A stretch of 64,000 bases of DNA from Acidobacteriota bacterium (GTDB lineage Bacteria; Acidobacteriota; Terriglobia; Terriglobales; SCQP01). The notes under the pieces were generated by a model. That model had not been told where the DNA came from, ran no database searches, and saw only the letters and a list, made by a program, of their open reading frames with translations. The position numbers and the translations under genes are program-made. The stretch spans positions 62,001 to 126,000 of the forward strand of contig DAIDIE010000036.1 of assembly GCA_027459505.1 (NCBI GenBank), read 5' to 3'. How positions within the stretch are numbered: the stretch's first letter is position 1; each line of letters starts with the position of its first letter. Of this stretch, positions 1 to 64,000 are shown piece after piece.

Positions 1-1173
1 ATCTGTACTCTCTGTACCCGCCAGCGCCTCGCTCCCGCTCACCATCTCACGCGCCAGTTCCAGGACGTTCACCAGTGCGTCAGGCGTGTGGGCGTAATCC
101 ACAACCACGGTAAACGGCTGTCCAGCGTAGACCCGCTCAAAGCGCCCACGCACGCGCGGCAGGCGGGGAACCTCTGCCAGCACCTTCTCCCGGTCCACGC
201 CCAGGGCGAGCACCGTGCCGATAGCCGCAAGCAGGTTGTAGACATTTACCCGCGCCAGCAGGCTGCTCTCCAGTGGCGCCTGCCAGTCCGGTCCTTGCAG
301 TTGAAAACGCACCCCGGTGGGCAGCATTCGCAGATCGCCGGCCAGCAGCAGTTCATCGTTGCGGCGCGAGCGAACCGCTTCCGCACGCGCGCTGTACCAG
401 AGGCGGCGCCCGGCAAATCCCGCAACCATCTCCTCCCCGGCGGGATCGTCGGCGTTGACGACGGCGGCATTGGGCGCCCCCGCTCCCGTGCCCTCAAACA
501 GACGGCGCTTAGCGTCCCGGTAAGCCGCCATCGTGCGATGAAAATCCAGATGGTCCTGCGTAAGGTTGCTGAACACCGCCACGTCGAAGTGACATCCCCA
601 GACGCGATCCATGGCGAGCGCGTGCGAGGACACCTCCATCACCGCGGCCGTGCATCCGGCCGCCACCATCCTGGCAAACAGCGCCTGCAAGTCATACGAT
701 TCCGGCGTGGTGTGCGGGGAAGCGATCACCTCGCCGCCCACGTGGTACTCCACCGTGCCGATGAGTCCGGTGCGCCACCCGGCCGCCCGCAGCAGCGACT
801 CGGTCAAAAACGCGGTCGTCGTCTTGCCGTTGGTTCCGGTAATGCCCACCAGCTTCAAACGTCCGGCGGGGCGCCCAAACCAATTGGCCGATGCCGTGGC
901 CAGCGCGCGCCGCGCCTGCGCCACCCGCACCCAGCACACACCATCAAGACCGGGGGGCGCCGGCTGCTCGGAGAGCACCGCGATCGCGCCGTTCTTAACC
1001 GCGGCTCCAACAAAGTCGTTGCCGTCCGCCACCTCGCCCCGGATCGCCACAAAAGCCTGTCCCGGTTGTATGCGGCGGGAATCGTAATGCAGGCCCTGGA
1101 TGGAAATCTGCTCGGCGCTGGGCGCGACAGGTTCAACCAATTCGATTTGCTCGAGCAGCGTCTTTAAGTCCAT
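1..1173 (-). CDS. murE: UDP-N-acetylmuramoyl-tripeptide synthetase MurE (3' end cut by window edge)
   Basis: Cytoplasmic ATP-dependent ligase that adds the third amino acid (meso-diaminopimelate in most Gram-negatives) to UDP-MurNAc-L-Ala-D-Glu. The minus-strand frame runs open from the ATG at 1173 to base 1, about 391 residues, against roughly 490-510 for the family, so the C-terminal ligase domain is missing. The Mur-ligase ATP loop GTNGKTTT begins near residue 113. An early DSRRIQPGQAFVAIRG stretch is the usual substrate-binding N-terminal domain. It sits 137 bases downstream of ftsI in the same direction, as in standard dcw clusters. The DAP-versus-lysine specificity motif lies near the C-terminal edge of what is visible and I could not assign it. 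Confidence 0.95.
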   Translation of the reverse strand, partial: MDLKTLLEQIELVEPVAPSAEQISIQGLHYDSRRIQPGQAFVAIRGEVADGNDFVGAAVKNGAIAVLSEQPAPPGLDGVCWVRVAQARRALATASANWFGRPAGRLKLVGITGTNGKTTTAFLTESLLRAAGWRTGLIGTVEYHVGGEVIASPHTTPESYDLQALFARMVAAGCTAAVMEVSSHALAMDRVWGCHFDVAVFSNLTQDHLDFHRTMAAYRDAKRRLFEGTGAGAPNAAVVNADDPAGEEMVAGFAGRRLWYSARAEAVRSRRNDELLLAGDLRMLPTGVRFQLQGPDWQAPLESSLLARVNVYNLLAAIGTVLALGVDREKVLAEVPRLPRVRGRFERVYAGQPFTVVVDYAHTPDALVNVLELAREMVSGSEALAGTESTD

Positions 1174-1310
1174 TCAGTACTCACGAACCCCGTTTTTCTT
1201 ATACTAAGCTGCGCCGGCCGTACCCAGCGGCGCACGAGTGGGGAGTTCCGGGTTGCGTCTTGTTTCAGGGCCGCGCCGCTACTCCTGTCCTTTGCTCAAG
1301 CATCCACAAC

Positions 1311-3344
1311 TTATTCGCTGAAACGGATCAGAACCTTGCTGCCTGGCACCACCGCGACCCCGGCGGCGGGCGATTGAGAAACGGCGACACCATGCCCTTG
1401 CAGGATGGGGTCCAGCCCCAGCCGTTCGCATTCTCCGGCAACGACACGTACCGGCTGCCCGCTGAAGCTGGGGACGGTCAGCCCTTTCCCCAGATTCACA
1501 ATCACCGAGCCCGGCGCCGGCGAATACGGCTGCTGGTCGCCGTTGATTTCCGCCGTGTCGGACGTGCCGGAATCCGTCACTGCCTGAGCGGCATCGGCAA
1601 GTTCGCCACGGGAGCGGCCGGAACCTTCGCTTGCTGGATGGGCGCCGGCAAGCAGCGATGGTGGCGCGCTGTTCACCGGCACATCATGCGGCACACCCAG
1701 ATACGGCAGCACCCGCTCCGCAATACGCTTGAAGACCGGACCTGCAACCTTGCCGCCCTCGTGCCCGCCCCGTGGTGAGTCGATTACCACCAGCACGGTG
1801 ATGGCTGGGTTCTGCAGGGGAGCAAAGCCGGCAAAGCTGGCCACGTAGTCGGTCTTGGAATACCCATGGCCGCCGGGATCAACCTTTTGCGCGGTTCCCG
1901 TCTTGCCCGCGGCGGTGTAACCATTGAGCTGTGCCGGCTGAGCCGTGCCGGCCAAGACCACCTGCTCCAGCATCATCTTCATTTCGTTGGCCACACGCCC
2001 GCTGACGATGCGCCGTCCCAGCGGCACCTGGTACTGCGGCAGCGTGGCCGGACGGGGGCCGGTAAAGCGGTCCAGAACAATGTGCGGAGAATGATACACG
2101 CCGCCATCAGCCACTGCCGACACCATCGAGACCACCTGGATCGGCGTGACCGCGATCTCCTGGCCCATGCTGATCGCCCCAATCGACATCGGCGTCCAAC
2201 GGTCCGGCGGACGCGCCAGGCCCCGCGACTCCCCCGGCAGTTCAATGCCGGTCTTCTGGCCAAAGCCATAGGCGCGTATGTACTTGTAAAACCGGTCATC
2301 GCCCAGCCGCAACCCCAGCTTGATCGCTCCTACGTCGCTGGAGTGCTGAATGATCTGCGTCGGCGTGAGAATGCCAAACCGGGCGTGATCGTGAATCAGA
2401 CGGCCACCCACCCAGATCGATCCCATCTGGCAATCAATTGGCTCGTCGGGATTGGTGAGGTGCTCCTGCAGCGCCGCCGACACGGTAACAATCTTGAACA
2501 CCGACCCGGGCTCATAGACGTCGGTGACGGCCGGGTTCTGCAGATAGCTGGGGTTGGTGTGAGCGTAATCGTTGGGATTAAACGACGGCGAAGTGGCCAT
2601 GGCCAAGATCTCGCCGGTCGAAGGCCGCTCCACAATGACGGTGCCGCGCAGCGCGTGCGTGCTGGCCACCGCGGCGTCCAGTTCCTGTTGCGCGATGTAC
2701 TGGATGTTCTCGTCAATGGTGAGCACCAGGTTCTCACCCGCGTCCAGGTGCTCGGAAAGATGATTGTAGGAGTGCTGGTGCGCGTCCACCTGCACCAGCA
2801 TGCTGCCCCTCTGCCCCTGAATTTCAGGATTGAACTCGCGCTCGATGCCTCCCAGGCCCTTGTTGTCCAGCCCCACGTAGCCCAGCACCTGCGCCGCCAG
2901 CGTGCCCTTGGGGTAAAACCGCTTGGGCTCTTTCTGGAAGTAAATGCCTTTCAGATCAAGCCGGTGCAGCCGCAGACTCTGCTCCGCGGTAATCTTGCGC
3001 GCCACCCAGCAGAAGCTGCGCGAGGCGTGCATGCGCCCGGCCAGGTCCTTTTCGTCCAGTCCCAGCACACCCGCCAGCGCATGCGCGGTCGCTTCGATGT
3101 CATGGATCTGGCTGGGAACGGCAAAGACCGAGTCTACCCGCAGGCTCATCGCCAGCGGATGCAGGTCGCGGTCATAGATCACGCCGCGCGGCGCGCTGAC
3201 GTCAATCGTTCGCAATTGCTGCCGCTCGGCCTTGTGCAGGAGAAACCCGTAGTTGAAAACCTGCAGATCGAAAAGCCGCGCACAGACCAGCACCGCCCAC
3301 CCGACCAGCACGGCTTCCATAAGGGTGATGCGGCGAGGATTCAT
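1311..3344 (-). CDS. ftsI: Division-specific class B penicillin-binding protein (FtsI/PBP3) with C-terminal PASTA domain
   Basis: Septal peptidoglycan transpeptidase of 677 residues. One N-terminal transmembrane helix spans about residues 8-24, followed by the PBP dimerisation domain (about 50-200) and the transpeptidase domain (about 240-545). The acyl-serine motif SVFK is at 281-284 and KTG is at 481-483. The second motif reads SSD (335-337) instead of the usual SxN. A low-complexity linker (about 555-612) leads to one PASTA domain (about 615-677) ending the protein; PASTA domains bind muropeptides or beta-lactams in other PBPs. It is preceded by ftsL and followed by murE. The position in the dcw cluster makes FtsI more likely than an elongation-specific PBP2. 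Confidence 0.95.
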   Translation of the reverse strand: MNPRRITLMEAVLVGWAVLVCARLFDLQVFNYGFLLHKAERQQLRTIDVSAPRGVIYDRDLHPLAMSLRVDSVFAVPSQIHDIEATAHALAGVLGLDEKDLAGRMHASRSFCWVARKITAEQSLRLHRLDLKGIYFQKEPKRFYPKGTLAAQVLGYVGLDNKGLGGIEREFNPEIQGQRGSMLVQVDAHQHSYNHLSEHLDAGENLVLTIDENIQYIAQQELDAAVASTHALRGTVIVERPSTGEILAMATSPSFNPNDYAHTNPSYLQNPAVTDVYEPGSVFKIVTVSAALQEHLTNPDEPIDCQMGSIWVGGRLIHDHARFGILTPTQIIQHSSDVGAIKLGLRLGDDRFYKYIRAYGFGQKTGIELPGESRGLARPPDRWTPMSIGAISMGQEIAVTPIQVVSMVSAVADGGVYHSPHIVLDRFTGPRPATLPQYQVPLGRRIVSGRVANEMKMMLEQVVLAGTAQPAQLNGYTAAGKTGTAQKVDPGGHGYSKTDYVASFAGFAPLQNPAITVLVVIDSPRGGHEGGKVAGPVFKRIAERVLPYLGVPHDVPVNSAPPSLLAGAHPASEGSGRSRGELADAAQAVTDSGTSDTAEINGDQQPYSPAPGSVIVNLGKGLTVPSFSGQPVRVVAGECERLGLDPILQGHGVAVSQSPAAGVAVVPGSKVLIRFSE

Positions 3345-3452
3345 GTCAAAGGTCGGTTACTTTGGGAAATCAGAACCGGCGCGGCCCTTCCGGGCTGCCG
3401 TTCAGCGATCGTAAGTATTCGAAGTAACGTCTTGGAACCCCTCAGCTCCCGC

Positions 3453-3896
3453 TCACTGCCCAGCCTGGCCGCGGCTCTGCGACCACAGCGATCCCGGCGA
3501 CGCAACCGGCAATGACTGACTGGCTTCCGCCAGCACCGGGGCGCCGCTATCGCTCGGCATGGGCTCATCCATCCGGATCACCTGTCCGGGCGCCGCCGTC
3601 GACATGCCCAGATCCTGCTCGGCCAGGGAATAAATCCGTATCGGGTCGCGCAGCGAAGCCTGCTCCAGGCGCAGCGAACGGTTCCACTGCTGCAGCCCGT
3701 TGGCTTTGGCGCGTAACTGTTCGGTCTCATACCCCAGCCGCACAATCTGGAAACTCTGCCAGGCGTAGCCCAGAACGCAGAAGAACAGCAGCGCGATGCA
3801 CACCGCCAGCACGCACTGCTCGCGCTCGCGGCGCGGGTCGCGAACGGGAATCAGCCGGGAGTTGTCGATGTTCTGCACGAAGTAAACGTCTGTCAT
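3453..3896 (-). CDS. ftsL: Cell division protein FtsL-like
   Basis: Small bitopic membrane protein of 147 residues. It has a charged cytoplasmic N-terminus, one hydrophobic helix (about residues 28-48), then a leucine-zipper-like coiled coil (about 50-85) and a Pro/Ser-rich periplasmic tail. FtsL sequences are poorly conserved, so the call rests on topology and on the position between rsmH (17 bases upstream) and ftsI (108 bases downstream). It would recruit FtsI and FtsW as part of the FtsQLB complex. The tail beyond about residue 95 is longer than in typical FtsL and of unknown role. Confidence 0.82.
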   Translation of the reverse strand: MTDVYFVQNIDNSRLIPVRDPRREREQCVLAVCIALLFFCVLGYAWQSFQIVRLGYETEQLRAKANGLQQWNRSLRLEQASLRDPIRIYSLAEQDLGMSTAAPGQVIRMDEPMPSDSGAPVLAEASQSLPVASPGSLWSQSRGQAGQ

Positions 3897-3913
3897 TTAA
3901 AACCCCCTGCCCC

Positions 3914-4837
3914 TCACAACCGTTCCACTGCCCTGATCCGGGCGCTACGCGCCCGCGGGTTGGAGGCGATCTCCGCCTCCGTGGGCCACACCACGTGCTT
4001 TGTCAAAATCCGGTACGCTCCCGCCTGCGCCTGCGCCCGGAACGCCTCTTTCACCGGCCGGTCTTCCAGCGAGTGAAAGCTGATCACCACCACACGTCCG
4101 CCCGGCGCCATCACACCGGGCAAAAAGTCCAGCCAATCCGAGAGGTCCGACAGCTCTGAGTTCACGAAGATGCGCAGCGCCTGAAACGTTCGCGTTGCCG
4201 GATGAATGCGCGCCGGCTCCTTGAACATTGGCCGGTTCGCGGCCGCTACCACCTCCGCCAGTTGGGCGGTGGTATGCAGCGGCCGCGAACGGACAATGGC
4301 TCTGGCGATTCTCCGCGACCTCCTTTCCTCACCGAATTGATAAATCAGGTCAGCCAGCTCGCGCTCGTTGCTCTGATTCACCACCTGCTCCGCCGTCAGC
4401 TCCTGGCTGGGGTCCATGCGCATATCCAGCGGACCCGCGGCGGAAAAACTGAAGCCTCGCTCGGCCCGATCCAACTGCATCGAGCTCATTCCGAGGTCGG
4501 CCAGGGCGCCATCCAGTTGACTTACCCCCAGCCGTTGCAACTCCCGCGCCGCCCGCGCGAAGCTGGCGTGCACCAGCTCCACCTGCGGCTCGACCCCGTC
4601 CAGCGCCCGCGCCGCCAGGCGCAGCGCCTCGGGATCCTTATCAAACCCAATCAGCCGGCCCTTGGGGCCCAGTTGCTCGGCGACCAGCCGGGCGTGACCA
4701 CCGGCCCCCACCGTGAAATCCGCGTACGTGCCGCCCGCTTTGGGCTGCAGGTACTCCAAAACCTCGTCCGGCATCACCGGTACGTGCTGCCGGCGCCGCT
4801 CTTCCCTCTCCGGCCGCTCCTGATCTTCCCGGGGCAT
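3914..4837 (-). CDS. rsmH: 16S rRNA (cytosine-1402-N4)-methyltransferase RsmH
   Basis: S-adenosylmethionine-dependent methyltransferase (formerly MraW), 307 residues, the usual length. The family N-terminus HVPVMPDEVLEYL (residues 18-30) and the AdoMet-binding FTVGAGGHAR (41-50) are clear, as are the GALADLGMSSMQLD segment and the C-terminal VVISFHSLEDRPVK. It starts 6 bases after the mraZ stop, so the two are translationally close. The first 17 residues are highly charged and could be an extension. A downstream start is possible but no better start codon is evident. Confidence 0.97.
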   Translation of the reverse strand: MPREDQERPEREERRRQHVPVMPDEVLEYLQPKAGGTYADFTVGAGGHARLVAEQLGPKGRLIGFDKDPEALRLAARALDGVEPQVELVHASFARAARELQRLGVSQLDGALADLGMSSMQLDRAERGFSFSAAGPLDMRMDPSQELTAEQVVNQSNERELADLIYQFGEERRSRRIARAIVRSRPLHTTAQLAEVVAAANRPMFKEPARIHPATRTFQALRIFVNSELSDLSDWLDFLPGVMAPGGRVVVISFHSLEDRPVKEAFRAQAQAGAYRILTKHVVWPTEAEIASNPRARSARIRAVERL

Positions 4838-4843
4838 AAGCGG

Positions 4844-5287
4844 CTAGATGCCCAGATCCGACAACGTCTGCTTGTCCTCGTCCGTCATCGGCTTGTCCTG
4901 CATGTCGCGCTGCAGCCGCTCCTGGTTCCAAACCTCCAGGTGCTTGAGGTAGCCCAGCACGGCTACGTCGCCCTTCATCACCGCCGCCTCGCGCAGCACC
5001 GCCGGAATCAGCACCCGCCCCTGCGCGTCCATTTCGACCACCTGGCCGTAGTAGTTGGTCCGGCTCAGCAACTTCTGCTTGGTCGGGTGCATGGAGGGCA
5101 GCGCCGCCAGCTTTTCTTCGATCTTTTCCCACTCCCGCATGGGGTACACATGAGCGTTCTGCCCGTCGAAGCTGGTGATATAGAACTTGCCGCCCGGGTA
5201 CACCTCATCCAGATGGGCGCGGAACTCCGTCGGGATCTTTAAACGTCCCTTGTCGTCCACACGCGCCGGATAGTTGCCGCGCAGCAT
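4844..5287 (-). CDS. mraZ: Transcriptional regulator MraZ
   Basis: DNA-binding regulator of the division and cell wall cluster, built of two SpoVT/AbrB-like repeats (about residues 5-50 and 80-125). The start chosen is the ATG at 5287 (protein MLRGNYPARVDDKGRLKIP), giving 147 residues as in the family. An AGGGA Shine-Dalgarno lies 6 bases upstream. The frame is open another 90 bases upstream, but that stretch contains the likely leader and operator. MraZ is first in the cluster, 6 bases ahead of rsmH, and is known to bind TGGG repeats in its own promoter region. Confidence 0.96.
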   Translation of the reverse strand: MLRGNYPARVDDKGRLKIPTEFRAHLDEVYPGGKFYITSFDGQNAHVYPMREWEKIEEKLAALPSMHPTKQKLLSRTNYYGQVVEMDAQGRVLIPAVLREAAVMKGDVAVLGYLKHLEVWNQERLQRDMQDKPMTDEDKQTLSDLGI

Positions 5288-5323
5288 TGTGTTCCCTGTG
5301 GCGTTTTCGGGTTTCTGGGAAGG

Positions 5324-5389
5324 CCCATCCACCCACTTGGCGACCATTTTAGACCACTGGCCACCCTTTTTTCCCACCCACGACCCCCA
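5324..5389 (-). promoter_or_regulatory. Candidate MraZ operator (TGGG boxes)
   Basis: Read on the minus strand, TGGG occurs at 5386-5389, 5377-5380, 5373-5376, 5332-5335 and 5324-5327, between the predicted -10 element and the mraZ start. MraZ of other bacteria binds clustered TGGGN repeats at about one helical turn. The first two boxes here are spaced 9 bases, slightly off that consensus. The call is therefore an inference from position and motif. Confidence 0.45.
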
Positions 5390-5416
5390 TAGTAGCGGAG
5401 TGGATCAAGGTGTCAA
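5389..5416 (-). promoter_or_regulatory. Predicted sigma-70-type promoter of the mraZ (dcw) cluster
   Basis: On the minus strand a perfect TTGACA (-35, 5411-5416) is followed after 16 bases by TACTAT (-10, 5389-5394). Transcription would begin near 5382, giving a leader of about 95 bases that includes the TGGG boxes and ends at the mraZ ATG at 5287. Confidence 0.7.
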
Positions 5417-5652
5417 GAGAAAAACGACCCAAAGGGGGAAAGAATCTGCGGGGTAAACCAGCTACCCATTGACAGGCTCCCGGGCCGCGGTGCAGGAGAG
5501 GAAGCGGTGCTGCCGGGGCAATGCGCTCACAGTTTGGGCAGGGACGCTCGGCTCGGCCAGAAACCGACGTTCCAACCCACTTGCCAACAACAGAGAGAGC
5601 CCAAAGCACTCCGAGCAGATCGAACGTCGCAAAGGGTAGATCGCGAGGGGCG

Positions 5653-5898
5653 GCTCACGGATGGTGGCCGCGCTTTACTAGCCCGAGTTCGTCACTCAGC
5701 TGCGCTTCTGCGATCTAGCGGCATGCGGCTTTTCCTGTTGGGAAAAGCCGCACTCTTCTCCGTCCCAACAACCCTCCTGGTGACGAACTCGGGCGTCGCC
5801 AGCGGTGCGGGACCTAAGCGGCAACCCCGGACCTTCGGCTTCGGCCTGCGATTTCGAACTCGAAAGCAGTTCAACTCGGCCCTGGCTCGTCAGGAACC
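5653..5898. repeat. Structured dispersed repeat, copy A
   Basis: About 240 bases that recur at 15673-15924 with high identity (aligned by eye at a constant offset of 10020 until a 6-base insertion in copy B). It contains nested inverted repeats. Outer arms of 15 bp, perfect (5681-5695 GCCCGAGTTCGTCAC pairing with 5780-5794), enclose a 12-bp perfect hairpin (5724-5735 with 5741-5752, loop TGTTG). Downstream is the short palindrome TTTCGA-AC-TCGAAA. Any frames inside are not conserved between copies. It could be a non-autonomous mobile element, a structured RNA, or a REP-like element. Confidence 0.85.
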
Positions 5899-5928
5899 CA
5901 CTGGCGCGAGCCACCGAGTCCTCCGCCA

Positions 5929-5954
5929 GGGGGAGATCGCCGGGGGAGATCGCC
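5929..5954. repeat. 13-bp perfect tandem duplication
   Basis: GGGGGAGATCGCC occurs twice in tandem (5929-5941 and 5942-5954). The second unit continues into GGAGATCGCCAGTGGAGGGC, a 20-base string found again in inverted orientation at 34781-34800. This ties the two intergenic regions together. Confidence 0.8.
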
Positions 5955-6024
5955 AGTGGAGGGCGGTCGCAAGGCCGCCCGCACCGCCCCACGGTGAACA
6001 GTGCACTATCCACCGGCAAGGCCG

Positions 6025-6669
6025 CTAGAACTGCACCTTCGGCGGCGCGGACCGGTTCGCATTCGAGGTGGTGAAGTAGTCCGAATCGTAGTTCATGCCG
6101 CTCATGTGCGCCACAATGCTGTTGGGAAAGACGCTGACGTAGGTGTTATAGGTCTGCAGCGCCTGGTTGTACTTGCGGCGCTCGATGGAGATGCGGTTTT
6201 CCGTGCCGGTCAGTTCGTCCTGCAAAGCCAGGAAGTTGCGGTTGCTGGTCAACTGCGGATAGTTCTCCACCACCACGAGCAGACGGCTGAGCGCGCCATC
6301 AAGCTGGTTGTTGGCGGAGATGGTCTGGGCGCGCGTCTGCGCGCCGCCCAGGGCGGCGCGCGCGGCGGTAACCTCTCCAATGACTTTTTGTTCCTGGGCG
6401 GCAAAGCCTTTCACGGTGGCCACCAGGTTGGGAATCAGGTCGGCGCGCCGCTGGATGACCACATCCACCTGATGCCATTGCGAACGCACGCTCTCGCGCA
6501 TGGCGACCATGTTGTTGTGCATGCTGATAAAACTGGCCACCAGCCAGAAGACCACCAGCACGATCACAATCACGACAATCAGCAGTACGTTGGTGGCGCC
6601 GCGCCGGCGCAGACGGCGTCCGTTGACCTGGGTTGCGGGAACGGTGGACGTGTTCGGGGCTTCATTCAT
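6025..6669 (-). CDS. lemA: LemA family protein
   Basis: Membrane-anchored helical-bundle protein of 214 residues. A basic N-terminus is followed by one transmembrane helix (about 26-48) and the LemA domain, recognised by SQWHQVDVVIQRRADLIPNL near residue 63 and the ENRISIERRKYNQALQTYN segment near 160. The biochemical role of LemA is unknown. It is commonly encoded beside a TPM-domain membrane protein, which is also true here, with two small genes in between. It overlaps the upstream nucleotidyltransferase gene by 4 bases and is the last gene of the cluster. Confidence 0.92.
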   Translation of the reverse strand: MNEAPNTSTVPATQVNGRRLRRRGATNVLLIVVIVIVLVVFWLVASFISMHNNMVAMRESVRSQWHQVDVVIQRRADLIPNLVATVKGFAAQEQKVIGEVTAARAALGGAQTRAQTISANNQLDGALSRLLVVVENYPQLTSNRNFLALQDELTGTENRISIERRKYNQALQTYNTYVSVFPNSIVAHMSGMNYDSDYFTTSNANRSAPPKVQF

Positions 6670-7391
6670 GGCATCTGCTCCAGTGATCGTTCGACTTTTT
6701 GGATCGCTTCCAGATATTGCGAGAAGAGGGGCAACACCTCTTCTTTCGTGAGCTTCGGCTGACCGCGGCGAGCCTGCAACAATCGCGTAAAGGGCTCGGC
6801 GGAAAAAGAGAAGTAATGCGCAGCGGCCTCCACGGTCGCCTGCTTGCCGGCGCAGAGGGGCTCCCCGGCGGCCACCAGGGCGTGACGGAAAAGGGTGATG
6901 AAGCTGCCCACCGATTCCAAAAGCAGCGCTCCCACGGCTTTACTGTCTGGCGCGGTGCTCATAAACGCGCCACGCAACCGGATCAGGCGGCTGCGCAGGT
7001 CGTGTTCCACATGCAGGCGATGCAGTTGCGGATGGCGCGGCACATTGGCAAACACGTCTTCGCCGGCCAGAACGCGGTGATTGGCCTGGATGTCGAGGTA
7101 CTCGATGGGAAACACATCGGCGGCATCGGCCTGCTCATCGCGCGAAAGCAGCACCAGCGGAGGATTGCCCTGCTCGCGCCACCAGCGCACGGCCGGAGCG
7201 CCCGTTTGCAGCGCGGCCGCATCAATGCGGTCGAGCACGCACAACAGATTCAGGTCCGAGTAATCGGAAAGCTCATGACCCAGCGCCGCCGACCCATAGA
7301 GAACCAGCGACACCAGCCGCTCTTTGAAGATGGTCTGCAGCCAGCCGGTAATCTGTTGAATCGCCTTTTCCGGTTCCAAGCGTTTGGGCAT
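6666..7391 (-). CDS. Nucleotidyltransferase-fold protein
   Basis: A 241-residue protein with a DNA-polymerase-beta-type nucleotidyltransferase signature near the N-terminus: LYGSAALGHELSDYSDLNLL (about residues 32-51), i.e. GS followed by a D-x-D-like SDYSDLN. A helical C-terminal domain follows (about 130-240). It resembles stand-alone minimal nucleotidyltransferases; the substrate cannot be told. It overlaps lemA by 4 bases (ATGA-type), so the two are probably co-translated. The first acidic position of the metal site should be checked, because the motif has D-Y-S-D rather than the common D-x-D. Confidence 0.7.
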   Translation of the reverse strand: MPKRLEPEKAIQQITGWLQTIFKERLVSLVLYGSAALGHELSDYSDLNLLCVLDRIDAAALQTGAPAVRWWREQGNPPLVLLSRDEQADAADVFPIEYLDIQANHRVLAGEDVFANVPRHPQLHRLHVEHDLRSRLIRLRGAFMSTAPDSKAVGALLLESVGSFITLFRHALVAAGEPLCAGKQATVEAAAHYFSFSAEPFTRLLQARRGQPKLTKEEVLPLFSQYLEAIQKVERSLEQMP

Positions 7392-7439
7392 GATGTTCTA
7401 CTCCAACGTTCCAGCGAACCACAATGTCTCAACCATGCT

Positions 7440-7715
7440 TCATCTGGGATCGCCTTCATCCATCTGCGGCGCATCCCCGGCGAAAAATGCCTCGTAGGCA
7501 TCTTTGGCGCGCTGGTAATCCTGCCGCTGCACCAAGAGCCTGATCTCGGAAAATCCGCCGATTAGCGGCAGCGGCTCCAGCGCACCATAGTTTGCGCCCT
7601 GCAAAACGCAGGGAATGCCGCTATTGGAAAGCAACTCGCAAACCATTCCGGCCTCTGGCGCCCTTGCGAAGGTTGCCAAGGTTACCAGTCCCTCGCCATC
7701 GTCTGTCATCGCCAC
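7440..7715 (-). CDS. DUF2007-domain protein (putative signal-transducing protein)
   Basis: A 91-residue soluble protein. The pattern of a short strand (LVTLATFARAPEAGMVCELL), an GIPCVLQGANYG turn and the ending RLLVQRQDYQRAKDAYEAFF matches the small DUF2007 fold. That domain is usually fused to, or encoded next to, membrane stress proteins, and its ligand is unknown. It lies 6 bases downstream of the TPM-domain gene and 48 bases upstream of the nucleotidyltransferase gene, all in one direction, so one transcript is likely. Confidence 0.75.
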   Translation of the reverse strand: MAMTDDGEGLVTLATFARAPEAGMVCELLSNSGIPCVLQGANYGALEPLPLIGGFSEIRLLVQRQDYQRAKDAYEAFFAGDAPQMDEGDPR

Positions 7716-7721
7716 TCCCCG

Positions 7722-8648
7722 CTACCAACTGCCACCAGCGCCGCCGCCGCCGAAATCGCCGCCGCCGAAGCCGCCAAAGCCGCCGCCTCCTCCACCGCCG
7801 GAACCAAACCCGCCGCCCCAGCCGCCGCCACCGCCACCGCCGCCCCAACCACCCGGCCCGCCCCACAGCAGCGGCAACAGGCAGCCCGGACCACAGCCGC
7901 CACCGGCGCCGCGCGAGGAGATAAAGAGGAAGAACAAAACGATGACGATAAAAAACAGGAACGGCCCAAAGCCGATTCCATTGCCGGTATTGCCGGAGGG
8001 CGCGGCCGCGGGTGGTGGCTGCGCACTCAGTGGCGGCACAGTTTTGCCGGTCCGTTGCGCCACCGTCTGCTGAATATGCGCCAGCATGGCCTCGTAGACG
8101 CTGGCATACTGCCCCTGCCGCAGCAGAGGAACCAGATTGCGCATCCAGGCGCCAGCGTCCGCGTCGGTGATATACGGTTCCAGCCCGTAGCCAATCTGTG
8201 TGTAGTACTTATGATCGTTAATGGAGAGAAGGATGACGACGCCGTTGTCCTTCCCTTTTTGGCCAACTCCCCACTCATGTCCCAGCTTGTACGAATAGTC
8301 AAACGCGGATTGCCCGCCCAGATCGCTCACCGCCACCATGGCGACCTGAATACCAAGCTGGTTTTGCAGCGTCTGCGCCTCCGCATCGAGGCGGGCCACG
8401 TCATCGGCGCTGAGCACGTGGGCAAAGTCGCTGACGTAGCCCTGCGGCTTGACGGCCCGGGGGTCGGGCGGTCCGGACTGGGCACGCGCCGCAGTCAGCG
8501 TCAGCAAAAGTGTCAAAAACAAGGCCAGGCGGGTGCGAATGAGTCTTCGAGCCCCCTGAGAGCTAGCGGGTGGCCAAAGCACATGCGCACCCCGCGGGCT
8601 CGCAACTCCGTTGTTCGTATCCCGCCGCTTATTCAGGACCAGCCTCAT
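7722..8648 (-). CDS. TPM-domain membrane protein (YgcG/Psb32-like) with Gly-rich tail
   Basis: The ATG at 8648 overlaps the stop of the upstream ZIP gene (ATGA), giving 308 residues. A hydrophobic signal or anchor (about 40-58) is followed by the TPM domain (about 65-205: YVSDFAHVLSADDVARLDAE, GIQVAMVAVSDLGG, KDNGVVILLS, YGLEPYITDADAGA). A second transmembrane helix (about 232-250) leads to a tail of almost pure Gly with Trp/Phe. TPM domains act in the periplasm or lumen (phosphatase activity has been reported for a plant homologue). The longer frame upstream of 8648 is a shadow of the ZIP gene. Confidence 0.88.
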   Translation of the reverse strand: MRLVLNKRRDTNNGVASPRGAHVLWPPASSQGARRLIRTRLALFLTLLLTLTAARAQSGPPDPRAVKPQGYVSDFAHVLSADDVARLDAEAQTLQNQLGIQVAMVAVSDLGGQSAFDYSYKLGHEWGVGQKGKDNGVVILLSINDHKYYTQIGYGLEPYITDADAGAWMRNLVPLLRQGQYASVYEAMLAHIQQTVAQRTGKTVPPLSAQPPPAAAPSGNTGNGIGFGPFLFFIVIVLFFLFISSRGAGGGCGPGCLLPLLWGGPGGWGGGGGGGGWGGGFGSGGGGGGGFGGFGGGDFGGGGAGGSW

Positions 8649-9406
8649 ACGCCGCCCCCAAAGATGTAGCGTAGCGCGAACAGCAAACCCGCGCCCAAAA
8701 ATACCAGCGACGCCATGGCGATGCCGGGCTCGCGGTTCACCTCCGGCAGCAGATCGGTGGCGGCGACGTAGAGCGTCACACCGGCGGCCAGCGGGAATGT
8801 ATACGGCAAACCCAGCGGAAAGAGCGCCATCAGCAATACGCCCGCGATGGAGCAAATCCCCAGCCCCAGAGCGGAAAGCAGCGCGACGGAACGCGTCTTG
8901 CCGGCCGCCAGCATGACCGATGCGATGGTGACCCCCTCGGGAATCTTGTGCATGAAGACGGCGAAGAACAGCATCCATCCCAGCCAGTCCGAGATCAGGA
9001 AGCCGCTGCCAATCGCAACACCATCAAAGAAGGTGTGTATGCCGAGCCCGGTCAGCACCGAGTAGGGGATGTGACCGTGGGAGAACTCCTCCGCATGCGT
9101 CTCCTCGCCAAAATGAAAATGCGAAACGATGGAGTGCTCCACCAGATGCACCAGCAGGAAGCCGATGATCAGCAAGAGCGGACCGCTGGAGGGATTGCGG
9201 TGCAGGCTCTCCGGGACCATCTCGGTGAGGGTGACGCCCACCATGAAGCCCGCGCCAAGGGCAACAAAGTAGCGGACGTACCGCCGTTCCCAATTGCGGG
9301 CGGTGATGACTATGCCGCCAAAGACATTGGCGCCGGCAGCCACAGCCCCGAGCAGATACGCAGTCCACGGGAGGCTGTGGACCATGTGGTGGTTCCAGAG
9401 GGGCAC
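8645..9406 (-). CDS. ZIP-family metal transporter
   Basis: Integral membrane protein of 253 residues with about eight hydrophobic segments. The ZIP metal-site helices are visible: HTFFDGVAIGSGF (near residue 123) and HKIPEGVTIAS (near 153). A His-rich loop HFHFGEETHAEEFSHGH (about 96-112) is typical for zinc/iron binding between helices III and IV. It would move Zn2+ or a similar divalent metal into the cytoplasm. Its stop overlaps the TPM start by 4 bases, coupling it to the lemA/TPM cluster. Confidence 0.93.
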   Translation of the reverse strand: MPLWNHHMVHSLPWTAYLLGAVAAGANVFGGIVITARNWERRYVRYFVALGAGFMVGVTLTEMVPESLHRNPSSGPLLLIIGFLLVHLVEHSIVSHFHFGEETHAEEFSHGHIPYSVLTGLGIHTFFDGVAIGSGFLISDWLGWMLFFAVFMHKIPEGVTIASVMLAAGKTRSVALLSALGLGICSIAGVLLMALFPLGLPYTFPLAAGVTLYVAATDLLPEVNREPGIAMASLVFLGAGLLFALRYIFGGGV

Positions 9407-9549
9407 GGTTTAGAGTAACAGACCCGAGTGGAAGAGGCGCCAGCGGGAGAGGTCCAGGGTGCATTTCAGGGCCGCCACCAGCACCGGCCTGAGGTCGTGA
9501 CGTATGCCGCGGTTTAGTCAAGCTCGGACTCAACCTACAGGGGCCAAGG

Positions 9550-9951
9550 TCAGGAGGCCCTGCGCTTGAGGGAGTCAGCAAATGCCTGTTGCGATTGCGC
9601 CGGAGATGCTGTTTTCCGCTCCGGTTCCGAGGAAGATCGTTGCGAACAATCTCGAGGTGAAGAGGACGTTTCGTTGGAGTGCGCCAAGGGGATCTGCTGC
9701 GTGGTGCGCCGGCGTTCCGGGCCACTGTAGCCCATCTTTACGCCGCGCCGATCACCACGCTCAACTTCCTGCGAGGCGGCTTCCGGCAAACTCCCGGTGT
9801 CCGGATTGGCGGGGGCTGGCGGTGCTGAAGATGCCGTTTGCGCCCCGTTGCTGGAACCGTGCTTTCTGGAGAATGGCCAGCGCAACGAAATACCCTCCAC
9901 ACCATGAGATGCGCGGAAACGCCCGCAGTCACCAGGAACATCCAACGCCAC
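9550..9951 (-). CDS. Doubtful hypothetical protein with GPERRR motif
   Basis: A 133-residue frame from a GTG, the only sizeable one in the 9407-10029 gap. It contains YSGPERRR, a string often seen at the start of small bacterial signalling or PilZ-adjacent proteins, but is otherwise low complexity (Ser/Pro/Ala/Glu). An overlapping frame starting at 9956 begins with a plausible membrane helix (MVWRWMFLVTAGVSAHLMVW), and the third frame carries FVALAILQKARF. The region could be a decayed or frameshifted gene for a small membrane protein. No Shine-Dalgarno is clear. Treat as unproven. Confidence 0.25.
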   Translation of the reverse strand: MALDVPGDCGRFRASHGVEGISLRWPFSRKHGSSNGAQTASSAPPAPANPDTGSLPEAASQEVERGDRRGVKMGYSGPERRRTTQQIPLAHSNETSSSPRDCSQRSSSEPERKTASPAQSQQAFADSLKRRAS

Positions 9952-10029
9952 ACCATAGCTCAGTCATAATCTCAGAGAGCAAGCAGGGCCAGAGGGTGCG
10001 CGCGAACCGTGTCCTCCAGCAGGGCTCTC

Positions 10030-10506
10030 TTATAGTAAAGATGCGCGCAGTATGCGGCTCGTTTCGCCAGTGATGTCGATTGTGATCAGCAGGGCGCGCT
10101 GTTGCGGGTGCAGCGGCAATTTTCCACCCCATTCCACTGCGACCACGGCTTCGCGGAGACCACCAGGCAGCAGGTCTTCCAGCCCGAGCGTGGCAATTTC
10201 AGTAGTGCCTTCCAGTCGATAAAGATCAATGTGATACAGGCGGCGGCCATTGCCTTCGTACTCGTGAATCAGCGTGTAAGAGGGACTGACCACATCTTCT
10301 TCTCGCGCCACACCCAGACCTTCGGCCAGTCCTTTGACCAGCGCCGTCTTTCCCGCGCCGAGATCGCCCTGCAAAAGCACTAAGGCGGAATCAGACAGCA
10401 CCGAAGCGAGAGTGCGTCCATACTCGAAGGTCTCTTCGGGACTATGCGAAGCAAACTCGCGCAGCGCGGGCGGCAGAGATACAGGATCATCCACAGTGGT
10501 CGTCAC
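10030..10506 (-). CDS. tsaE: tRNA threonylcarbamoyladenosine biosynthesis ATPase TsaE
   Basis: P-loop ATPase of 158 residues that works with TsaB and TsaD in the universal t6A modification of tRNAs reading ANN codons. Walker A GDLGAGKT is at residues 47-54. The family segments VVSPSYTLIHEY (about 72-83) and LYHIDLYRLE (about 90-99) are present, as is VAVEWGGK near 123. It starts with GTG. It lies downstream of nnr in the same direction (48 bases), a common bacterial arrangement. Confidence 0.96.
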   Translation of the reverse strand: MTTTVDDPVSLPPALREFASHSPEETFEYGRTLASVLSDSALVLLQGDLGAGKTALVKGLAEGLGVAREEDVVSPSYTLIHEYEGNGRRLYHIDLYRLEGTTEIATLGLEDLLPGGLREAVVAVEWGGKLPLHPQQRALLITIDITGETSRILRASLL

Positions 10507-10554
10507 GCCTTTATTTTAAAGCGTCACCTTTGTACACCCAAGCGAATATGCGCG

Positions 10555-12258
10555 TCAGGCGCAGAGGCGCAACAGACAGGATGGCGCGGCAGCGGCGCGA
10601 AGCTGGCGCAGCGCACGCCCGATCATTTGCGTGATATCGGTAGCCACCAACGGCAACTCTCCCTCCGCAGCGGCGGCTTCGTCGCCGGCTGCGCCGTGCA
10701 GCAGCACCGCGGCCGCCACGATGGTCAGCGGAGAGACACCACTAAAAGCTCGGCGTTGCGCCAGCAGTCCGGCGATCATGCCGGTGAGAACATCTCCGGC
10801 CCCGCCGGTGGCCATGCCTGGATTGCCAGTTGTATTCACAAAAACCTGCCCGCCGGGAGCGGCGATGAGCGTGCGGTGTCCTTTGAGAACGACAATGCAC
10901 CCCGTTCGATCCGCAAGATGCGTCGCCGCGTGCAGACGGCCGGCCTGCACTTCGGCAACGCTGAGACCAAGCAGGCGTGCCATTTCTCCGGGATGCGGCG
11001 TCAGCACCGCCGCCGCTTCACTTCCCTGCGTGCCGGCGTGCGGCAGTTCGCCCGCACTGGAAAACGCATTCAGTCCATCGGCATCGAGCACCCACGGCAG
11101 CCGCAATTGCGGAAGCAGTCGGCGTATCGCGGCGGCGCTCTCCGCATCCTGGGACAGGCCGGGGCCAATCGCGACAACGTTCTTGCCGGCGAGAGCCTGC
11201 GCGAGCACATGCGGTTCCAGCAACCCGCGCGAGAGCGTGCCGGAAGCGGTTTCGGCGAGCGGCTCCAGCATGATCTCCGGCCGGTAGCCGGCAACGATGG
11301 CCTGAATGCCGCGCGGTACCGCGGCAGTCACCAACCCCGCACCCACGCGAAGGGCGGCCTCACTCGCCATCGCCACCGCGCCCGCTTTGCCAAGCGAACC
11401 ACCCAGCACCAGTACATGGCCGAAGCTGCCCTTGTGCGACTCGCGCGCGCGTGGCGCCAGCAGGAAGTCAAGATCGGGAGCGGTAAGCACCTGTCCGCGC
11501 GGCGCACTCCGCGCATCACCGTTCAGCGCCGCGGCAATCGTCTCCCTGGACGTACCGATCTCCGCCACCCAGAATTCTCCAACCGCATCGGCCGCGTGCA
11601 GCGGGATCAACTGCCCCCATTTAGGAGCCGTAAAGGTGACGGTGACATCGGCGCGAATACAGGGGCCGGGCTCAGCCTCCGGTTCGGCGGAAGAGGTCAA
11701 CCCGGAGGGCGTGTCAACGGCAACCAAGGGGATGGAAGCCGGCCGCTGATTGACGTGGGCAATCACCTCGGCAAAAAAACCAGTCACTGGGCCCTTCAGG
11801 CCGGTGCCGAAAACAGCATCGACCAGCAGCGACGCGGAGGCGCATTGCTCCTTCGCCACCCGCCACTGGGGCGGCTCGGCCTGACCGCTGCCAACCGGCA
11901 AGAGAGCCAACCGAAGTCCGGGATGGCTCAGGCTCGTGGCCCGGATGGCCTGGAAGGCGATTTGGGCGTCGCCATGCAACTGTTCCGGATCGGCGAACAA
12001 GACGACATTCACTCTGACGCCGGCCTCGGCCAGCAGCCGCGCCACCACGAATCCGTCACCGCCGTTGTTGCCCTTGCCGCAAAGCACACACACTTCGCGG
12101 AGAACCTCATCGAGATTTCCGGCGGCGCCGAACTTGCGCCGCAATACCTCCACCACCGCCCCGCCCGCGCGATTCATCAACTCGATGCCGAAAATCTCCT
12201 GCCGTTCCGTGGTGAGGCGGTCGGCTTCGCGCATTTGTTCCGCAGTAAGGATAAACAT
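10555..12258 (-). CDS. nnr: Bifunctional NAD(P)H-hydrate repair enzyme (epimerase NnrE plus dehydratase NnrD)
   Basis: Repairs hydrated NAD(P)H: the N-terminal half epimerises NAD(P)HX and the C-terminal half dehydrates the S form using ATP or ADP. The start at 12258 (MFILTAEQMREADRL) has a GGAGG six bases upstream; the frame continues 11 codons further but without such a site. The epimerase domain (about 1-215) shows CGKGNNGGDGFVVARLL; the dehydratase domain (about 225-567) shows LGGSLGKAGAVAMAS, VLTPHPGEMARLL and NPGMATGGAGDVLTG, the nucleotide and catalytic Asp region. The fusion has the family-typical length of about 567 residues. Confidence 0.96.
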   Translation of the reverse strand: MFILTAEQMREADRLTTERQEIFGIELMNRAGGAVVEVLRRKFGAAGNLDEVLREVCVLCGKGNNGGDGFVVARLLAEAGVRVNVVLFADPEQLHGDAQIAFQAIRATSLSHPGLRLALLPVGSGQAEPPQWRVAKEQCASASLLVDAVFGTGLKGPVTGFFAEVIAHVNQRPASIPLVAVDTPSGLTSSAEPEAEPGPCIRADVTVTFTAPKWGQLIPLHAADAVGEFWVAEIGTSRETIAAALNGDARSAPRGQVLTAPDLDFLLAPRARESHKGSFGHVLVLGGSLGKAGAVAMASEAALRVGAGLVTAAVPRGIQAIVAGYRPEIMLEPLAETASGTLSRGLLEPHVLAQALAGKNVVAIGPGLSQDAESAAAIRRLLPQLRLPWVLDADGLNAFSSAGELPHAGTQGSEAAAVLTPHPGEMARLLGLSVAEVQAGRLHAATHLADRTGCIVVLKGHRTLIAAPGGQVFVNTTGNPGMATGGAGDVLTGMIAGLLAQRRAFSGVSPLTIVAAAVLLHGAAGDEAAAAEGELPLVATDITQMIGRALRQLRAAAAPSCLLRLCA

Positions 12259-12384
12259 GGGGCCGCCTCCTATTGTGCATCGAGCGCGCACTCGCCAGCA
12301 CGGCCTCCAGTGCCGATCAGCCCACCGGCGTTACCCCTCGGCGGGCCACTGTCCCGTTCGCAATTTTGGCAGTGAAGCTCGATC

Positions 12385-13977
12385 TCAATGCGCCTGCTTT
12401 TGCGCCCAGGCCGCGCCTTGGGGCGAGCGGCGCCAGGCGAAGTAGGCGTCCAGCACCTTCAACTTGTTCAGATTGGCGACGCCCCCAACCTGGGGCGCGC
12501 TGGTGAAGTGCATCACGGCGGCGCGCCTGCTGGTGAAGGCCGGCCAATGCGGTACGCCGGCACCGTTCGGGTTTCCCTGCTTGGCGAAGTTGGTCCAGTA
12601 GACGGCCATGTCGTGCGCGAGCAGGCGGTCCGCCTTGGTCCATGGCAAAGGCGGCGGCTGATCCAGATGCTCGAAGACGTACATGATCTCCTCCGAGTGC
12701 ACCGCCCCAATCGCGTTCTTCCAGGGCGAGTTGGCCGGCCGCGGTGGCACGTGGTCGAAGTAGTAAAGGTAGACCCGGGATTTGCCGGTGCGCGCCTGCA
12801 GCCGGGCCCATGCCCAAGTCTGCCAGGCGAAGCCCGCATCGCGCATGAGGTCCATGCTGGACTGGCGCCACTGCCCGGCTGTGGCGGGATAGGCCCGCAG
12901 AACGCGATCGGCAAACGGCCCAAAGCGCCTCCGCACCATCCGTTCATAAACCAGGCGGCTGGGTGGCGTGCCAAACAGCGCGCCTTCATCGGAGTTGGTG
13001 CCAATCAGCACCGGCGTATCGTTATAGCGCCCCTGTTGATAGAGCTTGTATTGATCGCCGGGAATGACCCAGCCATCCAACACCGGCCAAAACTCGATCG
13101 GCCCCCGTTGCGCGCGCTGCAGCGTCGATGCCGGAAGGCGCCGCAGTTGGGCGAGTGAGCTGGCCCCAACGCGGCGCTCGAACGCTGTGCCCTCGCGCTC
13201 GGCGTTGGCCAGTGTCTGCACGTTCTCGCCCGCCGTCGGTGGCGTGCGCGGCGGCCCAAACGAGCCTCCGCTCTCCGAAATGGCGCCCTGAAACAGTCCA
13301 TGCGCCAGCGGCGAGGCGGCCAGCATGCTTACCGAAATGGCCCCCGCCGATTCACCAAATATGGTCACGCGGTGCGGATCGCCGCCAAAGGCGCGGATGT
13401 TGCGCCGCACCCAACGCAGGCTGGCAATCTGATCGAGTAAGCCGTAGTTGCCGGAGACATGATGTTTGGATTCGGCGCTGAGAGCGGGCAGGGCAAGAAA
13501 CCCGAGCGGCCCAACTCGATACGACACAGTTACAACAACCACACCATGCCGAGCCAGGTTTTCGCCGCTAAAGACCGGAACGGCGGTCGATCCGGCGGAG
13601 AAGCCGCCACCGTAAATCCAGACCATCACCGGCAGCGCCGCATTGGCCGACTTTGCCGGCGTCCATACGTTGAGATAAAGGCAATCCTCGCTGGGCTGCC
13701 GCCCCTGCGTTCCCCAGCCAGCTCCTTGCATACAAGGGGGGCCGAAGTGGTCGGCCTGCAAGGTACCGGACCAACTGCCGGCCGGCTGTGGCGGACGCCA
13801 ACGCAGCGGTCCGACGGGAGGCTTGGCAAAGGGGATGCCCTTATAGACGGTCAAGCCGCCGCTCGTCACGCCACGTACCCATCCACCCTGGATGTGCACC
13901 GGCGCCGGTCCGGCCGCCAGACCTAGAGAGGCGCTGCTCAACAGCGCACCCGCGAACACGATTCGCCTCAGGATCAC
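12385..13977 (-). CDS. Secreted type-B carboxylesterase
   Basis: Alpha/beta-hydrolase of the carboxylesterase/cholinesterase family, 530 residues, with a Sec signal peptide (about 1-22). The catalytic triad is readable: Ser210 in FGESAGA, Glu331 in NSDEG and His427 in AVHSEE. The oxyanion-hole GGG is at 123-125 in YGGGFSAGS, and the family N-terminus YKGIPFAKPPVGPLRW is at 45-60. It would hydrolyse carboxylic esters in the periplasm or outside; the substrate is not deducible. It is divergent from the Sel1 gene across a 476-base gap. Confidence 0.93.
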   Translation of the reverse strand: MILRRIVFAGALLSSASLGLAAGPAPVHIQGGWVRGVTSGGLTVYKGIPFAKPPVGPLRWRPPQPAGSWSGTLQADHFGPPCMQGAGWGTQGRQPSEDCLYLNVWTPAKSANAALPVMVWIYGGGFSAGSTAVPVFSGENLARHGVVVVTVSYRVGPLGFLALPALSAESKHHVSGNYGLLDQIASLRWVRRNIRAFGGDPHRVTIFGESAGAISVSMLAASPLAHGLFQGAISESGGSFGPPRTPPTAGENVQTLANAEREGTAFERRVGASSLAQLRRLPASTLQRAQRGPIEFWPVLDGWVIPGDQYKLYQQGRYNDTPVLIGTNSDEGALFGTPPSRLVYERMVRRRFGPFADRVLRAYPATAGQWRQSSMDLMRDAGFAWQTWAWARLQARTGKSRVYLYYFDHVPPRPANSPWKNAIGAVHSEEIMYVFEHLDQPPPLPWTKADRLLAHDMAVYWTNFAKQGNPNGAGVPHWPAFTSRRAAVMHFTSAPQVGGVANLNKLKVLDAYFAWRRSPQGAAWAQKQAH

Positions 13978-14453
13978 ATCAGCCTCCAGTCAACGTGCGG
14001 TCTCTGCGCTGCAATCAGCATAGCGCAGGGGAGTTGCCAGTTGCCGGTTGTCAGTAAGCCGGTTGTCCGTTGCAGGTTGTCAGTGGGGCGCTGCCCTGGG
14101 CTGGCGGCGCGCACGAGCCTGGCAGTGCACAGTGATGCGGGAGCGGAAGCGTTGGAGCTCGCCCGATCGCGGAGGGCTGCGGTTGGTTGTACGCTCCGCC
14201 GGCGCCCGCCTCTGGCGCTTACCGGCCAGCGCCGAAAATATTCCAAGCGCATCAGTTCGCTACTATGGCCTGGCTCAGTGCTGCGGCACAATGTGCGCAA
14301 GGGCACGCCCCTGCCGCGTTTACCGGCGGTCACCAGCTGCGTACCGCTACCCGTTCTGGTAGCCTGTGAGCGCGCAGCGCCGTTGCGAGCCAGGGGCAAC
14401 TCGAACTGGTTTCGTTCTCGATACGGCCGTGCCGCTTCTGAATTGGAGAAAAC
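13978..14453. other. Divergent intergenic region without convincing gene
   Basis: 476 bases between the oppositely oriented esterase and Sel1 genes. It presumably contains both promoters, though I cannot pick -10/-35 pairs with confidence. Frames in the region have no recognisable features. It includes a short degenerate repeat (14032-14084). Confidence 0.6.
14032..14084. repeat. Degenerate short tandem repeat (GTTGYCAGT-like)
   Basis: Variants of TTGCCAGT, CCGGTTGTCAGT, CCGGTTGTCCG and GCAGGTTGTCAGT follow each other with irregular spacing. This is a simple intergenic repeat of unknown role. Confidence 0.6.
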
Positions 14454-15584
14454 ATGCGGCCAATTGCATTCCAAACATTTCTAACTGTTGGTCTGTTTGC
14501 TCTGGCAGCGAGTCCGCTACTGGGAGGCAGTTACTCCCCGAACCATGGCAGCCGGCATGCGCGGCCGGAGGCGTTGTCGAGCGCCATGCGGCGGCTGGTA
14601 AAACGTGCGCAGGCCGGTGACGCGAATGCCGCCGACGACCTGGGGCGAGCCTACGAGAGGGGCGCGGGGATCGAGCGCAACAACGCTGCCGCCCTGCGCT
14701 GGTTCCGCAAAGCGGCCGCCGGCGGCAATGCCAGCGCCATGCTGAGCCTGGCGGGCGACTACGAGGCGGGCCGGCGCGGCGTTGTCCACAACCGACATCT
14801 CGCTGAGCTCTGGTATCAGCGTGGCGCCAAGGCGGCACAGGCAGGGGCAGCGCGCGGCGATGCCCGGGCGGAAAACTCGTTGGGCTGGCTCTATGCGCAT
14901 GGACGAGGCGGTATTCCCAGAAACCTCGCCCAAGCGGCTCGTTACTTCCGCCGCGCCGCGGCGCAGGACAACGCCGACGCCATCACCAACCTGGGCTGGA
15001 TGTATGCCGAGGGCTGGATAGGAGGAGCCCAAAACGATTCCCAAGCGATCCCTCTGTTCCGCAAGGCGGCGCTGGCGGGAAACGACATTGCACAAAATGA
15101 CCTGGCGCTGGCCTACTTGCATGGCAAGGACGGCCTCCGCGTGGACAATGCCAAAGGCCTGCGCTGGCTGAAGATAGCATTGGCACAAAACAGCAACGCC
15201 GCCTTGAATACCATGGGAGAGCTTTACCAGTACGGCGAGGGCGGATTGCGCCAGGATGAAATCCGGGCGGAGGGTTACTTCCTGCGCGCCGCGCACAATG
15301 GCGACGACATCGCGGAAAACAATTTGGCATGGCTGTATCTGACCGCCAAAGACCCGCGCGAACACAAACCGGCCGCCGCCCTCACGTGGGCACGGCGCGC
15401 GGTTGCCGGGGAACGCGACAACGACAACAACTGGGACACGCTCGCGGACGCCTACTTCCAGAGCGGACGCCTGCGCGCGGCGGTGCGGGCCGAAGAACGT
15501 GCATTGGCGCTGGCTACTCCAGCGGACAAGGCGGGCTTCAGCAAGAGTCTGAAAAAGTATCAGGCGGCGGAGAAGAAACACTGA
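14454..15584 (+). CDS. Secreted Sel1-like repeat (tetratricopeptide-type) protein
   Basis: A 376-residue protein with a signal peptide (about 1-24) followed by six to seven Sel1-like repeats. They are visible as recurring A..LG..Y..G.G....N...A..WF.KAA patterns between about residues 50 and 300 (for example DDLGRAYERGAGIERN, NSLGWLYAHGRGGIPRN, TNLGWMYAEGWIGGAQND). A final TPR-like pair (about 310-365) follows. Such solenoids mediate protein contacts in the envelope. The gene stands alone: the upstream neighbour is divergent and a repeat element follows. Confidence 0.9.
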   Translation: MRPIAFQTFLTVGLFALAASPLLGGSYSPNHGSRHARPEALSSAMRRLVKRAQAGDANAADDLGRAYERGAGIERNNAAALRWFRKAAAGGNASAMLSLAGDYEAGRRGVVHNRHLAELWYQRGAKAAQAGAARGDARAENSLGWLYAHGRGGIPRNLAQAARYFRRAAAQDNADAITNLGWMYAEGWIGGAQNDSQAIPLFRKAALAGNDIAQNDLALAYLHGKDGLRVDNAKGLRWLKIALAQNSNAALNTMGELYQYGEGGLRQDEIRAEGYFLRAAHNGDDIAENNLAWLYLTAKDPREHKPAAALTWARRAVAGERDNDNNWDTLADAYFQSGRLRAAVRAEERALALATPADKAGFSKSLKKYQAAEKKH

Positions 15585-15672
15585 AAGCGGCACGGCCGCT
15601 TTTATTCCACCCGCTTCGGTGTCCGGCCCCCACCTCACGCCGCGCGGCGCGGCGCGGGGACCCCCGGCCGAA

Positions 15673-15924
15673 GCTCACGGATGGTGGCCGCGCTTGACTA
15701 GCCCGAGTTCGTCACACAACGGGGCTTCTGTGATCGAGCGGCATGCGGCTTTTCCTGTTGAGAAAAGCCGCACTCTCCTCCGCTCCAACGACTCGCCTGG
15801 TGACGAACTCGGGCGTCGCCAGCGGTGCGGGACCTAAGCGGCAACTCCGGACTTTCGCTACGACTTCGGCCTGCGATTTCGAACTCGAAAGCAGTTCGAC
15901 TCGGCCCTGGCTTGTCTGGAATGC
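15673..15924. repeat. Structured dispersed repeat, copy B
   Basis: Second copy of the element at 5653-5898, same orientation. The 15-bp outer arms (15701-15715 and 15800-15814) are unchanged. The inner hairpin keeps 11 of 12 pairs, with the loop altered to CTGTTGA. A 6-base insertion (CTACGA) follows the ACTTTCG near 15854-15860. It lies between the Sel1 gene and the membrane His-rich gene, about 10 kb from copy A. Confidence 0.85.
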
Positions 15925-16098
15925 AGCTCGCTCCTGTTGCGGATGGGGTGAACGCAGAAAGAGCGACGGCCTTGTACAGGTTCAGAGGGCGTCAGTTGCG
16001 GTATCAGTCAACTCCTGGGCACCAAATACCAGGTGCCTCCCACGGGAGGAGCCAACCCGCGCAGCCAAACTGCCTCTAAAAAAGTATTACGCTTGGCT

Positions 16099-17007
16099 AT
16101 GAACGTTGCCCGACCGTTGAGCTTTGTAATCACGGCTGCCGCCACTCTCTGCCTCGCTGTTGGAATACAAGGGCAGGCGCTGATCGCCCCCCAGCGGCAA
16201 ATTGCGACCCCGGCAGGTGCTCCGGCGACGGCGGACTTGGCCTCTTCGCCTCAAAGCCTGATTGCGACTGTCTTCGCTGCGCCCGCCGGCGCGTTCTGGG
16301 AGAAGGCAAGGCTGACGCGCCCAATTTTCCTGAACCAGTTGCCGCTTTCCGCCAGCCGGCCCATTGACATCGGCATACGCCGAGAGCTTTCCCAAAACTC
16401 CGCCGCCGCTGCAAGGCCGCCGGCAAGTCAGCGGGATGCGACCCATCCCCCCGATATCTCCCAGCAGAACGGGGCGCCACAAGTCTCTCTCGGCAGCCTG
16501 GGCTTTCCGTCAAGCGTGGTGAAGGGCAATGCGCGTGAGCAGGCGCTGTTGGACCGACGTACGCGGATGCTGCAGATTCATCAGAAGCTGGGGCTACTGA
16601 CGGCTATCCCCCTTGCGGCCACCGTCATTGCCGGAGGTTTCGCCAAAGGCCCGCGCATTCCGCGCGGCGCCACGAGCGGGCCGGCCGGAAGCACGACCGG
16701 ACGCAACGTGCACGCGGTGCTCGGTACGGTGACGGTGGGAATGTATTTGGCGACCGCCTATTACGCCATCCGGGCGCCACGCCCTCGCGGCGTGCGGCTC
16801 ACCAAGGCCACCAAATGGCACGAGGCGTTGGCTTGGATCCACGGGCCCGGCATGATCCTGACTCCGGTACTAGGCGCGATGGCGTATGCGCAGCGCAACC
16901 GCGGCGAGCGCGTTCACGGCATAGCGCGAGCCCATGGTCAGGTTGCGGCCATCACGCTGGGCGCCTATGTTGCCGCGCTCCTGGTCGAGGCACGCCCCCA
17001 TCTGTGA
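16099..17007 (+). CDS. Membrane protein with conserved His pattern, possible b-type haem protein
   Basis: The start at 16099 gives 302 residues beginning with a signal peptide or anchor (about 1-26). A Pro/Ala-rich region runs to about 155, then four hydrophobic helices (about 175-190, 208-226, 240-262, 275-295). Each helix end carries a His: IHQKLG, NVHAVLGT, WHEALAWIHGPGM and ARAHGQ. That arrangement is reminiscent of cytochrome b561-type haem ligation but I do not recognise a named family with certainty. The next gene (130 bases on) encodes a YceI-like protein; E. coli likewise pairs yceI with a b561 gene, which supports a joint periplasmic electron or lipid-cofactor role. Confidence 0.6.
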   Translation: MNVARPLSFVITAAATLCLAVGIQGQALIAPQRQIATPAGAPATADLASSPQSLIATVFAAPAGAFWEKARLTRPIFLNQLPLSASRPIDIGIRRELSQNSAAAARPPASQRDATHPPDISQQNGAPQVSLGSLGFPSSVVKGNAREQALLDRRTRMLQIHQKLGLLTAIPLAATVIAGGFAKGPRIPRGATSGPAGSTTGRNVHAVLGTVTVGMYLATAYYAIRAPRPRGVRLTKATKWHEALAWIHGPGMILTPVLGAMAYAQRNRGERVHGIARAHGQVAAITLGAYVAALLVEARPHL

Positions 17008-17137
17008 GCAGACGTTTGGAGCGGCACTGCGACCTGGATGATCGCGCCGCCGGCGCCCGGCAGTCCAGTAACCCCGCTGTCGATGAGCGCGTCGAATAAA
17101 AGCGAGGCGGCCTCAACATCTTCGACCGGACGACATC

Positions 17138-17698
17138 ATGAACACACCCATGTCGCTTGTTTCAGCGTTGTTCCTCGCTTTCCTTCCGGTGTTGCCCGCC
17201 GCGACCCAAAGCAGCCCTTCGGGATGGGCACTGGCGCAAGGAACGCTCACCTACCACGTCTCCGACGCTTTGCACGCAGTCAGTGGAGTAAGCACAGCGG
17301 CGCGCGGCAAAGGACTGTGCGGCAGTGGCGAATGCAATTTTCTAGTGGCCGCGCCGGTGCAGTCGTTTCAATCCGGCGACACCAATCGCGACCTGCACAT
17401 GATTCAGGCGGTCCATGGGGCGCAAAACTCCATGGTCGTGGTGCGCACGGAGTTGCCGGAATCGAAAATCCATCCCGGTTCGCTGCGCGCCGATATTCAG
17501 GTCCAGTTTGGAGGCCAGACACACATTTATCGTGCGGTCCCCTTCACGGTAACCGCGGAGGGCAAAGATCTGCGCCTAACCGGGACGCTCCCCCTCCGGC
17601 TTTCGGACTTCAGCATCAAACCGCCGCAGTTTCTGTTTATCACCGTCAAGAACTCTGTGCCGGTGGATGTGGACCTGCTCTGGCAACCGGCGTTGTAG
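17138..17698 (+). CDS. YceI-like periplasmic lipocalin-type protein
   Basis: A 186-residue protein with a signal peptide (about 1-22). The mature part starts GTLTYHVSDALHAVSG and continues with alternating strands (VAAPVQSFQSGDTNRDLHM, HIYRAVPFTVTAEGKDLRLTG), ending FLFITVKNSVPVDVDLLW. This is the YceI barrel pattern, including the characteristic DTNRDLHM segment. YceI proteins bind isoprenoid quinones or related lipids in the periplasm. It probably shares a transcript with the upstream membrane His-rich protein. Its end is 18 bases from the convergent bluB. Confidence 0.75.
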   Translation: MNTPMSLVSALFLAFLPVLPAATQSSPSGWALAQGTLTYHVSDALHAVSGVSTAARGKGLCGSGECNFLVAAPVQSFQSGDTNRDLHMIQAVHGAQNSMVVVRTELPESKIHPGSLRADIQVQFGGQTHIYRAVPFTVTAEGKDLRLTGTLPLRLSDFSIKPPQFLFITVKNSVPVDVDLLWQPAL

Positions 17699-17716
17699 AA
17701 CGGAATTGAGGGCCGC

Positions 17717-18517
17717 CTACCCTGCCTTGCCTTTGCCAGGCTGGCCGTTGTGGGCCTTGCTTTCGACTGCGCTTCTACCCTCGATCACATCACTGCTTAC
17801 AGACCCATCGGTGCTTTCGGCGTCGTGGTCGAACTTACCTGAGGGCTCGGAGCGGCGCTCGCCCCAATGCTCCCAGAAAGTCACCTGGGAGAGGGGCAGG
17901 CGCTGCAGCCAACCCACCTTCTCCAAATCGGGTTTTTCCGCGAATTCCCGGACATGGCCGAGGCAGAGATAAGCGACCAGCTCCTGATTGGCGGGAATGC
18001 CAGCAATCCGTTTCACTTCTTCCGGATCGATGATGCTGACCCAGCCCACACCCAGCCCTTCGGCACGCGCCGCCAGCCACAAGTTCTGAATGGCGCAGCA
18101 GGTACTGTAAATGTCGGTCTGACGCATGGTGTTGCGGCCAATCACCTCGGGGCCATGGCGTTCGCGGTCGCAGGTGACACAGAGGTTAATGGGGGCTTCG
18201 AGGATACCTTCCAGCTTGATGCGGCGGTAGAGCGCAGCCTTCTCTTCCGGGAAGCGCTCAGCGGCGCGCTCCGTCTCGCGCAGGAAGACGTCGCGAACGC
18301 GGGCGCGTCGTTCCCGGTCACTGATTACCAGAAACGACCAGGGCTGAGAGAAGCCCACTGATCCCGCGTGATGGGCGGCGTCCAGCACGCGCCACAGTTG
18401 CTCAGGAGCGACGGGATCGGGCAGGAACTCGCAACGCACATCGCGGCGGGCAAAGATCACCTCATAGAGTGCCTGCCGTTCGGCGGCGGAGAAGCGCAAA
18501 GGAAAGCGGTCGCGCAT
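17717..18517 (-). CDS. bluB: 5,6-dimethylbenzimidazole synthase BluB
   Basis: Flavin-destroying oxygenase of the nitroreductase fold that converts FMNH2 to DMB, the lower ligand of cobalamin. Recognised by FARRDVRCEFLPDPV (about 23-37), AAHHAGSVGFSQPWSFLVI (about 48-66) and GVGWVSIIDPEEV near 165, typical of BluB rather than general nitroreductases. At 266 residues it carries an extra polar C-terminal tail of about 40 residues beyond the FWEHWGERR end seen in the family. It is the last gene of the cobalamin operon, 58 bases after btuD, and supplies the base activated by CobT. Confidence 0.93.
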   Translation of the reverse strand: MRDRFPLRFSAAERQALYEVIFARRDVRCEFLPDPVAPEQLWRVLDAAHHAGSVGFSQPWSFLVISDRERRARVRDVFLRETERAAERFPEEKAALYRRIKLEGILEAPINLCVTCDRERHGPEVIGRNTMRQTDIYSTCCAIQNLWLAARAEGLGVGWVSIIDPEEVKRIAGIPANQELVAYLCLGHVREFAEKPDLEKVGWLQRLPLSQVTFWEHWGERRSEPSGKFDHDAESTDGSVSSDVIEGRSAVESKAHNGQPGKGKAG

Positions 18518-18575
18518 AGGGATATTCTTTCACGAGCGTATTGAACTCGAACGTCCTTGGAAACAGACTTCCTTA

Positions 18576-19349
18576 TCAGAGCCGCGGCACAGGAATGCCG
18601 GAGTCCGGGGCGACCGCAAAAGGGACGCCAAAGGCCCAGGCGAAGGTGGCGGCGCCCTGCGCCGCTTGCGATGTCTCCACCAGACGAACCTGCGCCTGCC
18701 CGCGTTCCGCGGCGCTCAGCACCAGCAGATGTGTACAAAAACGCCAGGCCAGCGCCAGATCGTGAATCGCAATCAGCACCAGCTTACCGTCACGCTCGGC
18801 CAACTCGCGCAGATGCCGCATGACCCGGAGCTGGTGCAGCAAATCGAGGTGAGCCAATGGCTCATCGAGCAGCAGCGCGGGCGTATTCTGCACCAGCACC
18901 TGCGCCAGGCAAACGCGTTGCGCCTCGCCACCACTCAGCGCGGTCATGCCACGGCCATGCAATGCTTCCAGGTCCAGCACTCGAAAGGCCTCGCGGACTT
19001 GCCGGGAATCCTCGCGGCGCGAGCTACGGCCGGCGCGCTGCCAGGGCAGACGCCCGAAACCGGCAAACTCTTCCACGGTGTAGGGGAAGACGGCGGGTTG
19101 GTGCTGCGGCAGAAAAGCGGCCTCCAGGGCCAGTTGCGGACGCGGCCATTGCCGCAGTGGGCGATCGCGCCAGAACACCTCTCCGGAGACCGGCTTGAGA
19201 ATTCCAGCCAGGGTGGCAAGCAGAGTGCTCTTGCCGCTGCCATTGCGGCCGACAATCCCCCAAAGCTGTCCGGCGGGAAAGCGCAGGTCCAGGCCGCTGA
19301 GGAAAGACAGGCCTCCGTGACCGGCGGCGAGTTGGGAAGTACGGATCAT
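18576..19349 (-). CDS. btuD: Cobalamin ABC transporter ATP-binding protein BtuD
   Basis: ABC ATPase of 257 residues starting at the ATG at 19349 (MIRTSQLAAGHGG). The longer frame running to 20243 is a shadow of the permease gene. Walker A GRNGSGKS is at residues 34-41, the signature LSGGEAQR near 145 and Walker B ALLLDEPLAHLD near 168. It powers corrinoid import through BtuC with BtuF as the binding protein. The gene begins 5 bases after the btuC stop. The last 40 residues are an unusual Ala-rich extension. Confidence 0.93.
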   Translation of the reverse strand: MIRTSQLAAGHGGLSFLSGLDLRFPAGQLWGIVGRNGSGKSTLLATLAGILKPVSGEVFWRDRPLRQWPRPQLALEAAFLPQHQPAVFPYTVEEFAGFGRLPWQRAGRSSRREDSRQVREAFRVLDLEALHGRGMTALSGGEAQRVCLAQVLVQNTPALLLDEPLAHLDLLHQLRVMRHLRELAERDGKLVLIAIHDLALAWRFCTHLLVLSAAERGQAQVRLVETSQAAQGAATFAWAFGVPFAVAPDSGIPVPRL

Positions 19350-19354
19350 CGGCT

Positions 19355-20368
19355 TCAGGCAATCTCCCCCGGCGGGCGGCGCCAGTAGTAGAGGAGAAAG
19401 AAGAACGTCCCCACGATGCCGGTGATGGCGCCTACCGGAAGTTCCAGCGGTCCAAACAGGCTGCGCGCCAGGGTGTCGGCCAGCAAAAGAAACAGGGCGC
19501 CAGCGACCGCTGTCATCGGCAGCAGAGCACGGTGGCGGGCGCCGGCAAGATAGCGAGAGAAATGGGGAACCAGGAAGCCAACAAAGGCGATAATGCCGGA
19601 ACTGGCAACACAGATCCCGGTGACCAGAGCGGCGGCAGTGAAGAGTAGCCTGCGGACGCGGGGGACAGCTACCCCCAGAGACAATGCGCGTGCCTCGCCA
19701 ATGCCGAGCACGTCCAGTGTCTGGCAGGAGGCGAACATATAAATTGCCGGAACGGTCATGCCGGCGAACGCCGCCCAGACGGTGCGCATGTCCGCGCCAG
19801 CCAGTGTCCCCATCAGCCAGGTCATGGCGTTTTGAATCGCCTCCGGGCGCCCAAAGGCGAAGTTGAGCAGAACCAGCGAGCCGAAAAACGAACTCAGAAT
19901 AATGCCGCACAGGACCAGCGCCGTGCTGCTGAAGGCGTGGCGATGGGCGAGTCCAAAGACAATGACCGTGGCCAGAGCGGCGCCGGCGAAGCCGGCCAGC
20001 GGAGCGGCGTAGGGGCGCGCCAGCAAAGCCGGAGCGAAGGCGGCCAGGGTGGTAACCAGAAAGCCCGCTCCGCCGGAGACGCCCAACGTAAATGGCTCCG
20101 CCAGGGGATTGCGCAGCAGAGCCTGCAGCACCGCGCCCGAAAGCGCCAACCCGGCTCCTACCAGCATCGCCGTCAAGGCGCGAGGAAGGCGCAACTGCAA
20201 CACGATGACCGCCGCAGTGGAGTGATCCGAACGCGGAGACCACAGCGCCGCCAGCACCTCACGCCAGGTAAGGTGCACCGGGCCGATGCCAAGGCTGGCG
20301 ATGAACGTTATGCCCAGCAGCAGGCAAAGCAGTGGAAACCACACCTGACGAAGGTAAGAAGTATTCAC
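19355..20368 (-). CDS. btuC: Cobalamin ABC transporter permease BtuC (FecCD family)
   Basis: Membrane permease of 337 residues from the GTG at 20368, which overlaps the cbiB stop (GTGA). The frame is open further upstream, but that part is a cbiB shadow. About ten hydrophobic segments are present. FecCD hallmarks are LRLPRALTAMLVGAGLALSG (about 60-79), LRNPLAEPFTLGVSGGAGF (about 86-104) and GIIAFVGFLVPHFSR (about 252-266). It forms the channel that moves corrinoid across the inner membrane. Family members also carry iron-siderophore complexes, but the surrounding cob genes and riboswitch point to B12. Confidence 0.92.
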   Translation of the reverse strand: MNTSYLRQVWFPLLCLLLGITFIASLGIGPVHLTWREVLAALWSPRSDHSTAAVIVLQLRLPRALTAMLVGAGLALSGAVLQALLRNPLAEPFTLGVSGGAGFLVTTLAAFAPALLARPYAAPLAGFAGAALATVIVFGLAHRHAFSSTALVLCGIILSSFFGSLVLLNFAFGRPEAIQNAMTWLMGTLAGADMRTVWAAFAGMTVPAIYMFASCQTLDVLGIGEARALSLGVAVPRVRRLLFTAAALVTGICVASSGIIAFVGFLVPHFSRYLAGARHRALLPMTAVAGALFLLLADTLARSLFGPLELPVGAITGIVGTFFFLLYYWRRPPGEIA

Positions 20369-21423
20369 TGGGCTGCCCCTGTGCGGAGGAATCGAGTGGA
20401 GGCGGCAATGCGGTGGCTGCCGCTCAGCCCGTTCGCCGCGGTGCGATCCAGCCGCGAGGCGCGAACCCAACCGAGGGCGGCATTACCGGCCAAGGCGGCG
20501 CCGACGCCGCAGAGCAAAAAGAGCACCGCGGTGGTCCAAACCAGGCGCACGGCGCGGACGATGTCGCGAGGCCGCGGCGGTGCAGCCGATTCGTTCAACC
20601 GCGGCTTCTCGATGGTCACTCCCTGATAAATGCTTGGCCCGCCCAACGCAATACCCAGCGCGCCCGCCACGCCGGCTTCGGGAATACCGCTATTGGGGCT
20701 GGGATTTTTTAGTCCATCGGCACGCATCACATGAAGGCAACGCGCTGCGCGGTTGCCGGTAAATAAAGTGGCGGCGGGAAGCGCCAGGTAGGTGAGCCGA
20801 GCGGGAACGTAGTTCAACACGTCGTCAAAGCGCGCCGACGCCCAACCAAAGTGGAGATAGCGCTCGGTGCGGTAACCAACCATGGAATCAAGGGTGCTGG
20901 CGGCCTTGAAGGCAAAGGCGGCCACAGGTCCGCCGAGCAGGGCGTAAAAAAGTGGAGAGATGCTGCCATCGACTAAATTTTCCGCCAGCGATTCGACGCA
21001 CCCGCGCGCCACCTCGCCTTCCGGCAGGTATGCCGTCTGCCGTGAAACGATGCGCGCCAGCAGTCGCCGTGCGGCCTCCAGATCGCCATTGGCGAGAGCG
21101 CGGTAAATGGGCACGCAGTGATCCACCAGATCGCGGGTTGCGAAGGTGGTCCACAACAGAAATGCGTTGACCGCGAGTTGGACCGCGAAGCTCGCCCCCC
21201 GCACCAGCCAAAGCAGCAGCGCCACTGGAATACAGGTTGCCGCAAGCACCAGGAAAAGCAGGAGCACGCCGGCAAGGCGGTGGTTGCGAAGGCGGCGCAG
21301 AGGCGGCTCCAAAAGCTGAATGAACGCACCGATGCCCCGTACCGGATGCGGAAACCATTGCGGGTCGCCAAACAAAACATCCAGGAGAAAGGCCAGCACA
21401 ACGCTGAGCAGGCGCAGGCTCAC
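20365..21423 (-). CDS. cbiB: Adenosylcobinamide-phosphate synthase CbiB
   Basis: Integral membrane enzyme of 352 residues that joins adenosylcobyric acid with (R)-1-amino-2-propanol O-2-phosphate. Family signatures are FLLDVLFGDPQWFPHPVRGIG (residues about 12-32), ESLAENLVDGSISPLFY near 144-160, and TLDSMVGYRTERYLHFGWASARFDDVLNY near 178-206. It starts with GTG overlapping the cobD stop (GTGA), and its own stop overlaps the btuC start. It is needed after CbiZ has removed a foreign nucleotide loop. Confidence 0.95.
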   Translation of the reverse strand: MSLRLLSVVLAFLLDVLFGDPQWFPHPVRGIGAFIQLLEPPLRRLRNHRLAGVLLLFLVLAATCIPVALLLWLVRGASFAVQLAVNAFLLWTTFATRDLVDHCVPIYRALANGDLEAARRLLARIVSRQTAYLPEGEVARGCVESLAENLVDGSISPLFYALLGGPVAAFAFKAASTLDSMVGYRTERYLHFGWASARFDDVLNYVPARLTYLALPAATLFTGNRAARCLHVMRADGLKNPSPNSGIPEAGVAGALGIALGGPSIYQGVTIEKPRLNESAAPPRPRDIVRAVRLVWTTAVLFLLCGVGAALAGNAALGWVRASRLDRTAANGLSGSHRIAASTRFLRTGAAQ

Positions 21424-22514
21424 AAGAGGCCCTCCGGCGCACCGGCACGCACGGGCGCCTCATGCGCTTCCTTCTGCCGCCGCAGCAGGGCGAGGAGCGC
21501 TTCGTTTTCTTCATGGGACCGCACGGCGCAACGGAGATAGGTCTGATCCAGTCCGTAAAAGTTGGAGGCGTCACGCAAGAGCACGCCTTGCGCTGCCAAA
21601 GCGGAGAGAACGTCTGGAGCTTCAGACGTTGAACAGAGCAGGAAGTTCACCGCTGAGGGAAAAACGCGCCAGCCCAGTCCGGTCAACTGCGATGCCAGCC
21701 ACTCGCGTTCGTGAGCGACCGCCGCCGGTAGCTCATCGACGGAAAGCGCGGCCAGCGCGACGCCCAGGCGCTGCGCGGGAGTGGACACGCTCCAGGGAAT
21801 CAGCAGCGGCCGCAACGCGCTGATCCGCCGCTCGGGCCCGAGCAGAAATCCGAGGCGCAGGCCAGCAACTCCGAAGCACTTGGTGAAGGAGCGCAGCACG
21901 AGCAGATTCGGATGATCCTCCAGGCAGCCGCACAGCGACTCACTCTGGGGAACGAAATCCATAAAAGCCTCGTCGACGATGACGTCGACGTTTTGCGCCT
22001 CACAGGCGTGCAGCCACGAGCGCAGGCGTTCACGGGAGACCAGCGCGCCGGTTGGGTTGTTGGGATTGCAGAGCACCGCGACGCCCTCGCTGGGAACCTC
22101 GAGCCGCGGCCGGAAGTTGTCCCCGGCATCAGCCAGCACGTGATGGATGCGCAGCGGCTCGCTTCCGTTTAAGCAACTGGCGCTCCACTGCGCGGCGCGC
22201 AGGTATTCGGAAAAGGTTGGCTCAAAAATGGTGAGCGACCGGGGGCGCAGCGCATGCATGGCCAGAAAGAGCGCTTCGGTGCTGCCATTCGCGGCCAGGA
22301 TTTGGCCTTCTTCGACGCCGTAAAAACGCGCGGCGGCGGCGACGAGGGCGCGGCAGTCGAAGTCGGGATAGGGCTCCAGATCGGCAACGGCATTGGCGGC
22401 CAGACGCTGCGCCGCGGAATGCGGCCAGATACTGGCGGAAAAATCCAGCCGCGCGGAACGCTCCCCTTGCGCGTCCCAAACCCTGCCGCCGTGATCGTTT
22501 CCGGAACGGATCAT
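21420..22514 (-). CDS. cobD: L-threonine-O-3-phosphate decarboxylase CobD (PLP fold type I)
   Basis: Makes the aminopropanol phosphate linker used by CbiB. The start at 22514 (ATGA overlap with the cobS stop) gives 364 residues. The upstream extension of the frame is a cobS shadow. Aminotransferase-like motifs are AANGSTEALFLAMHAL (74-89), CNPNNPTGALVSRERL (149-164) and VDEAFMDFV (180-188). The PLP lysine is Lys212 in RSFTKCFGVAGLRLG. It is a histidinol-phosphate aminotransferase homologue, but operon context strongly favours CobD (CobC in aerobic nomenclature). Confidence 0.9.
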   Translation of the reverse strand: MIRSGNDHGGRVWDAQGERSARLDFSASIWPHSAAQRLAANAVADLEPYPDFDCRALVAAAARFYGVEEGQILAANGSTEALFLAMHALRPRSLTIFEPTFSEYLRAAQWSASCLNGSEPLRIHHVLADAGDNFRPRLEVPSEGVAVLCNPNNPTGALVSRERLRSWLHACEAQNVDVIVDEAFMDFVPQSESLCGCLEDHPNLLVLRSFTKCFGVAGLRLGFLLGPERRISALRPLLIPWSVSTPAQRLGVALAALSVDELPAAVAHEREWLASQLTGLGWRVFPSAVNFLLCSTSEAPDVLSALAAQGVLLRDASNFYGLDQTYLRCAVRSHEENEALLALLRRQKEAHEAPVRAGAPEGLL

Positions 22515-23314
22515 CGCAAGCCCCAATGCCCGGACCAGCCCCATGAGGTCCACGCGATATCTCCGGGATGGCTCAGCAGGCGCAGCATCAGGTACAGCAG
22601 GAGCAGAAGCACGGCGGACTCGACCAACTGATTCACCGCTCCCAGCGTATCGCCCGTTTGGCCGCCCAGCAACCGCCGGCACAGGAGATCAAAAGGGAGG
22701 GTCACCACAAACAGCAGAGCCAGCAGCAGCAGCGCCCAGCGCCAGTTGAGCAGAGCGGTCAGCCCCACGGCGGTCAACACATTGAACAGCACTGCTCCCC
22801 AGCCAGTGGAGTCGATAAAGGCCGCTCCCAAACCTTCACGGCGGGCCGGCCGCGCCACCCAGGCGCTCAGGACCATGCCGGACCGCCCCCATAGAGGTGC
22901 GAGGCCCAAGGCAATCGGCAACCAGAGTGGGGGAAGTGATTGCAGAGTGGTGAGTTGCAGGAGCAGGACGAGCAGCAGCGCCATCGCGCCAAAGGCGCCG
23001 ATGCGGCTATCGCGCATGATCTCCAGCCGGCGGCCCGCGCTGGCGCCGCCCAGCAATCCGTCGGCGCTATCGGACAGGCCATCCCAATGCAGGCCTCCAG
23101 TAAGAAGGAACTGGACGGCGATGATCAGCACCAGACGCGGCAGGACGGGGAAAACAACGAGCAAGGCCCGATTCAGGCCGATGCTGATTGCGCCCAATAA
23201 CGCGCCGGCCACCCAGAACCAGGCCGCACCGGTGGAATACCCAACCGCGGTGGAGCGGTCCGCCGGCAGCGGCAGGCGGGTGAGAAAACGTAAAGCTGCG
23301 AGTAGCGATCGCAT
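22511..23314 (-). CDS. cobS: Adenosylcobinamide-GDP ribazoletransferase CobS
   Basis: Membrane enzyme of 267 residues that condenses adenosylcobinamide-GDP with alpha-ribazole phosphate, the last assembly step of the nucleotide loop. The start at 23314 (MRSLLAALRFLTRLPLP) is the family N-terminus; the frame extends upstream without reason. The diagnostic LHWDGLSDSADGLLGG is at about 75-90, followed by RRLEIMRDSRIGAFGA. Several hydrophobic helices are present. An AAGGAG lies upstream of the start, and the stop overlaps the cobD start (ATGA). Confidence 0.96.
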   Translation of the reverse strand: MRSLLAALRFLTRLPLPADRSTAVGYSTGAAWFWVAGALLGAISIGLNRALLVVFPVLPRLVLIIAVQFLLTGGLHWDGLSDSADGLLGGASAGRRLEIMRDSRIGAFGAMALLLVLLLQLTTLQSLPPLWLPIALGLAPLWGRSGMVLSAWVARPARREGLGAAFIDSTGWGAVLFNVLTAVGLTALLNWRWALLLLALLFVVTLPFDLLCRRLLGGQTGDTLGAVNQLVESAVLLLLLYLMLRLLSHPGDIAWTSWGWSGHWGLR

Positions 23315-23330
23315 AACTAACTGCGACTCC

Positions 23331-24413
23331 TTAAATCTTGCCGGAGACGCCAGCGCTTTCGAATGTCGCCATTTCAGCAAGGATGCGGGTGGCCGCCTCG
23401 ACCAGGGGAAGCACGAGCGCCGCCCCCGAACCTTCGCCCAGGCGCAGATCCCAATCCAGCAGCGGCTTCAGTTCCAGTTGCCGCAGGGCCAGCTTGTGTC
23501 CCGGCTCGGCGGAGCAGTGTGCGGCCAGGAGGTATTCACGAATGGAAGGGGCCATCTCGGCGGCCACCAGCGCAGCAGCGGTGACGATGTAGCCATCCAG
23601 CACAAAGGGGATGCGCTTTTCAGCGGCGCCCAGAATGAGGCCGGTAAGTCCGGCGATCTCAAATCCGCCTACGGCGCGCAGCCAAGCCAGGCCGCGGGCG
23701 ACACCGCGCGGTTCCGCGGAGCTGGCGCCGGAATGGCGTTGCACGGCGGTGCGAACGACTCGGCATTTGTTGCGCAGAGCGGCATCGTCCACGCCAGTTC
23801 CCCGCCCCACCAAGATATCGAGCTTATCCGCGTCCATATTCAGCGCCAGCGCCGTCAACGCGGCGGCCGAGGTGGTGTTGCCAATGCCCATTTCCCCTCC
23901 CGCAAGCAGGTCCACGCCGTTGGCGGCCAACTCATGGGCCAGCTGCAGGCCGTGCTGAACCGCCTGTTCCGCCTGCTCGGCGGACATGGCCTCGCCGCGG
24001 CAAAAGTTCCGGGCGCCGGGCGCGACTTTGCGCATGAGCACGCCGGGAGAGGTGATGGGGACCGCTACCCCCATATCGACTACCAGCACCTCGGCGCCGG
24101 CATGGCGCGCCAACACATTGATGGCGGCGCCGCCCGCGCAAAAGTTGGCCACCATCTGCGGAGTTACCGCGGCCGGATAAGCGCTGACGCCCTCCTCGGT
24201 GACGCCGTGATCGCCGGCCATGATGACCACTTGCTTGCGCACCGCATGCGGAGCGGTGGTGTTCTGAATCAGGCCGAGGCGAATCGCGATTTCTTCCAGA
24301 CGGCCGAGGCTGCCGGGAGGCTTGGTCAGCACGTCCAGGCGCCGCTGGATCGCGGGCAGCAGTTCCGCGTTGACGGGCTGGATGGCGGCGCAGGTATTAA
24401 CGATCTGTTTCAT
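23331..24413 (-). CDS. cobT: Nicotinate-nucleotide--dimethylbenzimidazole phosphoribosyltransferase CobT
   Basis: Soluble enzyme of 360 residues that activates the DMB made by BluB into alpha-ribazole phosphate. Family motifs are RLDVLTKPPGSLGRLEEIA (about 25-43), MAGDHGVTEEGVSAYP (about 65-80), GGEMGIGNTTSAAALTA (about 173-189) and the C-terminal RLGEGSGAALVLPLVEAA, whose Glu is the presumed catalytic base. It overlaps the cobU stop by 17 bases and sits 16 bases ahead of cobS. Confidence 0.97.
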   Translation of the reverse strand: MKQIVNTCAAIQPVNAELLPAIQRRLDVLTKPPGSLGRLEEIAIRLGLIQNTTAPHAVRKQVVIMAGDHGVTEEGVSAYPAAVTPQMVANFCAGGAAINVLARHAGAEVLVVDMGVAVPITSPGVLMRKVAPGARNFCRGEAMSAEQAEQAVQHGLQLAHELAANGVDLLAGGEMGIGNTTSAAALTALALNMDADKLDILVGRGTGVDDAALRNKCRVVRTAVQRHSGASSAEPRGVARGLAWLRAVGGFEIAGLTGLILGAAEKRIPFVLDGYIVTAAALVAAEMAPSIREYLLAAHCSAEPGHKLALRQLELKPLLDWDLRLGEGSGAALVLPLVEAATRILAEMATFESAGVSGKI

Positions 24414-25050
24414 GTTCGGAACCCTCAGGTGGATCGCCAGGCGATCCCAAAATTTGATGAGCCGCCATCTGGGCAGTCGCGGCGGCCGCTTTGATCTCGA
24501 TGGCCTGTCCGCAGCTCAGCAGATAAACACGCTCGGCGGCTTGAGCGAGCCATTGATTCGCCGTGCCGGCGCAGTCGCGAAAGCAACGCCCCAATGGCGT
24601 CTCCGGCACCAGCCCGCCGCCAACTTCCTGGGTGACAAGCAGGACGAAGCCCGCACGGCATTGCCGCAACTCGGGAAGCAGCTCCCGCACTTGCTGCAAC
24701 ACGTTTGCTTCGGACAGGGCTTCGCTTTCCTGTCCCATCCCGGTGAGCAGGTTGCCGAGCCAGGTCGGGATGCAATCGAGCAGGACGATTCCGCCCGTAT
24801 CGAGTCGAGACGAGTCAAGGCGGCGCAGGGCCGCGGCGAGGTCGCGGCTCTCTTCCAGCAGACGCCAATGGCTGGGGCGCTGAGCCTGATGAGCGGCCAC
24901 GCGCTGGCGCATTTCCGGGTCGGCGGCCTGGCAGGTCGCCAGAAACGTCACCTCGCCAGCGCCGGCGCGCTCCAGTTCACGCGCCAAGCCAACGGCAAAG
25001 GCGCTCTTGCCACTGCGGCATGGGCCGGTAACCAGGATCAGACGGCTCAT
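24397..25050 (-). CDS. cobU: Bifunctional adenosylcobinamide kinase / adenosylcobinamide-phosphate guanylyltransferase CobU
   Basis: P-loop enzyme of 217 residues from the ATG at 25050, which overlaps the cobC stop (ATGA). It phosphorylates adenosylcobinamide and transfers GMP to it, giving the substrate of CobS. Walker A GPCRSGKS is at residues 9-16. RVAAHQAQRPSHWRLLEE (about 49-66) contains the guanylylated His region. VLLDCIPTWLGNLL (about 88-101) and VTQEVGGGLVPETPLGR (about 138-154) complete the family pattern. The extra 20 codons upstream of 25050 are a shadow. Confidence 0.96.
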   Translation of the reverse strand: MSRLILVTGPCRSGKSAFAVGLARELERAGAGEVTFLATCQAADPEMRQRVAAHQAQRPSHWRLLEESRDLAAALRRLDSSRLDTGGIVLLDCIPTWLGNLLTGMGQESEALSEANVLQQVRELLPELRQCRAGFVLLVTQEVGGGLVPETPLGRCFRDCAGTANQWLAQAAERVYLLSCGQAIEIKAAAATAQMAAHQILGSPGDPPEGSEHETDR

Positions 25051-25634
25051 GCGGCCACCTCCGCCAGATCCACGATCACATGGCCAGCCAGCGGCAGCTT
25101 GGTCTCCCAAAATTTCTCCAGGGACTGACCACGAAGATGCAGCAAGGCGGCGGCGATCGAGCCCAGGTGGGCCACGACCACCACAACCCCTGCTTCGGAG
25201 AGTGACAGAAGATCGGGAAGTGCGGCGCCAACCCGCGCATACACCTGAAGCAGGCTCTCACCACCGGGAAATGTGAAGCTGGGATCAGCAATGCGTTCAG
25301 GGTTGAACGGCGCCGGTGCGTTCGCGGTGGCCTCGGCATAGGTTTTCCCTTCCCATTCACCGAAGTCGATTTCGCGCCAACGCGGGTCGCCGTCGATGGG
25401 CAATAACGATTCACCCCCGGCCAGCAATTGCGCGCTCTCAGCCGCGCGCCGCAGCGGACTCGCAATGATAGGAGTGGTTCGGCTCAGTAGCCCCTGGGAA
25501 CGCAGTTGCAGCCGGAGCCGCAGCACCTCATCACGCCCCGGGCCGTTCAGAGGCGGATCCAGGCGGCCGCAATAGCGGCGCTGCACGGAAAGGTCCGTGC
25601 TGCCGTGACGCACGAGGATGAGGCGGCCGGCTAT
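25047..25634 (-). CDS. cobC: Alpha-ribazole phosphatase CobC (histidine phosphatase), start codon uncertain
   Basis: Histidine-phosphatase-superfamily enzyme that removes the phosphate from alpha-ribazole phosphate or adenosylcobalamin 5'-phosphate. The RHGST catalytic motif is followed by YCGRLDPPLNGPG, a central IDFGEWEGKTYAEA and a second His in AHLGSIAA. The only standard start (GTG, 25613) falls on the Val directly before RHG and would delete the first beta strand (LILVRHG). An in-frame ATA at 25632-25634 overlaps the cbiZ stop in the same 4-base style (ATAG) as its operon neighbours and has a perfect AGGAGG six bases upstream. I therefore place the start at ATA, giving 195 residues. The alternative is 25613 (188 residues). 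Confidence 0.85.
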   Translation of the reverse strand: MAGRLILVRHGSTDLSVQRRYCGRLDPPLNGPGRDEVLRLRLQLRSQGLLSRTTPIIASPLRRAAESAQLLAGGESLLPIDGDPRWREIDFGEWEGKTYAEATANAPAPFNPERIADPSFTFPGGESLLQVYARVGAALPDLLSLSEAGVVVVVAHLGSIAAALLHLRGQSLEKFWETKLPLAGHVIVDLAEVAA

Positions 25635-26446
25635 GGCTTGCCTCCTGAATCGCCCTCTTCTAATAAATCGCGCCGCAGGGCGACGGCAAGTGCGGCGCGC
25701 ACCACCTGCGCCACAGAGGCGCCGAGCGCCGAGTGGGTGCTGCTATTGGAAAACCGCCGTCTGGAGCGCGGGTCGCATACCAGGGTGAGTCCATCGGTGC
25801 CGGTGCCGGTGGCGAGGTGACTGGAATAGCGGCTACGCACCCCGTTTTCGCGCAGGAGATCAGCCTTAACCTCGGCGACGATGGTGAACAAATGCACGAG
25901 GGCGTGCGCATCCAGCTCGGCATCGAGGAAGATGGTGGTGTTGATGGTGCCGGGTTCGCTGACGCGCTTACTCTCTCCGTTATCTTTAATGGCGCAAGCC
26001 GCTCCCTCACCGTTCATTGAAGTAAAGCGGCGATAATCCGGCTCCTGGTAGCCCGGCGGATCACCGGCCCAGACGGCGTTGTGGCGAACCCCGGCGGTGA
26101 TGGACGCGGTAAGGCAAACGCCGGAAAGATGGTGCTGCGCGACGCTGGCCCGCTCCATCGTAGCGGCAGTGAGTTGCAGCGTCGAGTCTTCGGGGAGTTG
26201 GGCATTGCTCAACACCTCGCGGCAGAAACGGGCCAGGGCCTCGGGAGAGAGTCCACAGCAGTCACCCATCTGGTGATTGGCAACGCCGGGAGCCAGGTCG
26301 CGCCAGCCACCAAACCAACTAGTGTCCGAGAGCACGCGTTTGGGCGTGGCGAAGGCGGCGCCGACGGTGGTTGCGTTGAGGCGGCGCAATAATGTGGCGG
26401 GCTCGTTGGAGAACAGGCTCCAGCCATCACGGCCATCAATCAGCAT
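25631..26446 (-). CDS. cbiZ: Adenosylcobinamide amidohydrolase CbiZ
   Basis: Salvage enzyme of 271 residues that hydrolyses the aminopropanol amide of adenosylcobinamide or pseudo-B12-type corrinoids to adenosylcobyric acid, letting CbiB rebuild the proper linker. Recognised by TASITAGVRHNAVWAGDP (about 112-129), PGTINTTIFLDAELDAHALV and SSHLATGTGTDGLTLVCDP (about 209-227). An upstream GGAGG sits six bases from the ATG at 26446, which overlaps the end of btuF by 11 bases. Its presence indicates remodelling of imported corrinoids with foreign lower ligands. Confidence 0.92.
   Translation of the reverse strand: MLIDGRDGWSLFSNEPATLLRRLNATTVGAAFATPKRVLSDTSWFGGWRDLAPGVANHQMGDCCGLSPEALARFCREVLSNAQLPEDSTLQLTAATMERASVAQHHLSGVCLTASITAGVRHNAVWAGDPPGYQEPDYRRFTSMNGEGAACAIKDNGESKRVSEPGTINTTIFLDAELDAHALVHLFTIVAEVKADLLRENGVRSRYSSHLATGTGTDGLTLVCDPRSRRRFSNSSTHSALGASVAQVVRAALAVALRRDLLEEGDSGGKP
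25641..25646 (-). promoter_or_regulatory. Shine-Dalgarno that argues for an ATA start of cobC
   Basis: A perfect AGGAGG on the minus strand lies 6 bases from the ATA at 25632-25634, but 27 bases from the first standard start (GTG at 25613), too far to serve it. Confidence 0.6.
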
Positions 26447-27392
26447 GGGAAACCTCCACTGGGATTGCGGGGAGGCGGGAAGCCAACTCCGGGTGCAAGC
26501 GATGCGCGGCCACGATTACCGCAGCGGCGAATGTGAACGGCGTCGGAGTCGAGAAGATGTGAGCCGGCACGCCCACGACCTGCCGCCGGCGCACCGCCCG
26601 CAGACCGGAAAATGCGCGCCAAGCTGAAGCAATCGTGGCGGCGCCAAGGTCGCCGGAGAGGAGAATGAAATCCGGGTTCTGCGCCAGCACCGTCTCTTCT
26701 GAAAGGCGTGGATAGCGCATGGACTGGCCGGCTTCGACGTTGATTCCACCGGCACGGCGCAGCGCGTCGCTGATGAAGGTTTGGCCATTCACGCTAATCA
26801 CCGGCGAGGTGGAGAGTTGAAACAAAACAGTTACGGGGGGCTGGTTCCGCAGCGCTTTGGCGACGGCACTGAGTTGGGCGCGACAACGGACGAGGACCCG
26901 CCTCGCTTGCGCTTCCCTGCCCAGCATCTGCCCCAGAATTTCGTAGTGCCGCGCGATGCTCGACCAGGAATTGCTCGAACCCATGACGTAGACGGGAATG
27001 TGCAAAGCGCGCAACTGTTCGACGGTTTCAGCGCGATCGCCCTCCTCGGTGGCCAGCACAAGGCTGGGGTGAAGCGAGGCAATGACCTCCAGGCTGGGCT
27101 GGAGCATTGAGCCAACCTTGGTCACGCGGCGCGCGGCATTGGGATGGATGCAGTAAATCGTGTCGCCAACCAGCTGTCCGCCGGCGCCCAGGCTGAAGAC
27201 TTCTTCCGTCAACGAGGGTGCGATGGAAACAATGCGCAGTCCGCGCAGCGGAACCTGGACCGTGGTTCCGGTGGCATCGACGAAGCCGCGGTAGCCACCT
27301 ACCCGCGGCCCCGGCAGGGGGCCGGCGTGCGCTGCGATAACGCTTGCAGCGCACAGCAGGGCGGCACAACGCAACAGGCACGGCCACAACAT
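26436..27392 (-). CDS. btuF: Periplasmic cobalamin-binding protein BtuF
   Basis: Solute-binding component of the BtuCDF importer. The start at 27392 (MLWPCLLRCAALL) gives 318 residues with a signal peptide ending near AAHAG (about residue 23). The longer frame to 27590 lacks recognisable protein. Helical-backbone class III features are RIVSIAPSLTEEVFSLGAGGQLVG (about 53-76), HPSLVLATEEGDRAETVEQL (about 108-127) and the C-terminal AFSGLRAVRRRQVVGVP. There are 212 bases between the btuB stop and this start. Confidence 0.9.
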   Translation of the reverse strand: MLWPCLLRCAALLCAASVIAAHAGPLPGPRVGGYRGFVDATGTTVQVPLRGLRIVSIAPSLTEEVFSLGAGGQLVGDTIYCIHPNAARRVTKVGSMLQPSLEVIASLHPSLVLATEEGDRAETVEQLRALHIPVYVMGSSNSWSSIARHYEILGQMLGREAQARRVLVRCRAQLSAVAKALRNQPPVTVLFQLSTSPVISVNGQTFISDALRRAGGINVEAGQSMRYPRLSEETVLAQNPDFILLSGDLGAATIASAWRAFSGLRAVRRRQVVGVPAHIFSTPTPFTFAAAVIVAAHRLHPELASRLPAIPVEVSHAD

Positions 27393-27604
27393 CAAAGCCG
27401 TCCGCTGGCTTGGCTCTAGCCGGAATCGCAGGCGCCTACCCCGGTCAGACCGCGAAGCCTCCCGCTCCGGGCGCCACTGCTGCCCAAGCGGGCCATCCTG
27501 AAAAATGCCGCGGCTCTCCGCCTGCGGCCTGCTCCCGGCAAGAGGAGCAGGGGGCTCGCTGCTTTTACGAATTGCAACTCTGAAACGCATGCTTTACCCG
27601 AGCC

Positions 27605-30124
27605 TCACCGCGGCCATTTGGGCAGGAAACGGAAGCGGATGCCAAGCTCCACGGTTGTCCCCAGACCGGGATAGCCAAAGACCTGCTGCGGATGTTGATC
27701 GAGCAGATTTTGCGCGGCGGCCTGCAATATGACACCAGCCCGCAGGCGATACGTACCGCTCAGGTTGAGAAGCTGGTAGGCGGGCGCGAGGTCATGATTG
27801 GGGAGAAGCATGGCCGGACCGAAATTTGGATCGCTGAGAAACGTGCTGTCGTCGCGGCGGCTGGCGAAATCGGCATTGGCATCGGCGGTCCAGCGCTTGC
27901 GGCTGTACAGAATGTCAAAGCTGCCACTGTCCGGGGCCACACGAAACGGGCGGGCGCCCACCAGGGGAGAGTATGCACCGATGGGAATATTGGGAAACGC
28001 CGGGTTCACCGCGGGCGCGACCGCATCGGAGGAAAGGCTGTGCAGGACTACCGGATTCTGATGGGTAAAGCTGCTGGTCAGGCGCACGTTCCAGGGGGTG
28101 CTCCAGCGGGCCTCCCATTCCATACCCCGGGAGCGCTCACTGAGCGAGTTGAGATTGGCGCCAAACACATTCTGTACCTGGCTGATCTGCGCTCCCAGGC
28201 CAAACAGCGCAAAGGCGCTGCTGGGAACGTATTCGATCAGATCGTAATAGTGCTGATCGAATACGCTGACGCTGAGGCGCACACGATCGCTGAAGAAGTA
28301 CTGGTCAATGCCGGCGTCGAAGGCGCGACTGCGTTGCGGGTGAATCGGCGTGATGGCCAGATTTTGCAGGACGCTGCTGGCGCCGGCGGCCTGGAGTTCG
28401 TCATACAGCGATGTTCCCTGCTGAAAAATGTTGGGATCTTCGAGGGCCGTGCCACCACTGACGCGCAAGCGAGTCATGGCCAGAACCCCGGTCTGCCCCG
28501 CGCGAGCGATGTAAGCGAGACTGCCCTGCGGATTTGCCGTGGCGCCAAAGGGCGTATTGCGATCGGCGGAGATTCCGGCGCTGCCGAAGAGGCGATTGCG
28601 CCACTTGCCGTTGATCTCTCCGTAAACGCCGTTGTCATGCCGGCTAAGCCCCTCATTGGCGGTCAAGCCGCGCTCGTCGTAATAGCGGTAACCGCCAGCG
28701 AAGGTCCACTGATGGCTGGCTGCCCAGAGCGAGTTCCAGGCCAGGTCGCGGCGGACGGTATCTGAACTGAACACCTGGGGGTAGACACCGCCGTAATCCA
28801 GATACGCCTGACCGGTGACCGAATATCCGTTGGCGCCTTGAATGGTGACGGTGTTTCCTAAATAGTTGGCGCCAAAGCCGTAAGGGTCATACGGCGTTCC
28901 CGTGGGGGAAGGATTATCAAACAGGTAGTCGACCTTGCCCAGACTCACGGTGAAGCGATTTTGCCAGTGCGGGCTGGTCTGGTTGGTCCAGGTCAAACCG
29001 CTATAGGTTTCGCCTTGCTGCTGGAAGGAATCGTCTGGCATCCCGAACAACAGGATGGCGTTGGGTTGGCCGGCGTGGCTGGCCGTGTATCGGGAGGTCA
29101 AACGCAAGCGGTTGCTGCCAGAAAGCCTCCAGCCCACGTTGCCATGGTAGGCCGCATCATGATAGCGGCTGTTGGGTACTTCATTGTGGGTGTCGAGGTA
29201 ATCGAATCCGAAGCCGTAATCGAGCGCGTTTCGAAAGCCGAGCAACTGATCGGAATTTTGCGCCGTGCTGAAGCTGCCAAAGCGAGTGGCGCTATCGAGT
29301 TCGGGGGCGAGCACATCACGGCCGCTGCGGCTGCTGATCGCCAGCACACCACTCATGGCGTCGGAGCCGTAAAGCACACTGTCGGGCCCGCGCACAATCT
29401 GCATCTGCTGGATCGCGCCGGGCAGCAGGGTGGAGAAATCAAACGCACCGTAGTCGAAACGCTGTACTGGGACGCCATCAATGAAGATCTTGATGAAGCT
29501 GGCGTCGCCGCCGCGGAGGCTGAGGGTGGTAAGTCCACCTATTTGACCAGTCTGCGTGACCTGAACACCGGTTTGCAGGCGAAGTACCGCATCGGTGGTC
29601 AATCCACCGGTGGCCTGCAATTGCTTTCGGGTGACAACAGAGACCGGCTGCCCAAGTTGGACCGCGGGAGTTGGAACTCCGGTAGCCACCACCACAATAT
29701 GCTGATGCAAGAGAGCAGGATGGAGCGTGACGCTGAGCCGAACTCCACCTGCGCGGGAGCGGCTGCCGCCAAGGTGAATGATCTGGCGTTCCGTGGCAAA
29801 TCCGGGCGCGCTGATCTCGACGACCGCCGATTGCAGGCTCGAGCGCACGCCAGCGGGAACGCGCAGCCTGAAGTCGCCATGGCTGTCCGCGGTTGCGGTG
29901 GAGACCAGCCGCTGGTCTGGGGCAAGCAGGCGAATGGTGGCTGCGGCGAGGGGTGAGCCCAGACTGGTGCGTACGCTGCCGGACAGGGTCATGGAGCCGT
30001 GGTTGGGAGCGACAATCGCGGCTGGAGCGCCAGGAGAGGAGACCGCGGGTGCGGCGAAAACCGCCACGCCACAGAATAGAAATGCGGCAACGATGCTGGC
30101 CCGCGCGGAGACAGAGGCGTTCAT
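27605..30124 (-). CDS. btuB: TonB-dependent outer-membrane receptor, BtuB-type, with N-terminal carboxypeptidase-regulatory-like domain
   Basis: Outer-membrane porin-like transporter of 839 residues. Signal peptide about 1-28; a carboxypeptidase-regulatory-like beta sandwich (about 45-135: LSGSVRTSLGSPLAAATIRLL); plug domain (about 150-260) with VVTRKQLQATGGLTTDAVLRLQTGV and LRGGDASFIKIFIDGVPVQ; and a beta barrel to the C-terminus ending in ELGIRFRFLPKW. It would take up corrinoids with TonB energy. The cobalamin riboswitch directly upstream and the btuF gene downstream assign it to B12 rather than iron. The regulatory-like N-terminal domain is typical of acidobacterial and Bacteroidota receptors. 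Confidence 0.93.
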   Translation of the reverse strand: MNASVSARASIVAAFLFCGVAVFAAPAVSSPGAPAAIVAPNHGSMTLSGSVRTSLGSPLAAATIRLLAPDQRLVSTATADSHGDFRLRVPAGVRSSLQSAVVEISAPGFATERQIIHLGGSRSRAGGVRLSVTLHPALLHQHIVVVATGVPTPAVQLGQPVSVVTRKQLQATGGLTTDAVLRLQTGVQVTQTGQIGGLTTLSLRGGDASFIKIFIDGVPVQRFDYGAFDFSTLLPGAIQQMQIVRGPDSVLYGSDAMSGVLAISSRSGRDVLAPELDSATRFGSFSTAQNSDQLLGFRNALDYGFGFDYLDTHNEVPNSRYHDAAYHGNVGWRLSGSNRLRLTSRYTASHAGQPNAILLFGMPDDSFQQQGETYSGLTWTNQTSPHWQNRFTVSLGKVDYLFDNPSPTGTPYDPYGFGANYLGNTVTIQGANGYSVTGQAYLDYGGVYPQVFSSDTVRRDLAWNSLWAASHQWTFAGGYRYYDERGLTANEGLSRHDNGVYGEINGKWRNRLFGSAGISADRNTPFGATANPQGSLAYIARAGQTGVLAMTRLRVSGGTALEDPNIFQQGTSLYDELQAAGASSVLQNLAITPIHPQRSRAFDAGIDQYFFSDRVRLSVSVFDQHYYDLIEYVPSSAFALFGLGAQISQVQNVFGANLNSLSERSRGMEWEARWSTPWNVRLTSSFTHQNPVVLHSLSSDAVAPAVNPAFPNIPIGAYSPLVGARPFRVAPDSGSFDILYSRKRWTADANADFASRRDDSTFLSDPNFGPAMLLPNHDLAPAYQLLNLSGTYRLRAGVILQAAAQNLLDQHPQQVFGYPGLGTTVELGIRFRFLPKWPR

Positions 30125-30135
30125 GAGTGACCCGT

Positions 30136-30154
30136 GCCGGACAAACGGTCCGGC
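30136..30154 (-). promoter_or_regulatory. Hairpin just upstream of btuB start, candidate riboswitch expression platform
   Basis: A perfect 7-bp stem (30136-30142 with 30148-30154, GCCGGAC/GTCCGGC, 5-base loop) lies 11 bases upstream of the btuB ATG. The GCCGG arm on the 5' side (minus strand) can alternatively pair with an upstream CCGGC, so two mutually exclusive hairpins are possible. No U-tract follows, which favours control of translation rather than termination. Pairing is seen; the function is inferred. Confidence 0.45.
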
Positions 30155-30289
30155 TCGAAAAGGCCGGCCCGCGCCGGCGCGCGTCCGCTCAGATGGCGTG
30201 GGAGATGGAGGCGATGTGGCGGGAGGGCTTCAAATGAAGCGTTCTCACCGGCATCCGACGATTCCCGCGAATCGTGAGTGGACCAGAAA

Positions 30290-30457
30290 CTTAAGGCAGG
30301 TCTCCTGACTCGCGCGTCAACGTTGCGCTTCGCCTTCCCCTTGCGAGTGGCATTATGAAGCGAACTCAGCGCTTACAGTGGCGGGGCCGTGTGGGAATCG
30401 CACCCAACTTCCCTTTTTCAATCCCCCCAAACGGTGGGGGAATCACCTTAAGCAATG
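30290..30457 (-). ncRNA. Cobalamin riboswitch
   Basis: On the minus strand the complete aptamer landmarks occur in order: 5' P1 arm CTTAAGGTG (near 30455-30446), then a GGGAAGTTGGGTGCGATTCC core with GCCCCGCCACTGTAA. These are followed by AATGCCACT, GGGGAAGGCG and the B12 box AGTCAGGAGACCTGCCT (30310-30294), and the 3' P1 arm CTTAAG. This is the canonical adenosylcobalamin/cobalamin-sensing architecture. It heads the btuB-to-bluB operon and should repress it when corrinoid is plentiful. Confidence 0.97.
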
Positions 30458-30466
30458 CAGGAGGGT

Positions 30467-30472
30467 AGTGTA
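30467..30472 (-). promoter_or_regulatory. Candidate -10 element for the riboswitch-led cobalamin operon
   Basis: TACACT on the minus strand would place transcription initiation near 30460, a few bases before the 5' P1 arm of the riboswitch. No good -35 hexamer is seen at 16-18 bases, so the call is tentative. Confidence 0.4.
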
Positions 30473-30517
30473 GCACGGGCGGGGTGAACTGGCGCTCGGG
30501 AGTGAAGTCCGGGCATT

Positions 30518-31594
30518 TTAACTTGCGGGCATAACGGGCTGGGCTTGTTGGGTGCGGACGTGGCGATAGTAGGGCTCGAAGCCGAGTTCCCGGGCGCGTT
30601 GCAGCAAGGCATTGAGGTCGTGACTGATGACCGCTCCGGCCTTTTGCGTCACTTCATCTTCCACCGGCAGATCGAAATCGTCGGCGCCATAGAGCAGCCC
30701 CTGCAAAGCATTTTCGTTTTGTGTCAGAACGGACGTACGCAGGCGCGGGATGTTATCCAAATAAATGCGGCTCAGGGCCAGGTGGCGCAGGTATTCGCGT
30801 GAGCTGATCTCGGCACCGCCGAGTGGGGTGTTGTAGGGCTTATAGGTCCAACAGAGAAAGCTCGCAAGCCCGGAGGTTTCATCCTGAAAACGGCGGGTGC
30901 GCTCGAGATGTTCCAGGCGTTCCTCGATGCTCTCGTCGAAGCCGATCACCATGGTGGCAGTGGTGGCCAAGCCGGCGTCCAGCAGGGCGCGCTGCGCTTG
31001 GAAGTATTGGGCGACGGTGTACTTGAACTTGCTGTGGCGAGCACGGAAGGCTTCGGTCAAAATCTCGGAGCCCCCGCCGGTGATCCAGCGCACGCCCGCA
31101 TCGCGGAAGCGCTGCGCGGCGGCGGCAAAGCTGAGCTTGGCGTGATCGGCCAGGTACATGAATTCGGCGATGGTCAGAGCGTAGAACTCGATGCGATCGC
31201 CATAGTGCTGACGAATGGCGGAAAACAGGTCGCAGTAGTAGTCGAGCGGGAGATGGGGATTAAAGCCGCCATTGAAGCCGACCAGGTCACCGCCAAGGGA
31301 CAACAGTTCGTCGATTTTGGCGAACACCGCATCGCGGCTCAGGACGTAACCGCCAGTCTGACCGGGCAAGGTATAAAAAGCGCAATAGTCGCACTGGGCC
31401 ACGCACACGTTGGTGTAGTTGATGATGCGCATGATCAGGTAGGTGCATTCGTTGGGCCGGTGGTAGCGGGCGCGCACGAGGGCGGCCAGCTGCCGCAGTT
31501 GTTCGTCACTTGCCTGCTCCCAGAGCAGTTGTGCCTGGGCGGTAGAGATGCGTTCCCCGGCCGCCACCTGATCAGAGATGGATGAAAGCTGCAT
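30518..31594 (-). CDS. mqnC: Cyclic dehypoxanthinyl futalosine synthase MqnC (radical SAM)
   Basis: Radical SAM enzyme of the futalosine route to menaquinone, 358 residues. The [4Fe-4S] cysteines are Cys64, Cys68 and Cys71 in TNVCVAQCDYCAF (CxxxCxxC). INYTNVCVAQCDYCAFY and the later WITGGGSEIL and TTATMVIGFDESIEERLEHL follow the MqnC/MqnE pattern. Absence of the MqnE-type N-terminal domain and the GGGSEIL segment favour MqnC. It is divergent from the gene at 31874. The riboswitch leader of the cobalamin operon starts about 60 bases downstream of its stop. Confidence 0.85.
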   Translation of the reverse strand: MQLSSISDQVAAGERISTAQAQLLWEQASDEQLRQLAALVRARYHRPNECTYLIMRIINYTNVCVAQCDYCAFYTLPGQTGGYVLSRDAVFAKIDELLSLGGDLVGFNGGFNPHLPLDYYCDLFSAIRQHYGDRIEFYALTIAEFMYLADHAKLSFAAAAQRFRDAGVRWITGGGSEILTEAFRARHSKFKYTVAQYFQAQRALLDAGLATTATMVIGFDESIEERLEHLERTRRFQDETSGLASFLCWTYKPYNTPLGGAEISSREYLRHLALSRIYLDNIPRLRTSVLTQNENALQGLLYGADDFDLPVEDEVTQKAGAVISHDLNALLQRARELGFEPYYRHVRTQQAQPVMPAS

Positions 31595-31761
31595 TGCGGT
31601 GCCCTGCCTTAAGGATACGGGAGGAACATGTCGATGGTTAATAGTCGAGAGTTTTCCGCCGAGCCCCGGGTGGGCGCCGAGGTGGGCGCACCCACGCGGG
31701 ACGGAGATCGGTGGCTCTCACCGGGATCTCGAGGGTTAAGCGAAGTTTTACCTGGGTAGTC

Positions 31762-31791
31762 TTGTGCCACGGGGGCGGCGACCGTTATGAT
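31762..31791 (+). promoter_or_regulatory. Predicted promoter of the membrane-anchored hypothetical gene
   Basis: TTGTGC (31762-31767), an 18-base spacer, then TATGAT (31786-31791). Initiation near 31798 would leave a leader of about 75 bases. The ATG inside the -10 (31787) is therefore unlikely to be a translation start. Confidence 0.5.
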
Positions 31792-31873
31792 CGGCGCTTC
31801 CGGGGAAAGAACATTTGAGGCGGAATCAGCCGGACTTCCAGGCCTGGGAGGCGGCTACGAAGGAGTACGAGCT

Positions 31874-32557
31874 ATGGCGTGGGTTGTTTTGATCGTTCTT
31901 GTCGGCCTTCTGATTTGGTGGGCGTCGAAACGTGAGAAGAAGCTGGTCGCCAAGCTGCAAGCCGAAGCGCAAGCGATGGGATTCACCTATGAAGGTTCGG
32001 GGGACCCTTTCCGCGATGCGCCGGTGGACGCGGGTGGGTTCAGCCTGTTTACGCATGGGGATCAGCGGCGGATTCAGCACCTATTGCGCGGCTCGGCAGA
32101 AGGACTTGACACGGTCATTTTCGACTACACCTATACCGTTTCGGGCGGGGGCGCTGACGATTCCGACCAGAGCTACACGCAGACGGTGATGGCGTTCCGC
32201 ATGCCGGGCAGCGGTTTGCCGCAAATGCATGTCCAGAAAACCAATTTCGCTCTGAAGGTGGGCAGCAAGCTCGGGTACCGGCGGGTGGAGTTTCCCGAAC
32301 ACGACGAGTTCAACAAGAAATATTTTGTGCGTGGTCCGCAAGAAGACGCGATCCGGCAATTTTTCTCGCCTGACCTGGTCTCGTACTTTGAAAACGGCTA
32401 TGACGCGACGCTGGTCCTGGATCTCAATGGCGATTGGGTTCTGGTCTACCGCGACCACTCCCGCGTTACGGCCTCGGAACTGCGGAACGCACTTCAATTG
32501 CGGCTCCAGGTGGCGCAGCATATGAGGCAGTACCGGGCGCGGGCCGCGGGAGCGTAA
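31874..32557 (+). CDS. Membrane-anchored hypothetical protein
   Basis: A 227-residue protein with one N-terminal transmembrane helix (about 2-19, AWVVLIVLVGLLIWW) and a soluble alpha/beta domain. The start at 31874 is chosen because AAGGAG lies 9 bases upstream and the helix begins right after it. The domain has repeated strand segments (TVIFDYTYTVSGGG, TQTVMAFRMPGSGLPQMHV, KYFVRGPQEDAIRQFF, YDATLVLDLNGDWVLVYRD). I do not recognise the family; the layout resembles DUF3137-type anchored proteins. It is followed by a strong hairpin and a convergent gene. Confidence 0.75.
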   Translation: MAWVVLIVLVGLLIWWASKREKKLVAKLQAEAQAMGFTYEGSGDPFRDAPVDAGGFSLFTHGDQRRIQHLLRGSAEGLDTVIFDYTYTVSGGGADDSDQSYTQTVMAFRMPGSGLPQMHVQKTNFALKVGSKLGYRRVEFPEHDEFNKKYFVRGPQEDAIRQFFSPDLVSYFENGYDATLVLDLNGDWVLVYRDHSRVTASELRNALQLRLQVAQHMRQYRARAAGA

Positions 32558-32585
32558 ACAGCGCGTCCAGCCACCGTAAACCTTG

Positions 32586-32611
32586 CAGCCCACCCGCCAT
32601 TGGGTGGGCTG
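32586..32611. terminator. Perfect 10-bp hairpin between convergent genes
   Basis: CAGCCCACCC (32586-32595), six-base loop, GGGTGGGCTG (32602-32611). It lies between the convergent stops at 32557 and 32614, so it could end transcription in both directions. The T-run after it is poor. Confidence 0.6.
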
Positions 32612-32613
32612 AA

Positions 32614-33060
32614 CTATTTCCGCCAGGGGAATTTCAAACCGAAGGGGGCGAGCGGCTTGCAGGCGGTGCCCCGCAGCTTTTCCAGGTAAGGGTTGGAAGG
32701 CGGCGGGCCGTTGTTGCCGGGCGGTAGCTGATTTTCGCCGAACTGAAATTCGAGCTGCTCGAGTTGGTCCAAACCTTCCGCGGTGGAGACCAGGGTCAGC
32801 AGCCCCTCGCGCGCCTGTGCGTCGCCGCGCAGCGCGGATTGGACCCACTGTGACAGCAACAGGGGTGCAACGGCGCGCACTTGGCGCACACATGACTGCG
32901 AAAGCCAGTCCACAAAGTAGTCATCATCGAGCCAGGTAAGCAGGGCTTCAGGGGTGATGGCCGCGGCGGCTGCGATCTGTTCCAGTGAACCGCAGGCCCC
33001 GGCTCCCAGAAGATTATCAAGCAGCCGACGCTGATCCGCGGTGGGATGAAAACGGCCCAT
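32614..33060 (-). CDS. Hypothetical protein with HTH-like N-terminal half
   Basis: A 148-residue protein. Residues about 5-60 (DQRRLLDNLL, LEQIAAAAAITPEALLTWLDDDYFVDWL) look like the helix-turn-helix of phage-terminase small-subunit-type domains (recognition helix ending in a TWLDDDYF pattern), followed by a helical segment. The C-terminal part is Pro/Asn-rich. No phage gene is nearby, so the likeness may only reflect a shared fold. The AT-rich stretch at 33097-33135 upstream may contain its promoter. Function unknown. Confidence 0.6.
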   Translation of the reverse strand: MGRFHPTADQRRLLDNLLGAGACGSLEQIAAAAAITPEALLTWLDDDYFVDWLSQSCVRQVRAVAPLLLSQWVQSALRGDAQAREGLLTLVSTAEGLDQLEQLEFQFGENQLPPGNNGPPPSNPYLEKLRGTACKPLAPFGLKFPWRK

Positions 33061-33404
33061 ACCGATTGGATGGCGGAGAGGCCACGGCGCACTGTTTTCA
33101 AAAAAGTGATGTTTTTGTAACGAAATTGTTGCTGCTACGTTGAATGCAGCAGGGCCTGCGCGCGCGGCTCAGGCCGGTTTTGCGCAAGAGCACGGGCGGC
33201 AGTGCCCTATAGCGGCAGTTGCCATATAAGGGCTTTGCCGCCGAGCGGAAGGCGTTTAGGATAAAGGGCGTAGAACGATTGCAACTAGACGGCCCGCAAC
33301 TGGAACATGGAACCGGGAAAGCCGCTCCGTCGTAAGCTGTAATGACCATTTGGCAGACCAGTTGCCGCGGGCCTCACAACTCCTTCAGGGGCGAGTGCCT
33401 TCTC
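33061..33404. other. Intergenic region, divergent promoters expected
   Basis: 344 bases between the divergent HTH-like gene and the epimerase gene. The part at 33097-33135 is markedly AT-rich against the background. No confident promoter hexamers or structured RNA seen; an 83-residue antisense frame here has no features. Confidence 0.5.
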
Positions 33405-34556
33405 ATGACCTACAAGAATCTGAGCTTTGCCGTGCTGGCATTGGGACTAACCGTCGGCATGAACACACAAAATCTTTCCGCCACCACCACCCATCAGACG
33501 CACCATCCCGCCGGACAGCTGTTTGGCACGCTGGACAACGGCAAAAAGGTGGAGATTTACACGATCGCCAACGCGCATGGCATGCAGGCGCGAGTAATGA
33601 CGCTGGGAGCGACACTCGTATCGCTGCGCGTCCCCGACGAACACGGCAAGCTGCGGGATGTGATCCTCGGTTACGACAAGCCACAGGATTATCTCACCCA
33701 TCACACCTTCTTCGGCGCCACTATTGGCCGTTACGGCAACCGCATTGGCGGGGCGCGCTTCACGCTCAACGGCAAAGAATATAAACTGGCCGCCAATGAA
33801 AACGGCAACATTCTGCACGGCGGAGTGGGCTTTGACCAGCGCATCTGGAAGGTTTTACACGTCAGTGCGCACAGCATTGAGCTGGGCTATCACAGCCCGG
33901 ACGGAGAAGACGGTTTCCCTGGCAATTTGAACGCCACGGTGCAGTTCACCATCACGCCCGAAAACTCGTTGCGGATCAGCTATGGTGCCACGACCGACAA
34001 GCCGACGGTGGTAAACCTGACCAATCACTCCTACTTCAATCTGGACGGCCAGGGGAACGGAACCATCCTGCACCAGATCCTGAAGATTGACGCCGATCAT
34101 TACACGCCAGTGAATGCGCAACTGATTCCCACCGGAAAGATTGAGCCGGTGGCGGGCACCCCTCTGGATTTTCGCAAGCCGACTCCGATTGGAGCGCACA
34201 TCAACGAAGATTTCCCGGCGCTGAAGTATGGGCACGGCTATGACATCAACTATGTCCTGAACAAGCGCGGACCGCACACCCCCGCGGCGGTGGCGTACTC
34301 CCCGAACAGCGGAATTGAAATGGAAGTCTTCACCGACCAGCCGGGAATTCAGTTCTATACAGCGAACGGCTTTGACGGCAGCCTGCATGGCAAAGAGGGG
34401 AAAGCTTATCAACTGCATGCCGCCTTCTGCATGGAGACGCAGCACTTCCCTGACTCGCCTAATCAGCCCAGCTTCCCATCCACCGAATTGAAGCCGGGGC
34501 AGCACTACCACACGGTGACTACCTACCACTTCACCATCCATCGCGAGAAGCACTAG
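33405..34556 (+). CDS. galM: Periplasmic aldose 1-epimerase (galactose mutarotase)
   Basis: Interconverts alpha and beta anomers of galactose or glucose. The start at 33405 gives 383 residues with a signal peptide (about 1-25); the frame opens 21 codons earlier without reason. Family segments are NAHGMQARVMTLGATLVSLRVPD, FFGATIGRYGNRIGGARFTLNG, NILHGGVGFDQRIW, LTNHSYFNLDG (catalytic His) and EMEVFTDQPGIQFYTAN (catalytic Glu region). The secreted form is common in soil bacteria that degrade polysaccharides. A strong terminator follows. Confidence 0.95.
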   Translation: MTYKNLSFAVLALGLTVGMNTQNLSATTTHQTHHPAGQLFGTLDNGKKVEIYTIANAHGMQARVMTLGATLVSLRVPDEHGKLRDVILGYDKPQDYLTHHTFFGATIGRYGNRIGGARFTLNGKEYKLAANENGNILHGGVGFDQRIWKVLHVSAHSIELGYHSPDGEDGFPGNLNATVQFTITPENSLRISYGATTDKPTVVNLTNHSYFNLDGQGNGTILHQILKIDADHYTPVNAQLIPTGKIEPVAGTPLDFRKPTPIGAHINEDFPALKYGHGYDINYVLNKRGPHTPAAVAYSPNSGIEMEVFTDQPGIQFYTANGFDGSLHGKEGKAYQLHAAFCMETQHFPDSPNQPSFPSTELKPGQHYHTVTTYHFTIHREKH

Positions 34557-34579
34557 ACCGCTGGCGATCACCACGCCAA

Positions 34580-34613
34580 AGAGCGCGGCCCCATAGGGCC
34601 GCGCTCTTTTTTT
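34580..34613 (+). terminator. Rho-independent terminator after galM
   Basis: 12-bp perfect stem AGAGCGCGGCCC / GGGCCGCGCTCT (34580-34591 with 34596-34607), CATA loop, then seven T (34607-34613). Confidence 0.92.
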
Positions 34614-34780
34614 GTTTCGCGGGAAGTACGGATTTATCTCCTGCGCCGCGCACCGGTATTGCTGGCGGCGGATTGCTGGCACATTCTCCAGCGATGCCAT
34701 GAAGCCGCCGATGCCGGGCTCCTCGTGCGAGCTCCCAGGAAGCCAAACTGCGGCTTCCCGGATACCCGAAGAATTTCGCG

Positions 34781-34818
34781 GCCCTCCACTGGCGATCTCC
34801 TCCACAGGGAGGACTCGG
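34781..34818 (-). repeat. Fragment related to the repeat region next to copy A
   Basis: On the minus strand it reads CCGAGTCCTCC, six bases, then GGAGATCGCCAGTGGAGGGC. The same two blocks in the same order occur on the plus strand at about 5914-5964 next to copy A, separated there by the 13-bp duplication. The flanks here (34614-34844) hold no gene that I can support. Confidence 0.65.
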
Positions 34819-34844
34819 CGGCCCGCTGCAAGTGAGGTGGCGGG

Positions 34845-35153
34845 TTAACGTGAGAACGAACGCAGAGCGGCGACCAGTTCCAGCACGACCAGCAGATTCA
34901 GCAGAAAGGTCAGCCAGAACAGGACGCGAGCCATGCCGCAGCCTGCTCGCGTTGCGCGCATCGCGAGAAAAGATAAGCCGTTGCAAACGGGCGTCACCAG
35001 CACGAACCAGATCGCCCACCATCCCGCCGCCGCGAGGCCGAACAGATGGCGGCTGCTCGGAAAGCTCAACAAATAGACGATCAGGCCCAGCCAAAAAGGC
35101 AACAGCAGCGCCAGAGCGCGGCGGGGAGAGTCTGACCGCATGCCCAGCCGCAT
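34845..35153 (-). CDS. Small membrane protein coupled to the GMC oxidoreductase
   Basis: A 102-residue, strongly hydrophobic protein with three to four predicted transmembrane helices (about 12-30, 38-60, 77-96) and a basic N-terminus. It starts one base after the stop of the GMC oxidoreductase gene, so the two are translated together. I do not recognise the family. The partnership suggests it could help locate the oxidoreductase at the membrane, which is inference only. Confidence 0.65.
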   Translation of the reverse strand: MRLGMRSDSPRRALALLLPFWLGLIVYLLSFPSSRHLFGLAAAGWWAIWFVLVTPVCNGLSFLAMRATRAGCGMARVLFWLTFLLNLLVVLELVAALRSFSR

Positions 35154-35154
35154 C

Positions 35155-36840
35155 TCAGATGTTTCCTCGCTTCAACTCGCCCGTCAGGTAATCGGTGGAA
35201 CGGACCGCCAGGGCCATGATCGTGAGGGTTGGGTTTTGGCAGGCGGTAGAGGTAAAACCAGCGCCATCCATGACGAACAGGTTTGCGACGTCATGGCTTT
35301 GCTGAAACTGGTTGAGCACGGACTTTTTCGCGTCGTGTCCCATACGGGCGATGCCCACCTCATGAATGGCATTACCGGGAATCGAGGGGCGCAGGTGTTT
35401 TTCGACATGTTGCAAGCCACACGCTTCCAGTAATTCAGCGGCTTCGTCAGCCATGGCCTGGTGAATGGCGAGGTCGTTGTCGCCATAGCTCATGTGAATT
35501 TTCAGTACGGGAATGCCCCAGGCGTCGACGCGGTTTTTGTCGATTTCGACGTAGTTGTCCCAGCGCGCCAGGCACTCGCCGAAGCCGACCAGGCTGAATC
35601 CCTGGGGGCCGGTCTGGCGCAGCGCCTTCTTGTAGTCTTCGCCAAAGCCTGGCGCGCCCCAGTTGAAACCTCCCCAGCCACCGCCGCCCTGAAAACCAAA
35701 ACCTCGAAGGTACTTCTTGGAGCGAGGCTGTCCGAGGAGATTGGCGTAGCGCACCAGATAAATACCATTGGGGCGATTGGGACCGTTGACATTCACGCTG
35801 GCCTTGGTGCCGGGCATAAGGCCCCAGGCGGTCGCGCCCGTGACGTGATCCATCAGGTAATGGCCCAGCACGCCGCTGGAATTGGCGAGGCCATTGGGAT
35901 AGTCGCGGGTGGCGGAATTGAGCAGGATACGCACCGACTCCTGTGCCTGAGCGCAGAGCACGACCGCGCGGGCATTGACTTCACGCAAGGCACGCGTATC
36001 GCGGTCGATGTAACTGACACCGCGGGCGCGCTTGCCATTGCGATCCATCAGCACCTGGTAGGCCATGGCGTTGGGGATGAGCGTGCAGTTTCCGCTGTGC
36101 ACCGCGTCGGCAACGGTAGTGAAAGAGGAGTTGAAATAGGCGTGCACCACGCAGCCGCGCTCGCAGGGTCCACAGTAGTGGCACGCCGCGCGGCCATTGA
36201 TGGCTTGGGTGAGGTTGGCGGTGCGGCCAATGGTGAGGCTGCGATTCAACTTCGCCAGGCGCTCGCGCATGTCGTTTTCCAAACAGGTAAAGGGCATGGG
36301 CGGCTGGAATTGGCCGTCCGGAAGTTGCGGGAGGCCTTCCCGCCGGCCGGAGACGCCCACGTAGCGCTCGACAATATCGTAGTAGGGGGCAACGTCCTTG
36401 TAGCTGAGCGGCCAATCTTCTCCATAGCCGTCATGGGAGGCGGCTTTGAAATCCAAATCGCTGAGCCGGTAACTCTGCCGTCCCCAGACGTTGGTGCGCC
36501 CGCCGATCATGCGCACACGTCCCTGCCAGCTAAATTCCTTATCTTTGGGGTAACTGTAGGGCTCGTCGAGATCGTTGGCAAACCACTCGTAAGTGTATTC
36601 AGTGCAGGCGTAGCACTCGCTCTGGCGCGGCCGTGTCTTCTTGATGAGGCTGGGCGCCTGATCGCGGTATTTGAGCTCGAAGGCGGGTTTGTGTTCGGAA
36701 AAATTGTTGTCCGACTGCGGACGGCCGGCGTCCAGGAGAGCCACTTTCAAACCGGCTTCCGCGAGGCGCTTGCTGGCCCAGCCGCCGGAGGCGCCGGAAC
36801 CAACCACGATGACGTCAAAGTGCGAATCGAGAGAAGACAC
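35155..36840 (-). CDS. GMC-family FAD-dependent oxidoreductase
   Basis: Flavoenzyme of 561 residues of the glucose-methanol-choline family. The FAD-binding DVIVVGSGASGGWASKRLAEAG is at about 9-30, with RMIGGRTNVWGRQSYR near 109-124 and the C-terminal NLFVMDGAGFTSTACQNPTLTIMALAVRS near 520-548. A Cys-containing CHYCGPCERGC segment (near 222-232) resembles that of gluconate/sorbosone-dehydrogenase-type members. It starts with GTG preceded by AAAGGAG. No Tat or Sec signal is seen, and no gluconate-dehydrogenase subunit 3 or cytochrome gene is adjacent; the small membrane gene follows instead. The substrate is probably a sugar or sugar acid, not determinable here. Confidence 0.9.
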   Translation of the reverse strand: MSSLDSHFDVIVVGSGASGGWASKRLAEAGLKVALLDAGRPQSDNNFSEHKPAFELKYRDQAPSLIKKTRPRQSECYACTEYTYEWFANDLDEPYSYPKDKEFSWQGRVRMIGGRTNVWGRQSYRLSDLDFKAASHDGYGEDWPLSYKDVAPYYDIVERYVGVSGRREGLPQLPDGQFQPPMPFTCLENDMRERLAKLNRSLTIGRTANLTQAINGRAACHYCGPCERGCVVHAYFNSSFTTVADAVHSGNCTLIPNAMAYQVLMDRNGKRARGVSYIDRDTRALREVNARAVVLCAQAQESVRILLNSATRDYPNGLANSSGVLGHYLMDHVTGATAWGLMPGTKASVNVNGPNRPNGIYLVRYANLLGQPRSKKYLRGFGFQGGGGWGGFNWGAPGFGEDYKKALRQTGPQGFSLVGFGECLARWDNYVEIDKNRVDAWGIPVLKIHMSYGDNDLAIHQAMADEAAELLEACGLQHVEKHLRPSIPGNAIHEVGIARMGHDAKKSVLNQFQQSHDVANLFVMDGAGFTSTACQNPTLTIMALAVRSTDYLTGELKRGNI

Positions 36841-36897
36841 GAAGCTCCTTTACGCTGCTGAGAAGAATATGCTGGAACGCAGACGGCCGGGGTGGAG

Positions 36898-37809
36898 TTA
36901 TTGCCCAAGGATGCCGCCCACAATGCCGCCGAGAGCGCCCAGGCCGGCCACCTCGGCGCCGGTTTTATCCTGTTGAAACTGCGCCTGCGCCATGATGCGG
37001 CTGACCAGGCGATCGAAGGAAAGGGTTTGCAGAATGACGGTTCCCGGCCCCTGGAGGAGCACAAAGAAAAGGCCTTCGCCACCGAAGAGCACGTTCTTGA
37101 AGCCGGGCACCATCTGGATGTCGTATCCCACACTGCTTTGAAAGGCGACCACCGTTCCGGCATCGACCCGGAGCTGCTCACCGGGAGCGAGGTCGCGGCG
37201 GATGAAATGGCCGCCCGCGTGAAGCAGCGCCTCACCGGCGCCGCTCAGCTTTTGCAGGATGAAGCCTTCGCCGCCAAACATGCCATAGCCCAGCCGTTGC
37301 GTCAGAGCGACGGTGACGGTCACTTCCGGACTGCAGCAGAGAAAGGAGTGACGTTGGCAGAGCCACTCTCCGCTCTGCAAAGAGACGGGATGAATGGTGC
37401 CGGGATAAGGAGCCGCAAAGCACACCTCGCCGTGGGTGGCGGCCGAGAAGCTGGAAAGAAAAAACGAATTACCGGCAAGCGAGCGCTTCAGCCCCGCCAT
37501 GAAACCGCCGCCCGTTCCAGTGTTCATGGTGACATCGCCATGCATGTAGAGCATCGCACCGGGCTCGGCCAGCACGCTCTGCGCGGCGGAAAGGTGGACA
37601 ACCACCGCCTGCATTTCGTGTCCGACGATCTCGTACGGGGCGCCCCCAATGGTTCCGGTGGATGGCACCTGCATCGCACTCGCAGCTGACGAGGGTGGCG
37701 GAGGCAGCTGGCTGGAGGGAGCGGCCGCTGCCAGGCGGTTCCCACATTGCGAGCAGAAACGCGAGCCTTCCACATTGGAGGCGTTTGGGCACGCCGGACA
37801 GATGACCAT
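36898..37809 (-). CDS. AIM24 family protein with N-terminal zinc ribbon
   Basis: A 303-residue protein. A zinc ribbon (CPACPNASNVEGSRFCSQCGNRL, four Cys between about 4 and 22) is joined by a Pro/Ser linker to the AIM24/TIGR00266 double-stranded beta-helix domain (about 55-275). That domain is seen in YEIVGHEMQAVVVHLSAAQSVLAEPGAMLYM, GEVCFAAPYPGTIHPV and GEGLFFVLLQGPGTVILQT. The role of bacterial AIM24 proteins is unknown. It is divergent from the DNA ligase gene. Confidence 0.88.
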   Translation of the reverse strand: MVICPACPNASNVEGSRFCSQCGNRLAAAAPSSQLPPPPSSAASAMQVPSTGTIGGAPYEIVGHEMQAVVVHLSAAQSVLAEPGAMLYMHGDVTMNTGTGGGFMAGLKRSLAGNSFFLSSFSAATHGEVCFAAPYPGTIHPVSLQSGEWLCQRHSFLCCSPEVTVTVALTQRLGYGMFGGEGFILQKLSGAGEALLHAGGHFIRRDLAPGEQLRVDAGTVVAFQSSVGYDIQMVPGFKNVLFGGEGLFFVLLQGPGTVILQTLSFDRLVSRIMAQAQFQQDKTGAEVAGLGALGGIVGGILGQ

Positions 37810-37900
37810 GCGAGCAAGGTACCACAGGCGAGTGGCGAAAATCTTGTGAATACCCTTGCCGATACAGCCCTTTTTGCAGCGGCGATCCTCACAGCTTTAT

Positions 37901-39079
37901 ATGAGTATTCGCAAAGCGAGTGGCGGAAAGAAGACTGAAGGGAGAGGCGGTGATGCGAGACGCCGCCCGTTGGCGACAAGGGCGGCGACAACCGCTTCCA
38001 TCCCACTCACGGCAGGTCTGGCCGGCAGTGCGCCGGCTGATTTCCCGGAACTCGACTTGCCGCTACAACCACCGCTGGAACCGATGGAGGCGCGCTCGGC
38101 GGAGCGGCTGCCCAGCGGGAGCCAATGGCAGTATGAACCCAAGTGGGACGGCTTCCGGTGCCTGGCCTTTCGCAGCCGCGGCGAGGTCGTTTTGGAATCG
38201 AAAAACCAGCAGCCGCTCGGCCGGTATTTCCCCGAGTTGGTGGCGGCGCTGATGAGCTGGCCTGAAATTGACGTGGTGTTTGATGGTGAGATCGTCATCT
38301 TCGACGAGGCTCGCCACGGCGCGCCGAATTTTGATGCGCTTCTGCAGCGCATTCATCCAGCGGAAAGCCGCATTCAAAAGCTTTCCCGGGAGACGCCGGC
38401 GCGCTACTTCGTCTTCGACCTGCTGGTAAAGGGCAAGCGCAGTTTGACCGCGGAGCCGCTCCGGGAGCGGCGCCGGATGCTGGAGGCGCTGTTCGCTGGG
38501 ACGGACAAATCCAGCAGGATTCAGTTATCGCCGGCCACCCTGGAGCGCAACGAGGCGAATAGCTGGTTTCAGCATCTGGGACCGCACGGCATGGATGGGG
38601 TGATGGCGAAAAGGCTGGACGCCACCTACGCCGCGGGCAGCCGCGACGCCATACTCAAGATCAAGCGGCTGCGCACGGCCGATTGCGTGGTGGGAGGCTT
38701 TCGCTGGAGCCAGACCGGAGGCCGTATTGGTTCCCTGCTGCTGGGTTTGTACGACGGCAACGGAAGGTTGAACCATGTGGGCTATTGCGCCAGCTTCAGC
38801 GGAGAGGAGCGAAAGGCTTTGGAAGAGATGGTGGAGCCATTGCGCGGCGGCGCGGGTTTTAGCGGCAGCCACCCGGGCGGGCCAAGCCGCTGGAGCGGGG
38901 GACGCGAAACCAGCTGGGAGCCGTTGCGTCCGGAACTGGTCTGCGAGGTCCGCTACGACCATTTCAGCGGCGGCCGATTCCGCCATGGGACAAAGTTTCT
39001 ACACTGGCGCCCGGAGAAATCGCCGCGCCAGTGCACTTACGAACAGATTCTGGGTCCGGCACAGGGCAAAGCGGCCTAG
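37901..39079 (+). CDS. Stand-alone ATP-dependent DNA ligase (LigC/LigD-ligase type)
   Basis: Joins DNA nicks using ATP through a lysine-AMP intermediate. The catalytic lysine is near residue 81 in EPKWDGFRC, with FDGEIVIF (motif III), FVFDLLVKG (IIIa), GVMAKRLDATYAAG (IV) and ILKIKRLRTADCVVGGF (V) following, then an OB-fold domain to about 390. The start is uncertain: the ATG at 37901 precedes a long basic low-complexity stretch and lacks a clear ribosome site. No Ku, polymerase or phosphoesterase gene is adjacent, so this is a LigC-like repair ligase rather than a full LigD. Confidence 0.9.
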   Translation: MSIRKASGGKKTEGRGGDARRRPLATRAATTASIPLTAGLAGSAPADFPELDLPLQPPLEPMEARSAERLPSGSQWQYEPKWDGFRCLAFRSRGEVVLESKNQQPLGRYFPELVAALMSWPEIDVVFDGEIVIFDEARHGAPNFDALLQRIHPAESRIQKLSRETPARYFVFDLLVKGKRSLTAEPLRERRRMLEALFAGTDKSSRIQLSPATLERNEANSWFQHLGPHGMDGVMAKRLDATYAAGSRDAILKIKRLRTADCVVGGFRWSQTGGRIGSLLLGLYDGNGRLNHVGYCASFSGEERKALEEMVEPLRGGAGFSGSHPGGPSRWSGGRETSWEPLRPELVCEVRYDHFSGGRFRHGTKFLHWRPEKSPRQCTYEQILGPAQGKAA

Positions 39080-39101
39080 CCGGTGATCGTTGCAGTCCGC
39101 A

Positions 39102-39107
39102 TATAAT
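39102..39107 (+). promoter_or_regulatory. Consensus -10 element directly before the DUF1844 start
   Basis: A perfect TATAAT ends 7 bases before the ATG at 39115, so transcription would begin at or next to the A of the start codon, implying a leaderless mRNA. No good -35 is present and no Shine-Dalgarno precedes the ATG. Confidence 0.5.
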
Positions 39108-39114
39108 AAGACTA

Positions 39115-39681
39115 ATGAGCGAGCGAGAAAAAGAACCGACGAGTCCCTCATTTGTCGTCAGCGACCGGCGTCATTTCACCTCGGCCGGCGAGCGCAGGCC
39201 GGAAGTTCCGGACGAGCCGTCGTTGGTGACGCCAGTTATTGAAACAGGCAAGGCGGCGAGCGGGCAGGCGCCGCAACGGGAGGCCGCGCGCCCGGCGGCG
39301 GGTCCGCAGCCCCTAAAGCCACCGCCACAAACGGCGCCCGCGGAACCGAAACCGCAGGCCGCGCCCGCGGCAGCGGAGCCGGAAGAGGGAATCAGCTTTG
39401 CCGCGTTCCTGGAAGACCTCTACATCGGCGCGATGGCGCAATTGGGAGCGGCGCCTCCCGGCGCGGTGGCGCGTCCGGAACCTGATCTGCAGGGCGCGCG
39501 GGCAAGCATTGAAATTCTGCAACTGCTGCAGCGCAAAACCCAAGGCAACCTTACCGCGGAAGAAAACCAGCTCTTTCAGGAGATCCTTTACGAGCTGCGG
39601 GTCGCGTACGTCAGTGTGGTCCAGCGCATGAAGGCCGCCGCGACGCCGCCCCCACCGGGTCCGCAGCGGATCCGCTCCTGA
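39115..39681 (+). CDS. DUF1844-domain protein
   Basis: A 188-residue protein with a charged, Pro/Ala/Gln-rich disordered N-terminal half and a C-terminal helical DUF1844 domain (about 95-175: ISFAAFLEDLYIGAMAQLG, SIEILQLLQRKTQGNLTAEENQLFQEILYELRVAYV). The start at 39115 (MSEREKEP) is chosen over an in-frame upstream one because the latter overlaps the ligase gene. The function is unknown. It is followed without a gap by the MBL-fold gene (TGATG overlap) and ribF, suggesting one transcript. Confidence 0.88.
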   Translation: MSEREKEPTSPSFVVSDRRHFTSAGERRPEVPDEPSLVTPVIETGKAASGQAPQREAARPAAGPQPLKPPPQTAPAEPKPQAAPAAAEPEEGISFAAFLEDLYIGAMAQLGAAPPGAVARPEPDLQGARASIEILQLLQRKTQGNLTAEENQLFQEILYELRVAYVSVVQRMKAAATPPPPGPQRIRS

Positions 39682-40457
39682 TGAAGGGCCTTCTCACGGT
39701 ACTGGGTTCGGGCACATCCACCGGCGTGCCCACCGTGGGGTGCGACTGTGCGGTCTGCCATTCCACCGACCCGCGCGACCAGCGCCTGCGGCCGAGTGTG
39801 CTCTTGCGTTACGGCAGTTGCGCGGTGGTTATCGACACGACGCCGGACTTCCGCACTCAGGCCTTGCGGAGCGGGCTACGCAGTCTTGATGCCGTGCTCT
39901 ACACCCATGGCCACGCCGACCATATTCTGGGGATGGATGACATCCGGCCGCTGAACTTTCAGCGTGAAAGCCCTATTCCGCTGTACGCGGACTGCGCTAC
40001 CGCGGCGGATCTGAAGCGCGTCTATCAATACGCGTTCACACGCGCCTACACGTTGAGCGCGATTCCCCGCATTGAACTGTTGACGGTGGCGCCCGGCGAG
40101 CGCGTGCCAATCGGCGGGGTGGATTTTGAAGTACTCCAGGTGATGCACGGACCCAACCCCATCACCGCCTACCGGTTTGGCAACAACGCCTACGTAACCG
40201 ACGTCAGCGAAATTCCCTCCCCCGCCCTTGAACGGCTCAAAGATCTGGACATCCTTTTCCTGGACGCCTTGCGGCACAAACCGCATCCCACACATTCCCA
40301 TCTCGCCAACTCGCTGCAGCTGGTGCGGGAATTGAAGCCGCGGCTGGCGTTTTTTACCCACATCAGCCATGACCTGCCGCACGCGGAAACGCAGCAGAGT
40401 CTGCCTCCCGGCGTGCAGCTCGCTTACGACGGCCTGGAACTGGAGATTGAGATTTAA
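39681..40457 (+). CDS. Metallo-beta-lactamase-fold hydrolase, PhnP-like
   Basis: A 258-residue MBL-fold enzyme. LGSGTSTGVPTVGCDCAVC (8-26) is the PhnP/RNase-Z-like N-terminus with a Cys cluster, the metal motif THGHADH is at 75-81, and later metal ligands are seen in VMHGPNPI, TDVSEIP and HISHDL. Members of this group act as cyclic phosphodiesterases; the exact substrate is unknown. It overlaps DUF1844 by one base, and ribF begins right after its stop. Confidence 0.88.
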   Translation: MKGLLTVLGSGTSTGVPTVGCDCAVCHSTDPRDQRLRPSVLLRYGSCAVVIDTTPDFRTQALRSGLRSLDAVLYTHGHADHILGMDDIRPLNFQRESPIPLYADCATAADLKRVYQYAFTRAYTLSAIPRIELLTVAPGERVPIGGVDFEVLQVMHGPNPITAYRFGNNAYVTDVSEIPSPALERLKDLDILFLDALRHKPHPTHSHLANSLQLVRELKPRLAFFTHISHDLPHAETQQSLPPGVQLAYDGLELEIEI

Positions 40458-41417
40458 ATGCGTGTGATTCGTTCGCAGGCGCAACCCAACCTGATTCCCG
40501 GCGCCGCCGTCGTTTCGGTGGGAAACTTCGATGGGCTGCATGCCGGGCACCGGGCGGTGCTGCGAAGCGTGGTTGAAGATGCGCGGCGCCGCCGCGCCGA
40601 AGCGGTTGCCCTGACGTTCGATCCACATCCGCTACGCGTTTTGCGGCCGGAGAGCGCGCCCCCGCTGATCACGCCCCTGGAGCACAAGATTGAGCTTTTT
40701 GCGTCGACCGGCATTGACGTTTTGCTGATCATGGCCTTCACGCCAGCGCTTTCCCGGCTCTCCCCTCGCGAATTTGTCGAACAGGTGCTGGTGCGAGGGG
40801 TGCACGCCTCGGCTGTGCACGAGGGGCCAACGTTTCAGTTTGGCTACCGGCATGAAGGCAACATGGAGACGCTGCGCGCGCTGGGAACGGAGTTTCATTT
40901 CGATGTTGTCAGTCACCCCGAACAAATCATCCGGGGACTACCCGTCTCCAGCACACGGATTCGCGAATTGATTCGAGCCGGCGAGGTGGACCGCGCGGCG
41001 CGGTTGCTGGGCCGGCCATTCAGCGTAACGGGCCCGATTGTGCAGGGCCACGCCATTGGACGGCGGCTGACCGTGCCCACCCTTAATTTGGCGCCTTATG
41101 GCGAGCTCTTGCCAGCTAACGGTGTCTACGTCACCCGCACGCGCGTTGGCGAGCACTGGTTTGATTCGGTGACAAATGCCGGAACCCGGCCCACGTTTCA
41201 GGGCAGCGGCATCACCGTTGAAAGTCACCTCCTGGATTTTCAGCCAGTGGACGCGGGCGAAGAGGCCGGGATGGAAGTGTGTTTCTGCTGGCGTTTGCGG
41301 GAGGAGCGGGCATTCGAAAATCCGGAACAGCTCAGGACGCAGATTCTCAAAGACGTGGGGCGCTCGCGGCATTACTTCAGTCTGCTGAAGAAACTGGCCG
41401 CGCCCGGCAACCAGTGA
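40458..41417 (+). CDS. ribF: Bifunctional riboflavin kinase / FAD synthetase RibF
   Basis: Makes FMN from riboflavin and FAD from FMN, 319 residues. The nucleotidyltransferase half shows VSVGNFDGLHAGHRAVLR (about 16-33) and GLPVSSTRIRELIRAGEVDRAARLLGRPF (about 160-188). The kinase half shows GRRLTVPTLNL (PTxN motif), NGVYVTRTRVGEHWFDSVTNAGTRPTF and VESHLLDF. The start follows the MBL stop directly (TAAATG). It converges on the M28 peptidase with one base between stops, leaving no room for a separate terminator. Confidence 0.96.
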   Translation: MRVIRSQAQPNLIPGAAVVSVGNFDGLHAGHRAVLRSVVEDARRRRAEAVALTFDPHPLRVLRPESAPPLITPLEHKIELFASTGIDVLLIMAFTPALSRLSPREFVEQVLVRGVHASAVHEGPTFQFGYRHEGNMETLRALGTEFHFDVVSHPEQIIRGLPVSSTRIRELIRAGEVDRAARLLGRPFSVTGPIVQGHAIGRRLTVPTLNLAPYGELLPANGVYVTRTRVGEHWFDSVTNAGTRPTFQGSGITVESHLLDFQPVDAGEEAGMEVCFCWRLREERAFENPEQLRTQILKDVGRSRHYFSLLKKLAAPGNQ

Positions 41418-41418
41418 C

Positions 41419-42858
41419 TCAGTGCGCCGAGTGGGGCAGCGCGCCGGGAAGCTGAGCGGTATTCCAGGCCCAACTGGCAAGCACAGCGGCATTGAAGTTG
41501 GCCGCCTGCGGACGGACCTTGTCAAAGGTATCCGCCTGGCTATGATGCGCTTCGAGGTATGCGGCAGTCCGCTGCACCGCAAAGAAGGCGGGAACGCCCT
41601 TGTTCAGGAATGAGTCCTGATCGGAATAGCTGAAGTCGCGCATGGAAAACGGCTGCAGTTCAAAGACATCACGCAGAGGCTGATAGAGACGCCGAAAGAG
41701 CGGCTCGGCCTGGAGTTGATTTTCCAGCGCCAGGCTGAAAATGCGGCCAGTTCCGGTATCGAGCACCAGGACGGCATCGATGTCCGGCAGTTCGCCGGTG
41801 TGGCGAGCCACATAGGCCAGGGAACCGAGCCCGCCCTCTTCCTCTCCGGTGAAAAGCAGAAAGGTGATCGTGCGGCGCGGCTGCCAATGCAGGGCGGCGA
41901 GGGTGTGAGCGGCTTCCATGACGGCGGCGGCGCCGGCGCCGTTATCCAGCGCGCCTTGCCCCAGATCCCACGAATCGAGATGAGCGGCCAGGATGACCTG
42001 GCCTGGCCCGGTCCCCTGGATTTGAGCGACCACGTTTGCGGAGCGCACTGGACCGCGGGTGACATGTTCGTCCAGGCGAAGTTTCATGCGGACGCCGCCA
42101 GCGGGGGCGAGGCGCGCGAGCCAACTGTAGTCCTCATGCGTGAGCAGAGCAACAGGCAGAGGCGATAGATGGTCGCCATTGCTGCTGCCCATGGTGAAGA
42201 GTGCGTCGGGTTTGCCGCTATCGAGTAAGACCACCGCGGCTTTTTGCCGTTGGAGAAAGCGCAGGGCGGTTTGCCGATCCAATTGCGGCCGTGCCGGCAG
42301 TTTGCGGGTGCCGATCACCGCGTCGTAAGCATCGGGTGCATTCAACTCGTAATGCGTTTCGCGTTTGGGCCAGCCCAGCAAAACAATTTTTCCCTTGAGA
42401 TGGCCGCGGTAGGGGGCAAGGCCGGCTTTGTTGGACGGGGTGAATAAAACCACATCGCCACGTACCCATCCGTTGGTGGCCGGTGCCCAGCCCAAGGAAT
42501 GAATGGGGATGGGACGGCGCATGGGCGCCAGCATTTCGGCTTGCTCGCTCCCCCGCAGCCAGCCGTGGTGGAGGGTGACCGGCTCCTGCCAGACCTTCAG
42601 GCCGTAGCCGCGCAACAGTTTAACGGCCCAGGAATCGGCCGCCGCCATCGCAGGCGATCCGGAAAGGCGAGGTCCGATGCGGTCGGAGAGGAACTCCAAG
42701 TTGCGCACGAGTTGCGACTTGGCCTGGACCGCGGCCCGAATGGCCTGATCGCGGCGGTCCATTCGAGCACGGTAGTTGGAACGCTGGGCGAAGGCGGTGC
42801 AGAGCAACAGCATTGCGAGAGGAGCAAACCGAGGAGGTGAAATAACGCCCTTTTGCAT
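41419..42858 (-). CDS. Secreted M28-family zinc aminopeptidase
   Basis: Co-catalytic zinc peptidase of 479 residues from the ATG at 42858, which begins a signal peptide (ending near TAFAQ, about 25). An alternative ATG is at 42876. A PA-type insert (about 110-270) is followed by the M28 domain. There VILAAHLDSWDLGQGALDNGAG supplies the first His and bridging Asp, TGEEEGGLGS the catalytic Glu pair, VLVLDTGTG another ligand and YLEAHHSQADTFDKV the last His. It probably degrades extracellular peptides for nutrition. It is divergent from the histidine kinase gene. Confidence 0.92.
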   Translation of the reverse strand: MQKGVISPPRFAPLAMLLLCTAFAQRSNYRARMDRRDQAIRAAVQAKSQLVRNLEFLSDRIGPRLSGSPAMAAADSWAVKLLRGYGLKVWQEPVTLHHGWLRGSEQAEMLAPMRRPIPIHSLGWAPATNGWVRGDVVLFTPSNKAGLAPYRGHLKGKIVLLGWPKRETHYELNAPDAYDAVIGTRKLPARPQLDRQTALRFLQRQKAAVVLLDSGKPDALFTMGSSNGDHLSPLPVALLTHEDYSWLARLAPAGGVRMKLRLDEHVTRGPVRSANVVAQIQGTGPGQVILAAHLDSWDLGQGALDNGAGAAAVMEAAHTLAALHWQPRRTITFLLFTGEEEGGLGSLAYVARHTGELPDIDAVLVLDTGTGRIFSLALENQLQAEPLFRRLYQPLRDVFELQPFSMRDFSYSDQDSFLNKGVPAFFAVQRTAAYLEAHHSQADTFDKVRPQAANFNAAVLASWAWNTAQLPGALPHSAH

Positions 42859-42972
42859 CGAAAAAGCGAGCCCCATTTTGGATTGAATCGGCGGGAGCCG
42901 CTCTCCCGCTAATCTTTTTGCTGAACTGGCCGATGAAGTGGTAGAAGAAGTTTGGTTATTCAGGACCCTATC

Positions 42973-45009
42973 ATGTCGAAGCCGCAGACAGGAGCCGCCC
43001 CCCAAATAAGAGCAGGCGGAGACCCGAGCCTGGTCGTGCAGTTGGAGACCCTGGTTCGCGTCAACGAGTTGCTACTCAACGGCGTCAAGGACGACGAAGC
43101 GCTCCAGCAAGCTTTGTCAGTGGTACTGGAAAGCTTTGCCTTGCTGGTAGCCAGTGTGTATGAAATCAGTGCGGACGGCAATTGGCTTCACCTGCGCGCC
43201 GCCGCCAGCAAAATCAGCACGGAACAACTACTGCCCAGGATGGCACTGGGCGGCCCAGGAATCATTCCGGAAACGGTGCGCAACAAGCAGCCGCTCCACG
43301 TCGAGGATTGCCACTCCCACAGCAGCTACGTTGCCCGCGATTCCGCCGTGTTGTCCGAATACGCCATTCCCCTGCTGAGCTCTTCGCGCGTGGTGGGCGT
43401 TTTGAACCTGGAGGCGGCCGCTCCCTTCGATGCAGAGATGCGGAAAATGCTGGACCGGGTCGCCCTCGCAGTAGGGGCAGTTCTGTTGAACCGGCAACTT
43501 TACGATGAGGCGAAGCGCTCGCGCGATCACTTGCACGACCTGTACCATAATTCACCGCTTTGGCACCACAGCTTCGACAATGAGACCAAGATTACCGAGA
43601 TTAACCAAGCGGGGCTGGACTATCTCGGACTGAGCCGCGACCGGGTGATTGGCCGCAGGCTGTCGGAGCTCTGCACTTCGGCCAGCGCACGCCGTTTTCC
43701 GCCGGTGGAGAGCGTGATTGAGGAACTAGCGCAGCAACGCGAATTGACCCCCTTTGATGTGGAGCTGCCCACACGTGGCGACGAGCCGCGGCTGATGCGG
43801 GTTTACGCCAACGCGGTGATGGTAGAGGGCGAACTGCACGGTGGGCGGGCCGTTTTGCTCAACGTGACCCAAGAACGTGAGTTGCAGCGGCAACTGGTGG
43901 AAGCGCAGAAGATGCAGGCAGTGGGAACGCTGACCGCTGGCATCGCGCATGATTTCAACAATATCCTGACGACCGTCCTCGGGCAGATCGAGCTGTTGAA
44001 CATGCGTCACGGGGCGCGGCTGCCGGAAGACGCGCTGGAACGGCTCAAACGGATCGAACGCTCCGGCAGACGGGCCGCCACCCTGGTCGGCCAGCTCCTA
44101 AGCTTTTCGCGGCAAGACCCGCGGCAGATGGGGGCGGTGGACCTCTGGGCGATGGTCGGCGCCACCATGGAACTGCTGCGGCACGGCGTGCCGGAAAACA
44201 TCGAGCTTCATAAAGAGCTGCTGCGCAGTGGTAGCAGCACCGTGTGGGGCAATCTGGGGCAGTTGCAGCAGATGCTGGTGAACCTGGCCAACAATGCTCA
44301 GCAATCCATGCCCAAAGGCGGCAAGCTGAGCTTTTCGCTGCAGGATAGTGAAGGTCCGGAGGGAGAGCCACGCGGGCGCTGGGTGCTGCTCACGGTACGC
44401 GACACCGGCATGGGCATGAACGAGACGATTCGCGAGCGCATTTTCGAGCCCTTCTTCAGCAACGAACGCCACCATGACGCGGCGGGTCTGGGGCTGGCGA
44501 TTGTGTACGGAATTGTGCAGGCGCATCAGGGCGTCATTGAGCTGGAGAGCGCCCCTGGACAGGGAACGACGTTCCGCATTTACCTGCCCTTGTGGCAGTC
44601 GGCGATCGAGCCGATGCCGAACAACCAGCAGCCCGAACCAAGCACCGGCAAGGGGCGCATCCTGCTGGTGGAAGACGATGTGGCAGTGGCGGAAACCACT
44701 GGGCAGATGTTGCTCAGCCTGGGCTACGAAGTGGAGACGGCGACGCTGCCCAGTCAGGCGCTGGCGATCTACGAGAAGGAGCGCGACGGCTTTGATCTGG
44801 TGGTCACCGATATAACGATGCCGGAGATGAACGGCTACGAGTTAGCGGAACGGATTCAGGCGCGCTACGGACCGGTTCATGTTTTGTTTGTAACCGGATA
44901 TGATTTCAGTGGAGTAGGACCCTCCTCGCGTTTTCTGTTGCAGAAGCCGCTTACACTGCAATCGCTAGGAGAAGGGGTCCGTATGGCCATGGCTTCGGAG
45001 GCGCAATGA
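42973..45009 (+). CDS. Hybrid sensor histidine kinase (GAF-PAS-HisKA-HATPase-receiver)
   Basis: Soluble sensor kinase of 678 residues from the ATG at 42973. Domains: GAF (about 25-175), PAS (about 190-305), HisKA with phospho-His326 in GIAHDFNNILTTVLGQIELL, and HATPase (about 420-540) with N-box LVNLANNAQQSM, G1 DTGMGMNE, F-box FEPFFS and G2 GLGLAIVYGI. A C-terminal receiver (about 560-675) has phospho-Asp613 in VVTDITMPEMNG and Lys in LLQKPL. No transmembrane helix is seen, so the signal is cytoplasmic. The stop overlaps the next gene by 4 bases, making a co-translated phosphorelay pair. Confidence 0.94.
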   Translation: MSKPQTGAAPQIRAGGDPSLVVQLETLVRVNELLLNGVKDDEALQQALSVVLESFALLVASVYEISADGNWLHLRAAASKISTEQLLPRMALGGPGIIPETVRNKQPLHVEDCHSHSSYVARDSAVLSEYAIPLLSSSRVVGVLNLEAAAPFDAEMRKMLDRVALAVGAVLLNRQLYDEAKRSRDHLHDLYHNSPLWHHSFDNETKITEINQAGLDYLGLSRDRVIGRRLSELCTSASARRFPPVESVIEELAQQRELTPFDVELPTRGDEPRLMRVYANAVMVEGELHGGRAVLLNVTQERELQRQLVEAQKMQAVGTLTAGIAHDFNNILTTVLGQIELLNMRHGARLPEDALERLKRIERSGRRAATLVGQLLSFSRQDPRQMGAVDLWAMVGATMELLRHGVPENIELHKELLRSGSSTVWGNLGQLQQMLVNLANNAQQSMPKGGKLSFSLQDSEGPEGEPRGRWVLLTVRDTGMGMNETIRERIFEPFFSNERHHDAAGLGLAIVYGIVQAHQGVIELESAPGQGTTFRIYLPLWQSAIEPMPNNQQPEPSTGKGRILLVEDDVAVAETTGQMLLSLGYEVETATLPSQALAIYEKERDGFDLVVTDITMPEMNGYELAERIQARYGPVHVLFVTGYDFSGVGPSSRFLLQKPLTLQSLGEGVRMAMASEAQ

Positions 45010-45755
45010 CGAAACCGGCGCAGCGCGTTCTCATTTGCACCCGCCAGCCTTTGCTGGGCCGCTTGTTGGCCGAATCGCTGGGCAATCGCGGTTACGCCAC
45101 GATGATGGAGCCCAACCTGGCAGCGGTGCCACACGCGGATGAGACGTTGCATCCCAGCGCCATTGTGCTGGACGCCAGTGGTGAAGCGCTGGAATGGCTG
45201 CGCACGCAGGACGCCAGCCTGCGGCACCGTTGCCTGGTGCTGGGGGAAGGCGACCTCTCCGAATTTACGGCATTGGGCTGCCGCGCCATCTCCCCGGCCG
45301 ATAGTGTGGACCGCGTCGAGCAGGAGGTACGCGAACTCTCTCCCAAGGGCAATGCGCCACGCCCCCTGCTGCTGATCGTGGATGACGACCCAGAAACCCG
45401 CGCCACTGTGCGCGATTACTTCCAGGCCGTGGGTTACGACTGCGCCAGCGCCGATAACGGTATGGAAGCCTTGAACCGCATCCGCCAGGAATTGCCCGAC
45501 GTGGTGCTGCTGGATCTGAACATGCCGGAAATGGGCGGCCTGGATTTTCTCAAGGTGGTGCGCCAGCTCAATAACGCCTTCGGTATTATTGTGATTACCG
45601 CGATGCGCGATCCCAAACTGGCGGCGCGCGCGGTCAGCGCCGGGGCCTTCGACGTGGTGGAGAAGCCTATTAACTTCCAGCACCTGGCTTACCTGGTGCG
45701 CATTCAATTGAACTACCGGCAATTGCGCGAACGGCTGCGGCTGAAGACCACCTGA
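45006..45755 (+). CDS. Double-receiver response regulator without output domain
   Basis: A 249-residue protein. The N-terminal half (about 1-110: RVLICTRQPLLGRLLAESLGNRGY) looks like a degenerate receiver lacking the acidic pair, with AIVLDASG at the phospho-Asp position. The C-terminal half (about 117-240) is a complete receiver: LLIVDDDPETRATVRDYF, phospho-Asp in VVLLDLNMPEMGG, and Lys in VVEKPINF. No DNA-binding or enzymatic domain follows, so output must come from protein contacts. It overlaps the hybrid kinase gene by 4 bases and ends before a bidirectional terminator. Confidence 0.88.
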   Translation: MTKPAQRVLICTRQPLLGRLLAESLGNRGYATMMEPNLAAVPHADETLHPSAIVLDASGEALEWLRTQDASLRHRCLVLGEGDLSEFTALGCRAISPADSVDRVEQEVRELSPKGNAPRPLLLIVDDDPETRATVRDYFQAVGYDCASADNGMEALNRIRQELPDVVLLDLNMPEMGGLDFLKVVRQLNNAFGIIVITAMRDPKLAARAVSAGAFDVVEKPINFQHLAYLVRIQLNYRQLRERLRLKTT

Positions 45756-45780
45756 AGCGCCGGCCAATACGAGACAGGGC

Positions 45781-45818
45781 AAAGCAAGAGGGAGGCCACG
45801 CGGCCTCCCTCTTGCTTT
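45781..45818. terminator. Bidirectional hairpin terminator between response regulator and pspA
   Basis: A 17-bp perfect stem (45781-45797 with 45802-45818, core GCAAGAGGGAGGCC) with loop ACGC lies between the convergent genes. The stem base is AAA/TTT, giving short T-runs in both directions. Confidence 0.85.
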
Positions 45819-45826
45819 GGGGCCGT

Positions 45827-46489
45827 TCAGCCCGCGATACGTTTCTGGCGGAGCTCGCGCAACAAGCGTTCTACCCGCTCTTCGCGCTCAAGATTCGTGA
45901 ACTGTTCCTCCAGCGCGGGCTGCAGCAGTTCCTGATGCGCCTGCCCCAGGGCTTCGGAGTGGCGGATCTTATGGCGCATGCGCTCCCACGCGCCACTAGC
46001 GGCCTCGGGCTGGGCCGCCACGCGGGCGGCGTTCGCTTTGTGGGTGACACGCGCGCGGCGGTACTGTGTCAGCAGCAACTCCTTGCGTTCTCGGGTTTCC
46101 CGCAGCTTGACCGTGAGCTGGTCAAAAGCGCGGCGCAGTTCCAGCACCTGCGCCTGCTGAGTGGTCAACTGCTGCTGGAAAGCCTGCGCCAGTTCGTCGT
46201 TCTGCTCCGCGCGTAGAAGGGCGGCGCGCGCCATCTCTTCGTTGTTCTTGTCCAGGGCCAGCTCCGCCTTGCGCCGCCACTCCTGCGTGGCGGATTGCAG
46301 TTCCGTCAGCCGGTTGCGAAGCTGGTTTTCATCGGCGATCGCAATCGCCAACTGGGTTTTCACCTGCATGAGCTGGTTTTCCATGTCGAGCACTACCTGA
46401 TTGAGGAGCTTGGCCGGGTCTTCCGCTTTCTCAATGAGGTCATTCAGATTAGCGCGGAGCAGAGTCGAAATGCGTTCAAAGAGTGCCAT
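45827..46489 (-). CDS. pspA: PspA/IM30 family membrane-stress protein
   Basis: A 220-residue ESCRT-III-like coiled-coil protein that polymerises on and repairs stressed inner membranes. The N-terminus MALFERISTLLRANLNDLIEKAEDPAKLLNQVVLDMENQLMQVK is classic PspA: amphipathic helix, then hairpin of long helices (about 25-140), with RRKAELALDKNNEEMARAAL near 90. The C-terminal part (about 150-220) is shorter and diverged. AAGGAG precedes the ATG by 9 bases. It lies 142 bases downstream of the flotillin gene in the same direction; a 7-bp hairpin (46518-46536) sits in the gap. Confidence 0.94.
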   Translation of the reverse strand: MALFERISTLLRANLNDLIEKAEDPAKLLNQVVLDMENQLMQVKTQLAIAIADENQLRNRLTELQSATQEWRRKAELALDKNNEEMARAALLRAEQNDELAQAFQQQLTTQQAQVLELRRAFDQLTVKLRETRERKELLLTQYRRARVTHKANAARVAAQPEAASGAWERMRHKIRHSEALGQAHQELLQPALEEQFTNLEREERVERLLRELRQKRIAG

Positions 46490-46631
46490 ACTCGAATCTC
46501 CTTAAGTTCTGAAGCGCCGCGGCCTATGGGGCCGCGAGTCGCTGCTTACCCTCGTCGCGAAATCCAGCGCCGCCCCCTCCCCAGCGGGCATGGTCTGAGG
46601 CGGCATGCCTGGAACATGTTCCCCTGACCCG

Positions 46632-48059
46632 TTACTGGCCGGAGCCGGCAGCCTTGACGTCCGGTTTCTCCGCCTTGTCGCCGATCAAGCGAACCTTGCT
46701 CAGCAGCTCGGAAAGCTGCATTCCAGAGAGGGCTTCGAACAGAGCGGGCACCTGCGCGGCAATCCGCGTCATATCGCCAGTCAGCTTGTTGGCGCCCGCA
46801 CTATCACCCCCAGTGGAGACTATGGTGATCTTGTCGACCTTGGCCAAGGGCGCGGCCATAGCCTGCACCACCTGGGGCAGGCTGGTGATCAACTTGTCAA
46901 CCACGGCGGCCTGGTTGTACTCCTGGTAGGCAGCGGCCTTGACGTTCATGGCGCGGGCCTCGGCGTCGCCTTTCTTGAAGATGACCTCGGCTTCGGCTTC
47001 ACCCTGGGCGCGGATGGCGCTGGCCTGCCCTTCCGCTTCGGTGGTGAGACGCAGCCTTTCGGCCTCGGCGAGGTTCTGGATACGCTGCTTTTCGACTTCG
47101 GCCTGTTTCAGGACGGTTGCGATCAGCTCCTTCTCGTGGCGTGCGATTTCCGCCTCCTGCACCTTGATCTGCTGCTCTTTTTCCACTTGCTGCACGCGCA
47201 CCGCTTCCGCGACGACCTGCTGCTGCATGACATTGGCCTGGATCTCGTAGGCCTTGTCGGCCTGCGCCTGCTGCTTCTTCACCGTCTCCTGATATGTCGC
47301 CTGCTTCACCTGCAGGTCGCGCTGGGCTTCGGCCTGCTTGGCCTGCGAGAGGGTTTCGGCCAGCACACGCTCCTGGTCGGCTTGCGCTTTGGCCACGGCG
47401 GCGGCGCGTTGCGCCTCGGCGCGTTTGATGGCGGTGTCACGCTCGGCTTCGGCGGCGGCGACATCTGCGTCGCGCTTGATGCGCGCCACGTCCGGGCGCC
47501 CCATGTTGCTGATGTATTCGTTCTTGTCGCGCACTTCCTTGATGGTGAAGGAGATCACCTCCAGGCCCATTTTGCTGAGGTCCTCCGCGCAGGTGGAGCG
47601 CATGCGGTCGCCCACCATTTCCGGCTCTTTGACGATCTGCTCGACCGTCAACTGGCCGATGATGCCGCGCAGATGGCCTTCCATCACCAGGCGAATGAGC
47701 GCCTCGCGCTGCTGCGGCGTTTTGGTCAGAAACTGTTCGGAGGCGGTCAAAATGGACTCCGGATCGGACTTCACCTTGATTTGCGCGACGGCTTCGACGG
47801 TCACGGCCACGCCTTGCGAGGTGTAGAGATCCTGCTGCGGCGCCACGTCGAACGACATCAGTTCCAGCGACAACTCGCGGCACTGCTCGACCATGGGAAG
47901 AATCAAGGTGCCACGGCCCTTGATGATGCGGGTGCCGCGGAAGCCGTACACCACCAGCGCCTCATGCGGTCCGGCCTTGCGGAACATGCGGGCGATGGCG
48001 GTGAGAATAAGCAACGTGGCCAGAATGAGCAAAGCGATGAAGATTGCGACGTGAGCCAT
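46632..48059 (-). CDS. Flotillin-like SPFH protein (YqiK type)
   Basis: A 475-residue membrane scaffold protein. An N-terminal transmembrane helix (about 4-24) is followed by the SPFH/band-7 domain (about 30-200: GPHEALVVYGFRGTRIIKGRGTLILPMVEQ, MGLEVISFTIKEVRDKNEYI). A long Ala/Glu/Gln/Lys coiled coil (about 205-400) with EAEA repeats and a C-terminal flotillin domain complete it. Flotillins organise membrane microdomains and are commonly partnered with NfeD proteins, as here (2 bases from the nfeD gene). It lies downstream of xre and nfeD and upstream of pspA, all in one direction. Confidence 0.94.
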   Translation of the reverse strand: MAHVAIFIALLILATLLILTAIARMFRKAGPHEALVVYGFRGTRIIKGRGTLILPMVEQCRELSLELMSFDVAPQQDLYTSQGVAVTVEAVAQIKVKSDPESILTASEQFLTKTPQQREALIRLVMEGHLRGIIGQLTVEQIVKEPEMVGDRMRSTCAEDLSKMGLEVISFTIKEVRDKNEYISNMGRPDVARIKRDADVAAAEAERDTAIKRAEAQRAAAVAKAQADQERVLAETLSQAKQAEAQRDLQVKQATYQETVKKQQAQADKAYEIQANVMQQQVVAEAVRVQQVEKEQQIKVQEAEIARHEKELIATVLKQAEVEKQRIQNLAEAERLRLTTEAEGQASAIRAQGEAEAEVIFKKGDAEARAMNVKAAAYQEYNQAAVVDKLITSLPQVVQAMAAPLAKVDKITIVSTGGDSAGANKLTGDMTRIAAQVPALFEALSGMQLSELLSKVRLIGDKAEKPDVKAAGSGQ

Positions 48060-48061
48060 GT

Positions 48062-48682
48062 TTATTGCGCCTCCTTGACAGTTGAATCCGAATCCGCGGC
48101 CGTTTCGCCAGCGTTGGAGCTGGTGGCCAGGTGGCGGTCCCAGGAACGCACCAGCGCTATTCCACCCCGCAAAGCGGTAATCACAACTTCCTGCCCCTTC
48201 GGCAAGGCAACACCGTCCTCACTACGGGCGGGCAGCGCGCGCCGTGTGCCGTGCTGGGAGAAAATCATTTCGCCTGTGCCGCCGCCGGCTCGAATGGGAT
48301 GACTCAAGCGGCCGGGAATACCCACAAGTTCGAAGTCCTCCGCCTCCAGTCCCTGCTCTCCTCCCGCCATCAGCCGCGTAAAGACCCAACCAACCAGGGT
48401 TGCGCCAGCGAACCCGCCCAGCACCGCGAAGCTGAGGTCAAACAACAGCCACAAGCGCCCATACGTCTCGAGCAGATAGCCAATGGCGCCAAACCAGGCG
48501 AGAAAGGCGGCAATCGCAAACAGGTTGAGATAACGGCCGAGCAGTCCGCGCAGACCATGGACACCAACATGAGCGACGTGCCCGTGCCAGCGCAGGTGCA
48601 GACGCGACCCGCCCGCTGCCGCGAGCAGGCTCAGCACAAAGCCGGTTATGAAACAGAAAAGATAAATTTGCGACCAGTTCAT
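48062..48682 (-). CDS. NfeD-like / YqiJ-type membrane protein with OB-fold tail
   Basis: A 206-residue protein with an N-terminal helix (about 6-24), two to three further helices (about 50-110) and a C-terminal soluble beta domain (about 115-185, LVGIPGRLSHPIRAGGGTGEMIF, GQEVVITALRGGIALVRSW) resembling the NfeD/YqiJ OB fold. NfeD-type proteins pair with flotillins. Here the gene ends 2 bases before the flotillin gene and its start overlaps the xre stop by 4 bases, so the three genes are one translational unit. Confidence 0.85.
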   Translation of the reverse strand: MNWSQIYLFCFITGFVLSLLAAAGGSRLHLRWHGHVAHVGVHGLRGLLGRYLNLFAIAAFLAWFGAIGYLLETYGRLWLLFDLSFAVLGGFAGATLVGWVFTRLMAGGEQGLEAEDFELVGIPGRLSHPIRAGGGTGEMIFSQHGTRRALPARSEDGVALPKGQEVVITALRGGIALVRSWDRHLATSSNAGETAADSDSTVKEAQ

Positions 48683-49209
48683 TCTTTCCTCCTGGCACGA
48701 GGATCCTTTCCCGGGAGCGACGCCGCCGCGAGCGCGCCGGAGTCTTCCAAAGCCATGGCATTCCAGAGCCGGTCCAGGAGTGCTGGCGTCTCAAGAATTT
48801 TCCCCAGCAACAACAAGCAGCGCCGGGAATCGGCGTGGCGAGCCAGCGCCAGGAGCGCCTGGGCCAGCGGCTGATCGCGCTGGAAGCGCTCCGCTCCGGC
48901 AATCAGCCACAGGTCGAGGCGATCCTCCTGGGCGCGCAACTCGGAAAGCAGTTCGGGGTGGTAGCCGGGCGGGTCATCCACCAGGTAGCCGGGATGCACG
49001 TTGAAAAACCGGGCCAGCAGGGCGCGAGTGCGATTGCTCAGGTGGGGGCGCGCGCCGCTTTCAATTTGCGAGAGGTAGGCCTGGCTCAGGGTGGCCCTGA
49101 GTTCGCGCCGCATGAGGGCACAGACCTCCTGCTGGGTGAGCTCGCGTTGCAGGCCGCGCAGGCTGCCTTCGACGCTGCGCAAATAACGGATTTTCTCTCC
49201 GGTGGTCAT
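48679..49209 (-). CDS. XRE-family transcriptional regulator, likely autoregulator of the pspA/flotillin operon
   Basis: A 176-residue protein from the ATG at 49209 (MTTGEKIRYLRSVEGSL). The helix-turn-helix spans about residues 5-75 (LTQQEVCALM, LSQAYLSQIESGARPHLSNRTRALLARFFNV); the C-terminal half is helical (about 95-165, Leu/Ala-rich), probably for dimerisation or sensing. A frame six codons longer begins with TTG inside the operator and is unlikely. A 14-bp perfect inverted repeat lies 5 bases upstream of the ATG. First gene of xre-nfeD-flotillin-pspA. Confidence 0.9.
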   Translation of the reverse strand: MTTGEKIRYLRSVEGSLRGLQRELTQQEVCALMRRELRATLSQAYLSQIESGARPHLSNRTRALLARFFNVHPGYLVDDPPGYHPELLSELRAQEDRLDLWLIAGAERFQRDQPLAQALLALARHADSRRCLLLLGKILETPALLDRLWNAMALEDSGALAAASLPGKDPRARRKE

Positions 49210-49213
49210 CGCT

Positions 49214-49249
49214 ATTGCAATTTGCAATTACATCTTTGCAAATTGCAAT
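49214..49249. promoter_or_regulatory. Operator: 14-bp perfect inverted repeat upstream of xre
   Basis: ATTGCAATTTGCAA (49214-49227), 8-base spacer, TTGCAAATTGCAAT (49236-49249). Each arm contains two TTGCAA units 7 bases apart, four in all. It overlaps the predicted -10, the start of transcription and the ribosome-binding region of xre, as expected for the site of an autorepressor. Confidence 0.85.
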
Positions 49250-49260
49250 ATTCATGTCAA
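49232..49260 (-). promoter_or_regulatory. Predicted promoter of the xre-nfeD-flotillin(-pspA) operon
   Basis: Perfect -35 TTGACA at 49255-49260, 17-base spacer, then TAATTG at 49232-49237 (preceded by TG at close distance). The -10 falls in the centre of the inverted repeat. The leader would be about 15 bases, with no Shine-Dalgarno visible. Confidence 0.6.
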
Positions 49261-49527
49261 GCCCCTTCCCGCACCGCTGCCGCGCGAACTCGGCGCGGTC
49301 CCGGCCTGCAAAGCTGGACACCGCGCCGGGCTCGCGGCGCATGGCAATCGGCATGCTGTATCCGGACGCGGGCGGCATTCGGCACGAGGAAGCTAACAAG
49401 AAAGCCTTGGCGGGACGGCGCTTTCATTGACGGCGCGAGAGAGCTAGCGAGCACTTTGCCGGAGACAGGTGCAAAAAATTGCGGAAAAAAGGCAAGTACG
49501 CTGGCGGACGGCCCAGCCACTGCACTC

Positions 49528-49557
49528 TTGAACGAGTCACTAGGGCACTGCTATGCT
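49528..49557 (+). promoter_or_regulatory. Predicted promoter of the LuxR-type regulator
   Basis: TTGAAC (49528-49533), 18-base spacer, TATGCT (49552-49557); initiation near 49564, about 24 bases upstream of the GTG start. The rest of the 49261-49527 stretch shows no gene or structure I can name. Confidence 0.5.
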
Positions 49558-49587
49558 CCAACAGGGCCAAATTGGACGGGTGAACCT

Positions 49588-50259
49588 GTGTCTGAAAACG
49601 GAACTCAAAAGCGAATCACGGTTTGCGTCTTAACTCCGCATCCGCTGGTATTGACGGAGTTTCAGCGCATTCTTGCGGAAGCACCCTTCCAGGTGAAAGC
49701 CATCCGGCTGGAGCCGGGGCAGACCGATCTTCTCGATGGCGTGCCCATGGCGGACACTTTTTTGGTGGACGTGCACGCCGCCGTGCCGCGCGGGCCGGCG
49801 CTGATCGCCAGCCTCATGGCGCGCTACCCCGATTGCCGGGTGATCGCGGTTGCGGAGCGCTTCAGCGAGGAAAGTGCGTTCCCACTGCTCAGCGGCGGCG
49901 CCAAGGGCCTGATGACCTATGAGCAAGCTCCGCGTTTCGCCCAGAGCGCAATTGAGTCCATCGCCGCGGGCGGATTCTGGGTTCCGCGCATGCTGTTGTC
50001 GCGTTTTGTGGACGCCATTCTTTCCCGCACGCCGGTGCGCCGCCTCAACAACAACACCCAGGAGCTCAGCCCCCGCGAGCAGCAGGTCCTGGAAGGTCTG
50101 ATGACCAATCTGTCCAACAAGGAAATCGGCAATCAACTGCACATTTCCGAACGGACAGTGAAATTCCACGTTTCCAACCTGCTGACCAAATTCGGAGTAC
50201 GGCGGCGGGCGGATCTGATCGTGCTGGGCTATCAGCAAGCGCCGCGCGTGGCGGTTTGA
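49588..50259 (+). CDS. LuxR/NarL-type response regulator with atypical receiver
   Basis: A 223-residue transcription factor from the GTG at 49588 (protein MSENGTQKRITVCVL); the longer frame upstream runs antisense through the xre gene and is not real. The receiver domain (about 8-130) keeps an Asp in TFLVDVHAAV but has TPHP where the acidic DD pair should be. Canonical phosphorylation is therefore doubtful. The GerE HTH (about 155-215) is complete: LSPREQQVLEGLMTNLSNKEIGNQL, SERTVKFHVSNLLTKFGVRRRADLI. No kinase gene is adjacent; it lies near, and in opposite direction to, the xre operon. Confidence 0.9.
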   Translation: MSENGTQKRITVCVLTPHPLVLTEFQRILAEAPFQVKAIRLEPGQTDLLDGVPMADTFLVDVHAAVPRGPALIASLMARYPDCRVIAVAERFSEESAFPLLSGGAKGLMTYEQAPRFAQSAIESIAAGGFWVPRMLLSRFVDAILSRTPVRRLNNNTQELSPREQQVLEGLMTNLSNKEIGNQLHISERTVKFHVSNLLTKFGVRRRADLIVLGYQQAPRVAV

Positions 50260-50425
50260 GGCACGCCCTCGTCTCCTTCAGGCCGCCCACTCCGGTTGGC
50301 CGCTGGCGCAATTTCGCGGCCCAAAAGCGGCCATGCGAAACGATTCCGTGCCAAACCCTGGCACAACCAACGTGCACTGACCAGTGGGCATCTACGCTCC
50401 TCAGAATCCGTTTTGAGGAGGAGCC

Positions 50426-50578
50426 GTGTTCATTGCCCTTTTTGTGATTCTTTTGATCATCTGGCTGGTGGCGTTTGCCGCTCTGCACATTACCAGCGCG
50501 CTCATTCATCTTCTACTGCTGTTTGCCGCAATCAGCCTGATTGTGCATTTTGTGCGGGGCAGCCGCAGCACAACCTGA
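50426..50578 (+). CDS. 50-residue membrane protein, lmo0937 type
   Basis: A GTG start at 50426 with a strong GAGGAGGAG just upstream gives 50 residues with two hydrophobic helices: IALFVILLIIWLVAFAA, an Ala/His turn, then IHLLLLFAAISLIVHFV and a basic tail GSRSTT. This matches the short lmo0937-type family of membrane proteins, widespread, often stress-linked and of unknown function. Located 166 bases after the LuxR-type regulator on the same strand. Confidence 0.8.
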   Translation: MFIALFVILLIIWLVAFAALHITSALIHLLLLFAAISLIVHFVRGSRSTT

Positions 50579-51038
50579 AGAGGGCGGGAGTCGGCCTCCT
50601 CTGAACAGCGCCGCAGCGAGCGCCCGGATTGTGCGCCTGCGTTGCAGCCTCACGGAGGAATGCGGCTTGGAATCCGCCTAGCCGCCGTGAAGGTTGCACA
50701 GCCCCGCGCACGCTGGAGGGCCGGTTTGCGCCGGTTTTCCTCCGCTCCGACAACAGCGCATGCACTCCACCGCGTGGGCTACCGCGCATGAGCTCTAGCG
50801 CGTGAAATCTCCAGTTGACCTGCGCGCTGCGCTGCGCCTTCTGCTCCGGCGAATGCCACTCCTCCATTGAAGCCGCTTGCTGCCTTACCACGAGACTCGC
50901 CAGGCAGCGTGCCAGCAGTCTCTCGCGCCGGGGGCTCGCGACAGAGCCCAGGGCAAAGCTCAAGCGGGCATGAGTTTTACTGCGGCTCAAGAATTCGCGC
51001 TAGGCTGGTAACAGTTGCAGTTCCTCCATGCTTCCTCC
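50579..51038. other. Gene-free stretch upstream of treZ
   Basis: 460 bases with several GC-rich inverted repeats, for example TCACGG...CCGTGA around 50650-50691 and GGAGGGCCGG...CCGG..CCTCC around 50713-50741. A 152-residue antisense frame (50532-50990) overlaps the lmo0937-type gene and has no recognisable features. No clear promoter for treZ was found. Confidence 0.5.
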
Positions 51039-53051
51039 ATGCACGATCAGCAAACCCTTCCCATCAATGCCCTGCCGGCGCGCGACGCCGGACCTCGCAG
51101 CTCTCGCCTGGGAGTCTGGCGCGCGGGTGCGGAAACCGATGTTCTTCTCTGGGCTCCAAAGCTGAAGCAAGTGGAGTTGCTGGTGGAAGGCAAGCCGGTG
51201 GCCGGCAAAACAATCGCCGGCTCTGCGAAAGCGTGGGCGCTGCAGCGCCGGGAAGACGGTTATTTTCACGGGCGGCTGCCGGCACTGGACGCCGGGACGC
51301 GCTACTGGTTTGCTTTCGATGGGAAACGGCGGCCCGACCCGGCCTCACGCTTGCAACCGCTGGGTCCACATGGACCTTCGGAGTTGGTGGATTTGGGAAG
51401 CTTTTCCTGGCGCGACCAGAACTGGCGCGGCATTCCTTTGCGCGATCTGATCTTCTACGAATTGCACGTAGGAACATTCACGCCCCAGGGCACCTTCGAG
51501 GCGGTGATTGCAAAACTGGACGAGTTGCGGGAGCTGGGCATTACCGCGATCGAGGTGATGCCGATCGCGCAATTCCCAGGGGTTCGCAATTGGGGTTACG
51601 ACGGCGTGCATCCTTTTGCCGCCCAGAACAGTTATGGGGGCGCACTGGAATTTTGCAAGCTGGTTGACGCATGCCACCAACGCGAGCTGGCGGTGATTCT
51701 CGATGTGGTTTATAACCACTTAGGTCCGGAAGGCAATTACCTGGGAGAATACGCGCCGTATTTCACATCGCGCTACAGCACTCCCTGGGGGCCGGGGATC
51801 AACTTTGATGGACCTGGCAGCGACGAGGTGCGGCGTTATTTTGCCGAGAACGCCCTTTATTGGCTGCAGGATTGCCATGTGGACGGGTTACGCCTGGACG
51901 CCATTCACGGCATCGTTGATCCCAGCGCGCGGCCTTTTTTGGCGGAACTGGCAGCGCAGGTGAATGAACTCGAGGGGAAAGTGGGGCGCGCCCTACACTT
52001 AATTGCCGAAAGTGACCTCAACGATCCGCGGGTAATCCGGTCGCGCGAGGATGGTGGTTACGGTCTGGCGGCGCAGTGGAACGACGACTACCACCATGCG
52101 GTGCACGTGGCGCTGAGCGGCGACCGGACCGGCATCTACGGGGATTTTGAGGGGGCGGACGATATTGCGCGCGCCCTGCGCCAGGGATTTGTTTATACCG
52201 GGCAACGCTCACCCTATCGTCAGCGGCGGCACGGTGCACATTGGCCGGGGCTGCGCCCTGACCACCTGGTGGTCTTTCTTGAGAATCACGATCAGGTGGG
52301 CAACCGGGTCGGAGGGCGAAGGCTGAGTCAGATGGTGGGGCCGGAGCGGCTGCGGCTGGGGGCGGCCCTGATGCTGCTCTCCCCCTTTCTCCCCTTGGTG
52401 TTTATGGGGGAAGAGTGGGGCGCCGACACGCCCTTTTATTATTTCGTCGACCACAGCGATGCGGAGCTGCGCGAAGCGGTGCGGCGTGGCCGGGCGGAGG
52501 AGTTTGCACATTTAGGGGCGGCGGAAAGCGCCCCGGACCCGAGCAGCGAGCAGGCGTTCACCCAAAGCAAGCTACGCTGGCAGGAGTTGCAGTTGCCGGA
52601 ACACAACAAACTTTGGGCGTGCTATCGCGAACTGCTCCGGCTGCGCAAGCAGCTGCCAGCGCTGATCGAAGCAGATTTCGCGCATAGCACCGTTGGAGTT
52701 GAACACGGGGTGCTGCGCTTATTGCGCTGGACCGCCAGCGAGGGTGGACAACACCGCGGTCTGCTGCTGGCCAACATCAGCGCGGAACATCAACTCGCCA
52801 ATGACCAAGCCGTGAGCGGCTGGCCGAAAGCCTGGGAGTGTGTCTTTGATTCCTGTGATCCGCGCTGGGGCAGCAGCGGCCCCGCCGGCGCCGGAAGCGG
52901 CGGCCCCCTCGATCAGGCGCCACCCCCGGCAGACACAACGGCGCAACTGGCATCTAATCCACTAGAGCGCAGGCCGGGAGCTCCGCTGGACATGCAAATC
53001 CGGCTGCAACCCTGGCAATGCCAGCTCTTGGTATCACCCCGGCAACGGTAG
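51039..53051 (+). CDS. treZ: Malto-oligosyltrehalose trehalohydrolase TreZ
   Basis: GH13 enzyme of 670 residues that releases trehalose from maltooligosyl trehalose made by TreY. An N-terminal beta domain (about 20-115) precedes the barrel. The barrel shows FYELHVGTFTPQGTFEA, VRNWGYDGVHPFAAQNSYGG, nucleophile Asp287 in GLRLDAIHG, acid/base Glu324 in IAESDLND and Asp418 in ENHDQVGNR. The C-terminal sandwich carries a Gly/Ala/Pro-rich insertion (about 605-640). The start at 51039 is preferred to an in-frame TTG eight codons earlier. First gene of treZ-GH57-treY. Confidence 0.95.
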   Translation: MHDQQTLPINALPARDAGPRSSRLGVWRAGAETDVLLWAPKLKQVELLVEGKPVAGKTIAGSAKAWALQRREDGYFHGRLPALDAGTRYWFAFDGKRRPDPASRLQPLGPHGPSELVDLGSFSWRDQNWRGIPLRDLIFYELHVGTFTPQGTFEAVIAKLDELRELGITAIEVMPIAQFPGVRNWGYDGVHPFAAQNSYGGALEFCKLVDACHQRELAVILDVVYNHLGPEGNYLGEYAPYFTSRYSTPWGPGINFDGPGSDEVRRYFAENALYWLQDCHVDGLRLDAIHGIVDPSARPFLAELAAQVNELEGKVGRALHLIAESDLNDPRVIRSREDGGYGLAAQWNDDYHHAVHVALSGDRTGIYGDFEGADDIARALRQGFVYTGQRSPYRQRRHGAHWPGLRPDHLVVFLENHDQVGNRVGGRRLSQMVGPERLRLGAALMLLSPFLPLVFMGEEWGADTPFYYFVDHSDAELREAVRRGRAEEFAHLGAAESAPDPSSEQAFTQSKLRWQELQLPEHNKLWACYRELLRLRKQLPALIEADFAHSTVGVEHGVLRLLRWTASEGGQHRGLLLANISAEHQLANDQAVSGWPKAWECVFDSCDPRWGSSGPAGAGSGGPLDQAPPPADTTAQLASNPLERRPGAPLDMQIRLQPWQCQLLVSPRQR

Positions 53052-53090
53052 CGGCCAGAAGTGGACGACTGCGGCAACCCGGTAAGCGAG

Positions 53091-53142
53091 ACACGAGAAC
53101 CAGACACGAGAACCAGGCACGAGAACCAGGCACGAGAACCAT
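53091..53142 (+). repeat. Four tandem 13-bp units ending in the GH57 start codon
   Basis: ACACGAGAACCAG twice (53091-53116), GCACGAGAACCAG once, and GCACGAGAACCAT (53130-53142), whose final AT plus the next G forms the ATG at 53141. The frame through the units is open back to 53018, so a start inside or before the repeats is possible. Since 13 is not a multiple of 3, any change in copy number would change that frame. Confidence 0.85.
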
Positions 53143-55675
53143 GGAACGATTCGTCTGCATTCACGGACATTTCTATCAGCCACCAAGAGAAAACCCTTGG
53201 CTGGAAGCGGTCGAGCTGCAAGAGTCGGCGGCGCCTTTCCACGACTGGAATGACCGCATCACGGCAGAGTGTTATGCCGCCAATGCCGCTTCACGTGTGC
53301 TGGATAACGAGGGCTGGATTGAGCGGATGGTGAACAACTATTCACGCATCAGCTTCAATTTCGGGCCCACCCTGCTCTCCTGGATGGAACAGGCCCGGCC
53401 CGAAGTGTACAAGGCCATCCTGGAGGCCGACCGGCAAAGTCAGGAGCGCTTTAGCGGACACGGCAACGCGCTGGCGCAGGTGTATAACCACATGATCATG
53501 CCGCTGGCCAACACTCGTGACCAGCGCACACAGGTGGAATGGGGCATCCGCGATTTCCAGAGCAGATTTTCGCGCAATCCGGAAGGCATGTGGCTGGCCG
53601 AAGCGGCGGTCAATACGGACACACTGGAACAGCTCGCTGCCCACGGCATCGCTTTCACCGTGCTCGCGCCTCGCCAGGCGCAGCAGGTTCGCAAGCTGGG
53701 CTCCAACCATTGGCACGATGTCGGTGACGGAAGAATAGATCCATCAATGCCGTACCTGGTGCGGCTGCCCTCGGGACGCCACATCAACGTCTTTTTCTAT
53801 GACGGGCCGATTTCGCAGGCGGTGGCTTTTGAACACCTTCTGAACAGTGGCGAAAGCTTCGCGCGGCGGCTGATGGATGGTTTTTCTGCGGTGCGCAAGC
53901 ACCCCCAACTGGTTCACGTTGCCACCGACGGAGAGAGCTACGGGCATCACCACATGCACGGGGATATGGCCCTCGCCTTTGCCCTGCAACTGCTCGACAG
54001 CCGTCAGGACCTGCGTCTGACCAATTACGGAGAGTTTCTTGCCCGTTTTCCTCCTGCCCAGGAAGCGAAAATCGTCGAGAACAGTTCCTGGAGCTGTGTG
54101 CACGGGGTGGAGCGCTGGCGGGCGGATTGTGGCTGCAACTCGGGACGGCCTAACTGGAATCAACGCTGGCGCAAACCGCTCAGGGAGGCTCTGGATTGGC
54201 TGCGCGATCAACTGGCGCCGCGTTTTGAAGAGGCTGCCAGTAGCTATTTCAAAGAGCCCTGGAAGGCGCGCAACGGCTATATTGACCTCATTCTGGACCG
54301 CTCGGAGGAGAGCCGGAACCGCTTCCTGGCGCTTTATGCCAGCCACGAACTGAACGCCAATGAGCAGATGCAGGCGCTCAAGCTGATGGAAATGCAGCGC
54401 CACGCCATGCTCATGTTCACCAGTTGTGGATGGTTCTTTGACGAAATCTCAGGTATCGAGACGGTGCAAGTGATGGCCTATGCCGGGCGCGCCCTGCAGT
54501 TGGCCTCACAACTGTTTCCCGGCGATGAGCCGCTGGAGACGGAGTTCCTGCAAAAGCTGGAGTTGGCGCAAAGCAATTTGCCGAGTCCGCGCAATGGTCG
54601 CGCGATTTACGACCAGTACGTGCGGCCGGCGATCATCACGCTGCCCAACGTGGCGGCGCATTACGCCATCAGCTCGCTGTTTGAGGAATATGGCGAGGAG
54701 GTACGCAAGGGCGCTTATCTGCTCCGCGCTCTTGATCGCCAGCAACTGACGGCGGGCAAACTCCGCGTCGCGACCGGCACGGTGAACGTGACCTCGACCA
54801 TCACTACGGCGAGCGCGCGGCTCAATTATGCCGTTCTGGATCTGGGCGAACACAACGTCAGCGTGGGTGTGCGGCCGGCGGACGACAGCCAGGGGCTGGA
54901 AGCTTTTCTGGGTCAGTTACGAGCGGCCATGCGCCACGGCGACATACCGGAATTGGTGCGCATGATGGACCAGCACTTCGGCCACAATCTTTACTCGCTG
55001 AAGGTGCTGTTCCGCGACGAACAGCATCGCATCGTGCAGCGTATTCTAAGCGCGGCGCGCCTTGAGGCGGAAACCGCGGTTCATCAGCTTTATAACCACC
55101 ACGCGCCCATGCTGCGCTTTGTCACCGACCTGGGCATTACGCCTCCCAATTCCCTGCAGGCGGAGGCGCAACTGGCGCTCAATCATGCCCTGCGCGAGGC
55201 GGTCCACAAACTGGACGAGCGGCAGGCCGCGTCGATTCTGGACGAAATGAAGGCGGCGGGGGTGGTCGTGAACGAGCCCGCGCTGCAGCAAACGCTTCAT
55301 CACCGGCGCGAGTCGCTGGACGAGCAATGGGCGGCACACCCGGACGATCCGGAAGCCATGAGTGACCTGATCCGGCTGGCGGAACTGGCGCAACAGCATC
55401 AATGGCAGGTGGACTGGTGGCGCACACAAAACATGTGGTCGCATCTGCACATGGAAGCTTTCCCCGGCAAGGTTTTACAGAGCCGGGCTGGACACCCGGA
55501 AGCGCAAGAACCGGCGCGCACCTGGGTGGAGCGGTTTGAGCGGCTGGGACGGGCTCTGCACATCCGTTTTGCGCCCGCGGACGAAGCGGTTGCCGAGCCA
55601 ACCATCGAAGAGTGGGCGGAACACTCTCCGCTGATCGAAACCGGCGCCGAACCGGTGGTTCAGGCCGGCGATTGA
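53141..55675 (+). CDS. GH57-type glycoside hydrolase, DUF3536-containing
   Basis: An 844-residue GH57-family protein: the N-terminus MERFVCIHGHFYQPPRENPW is diagnostic. Probable catalytic residues are Glu154 in MWLAEAAVNT and Asp263 in VATDGESYGHHH. A long helical DUF3536 region (about 300-800) follows. Such proteins are presumed alpha-glucan-acting (amylase or branching type) but are not characterised for activity. It is set between treZ and treY, so it likely processes glycogen or maltodextrin for trehalose production. The start was taken at the end of the tandem repeats because the family begins there. Confidence 0.88.
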   Translation: MERFVCIHGHFYQPPRENPWLEAVELQESAAPFHDWNDRITAECYAANAASRVLDNEGWIERMVNNYSRISFNFGPTLLSWMEQARPEVYKAILEADRQSQERFSGHGNALAQVYNHMIMPLANTRDQRTQVEWGIRDFQSRFSRNPEGMWLAEAAVNTDTLEQLAAHGIAFTVLAPRQAQQVRKLGSNHWHDVGDGRIDPSMPYLVRLPSGRHINVFFYDGPISQAVAFEHLLNSGESFARRLMDGFSAVRKHPQLVHVATDGESYGHHHMHGDMALAFALQLLDSRQDLRLTNYGEFLARFPPAQEAKIVENSSWSCVHGVERWRADCGCNSGRPNWNQRWRKPLREALDWLRDQLAPRFEEAASSYFKEPWKARNGYIDLILDRSEESRNRFLALYASHELNANEQMQALKLMEMQRHAMLMFTSCGWFFDEISGIETVQVMAYAGRALQLASQLFPGDEPLETEFLQKLELAQSNLPSPRNGRAIYDQYVRPAIITLPNVAAHYAISSLFEEYGEEVRKGAYLLRALDRQQLTAGKLRVATGTVNVTSTITTASARLNYAVLDLGEHNVSVGVRPADDSQGLEAFLGQLRAAMRHGDIPELVRMMDQHFGHNLYSLKVLFRDEQHRIVQRILSAARLEAETAVHQLYNHHAPMLRFVTDLGITPPNSLQAEAQLALNHALREAVHKLDERQAASILDEMKAAGVVVNEPALQQTLHHRRESLDEQWAAHPDDPEAMSDLIRLAELAQQHQWQVDWWRTQNMWSHLHMEAFPGKVLQSRAGHPEAQEPARTWVERFERLGRALHIRFAPADEAVAEPTIEEWAEHSPLIETGAEPVVQAGD

Positions 55676-55727
55676 GGCGCTGAGGCCTGCCGGATCAGCC
55701 GTTGACTCCGTAGTTGCTCTGCCTGGC

Positions 55728-58700
55728 ATGACCATCATGCGTATACCGCGCGCCACTTACCGGCTTCAATTTCACGCGGGCTTCCGGCTTGCGGACGCGA
55801 CGCGCCTGATTCCGTACCTGAGTCAGCTCGGCATCAGCGATGTGTATGCCTCTCCGCTGCTGCAGGCGCGCAGTGGCAGCACTCACGGCTATGATGTCAC
55901 CCACCCCTTGCGGCTGAACCCGGAGTTGGGCAGCCCGGAGGACTTTGCCGCCTTCAGCGCCGAATTGCGACGCCACGGCATGGGGCTGCTGCTCGACATT
56001 GTTCCTAATCATATGGCGGCGCACGGGGAGAATCCCTGGTGGCGCGATGTGCTGGAGAACGGCGCCAGCTCGCCCTACGCGGGCTGGTTTGATATTGACT
56101 GGGACTCGATGGCGGGCGCGCCAGAGGGCAAAGTGGTTTTGCCCATTTTGGGCGACCATTTTGCGCGGGTGCTGAAGCGTGGCGAACTTACGTTGGAATT
56201 TGGACCGGAGGGATTGTCTTTTTGCTATTACCAGACGCGCCTCCCCGTGGCGCTCACGAGCTATGCGACGGTTTTTGGCAACACTGCCACATTTCCCCTA
56301 AAGCGCGAGCGGCGCAAGCAGCCTCGGCTGCCGGCCGCACGGGTTTGGAGCCAGTGGGAACGCGCCGTCAGCGGGGTGGCTTCACCGCGGAGCAGTGACG
56401 AGGAACAACAGGCCGGGCTGCACGCGGCCGTGGAAAACGTGGGGCCGTTGGCGCAGGAAGCGGTCCTGGTCAGCGGCCAGGATCAGGCTATCCCCCCCGG
56501 ATTGCTTTTTCGAAGGCGCCGCGAGCGAACGCGGCGCCAATTCAAACTCAGTGAACCGTTCCATGGCGATCTGCCCGAGCCGCCTCCGGCGCTTCGCGAG
56601 CTGATTGCCCAGATTACAACTGGACCTGGCGTAGCGGCCCCGCGGATTCAAGCGGCTAAAGAGCAGCTTTGGCACGCTTTTCAGCACGATCCGGAATGCC
56701 ATACCTTCATGCGCGGCCGGTTAGCACTGTTTGGGGCGGAATTGGCGGGCAAAACCTCCAGCGCCGATCCAGGCGCAGGCAGTCCTCGCCCGGCTCAACC
56801 ACAGTCCCCGGCCGTGCTGGCGCGCCTGGACCGTCTGCTGGACCAGCAGCATTACTGGTTGACGTACTGGCGCGCGGCGCACAACACCATCAATTACCGC
56901 CGGTTTTTCGCGATCAGCGATCTGGTCGCCATGCGCGTGGAGCGCGCCGATGAGTTCCGCGCCAGCCACTCGCTGGTGGGCCAGTGGATCAGCGAAAGCA
57001 AAGTGAATGGACTGCGGATCGACCACATCGACGGCCTGCATGACCCGCTCGGCTACTTACGACGCTTGCAGAAGGAGCTGGCGCCCGGCGGCGGATTGTA
57101 CGTCATCGTCGAAAAGATCCTGACCGGACAAGAGACCCTGCCCCCGGACTGGCCAGTGCAGGGCACTTCGGGGTACGAGTTTTTGAACGCCCTCAATCGC
57201 TTGCAGGTGGATGCTGCCGGACTGGCGCAACTGCAGACGACCTATCGCTCCTTCATTCACCGCGACTTGAACCTTGAAGACGTGGTCTATGGCAAAAAGA
57301 AGCAGATTATTGGCGAGATGTTCGCCGCAGACATGCATGTGCTGGCCAACCGTCTGCACCGGCTGGCGCTGGCGCTGGGGGACTTCCCGGAGGGCGCGCC
57401 GGAGATCAAATCCACTCGCCGGCTGCTGACCGAGATCACCGCCTGTTTGCCGCTGTACCGCACCTACATGCGTGACTTCGCGCCGGCGGAACGGGAGCGG
57501 GCATGGGTAGACGCGGCGGTCGCGGAAGTAGTACGGCGAGAGCCGGCGCTCAGTTCCGAATTCCATGAGCTACTGGAGCGCATTCACCGCCTGCTGAGCT
57601 TACGCGCACTCGGTGCGCTTGGCGCTGACGACCGTCTGCGGGCTTTGAGCCTCGTCATGCGCTGGCAGCAGTTCACTGGCCCAGTCATGGCCAAAGGCTT
57701 TGAAGACACAGCGGCCTACGTCTATAACCGATTGGTGTCGCTCAACGAGGTGGGCAGCGGCCCCGCACTGCCCCGCTTTGACATCGGCGGGTTTCATCAT
57801 TTTATTAAGAGCCAACGCGGACCCTGGCCACACAGCCTCAACGCCAGTTCCACGCACGACACCAAGCGCAGCGAAGATGTGCGCGCCCGTTTGAACGTTT
57901 TGTCGGAAATGAGTCGCGAGTGGCGCGCCCACCTGCAGCGCTGGTCGCGTTTGAACCGGCAGCACCGCGAGTTGCTGGAGCGCAGTCCGGTACCCGACCG
58001 CAACGACGAGATTCTGATTTACCAGACGCTGCTGGGCGCCTGGCCAGTCAATGACGCCGAAGAAGCCGGCATGGTTCCGCGCCTCAAGGCGTACATGCAA
58101 AAGGCGGCGCGCGAGGCCTCCGTTCACACGCGATGGAACGAACCCAACCGCGCCTACGAAGAAGCGGTGGCGCGTTTTATTGATCGCATTCTGACCCCCG
58201 GCGTACAAAACCTGTTTCTTTCCGATTTTCTGGCCTTACAGGAAAAGCTGGCGCGCGCGGGCACCATCAATTCACTGGCCCAGCTCACCCTGAAAGCCTT
58301 GGCGCCGGGCGTGCCGGATTTTTACCAGGGATGCGAATTGTGGGACCTGCATCTGGTCGATCCCGACAACCGCGCCGCGGTGGATTTCGAAACGCGCAGC
58401 CATTTACTAGGACAACTGCTGAGCGGTGATTCCGACCCCGGCGAGTTGCTGGAGACGTGGGAGACCGGCGCGGTCAAGATGTGGCTGACGGCGAAACTGC
58501 TCGACATCCGAAAAAGCCGGGAAGCTTTGTTTCAAAACGGCTCCTACCAGCCGCTCGCCGCCGAAGGCCCGCGCCAGGAAAACATCTGTGCTTTTGCGCG
58601 GCGGCACGACACTAAGACGCTGGTGGTGATCACGCCGCGGCTGGTAAGCCGCTGGAGTTTGTCGCCGCACTTCCCGCTCGGCGAACGCGTCTGGGCAGAG

Positions 58701-58847
58701 ACGTTGCTGCCAGCCCCCGTATCCGCTGCAAGCGTTTGGAAAAATCAGCTGACCAACGAACTCGTCAGCGCACGTCAGGGGCAGTTCAGCCTGGCGGAAC
58801 TGCTGATGACTTTCCCGGTGGCGGTCCTGGAGCCGGAACAAGCCTAG
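55728..58847 (+). CDS. treY: Malto-oligosyltrehalose synthase TreY
   Basis: GH13 enzyme that isomerises the reducing-end bond of maltodextrins to an alpha,alpha-1,1 linkage. 1039 residues, longer than most TreY. The N-terminus RIPRATYRLQFHAGFRLADATRLIPYL, YASPLLQARSGSTHGYDVTHP and GLLLDIVPNHMAAH, and the later INYRRFFAISDLVAMRVE, GLRIDHIDGLHDPLGYL, IVEKILTGQETLP, GTSGYEF and STHDTKRSEDVRARL are all typical. Residues about 195-285 do not look like the family and contain a 9-bp perfect hairpin in the DNA (56515-56538). This insertion accounts for part of the extra length. It works with TreZ. Confidence 0.95.
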   Translation: MTIMRIPRATYRLQFHAGFRLADATRLIPYLSQLGISDVYASPLLQARSGSTHGYDVTHPLRLNPELGSPEDFAAFSAELRRHGMGLLLDIVPNHMAAHGENPWWRDVLENGASSPYAGWFDIDWDSMAGAPEGKVVLPILGDHFARVLKRGELTLEFGPEGLSFCYYQTRLPVALTSYATVFGNTATFPLKRERRKQPRLPAARVWSQWERAVSGVASPRSSDEEQQAGLHAAVENVGPLAQEAVLVSGQDQAIPPGLLFRRRRERTRRQFKLSEPFHGDLPEPPPALRELIAQITTGPGVAAPRIQAAKEQLWHAFQHDPECHTFMRGRLALFGAELAGKTSSADPGAGSPRPAQPQSPAVLARLDRLLDQQHYWLTYWRAAHNTINYRRFFAISDLVAMRVERADEFRASHSLVGQWISESKVNGLRIDHIDGLHDPLGYLRRLQKELAPGGGLYVIVEKILTGQETLPPDWPVQGTSGYEFLNALNRLQVDAAGLAQLQTTYRSFIHRDLNLEDVVYGKKKQIIGEMFAADMHVLANRLHRLALALGDFPEGAPEIKSTRRLLTEITACLPLYRTYMRDFAPAERERAWVDAAVAEVVRREPALSSEFHELLERIHRLLSLRALGALGADDRLRALSLVMRWQQFTGPVMAKGFEDTAAYVYNRLVSLNEVGSGPALPRFDIGGFHHFIKSQRGPWPHSLNASSTHDTKRSEDVRARLNVLSEMSREWRAHLQRWSRLNRQHRELLERSPVPDRNDEILIYQTLLGAWPVNDAEEAGMVPRLKAYMQKAAREASVHTRWNEPNRAYEEAVARFIDRILTPGVQNLFLSDFLALQEKLARAGTINSLAQLTLKALAPGVPDFYQGCELWDLHLVDPDNRAAVDFETRSHLLGQLLSGDSDPGELLETWETGAVKMWLTAKLLDIRKSREALFQNGSYQPLAAEGPRQENICAFARRHDTKTLVVITPRLVSRWSLSPHFPLGERVWAETLLPAPVSAASVWKNQLTNELVSARQGQFSLAELLMTFPVAVLEPEQA

Positions 58848-58955
58848 CGGCCTCCCGCAACGACTGGTTTTCTGTCGCAGGCAGTCCTGAGCTAATCTAG
58901 GTACATTCCCAGCTCGCGGCAGCGATGCTGGCTCATTTTCACGAGGTGTAAACGC

Positions 58956-59510
58956 ATGTCGCTCCGCCACAAAATGCTTTTGTCCTGTGCGGCAGTGTCC
59001 GCAAGCTTCTGCCTTTTCGCGCCCGGCCTGCGGGCGCAATCCTCATCGAATCCGGTGACGCGAGCCGTCCGGGATTCGGTCCAGCATCACGCCAAGATCA
59101 TGGTCGCCGCCGCTGAGGAAATGCCGGCGGCGAAATATGGTTTTAAACCCACCTCCGGGCAATGGAGCTTTGGGCATTTGATCCTGCACATTGCGCAGTC
59201 CAACAACTTCGCCTGCAAACAACTGGGGGGCGCTACACCTCCCGATCTTAAGAATCTGAAGCCAAACAGCGGCAAGCAGGCGTTAGTCAAGGCGCTGCGG
59301 CAGTCGTTTGATTACTGCTCCAGCACCCTGACAAAGGTTAACGACAGCAACCTGAACCAACAGATTCCTTTATGGGGCGGCCACAAATTCTCGAAGGCCG
59401 CGGTGTTGCTCATGGTGCCAGCCGATCTGGCCGACCATTACGGCGCCGAGGCAATGTACCTGCGCCTGAATGGCAAGTTGCCACCCACAGCGCAAAAAAA
59501 GAAAATGTGA
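58956..59510 (+). CDS. Secreted DinB-like protein
   Basis: A 184-residue protein with a signal peptide (about 1-27) and a DinB four-helix-bundle domain: VRDSVQHHAKIMVAAAEEMPAAKYGFKPT, SFGHLILHIAQSNNFACKQL (metal-binding His) and VPADLADHYGAEAMYLRLNGKLPP (second His pair). This secreted type is common in acidobacteria; the reaction is unknown, although the family includes thiol-dependent metalloenzymes. GAGGTG lies 9 bases upstream of the ATG. A strong terminator follows. Confidence 0.88.
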   Translation: MSLRHKMLLSCAAVSASFCLFAPGLRAQSSSNPVTRAVRDSVQHHAKIMVAAAEEMPAAKYGFKPTSGQWSFGHLILHIAQSNNFACKQLGGATPPDLKNLKPNSGKQALVKALRQSFDYCSSTLTKVNDSNLNQQIPLWGGHKFSKAAVLLMVPADLADHYGAEAMYLRLNGKLPPTAQKKKM

Positions 59511-59529
59511 GGCCAAGAGAGTAAAAAAG

Positions 59530-59578
59530 CGAGAGCGCGGAACGGACAACAGGCCCGTTCCGCGCTCTCGTTTTTTTT
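59530..59578 (+). terminator. Rho-independent terminator after the DinB-like gene
   Basis: 16-bp perfect stem (59530-59545 with 59555-59570, core GAGAGCGCGGAACGG), 9-base loop, then eight T (59571-59578). An A-run on the other side lets it also serve the convergent small gene. Confidence 0.93.
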
Positions 59579-59594
59579 GCGCTCCGCTGCTGGA

Positions 59595-59805
59595 TCAGGC
59601 CGCTTTGGCAGGCTCGAAGCCATCACAGCCGCTGATCGGCGTGACCTTCAAATGGAGGCTGGCGTGACGCGGATGCCCGCATTCATCAACCACGTTTTCC
59701 GCCGCCGTGTGCGAGGCTCGAATTTGTAGCAGCGTCCGGACGCTTGGCGTGGGTTTCGCCGAAGTGGGCACACAGGCCACACTGGCCGTCGTGCAGGTTC
59801 TGCAT
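59595..59805 (-). pseudogene. Cys-rich small protein gene split by a +1 frameshift
   Basis: A strong Shine-Dalgarno (AGGAGGGG) sits 7 bases before the ATG at 59805, which begins MQNLHDGQCGLCAHFGETHAKR (CxxC at residues 9-12). That frame stops after 39 codons. The +1 frame continues as LLQIRASHTAAENVVDECG, HPRHASLHLKVTPISGCDG and FEPAKAA to a stop at 59595. Start to stop is 211 bases, i.e. 3n+1. Joined, the two parts give one compact protein with four Cys, likely a zinc or iron site. The call as one gene is inference from the ribosome site and protein-like composition of both halves. It may be a true mutation, a programmed shift or a sequence error. Confidence 0.6.
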
Positions 59806-59884
59806 GGAAATACCCCTCCTTGGCAGCACGCTCATTTGGATGAGCCGCCAACAGCGGGCGGTTGGGCGGGCGGCGCTGCCGACC

Positions 59885-60799
59885 TCAGGTCCAATTCAGC
59901 TTGTTGCGCAGGACTTCGAAGAACGAGCCCCGCGCAAGGCGCACCAGGGTCACCACATAAGGACTTTTGCGGCAAACCAGCCGGTCGCCATCTTCAAGGG
60001 GAATGCCCTGCTGGCCATCCATGGTCAAGAAGGTCTGGTCGGCGGCATCCACCAAAGTGATCTCTATAACCGAGCTGTCACGCACGATCACGGGCCGGTT
60101 GGTGAGCGCGTGGGGACAGATCGGCGTCATGACCAGGGCGTCAACCGCGGGGTGGATGATCGGTCCGCCGGCGCTCAGCGAATACGCGGTAGATCCGGTA
60201 GGCGTGGCGATAACCAAGCCGTCGCCGCGGTAGATGGAAACACGGGCGCCATCCACTTTGATCTCGAAGGCGATAATGCGGGCCAGCGTTCCCTTACTGA
60301 CGACGGCATCGTTCAGGGCGTCAAATTGCGCCACCATCTGACCGCCGCGATAGATTTCCGCGGCCAGGACGGTGCGGATGTCGTAGAGGCAGCAGCGGGA
60401 AAAGATTCCTTCCAGGTTGGCGTAAAGCTGGGGAATGGCCACTTCGGCGAGGAAGCCGAGCGTACCGAGGTTCACCCCTAAAAGCGGCACTTGCGCGTCG
60501 CGCAGCAGACGGGCTACGCGCAGCAAGGTGCCATCGCCGCCGAGGACAATGGCAAGGTCGGGCCGCAGGCCCGCCCAGTCGCAAACGGCGTCTTCTTCAA
60601 AAGAGGCGCCCACGGTTGCCATGGCTCGGGCCGTGGGATCGTCAAGCAGTGTCTTGTAGCCGCGCTGCCGCAGCCACGCCACCAACTCGGGCGCCACATG
60701 CGCCACCTGGGGGTGGTTGGGCTTGGAGAAAATAGCGACCGTGCGCATGACGCCAGGAACGGCTGTGGCCGGGGGCGCGGGCTTTTGAGAGTCACCCAT
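59885..60799 (-). CDS. nadK: NAD kinase
   Basis: ATP-NAD kinase of 304 residues that makes NADP+. GGDGTLLR is at 87-94, LGVNLGTLGFLAEV at about 108-121, DALNDAVVSKG near 164, and GDGLVIATPTGSTAYSLSAGGPIIHP near 190-215, all diagnostic. The start at 60799 lies 10 bases after the tlyA stop. An internal ATG at 60748 (MRTVAIFSKP) matches the usual family N-terminus and may be the real start. Probably cotranscribed with tlyA. Confidence 0.96.
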   Translation of the reverse strand: MGDSQKPAPPATAVPGVMRTVAIFSKPNHPQVAHVAPELVAWLRQRGYKTLLDDPTARAMATVGASFEEDAVCDWAGLRPDLAIVLGGDGTLLRVARLLRDAQVPLLGVNLGTLGFLAEVAIPQLYANLEGIFSRCCLYDIRTVLAAEIYRGGQMVAQFDALNDAVVSKGTLARIIAFEIKVDGARVSIYRGDGLVIATPTGSTAYSLSAGGPIIHPAVDALVMTPICPHALTNRPVIVRDSSVIEITLVDAADQTFLTMDGQQGIPLEDGDRLVCRKSPYVVTLVRLARGSFFEVLRNKLNWT

Positions 60800-60809
60800 C
60801 AATAAGAGC

Positions 60810-61568
60810 TTACGATACCTCTCCACCCAGCAAGCCGTACAGGAGAAACTCCTGGTTTCCCTCCCCGCCGAGGATGGGGCTGGGAATGGATTGCAAATTG
60901 ACCAGGCCCAAGGCCGCCGCCGCTTCACGAACCTTTGCGACGCAGGCGGCGCGCACCTGGGGGTCGCGGACGAGTCCCCCCTTGCCAACCTGTTCCCTGC
61001 CCGCTTCAAACTGCGGCTTCACCAGGATGATGGCACGGCCTCCGGCACGCAGCAGAGGCACGCTGGCGGGCAGCAATAATGTGGCGGAAATGAAGGAGAC
61101 ATCCATGGTCAGCAGATCGACGGACTCGCCCACATCTTCTTGCCGCAAGTAGCGCGCGTTGAACTGCTCGCGGAGCCGCACGCGGGGATCGTTGCGCAGC
61201 TTCCAGTCCATCTGGTTGCTGCCGCTGTCGAAGGCATATACGCGCGCAGCTCCGTGCTGCAACAAGCAATCGGTGAACCCGCCGGTCGAGGAGCCAATGT
61301 CCAGACAGGTCCAGCCGGTGGGATCGACGGCGAAGGTCCGCAGCGCCGCTTCCAGCTTCACGCCGCCGCGGCTCACGTAACGCTGCGCTTCCCCCAGCAG
61401 CCGCAATACGGCGTCGCTGGGCACCAGGACTCCGGCCTTGTCGAGCTTCTGGCCATTAACGAGGATTTGACCGGCGAGGATGAGGGCCTGCGCCTTCTCC
61501 CGCGACGGCGCCAAGCCCTGCTCAGCCACTAGACGGTCCAGCCGGATTTTTTCAGGGGAACTGGCCAC
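60810..61568 (-). CDS. tlyA: TlyA-family rRNA methyltransferase
   Basis: A 252-residue protein with an N-terminal S4 RNA-binding domain (about 8-65: RLDRLVAEQGLAPSREKAQALI) and an FtsJ-like methyltransferase domain (about 66-250). The latter shows YVSRGGVKLEAAL, LDIGSSTGGFTDCLLQHGA (AdoMet site, 89-107), TMDVSFIS and LVKPQFEAGREQVGKGG. TlyA enzymes 2'-O-methylate 16S/23S rRNA. The start is a GTG at 61568; the frame continues upstream through the tRNA gene, which rules out the longer version. Confidence 0.95.
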   Translation of the reverse strand: MASSPEKIRLDRLVAEQGLAPSREKAQALILAGQILVNGQKLDKAGVLVPSDAVLRLLGEAQRYVSRGGVKLEAALRTFAVDPTGWTCLDIGSSTGGFTDCLLQHGAARVYAFDSGSNQMDWKLRNDPRVRLREQFNARYLRQEDVGESVDLLTMDVSFISATLLLPASVPLLRAGGRAIILVKPQFEAGREQVGKGGLVRDPQVRAACVAKVREAAAALGLVNLQSIPSPILGGEGNQEFLLYGLLGGEVS

Positions 61569-61583
61569 GTTGAAAATGGCGTT

Positions 61584-61671
61584 TGGTGCTGGAGGGGGGA
61601 ATCGAACCCCCAAGGAGACAAGCTCCGGCAGATTTTGAGTCTGCTGCGTCTGCCAGTTCCGCCACTCCAGC
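61584..61671 (-). tRNA. tRNA-Leu (CAA)
   Basis: On the minus strand an 88-base tRNA with encoded CCA: acceptor GCTGGAG/CTCCAGC, anticodon stem GCAGA/TCTGC with loop CTCAAAA (anticodon CAA, reading UUG). It has a class-II long variable arm and a T-loop GGTTCGATTCC. The 3' end lies 15 bases upstream of the tlyA start. Confidence 0.97.
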
Positions 61672-61809
61672 ACAGTTGCACGAGACGGGAATCGGGACAA
61701 ATATCTCCTCAACGATTCCCGCCAGCGAGTCCTTCCCATTATACCGGGCATTTGCCTGCCAACAGAGGGCAGCACCTCGTCAGCCGGTTTTTTGACTCCA
61801 CGGCCGGTG

Positions 61810-63012
61810 CTAACGCGCCGCTCTGGCGCGGTTGCGCGCGGTTCTGTCGGTGAGAGCTCCAAGGTGAGCGCTGGCCTGAGGGAAATGGGGCGCCAGTTTC
61901 AGAGCGGTGCGGTATTCGCGAATGGCCTCAGTGCGTCTGCCGAGCTTTTCCCAGGCCAGTCCCAACCCAAAATGGTTGAGCGCCTGTTGATTGCCGTTGG
62001 GCGCTGGGCAGGCATGCTGAATGGCGTATTGGAAATCACCGCGCGCCTGCTGGAGAAGCTCTGGCGTGACGTGGGTTTGAAACAGCAGCGCTTTGCCACG
62101 GCCAAAGCGCAGGCGGCAATCCCCGGGCGCAAGGCGCAGAGCGCGGTTGTAGATATCCAGCAGTTCCGGGTTGGGAGCTGCCTGAAATGTCCGCAACACA
62201 CGGGCGGCGCGACGCAGGTTGTCGGCATTGATGCTGAGACACTGCAGGGCGGCGCGCGCCTGCTGCGTAGCGTTTGTTTTCCTGTTGAGACTCTGAAAAA
62301 GCTCCGCCTGGAGGTCATGGCTGCCGGCACAATCAAACTGTGCAAATTGCCGCGCGTCCTCCACTGCCTTGCTTTCGCCTCCGCCCATATACCAAGGGGC
62401 CTGGAGCTCATAGAGTTCCAGGGCATTGTGGGCATGGTAGCTCTGCGGCGACTCTGTGACGGCGGTGGTGAACTCGGAGTGAATCTGCCGGCCAAGGTTG
62501 AGCTTTTCCAGTGTCGAATCGGTTTGAGCGAACTGCGCGGCCAGACACTCGCCCTGCCGCTCGTGATAACGGCCGATGTCGGGCCGGAGTTGCACCGCGA
62601 TTGCCGCCCAGCGGCAGCCTTGGTCCCCTTGACCCTCAATCTCTTTCACCACTGACATTTGGTAGGCGGCCTCGGCATTGCGCGCATCCTGGTGAAGCAA
62701 TTGCGCGAGAAGCGCGTCAGCTTTGGGAAGGTCGATGCGATCACGAACGAGCGCGCTTGCGATCTGCAGCGGATCGGCGGGCTTTCGCGGCTGCTGTACT
62801 GCAACACTCCGTTTGCGCGGCACCGCGGAACGGACTGCCGACGGCCTCGCGGCTTGCTGCGCAATGGCGCAGGGAGGGCGCCAGAGCAGCCCAAGCAGGA
62901 ACAACGGAACTCGAACCTGACTCCAAAAGGGGCGGCACAGGCCTGCCGCCCGGCGGCGATCCAAGTTCGAATTCCGTGTTGAAAAAAATGCCATTCGGAA
63001 AGATCTGGTCAT
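61810..63012 (-). CDS. Tetratricopeptide-repeat protein, probably exported
   Basis: A 400-residue protein. A basic N-terminus with a hydrophobic stretch (about 33-52, VPLFLLGLLWRPPCAIAQQ) could be a signal peptide with a later start than annotated. The rest is helical with TPR-like units (about 85-185 and 300-395), clearest in ALNHFGLGLAWEKLGRRTEAIREYRTALKLAPHFPQAS. HAHNALELYELQAPWYMGGGESKAVEDARQFAQFD is the segment most worth a family search. Function unknown; no operon partner is obvious (the GH5 gene ends 45 bases upstream). Confidence 0.8.
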   Translation of the reverse strand: MTRSFRMAFFSTRNSNLDRRRAAGLCRPFWSQVRVPLFLLGLLWRPPCAIAQQAARPSAVRSAVPRKRSVAVQQPRKPADPLQIASALVRDRIDLPKADALLAQLLHQDARNAEAAYQMSVVKEIEGQGDQGCRWAAIAVQLRPDIGRYHERQGECLAAQFAQTDSTLEKLNLGRQIHSEFTTAVTESPQSYHAHNALELYELQAPWYMGGGESKAVEDARQFAQFDCAGSHDLQAELFQSLNRKTNATQQARAALQCLSINADNLRRAARVLRTFQAAPNPELLDIYNRALRLAPGDCRLRFGRGKALLFQTHVTPELLQQARGDFQYAIQHACPAPNGNQQALNHFGLGLAWEKLGRRTEAIREYRTALKLAPHFPQASAHLGALTDRTARNRARAAR

Positions 63013-63057
63013 GGTCCTGGGCGGCGCGGCAGCGCGGCCCAGGACGGGGATAACGCG

Positions 63058-64000
63058 CTATGGATTCGAAGGCATTCGCAGGCCCAGCGCCCGCACCACT
63101 TCCGGGTCGGGAATGGTGCGGTTATTCATCTTCGTCACCACGCCAAAGTTGGCCTGGTAATCCCACATCGCCCACCCAATATGGTACTTCTCCAGCGCCA
63201 CGCGCATGTCATGCAGCCATTGCGCGCGCATGGCGGGCGGCGCGTAATCGCGGAAGACCCCAAACTCGCCACAGTAGACCGGGACATGGTGAAGCGCAGA
63301 CCACTGCGCGGCGTAGGAGATGTAGTCATCCACGCGGGCCGCGTTCCAACGGTCTTGTCCGTACTGGTCGAGGAAGAACTTGCCTGCCAGCGTAGGTTCC
63401 TGTTGTAGATCGGAGGAAACGGCCTTGGGCGAGGAGGGATACGGAATGCCGCGTTCCGGAAGCACATCCGCGCTGGCCCAGGTCGCGCCCTGATGGGTAA
63501 AGGCGAAGGGCTCGTAATCGTGGAAGGTGTAAATGACATTGGGATCGGCGAGCGGCTCCAACACCAGCAAATCGCCCAGCCCCGACCAGTGTGCGCCGCA
63601 CGCGATGATCGTCTGGCGGGGAGCAACCTGCCGGATGGCATCGGCAACGGTGGCTTCTATGCCCTGCCAACGGTACGGATCACTCTGCTCGGGCTCATTC
63701 ATGATTTCGAAAAACACGTGATTGGGGTCATAGGAGGCGTAATGCGCCGCCAGGGCGCGCCACAGCGCAGTGAAGTTCGCCACGCCCTGCTCGCCGTGGA
63801 AAAGCCTCGCCTTGAAGGCGCTGGTGGGGTGAATGTCAATGATGACCGAAAGATGATGACGCAGCATGTCGTTGACCACCGCGTCCAATTGGGTCATGAA
63901 GGGCGTCTGCCGGCCGGCATGCAGCCAGTTCATGAGCTGACCACCATCAATGCTCAAACGGCAGTGGTCAAAGCCCATTTGCTCAATCAGGGCGATGTCG
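63058..64000 (-). CDS. GH5-family glycoside hydrolase (5' end cut by window edge)
   Basis: The frame is open to the window end, so the N-terminus is missing; 314 residues are visible. GH5 hallmarks are an IDIHPTSAF strand, acid/base Glu in FFEIMNEPEQ, YTFHDYEPFAFTHQGATW, nucleophile Glu in PVYCGEFGVF and the final WAMWDYQANFGVV. It would cleave beta-linked glucans or mannans, likely outside the cytoplasm, though the signal peptide is beyond the edge. The substrate cannot be told from this portion. Confidence 0.92.
   Translation of the reverse strand, partial: DIALIEQMGFDHCRLSIDGGQLMNWLHAGRQTPFMTQLDAVVNDMLRHHLSVIIDIHPTSAFKARLFHGEQGVANFTALWRALAAHYASYDPNHVFFEIMNEPEQSDPYRWQGIEATVADAIRQVAPRQTIIACGAHWSGLGDLLVLEPLADPNVIYTFHDYEPFAFTHQGATWASADVLPERGIPYPSSPKAVSSDLQQEPTLAGKFFLDQYGQDRWNAARVDDYISYAAQWSALHHVPVYCGEFGVFRDYAPPAMRAQWLHDMRVALEKYHIGWAMWDYQANFGVVTKMNNRTIPDPEVVRALGLRMPSNP

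What the first reader, a model, noticed from the sequence alone, without database searches (positions are those of the whole stretch)
5653..5898. Two-copy structured dispersed repeat with nested inverted repeats
About 240 bases recur at 15673-15924. Outer 15-bp arms are identical in both copies and an inner 11-12-bp hairpin is retained while loop and flanks vary, suggesting selection on structure or recent duplication. It contains no conserved protein frame and no transposase is nearby. It may be a non-autonomous element, a REP-like element or an expressed structured RNA.
Basis: seen in the sequence. Interest (0 to 1): 0.6.

Follow-up and report, generated by a model that had tools for sequence, protein, structure and literature searches.

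The report
Strand-biased hairpin-ended mobile repeat family
The two repeats are members of a family of about 140 short, hairpin-ended mobile DNA elements in this uncultivated Acidobacterium; related families (about 300 copies in one relative) insert without the usual target duplication and point the same way along each stretch of chromosome, although no enzyme that could move them was found.

Summary
The genome carries 135 left ends and 143 right ends of one element. The basic unit is 162-174 bp (left-end hairpin GCGGCACGGCCGC plus T-run; right end CGACTCGGCCCTGGCTCGT). Related elements with the same layout occur in three other genomes of the same family; one has 298 right ends. In both well-sampled genomes there is no target-site duplication and the fourth base right of the element is G (97% and 93%). 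Four nested insertions in the relative rejoin exactly. Orientation is strongly biased per contig (p<=5e-5). A second, internally unrelated family has similar ends and the same target rule. Right-end hairpins show compensatory changes across genera. No Y1 transposase or plausible reverse transcriptase was found in the richest genome, so the mover is unknown. Best reading: a non-autonomous element moved in trans by a replication-coupled, probably single-strand mechanism that resembles, but was not shown to be, IS200/IS605.

The parts
15587..15915 (+). full-length composite element (329 bp), both ends intact; starts 2 bp after the stop codon of the Sel1-repeat ORF 14454-15584
   Evidence: left/right end patterns and alignment with the other full-length composite copies
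5653..5890 (+). 5'-truncated composite copy (the finding's first copy), intact right end
   Evidence: left-end hairpin absent, homology starts at GCTCACGG
14385..14435 (-). 51-bp mini-copy: left end GCGGCACGGCCG and right end CCCCTGGCTCGC with almost no interior; right flank AACG
15587..15608 (+). left end: terminal hairpin GCGGC-ACG-GCCGC followed by TTTTATTCC; 135 copies genome-wide
   Evidence: reversed-pattern control 0
15630..15669 (+). optional ~40-bp GC-rich hairpin unit (0-3 tandem copies in different elements)
15701..15814 (+).
   Evidence: basic elements without it read ACTAGTCGCC; L040 lacks it exactly
5681..5794 (+). same 114-bp palindrome in copy 1
15745..15771 (+). inner hairpin GCGGCTTTTC...GAAAAGCCGC of the palindrome
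15825..15850 (+). first right-end hairpin (GTGCGGGACCTAAGCGGCAACTCCGG here); hairpin conserved in three genera
15868..15906 (+). second right-end hairpin GGCC-TGCGATTTCGAAC...GTTCGACTC-GGCC; nearly invariant internal loop, covarying upper stem
5843..5881 (+). same second right-end hairpin in copy 1
15907..15919 (+). right terminus CTGGCTTGT plus target tetranucleotide CTGG (G at +4)
5882..5894 (+). right terminus CTGGCTCGT plus target tetranucleotide CAGG (G at +4)
50257..50276 (+). left end of the second family (TGAGGCACGCCCTCGTCTCC); no right end found nearby
5902..5920 (-). right end of the second family (GACTCGGTGGCTCGCGCCA) lying about 11 bp from the right end of copy 1

Best explanation
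A family of small non-autonomous mobile elements. Shown: a 162-174-bp unit with fixed ends (left hairpin; two right-end hairpins and a short tail), about 140 copies in this genome and about 300 in a relative, inserted with no target-site duplication at sites whose fourth base to the right is G, with strong orientation bias along contigs. Inferred: both cut sites obey one rule, since the target is |NNNG and every left end begins |GNGG. I propose that an enzyme acting in trans recognises the end hairpins in single-stranded DNA exposed at replication forks, cuts 5' of NNNG at target and left end, and rejoins the element without making a duplication. The nested palindrome and GC-rich hairpins are passengers inside the ends, and the composite was then amplified as a subfamily. 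The enzyme is unidentified.
For: Copy number with zero-match controls and 298 right ends in G006 (control 1). Common ends with interiors giving lengths from 51 to 404 bp. No TSD above shuffled flank pairings, +4 G 97% and -2 A 49% in G000 (69 copies); +4 G 93% and -2 A 48% in G006 (75 copies). Four exact nested insertions in G006 whose uninterrupted hosts already carry the G. Second family with an unrelated interior, similar ends and +4 G 83% of 24. Orientation bias: G000 85/100 in the majority direction vs 71.8 expected, p=5e-5; G006 40/42 vs 29.9 and 83/92 vs 63.6, no simulation as high in 100,000; fourfold-site GC skew +0.020 vs -0.106 for genes on and opposite the element strand. Right-end hairpins: 21 cells changed on both sides vs 8.8 in shuffles, covariation score 0.157 vs at most 0.084 when slid. 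The left hairpin keeps pairing with C-G, T-A or A-T at its second pair in the three end types.
Against: No Y1 transposase was found in G006 (about 300 copies) or G003; the two in G000 are not flanked by the element. One nested insertion in G000 lacks 4 bp of its host, and one second-family insertion lacks about 6 bp, so joining is not always exact. IS200/IS605 elements use a tetranucleotide target 5' of the left end; here only one base, to the right, is strict. If the bottom strand is taken as the active one (to fit that logic), it is not the G-rich strand. The strand assignment is indirect: the G-rich strand is also A-rich and genes show no clear strand preference.
Confidence: 0.55

Rival explanations
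1. A mobile element moved in trans by a double-strand recombinase that leaves no duplication (for example an IS110-type or serine recombinase), with orientation bias coming from coupling to the replication machinery rather than from single-strand chemistry.
For: No TSD and clean joins; a review notes that several IS families bind the sliding clamp and show orientation bias (PMC5371812).
Against: From general knowledge, IS110-type insertion is guided to conserved flanks and leaves a shared core dinucleotide; neither is seen. These transposase families were not searched for.
Confidence: 0.15
2. Retrotransposition of a structured RNA (SINE-like): the element is transcribed and copied back by a reverse transcriptase.
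For: Conserved structure with covariation; some 5'-truncated copies with intact 3' end.
Against: Truncations occur at both ends and left and right ends are about equal in number (135 vs 143); the only reverse transcriptases found are an RT-Cas1-like protein in G006 and an unrelated ~700-aa RT in G000; no TSD.
Confidence: 0.1
3. A regulatory RNA or transcription terminator kept by selection at many sites, with dispersal incidental.
For: The left end looks like an intrinsic terminator (hairpin plus T-run); in the window the full copy starts 2 bp after a stop codon; pairs covary across genera.
Against: No consistent orientation to neighbouring genes (--:20, +-:13, ++:9, -+:9 among clear cases); short copies lack much of the conserved core; no Rfam relative. 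A cis-regulatory role does not predict a target-base preference or strand bias along contigs.
Confidence: 0.1
4. A replication-polarity motif (Chi- or KOPS-like) selected in one orientation, so that the strand bias is functional rather than a trace of insertion.
For: Strong orientation bias in two genomes.
Against: Known polarity motifs are short, not hairpin-ended 170-bp elements with insertion junctions; the element is absent from most relatives.
Confidence: 0.05
5. A simple local duplication of 240 bp in this window.
For: The two copies alone would allow it.
Against: About 140 dispersed copies with unrelated flanks.
Confidence: 0.01

Closest known systems
IS200/IS605-derived non-autonomous elements (palindrome-associated transposable elements)
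   Same: No TSD, end hairpins, precise joins, orientation bias linked to replication (literature: PMC5371812, PMC6006769).
   Different: No Y1 transposase in the richest carrier genome; no fixed 5' target tetranucleotide; the strict base lies 4 nt to the right of the insertion; the left hairpin is at the very terminus.
REP/REPIN and CGTC-tagged REPs with RAYT (TnpA-REP)
   Same: High-copy, mostly intergenic, hairpin-forming; CGTC REPs also lack a dedicated transposase (PMC3733652).
   Different: Unit 162-174 bp, not 20-50 nt; no GTAG/CGTC foot as the tag; the RAYT-like genes in this genome are not flanked by it.
ERIC / RU-type enterobacterial intergenic repeats and other MITEs
   Same: Similar size, dispersed in intergenic regions, hairpin-forming, non-coding, mover often unknown (general knowledge; PMC2759123 for sizes).
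   Different: Found only in one acidobacterial family; no TSD; modular interior; strict NNNG right flank; strong strand bias.
Integron attC cassettes
   Same: Folded single-stranded recombination sites and lagging-strand preference.
   Different: No attC core (GTTRRRY/RYYYAAC) at the junctions by eye; dispersed rather than arrayed.

Membership tests
IS200/IS605 non-autonomous element | No target-site duplication, exact insertion | tested here: met
   (4 nested cases in G006 exact; 1 case in G000 lacks 4 bp)
IS200/IS605 non-autonomous element | Hairpins at both ends | tested here: met
   left stem keeps pairing as C-G, T-A or A-T in the three end types
IS200/IS605 non-autonomous element | Related full element with a Y1 transposase and the same ends in the genome | tested here: not met
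   2 in G000 without these ends, none detected in G006 and G003
IS200/IS605 non-autonomous element | Conserved tetranucleotide target 5' of the left end, guided by bases 5' of the hairpin foot | tested here: inconclusive
   only NNNG on the right is strict; a mirror-image reading (bottom strand CNNN|) would fit but was not tested
IS200/IS605 non-autonomous element | Orientation follows replication, active strand on the lagging-strand template | tested here: inconclusive
   bias clear; strand assignment rests on GC skew only
REP / RAYT system | 20-50-nt palindrome with GTAG (or CGTC) foot | tested here: not met
REP / RAYT system | RAYT gene flanked by the repeat | tested here: not met
Classical MITE (DDE-mobilised) | Target-site duplication | tested here: not met
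   (no clear excess over shuffled flank pairs)
Classical MITE (DDE-mobilised) | Terminal inverted repeats | tested here: inconclusive
   ends share GGCC cores and can pair (-13.9 to -18.2 kcal/mol), but identity is weak outside G006
Group II intron or retroelement derivative | Reverse transcriptase able to move it | tested here: not met
   one RT per genome, RT-Cas1-like in G006, a different protein in G000
Known Rfam RNA family | Match at gathering score | tested here: not met
IS110-type (bridge RNA) derivative | Related transposase in carriers | not tested

The most novel reading that the evidence does not exclude
An undescribed single-strand transposition system: hairpin-ended elements with arbitrary interiors are moved in trans, at replication forks, by an enzyme outside the known Y1 (IS200/RAYT) family that cuts 5' of NNNG at both the target and the element's left end.
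Probability: 0.2. Interest if true: 0.8.

Novelty: new variant of a known kind. Interest (0 to 1): 0.55.

Why it matters
Small intergenic repeats such as ERIC, CGTC REPs and many bacterial MITEs have no known mover. This family gives an unusually sharp record of its own insertion chemistry (exact joins, one strict target base, similar ends on unrelated interiors, strong strand bias) in genomes where the usual suspect was not found, which makes the search for the responsible enzyme tractable.

Tried and rejected
Local duplication: rejected by about 140 copies. Palindrome as the mobile unit: rejected as the main unit, since most copies lack it and read through the site. RAYT as a flanking partner: rejected. 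Y1 in carriers: none detected in G006 and G003. IS91-type Y2 (PF04986): no match in the family, but the control rang nowhere, so uninformative. Reverse transcriptases: read and set aside. Autonomous longer element with these ends: orphan left and right ends in 20 loci and twenty further 20-kb pieces were scanned for paired ends, none showed a longer paired unit, but only roughly a fifth of the genome was read. Gene-orientation bias: none. Plain GC skew of single 20-kb pieces: too noisy, replaced by fourfold sites. Rfam with permissive threshold: only weak hits. Integron attC and IS110 logic were considered from junction sequence and memory only.

Full report
What was checked. The two copies are real: 5653-5890 and 15673-15915 align at 219 of 243 columns, with identical 15-bp arms and a kept inner hairpin. 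A search of the window's own genome (G000, 4.06 Mb, 45 contigs) found 45 matching pieces, about 40 distinct copies. All of these loci were read with flanks.

True unit. Pattern searches with the two ends found 135 left ends and 143 right ends; the same patterns read backwards gave none. The common form is a basic element of 162 or 174 bp. About 40 are composites: a 114-bp palindrome sits between ACTA and GTCGCC of the basic element, and 0-3 copies of a ~40-bp GC-rich hairpin sit after GTCCGGCC. One copy (L040) reads ACTA|GTCGCC, lacking the palindrome exactly while keeping a GC-rich unit. Lengths range from 51 bp (window 14385-14435) to 404 bp with both ends kept, so the ends define the unit. 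In the window, copy 2 is complete (15587-15915), 2 bp after a stop codon, and copy 1 is 5'-truncated.

Relatives. Among 60 genomes first searched with the DNA (own included), only G006 matched besides the own genome, through 43 bp of the right end. A pattern over one genome per species found MAG YP1.bin64 and MAG ZJ1.bin67, plus two single hits that look like chance. Within the held members of the family (14 genomes), G000, G001, G003 and G006 carry it; among 399 genomes drawn from the class, only G000 and G001 matched a covariance model (strict filters; G003 and G006 were not listed among its matches and may not have been drawn). G006 has 298 right ends. The layout is shared (terminal left hairpin and T-run, two right-end hairpins, short tail), while much of the sequence outside the right-end core differs.

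Insertion record. For 69 elements in G000, no word shared between left and right flanks clearly exceeded shuffled pairings; position +4 to the right is G in 97%, +3 is G in 48%, -2 is A in 49%. For 75 elements in G006 the figures are 93%, 48% and 48%. Four G006 elements sit inside other copies of the element, and joining the flanks restores the host copy without a gap at the junction; the uninterrupted host already has the G. One nested case in G000 lacks 4 bp, and a second-family insertion into an element lacks about 6 bp. A second family in G000, with unrelated interior but ends GAGGCACGGCCTC...GACTCGGTGGCTCGCTCCT, also shows G at +4 (83% of 24). Left ends of all types begin GNGG (GCGG, GTGG, GAGG), so target and left end share the form |NNNG; that this is one cutting rule is my inference.

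Strand bias. Elements on one contig mostly point the same way: G000 85/100 in the majority direction against 71.8 expected (p=5e-5); G006 40/42 against 29.9 and, with a larger list, 83/92 against 63.6 (none of 100,000 simulations as high). Skew at fourfold-degenerate sites puts the element's top strand on the G-rich strand (+0.020 versus -0.106), which by the usual convention has the sequence of the leading strand and so is the lagging-strand template. This assignment is indirect: the same strand is relatively A-rich, genes show no strong strand preference, and only contigs with a majority orientation were used. Neighbouring genes show no consistent orientation.

Structure. On 15 right ends from three genera, a hand-drawn two-hairpin structure pairs 90.7% of cells; 21 cells change on both sides against 8.8 in shuffles, and slid versions score at most 0.084 against 0.157. 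The number of pairs with two-sided change (4) does not exceed shuffles, and the structure was drawn from these sequences, so the support is moderate. The internal loop around TGCGAT and the strand CGACTC are nearly invariant. Such conservation could serve binding of single-stranded DNA or RNA. Rfam holds no relative.

Mover. The two Y1 transposases of G000 have no copy of this element in the flanks read. G006 and G003 have none detected (G003 is 89% complete). The only reverse transcriptases are an RT-Cas1-like protein in G006, by my reading of its sequence, and a different ~700-aa RT in G000. An IS91-type search was uninformative. IS110, serine and tyrosine recombinases were not searched. No longer element with these ends was seen, but only part of the genome was read.

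Interpretation. The family is a set of non-autonomous mobile elements (high confidence). The single-strand, replication-coupled mechanism is inferred from absence of duplication, end hairpins and orientation bias, which are traits of IS200/IS605 transposition (PMC5371812, PMC6006769), but the defining enzyme was looked for and not found, so it is not filed as a member. Orientation bias alone is not specific, since other IS families show it (PMC5371812). Three papers in the library contain the left-end 13-mer, all on unrelated subjects.

Noticed in passing
G000 loci L132, L165, L234, L249; window 50257-50276 and 5902-5920: Second repeat family (GAGGCACGGCCTCGTCTCC...GACTCGGTGGCTCGCTCCT, 117-308 bp, often 180-189) with similar ends and the same right-flank G.
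   Followed up: partly
L035 (G000:C9) near locus position 3000-3100: A separate, diverged copy of the palindrome (GGGTTCGTCAC...GTGACGAACCCA) seems to exist outside the element.
   Followed up: no
L110, L124, L070 (G006 / MAG YP1.bin64): Some G006 elements carry tandem GCAATTCCTGCGGAATTGC hairpins inside the ends, a parallel case of hairpin modules as passengers.
   Followed up: no
L054 (G000:C42:123703): RAYT-like gene flanked by its own REP-like repeat GATGCCCACTCAAC...GTTGAGTGGGC.
   Followed up: no
L186 (G000:C39) 253-2358 minus: 701-aa protein with a reverse transcriptase domain, possibly a defence RT.
   Followed up: no
L185 (G006:C28) 220-3457 minus: RT fused to what reads like a Cas1 region, next to a Cas6-like ORF: possibly an RT-CRISPR adaptation module.
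   Followed up: no
window 30278-30465 minus: Cobalamin riboswitch (Rfam RF00174, 112.7 bits).
   Followed up: no
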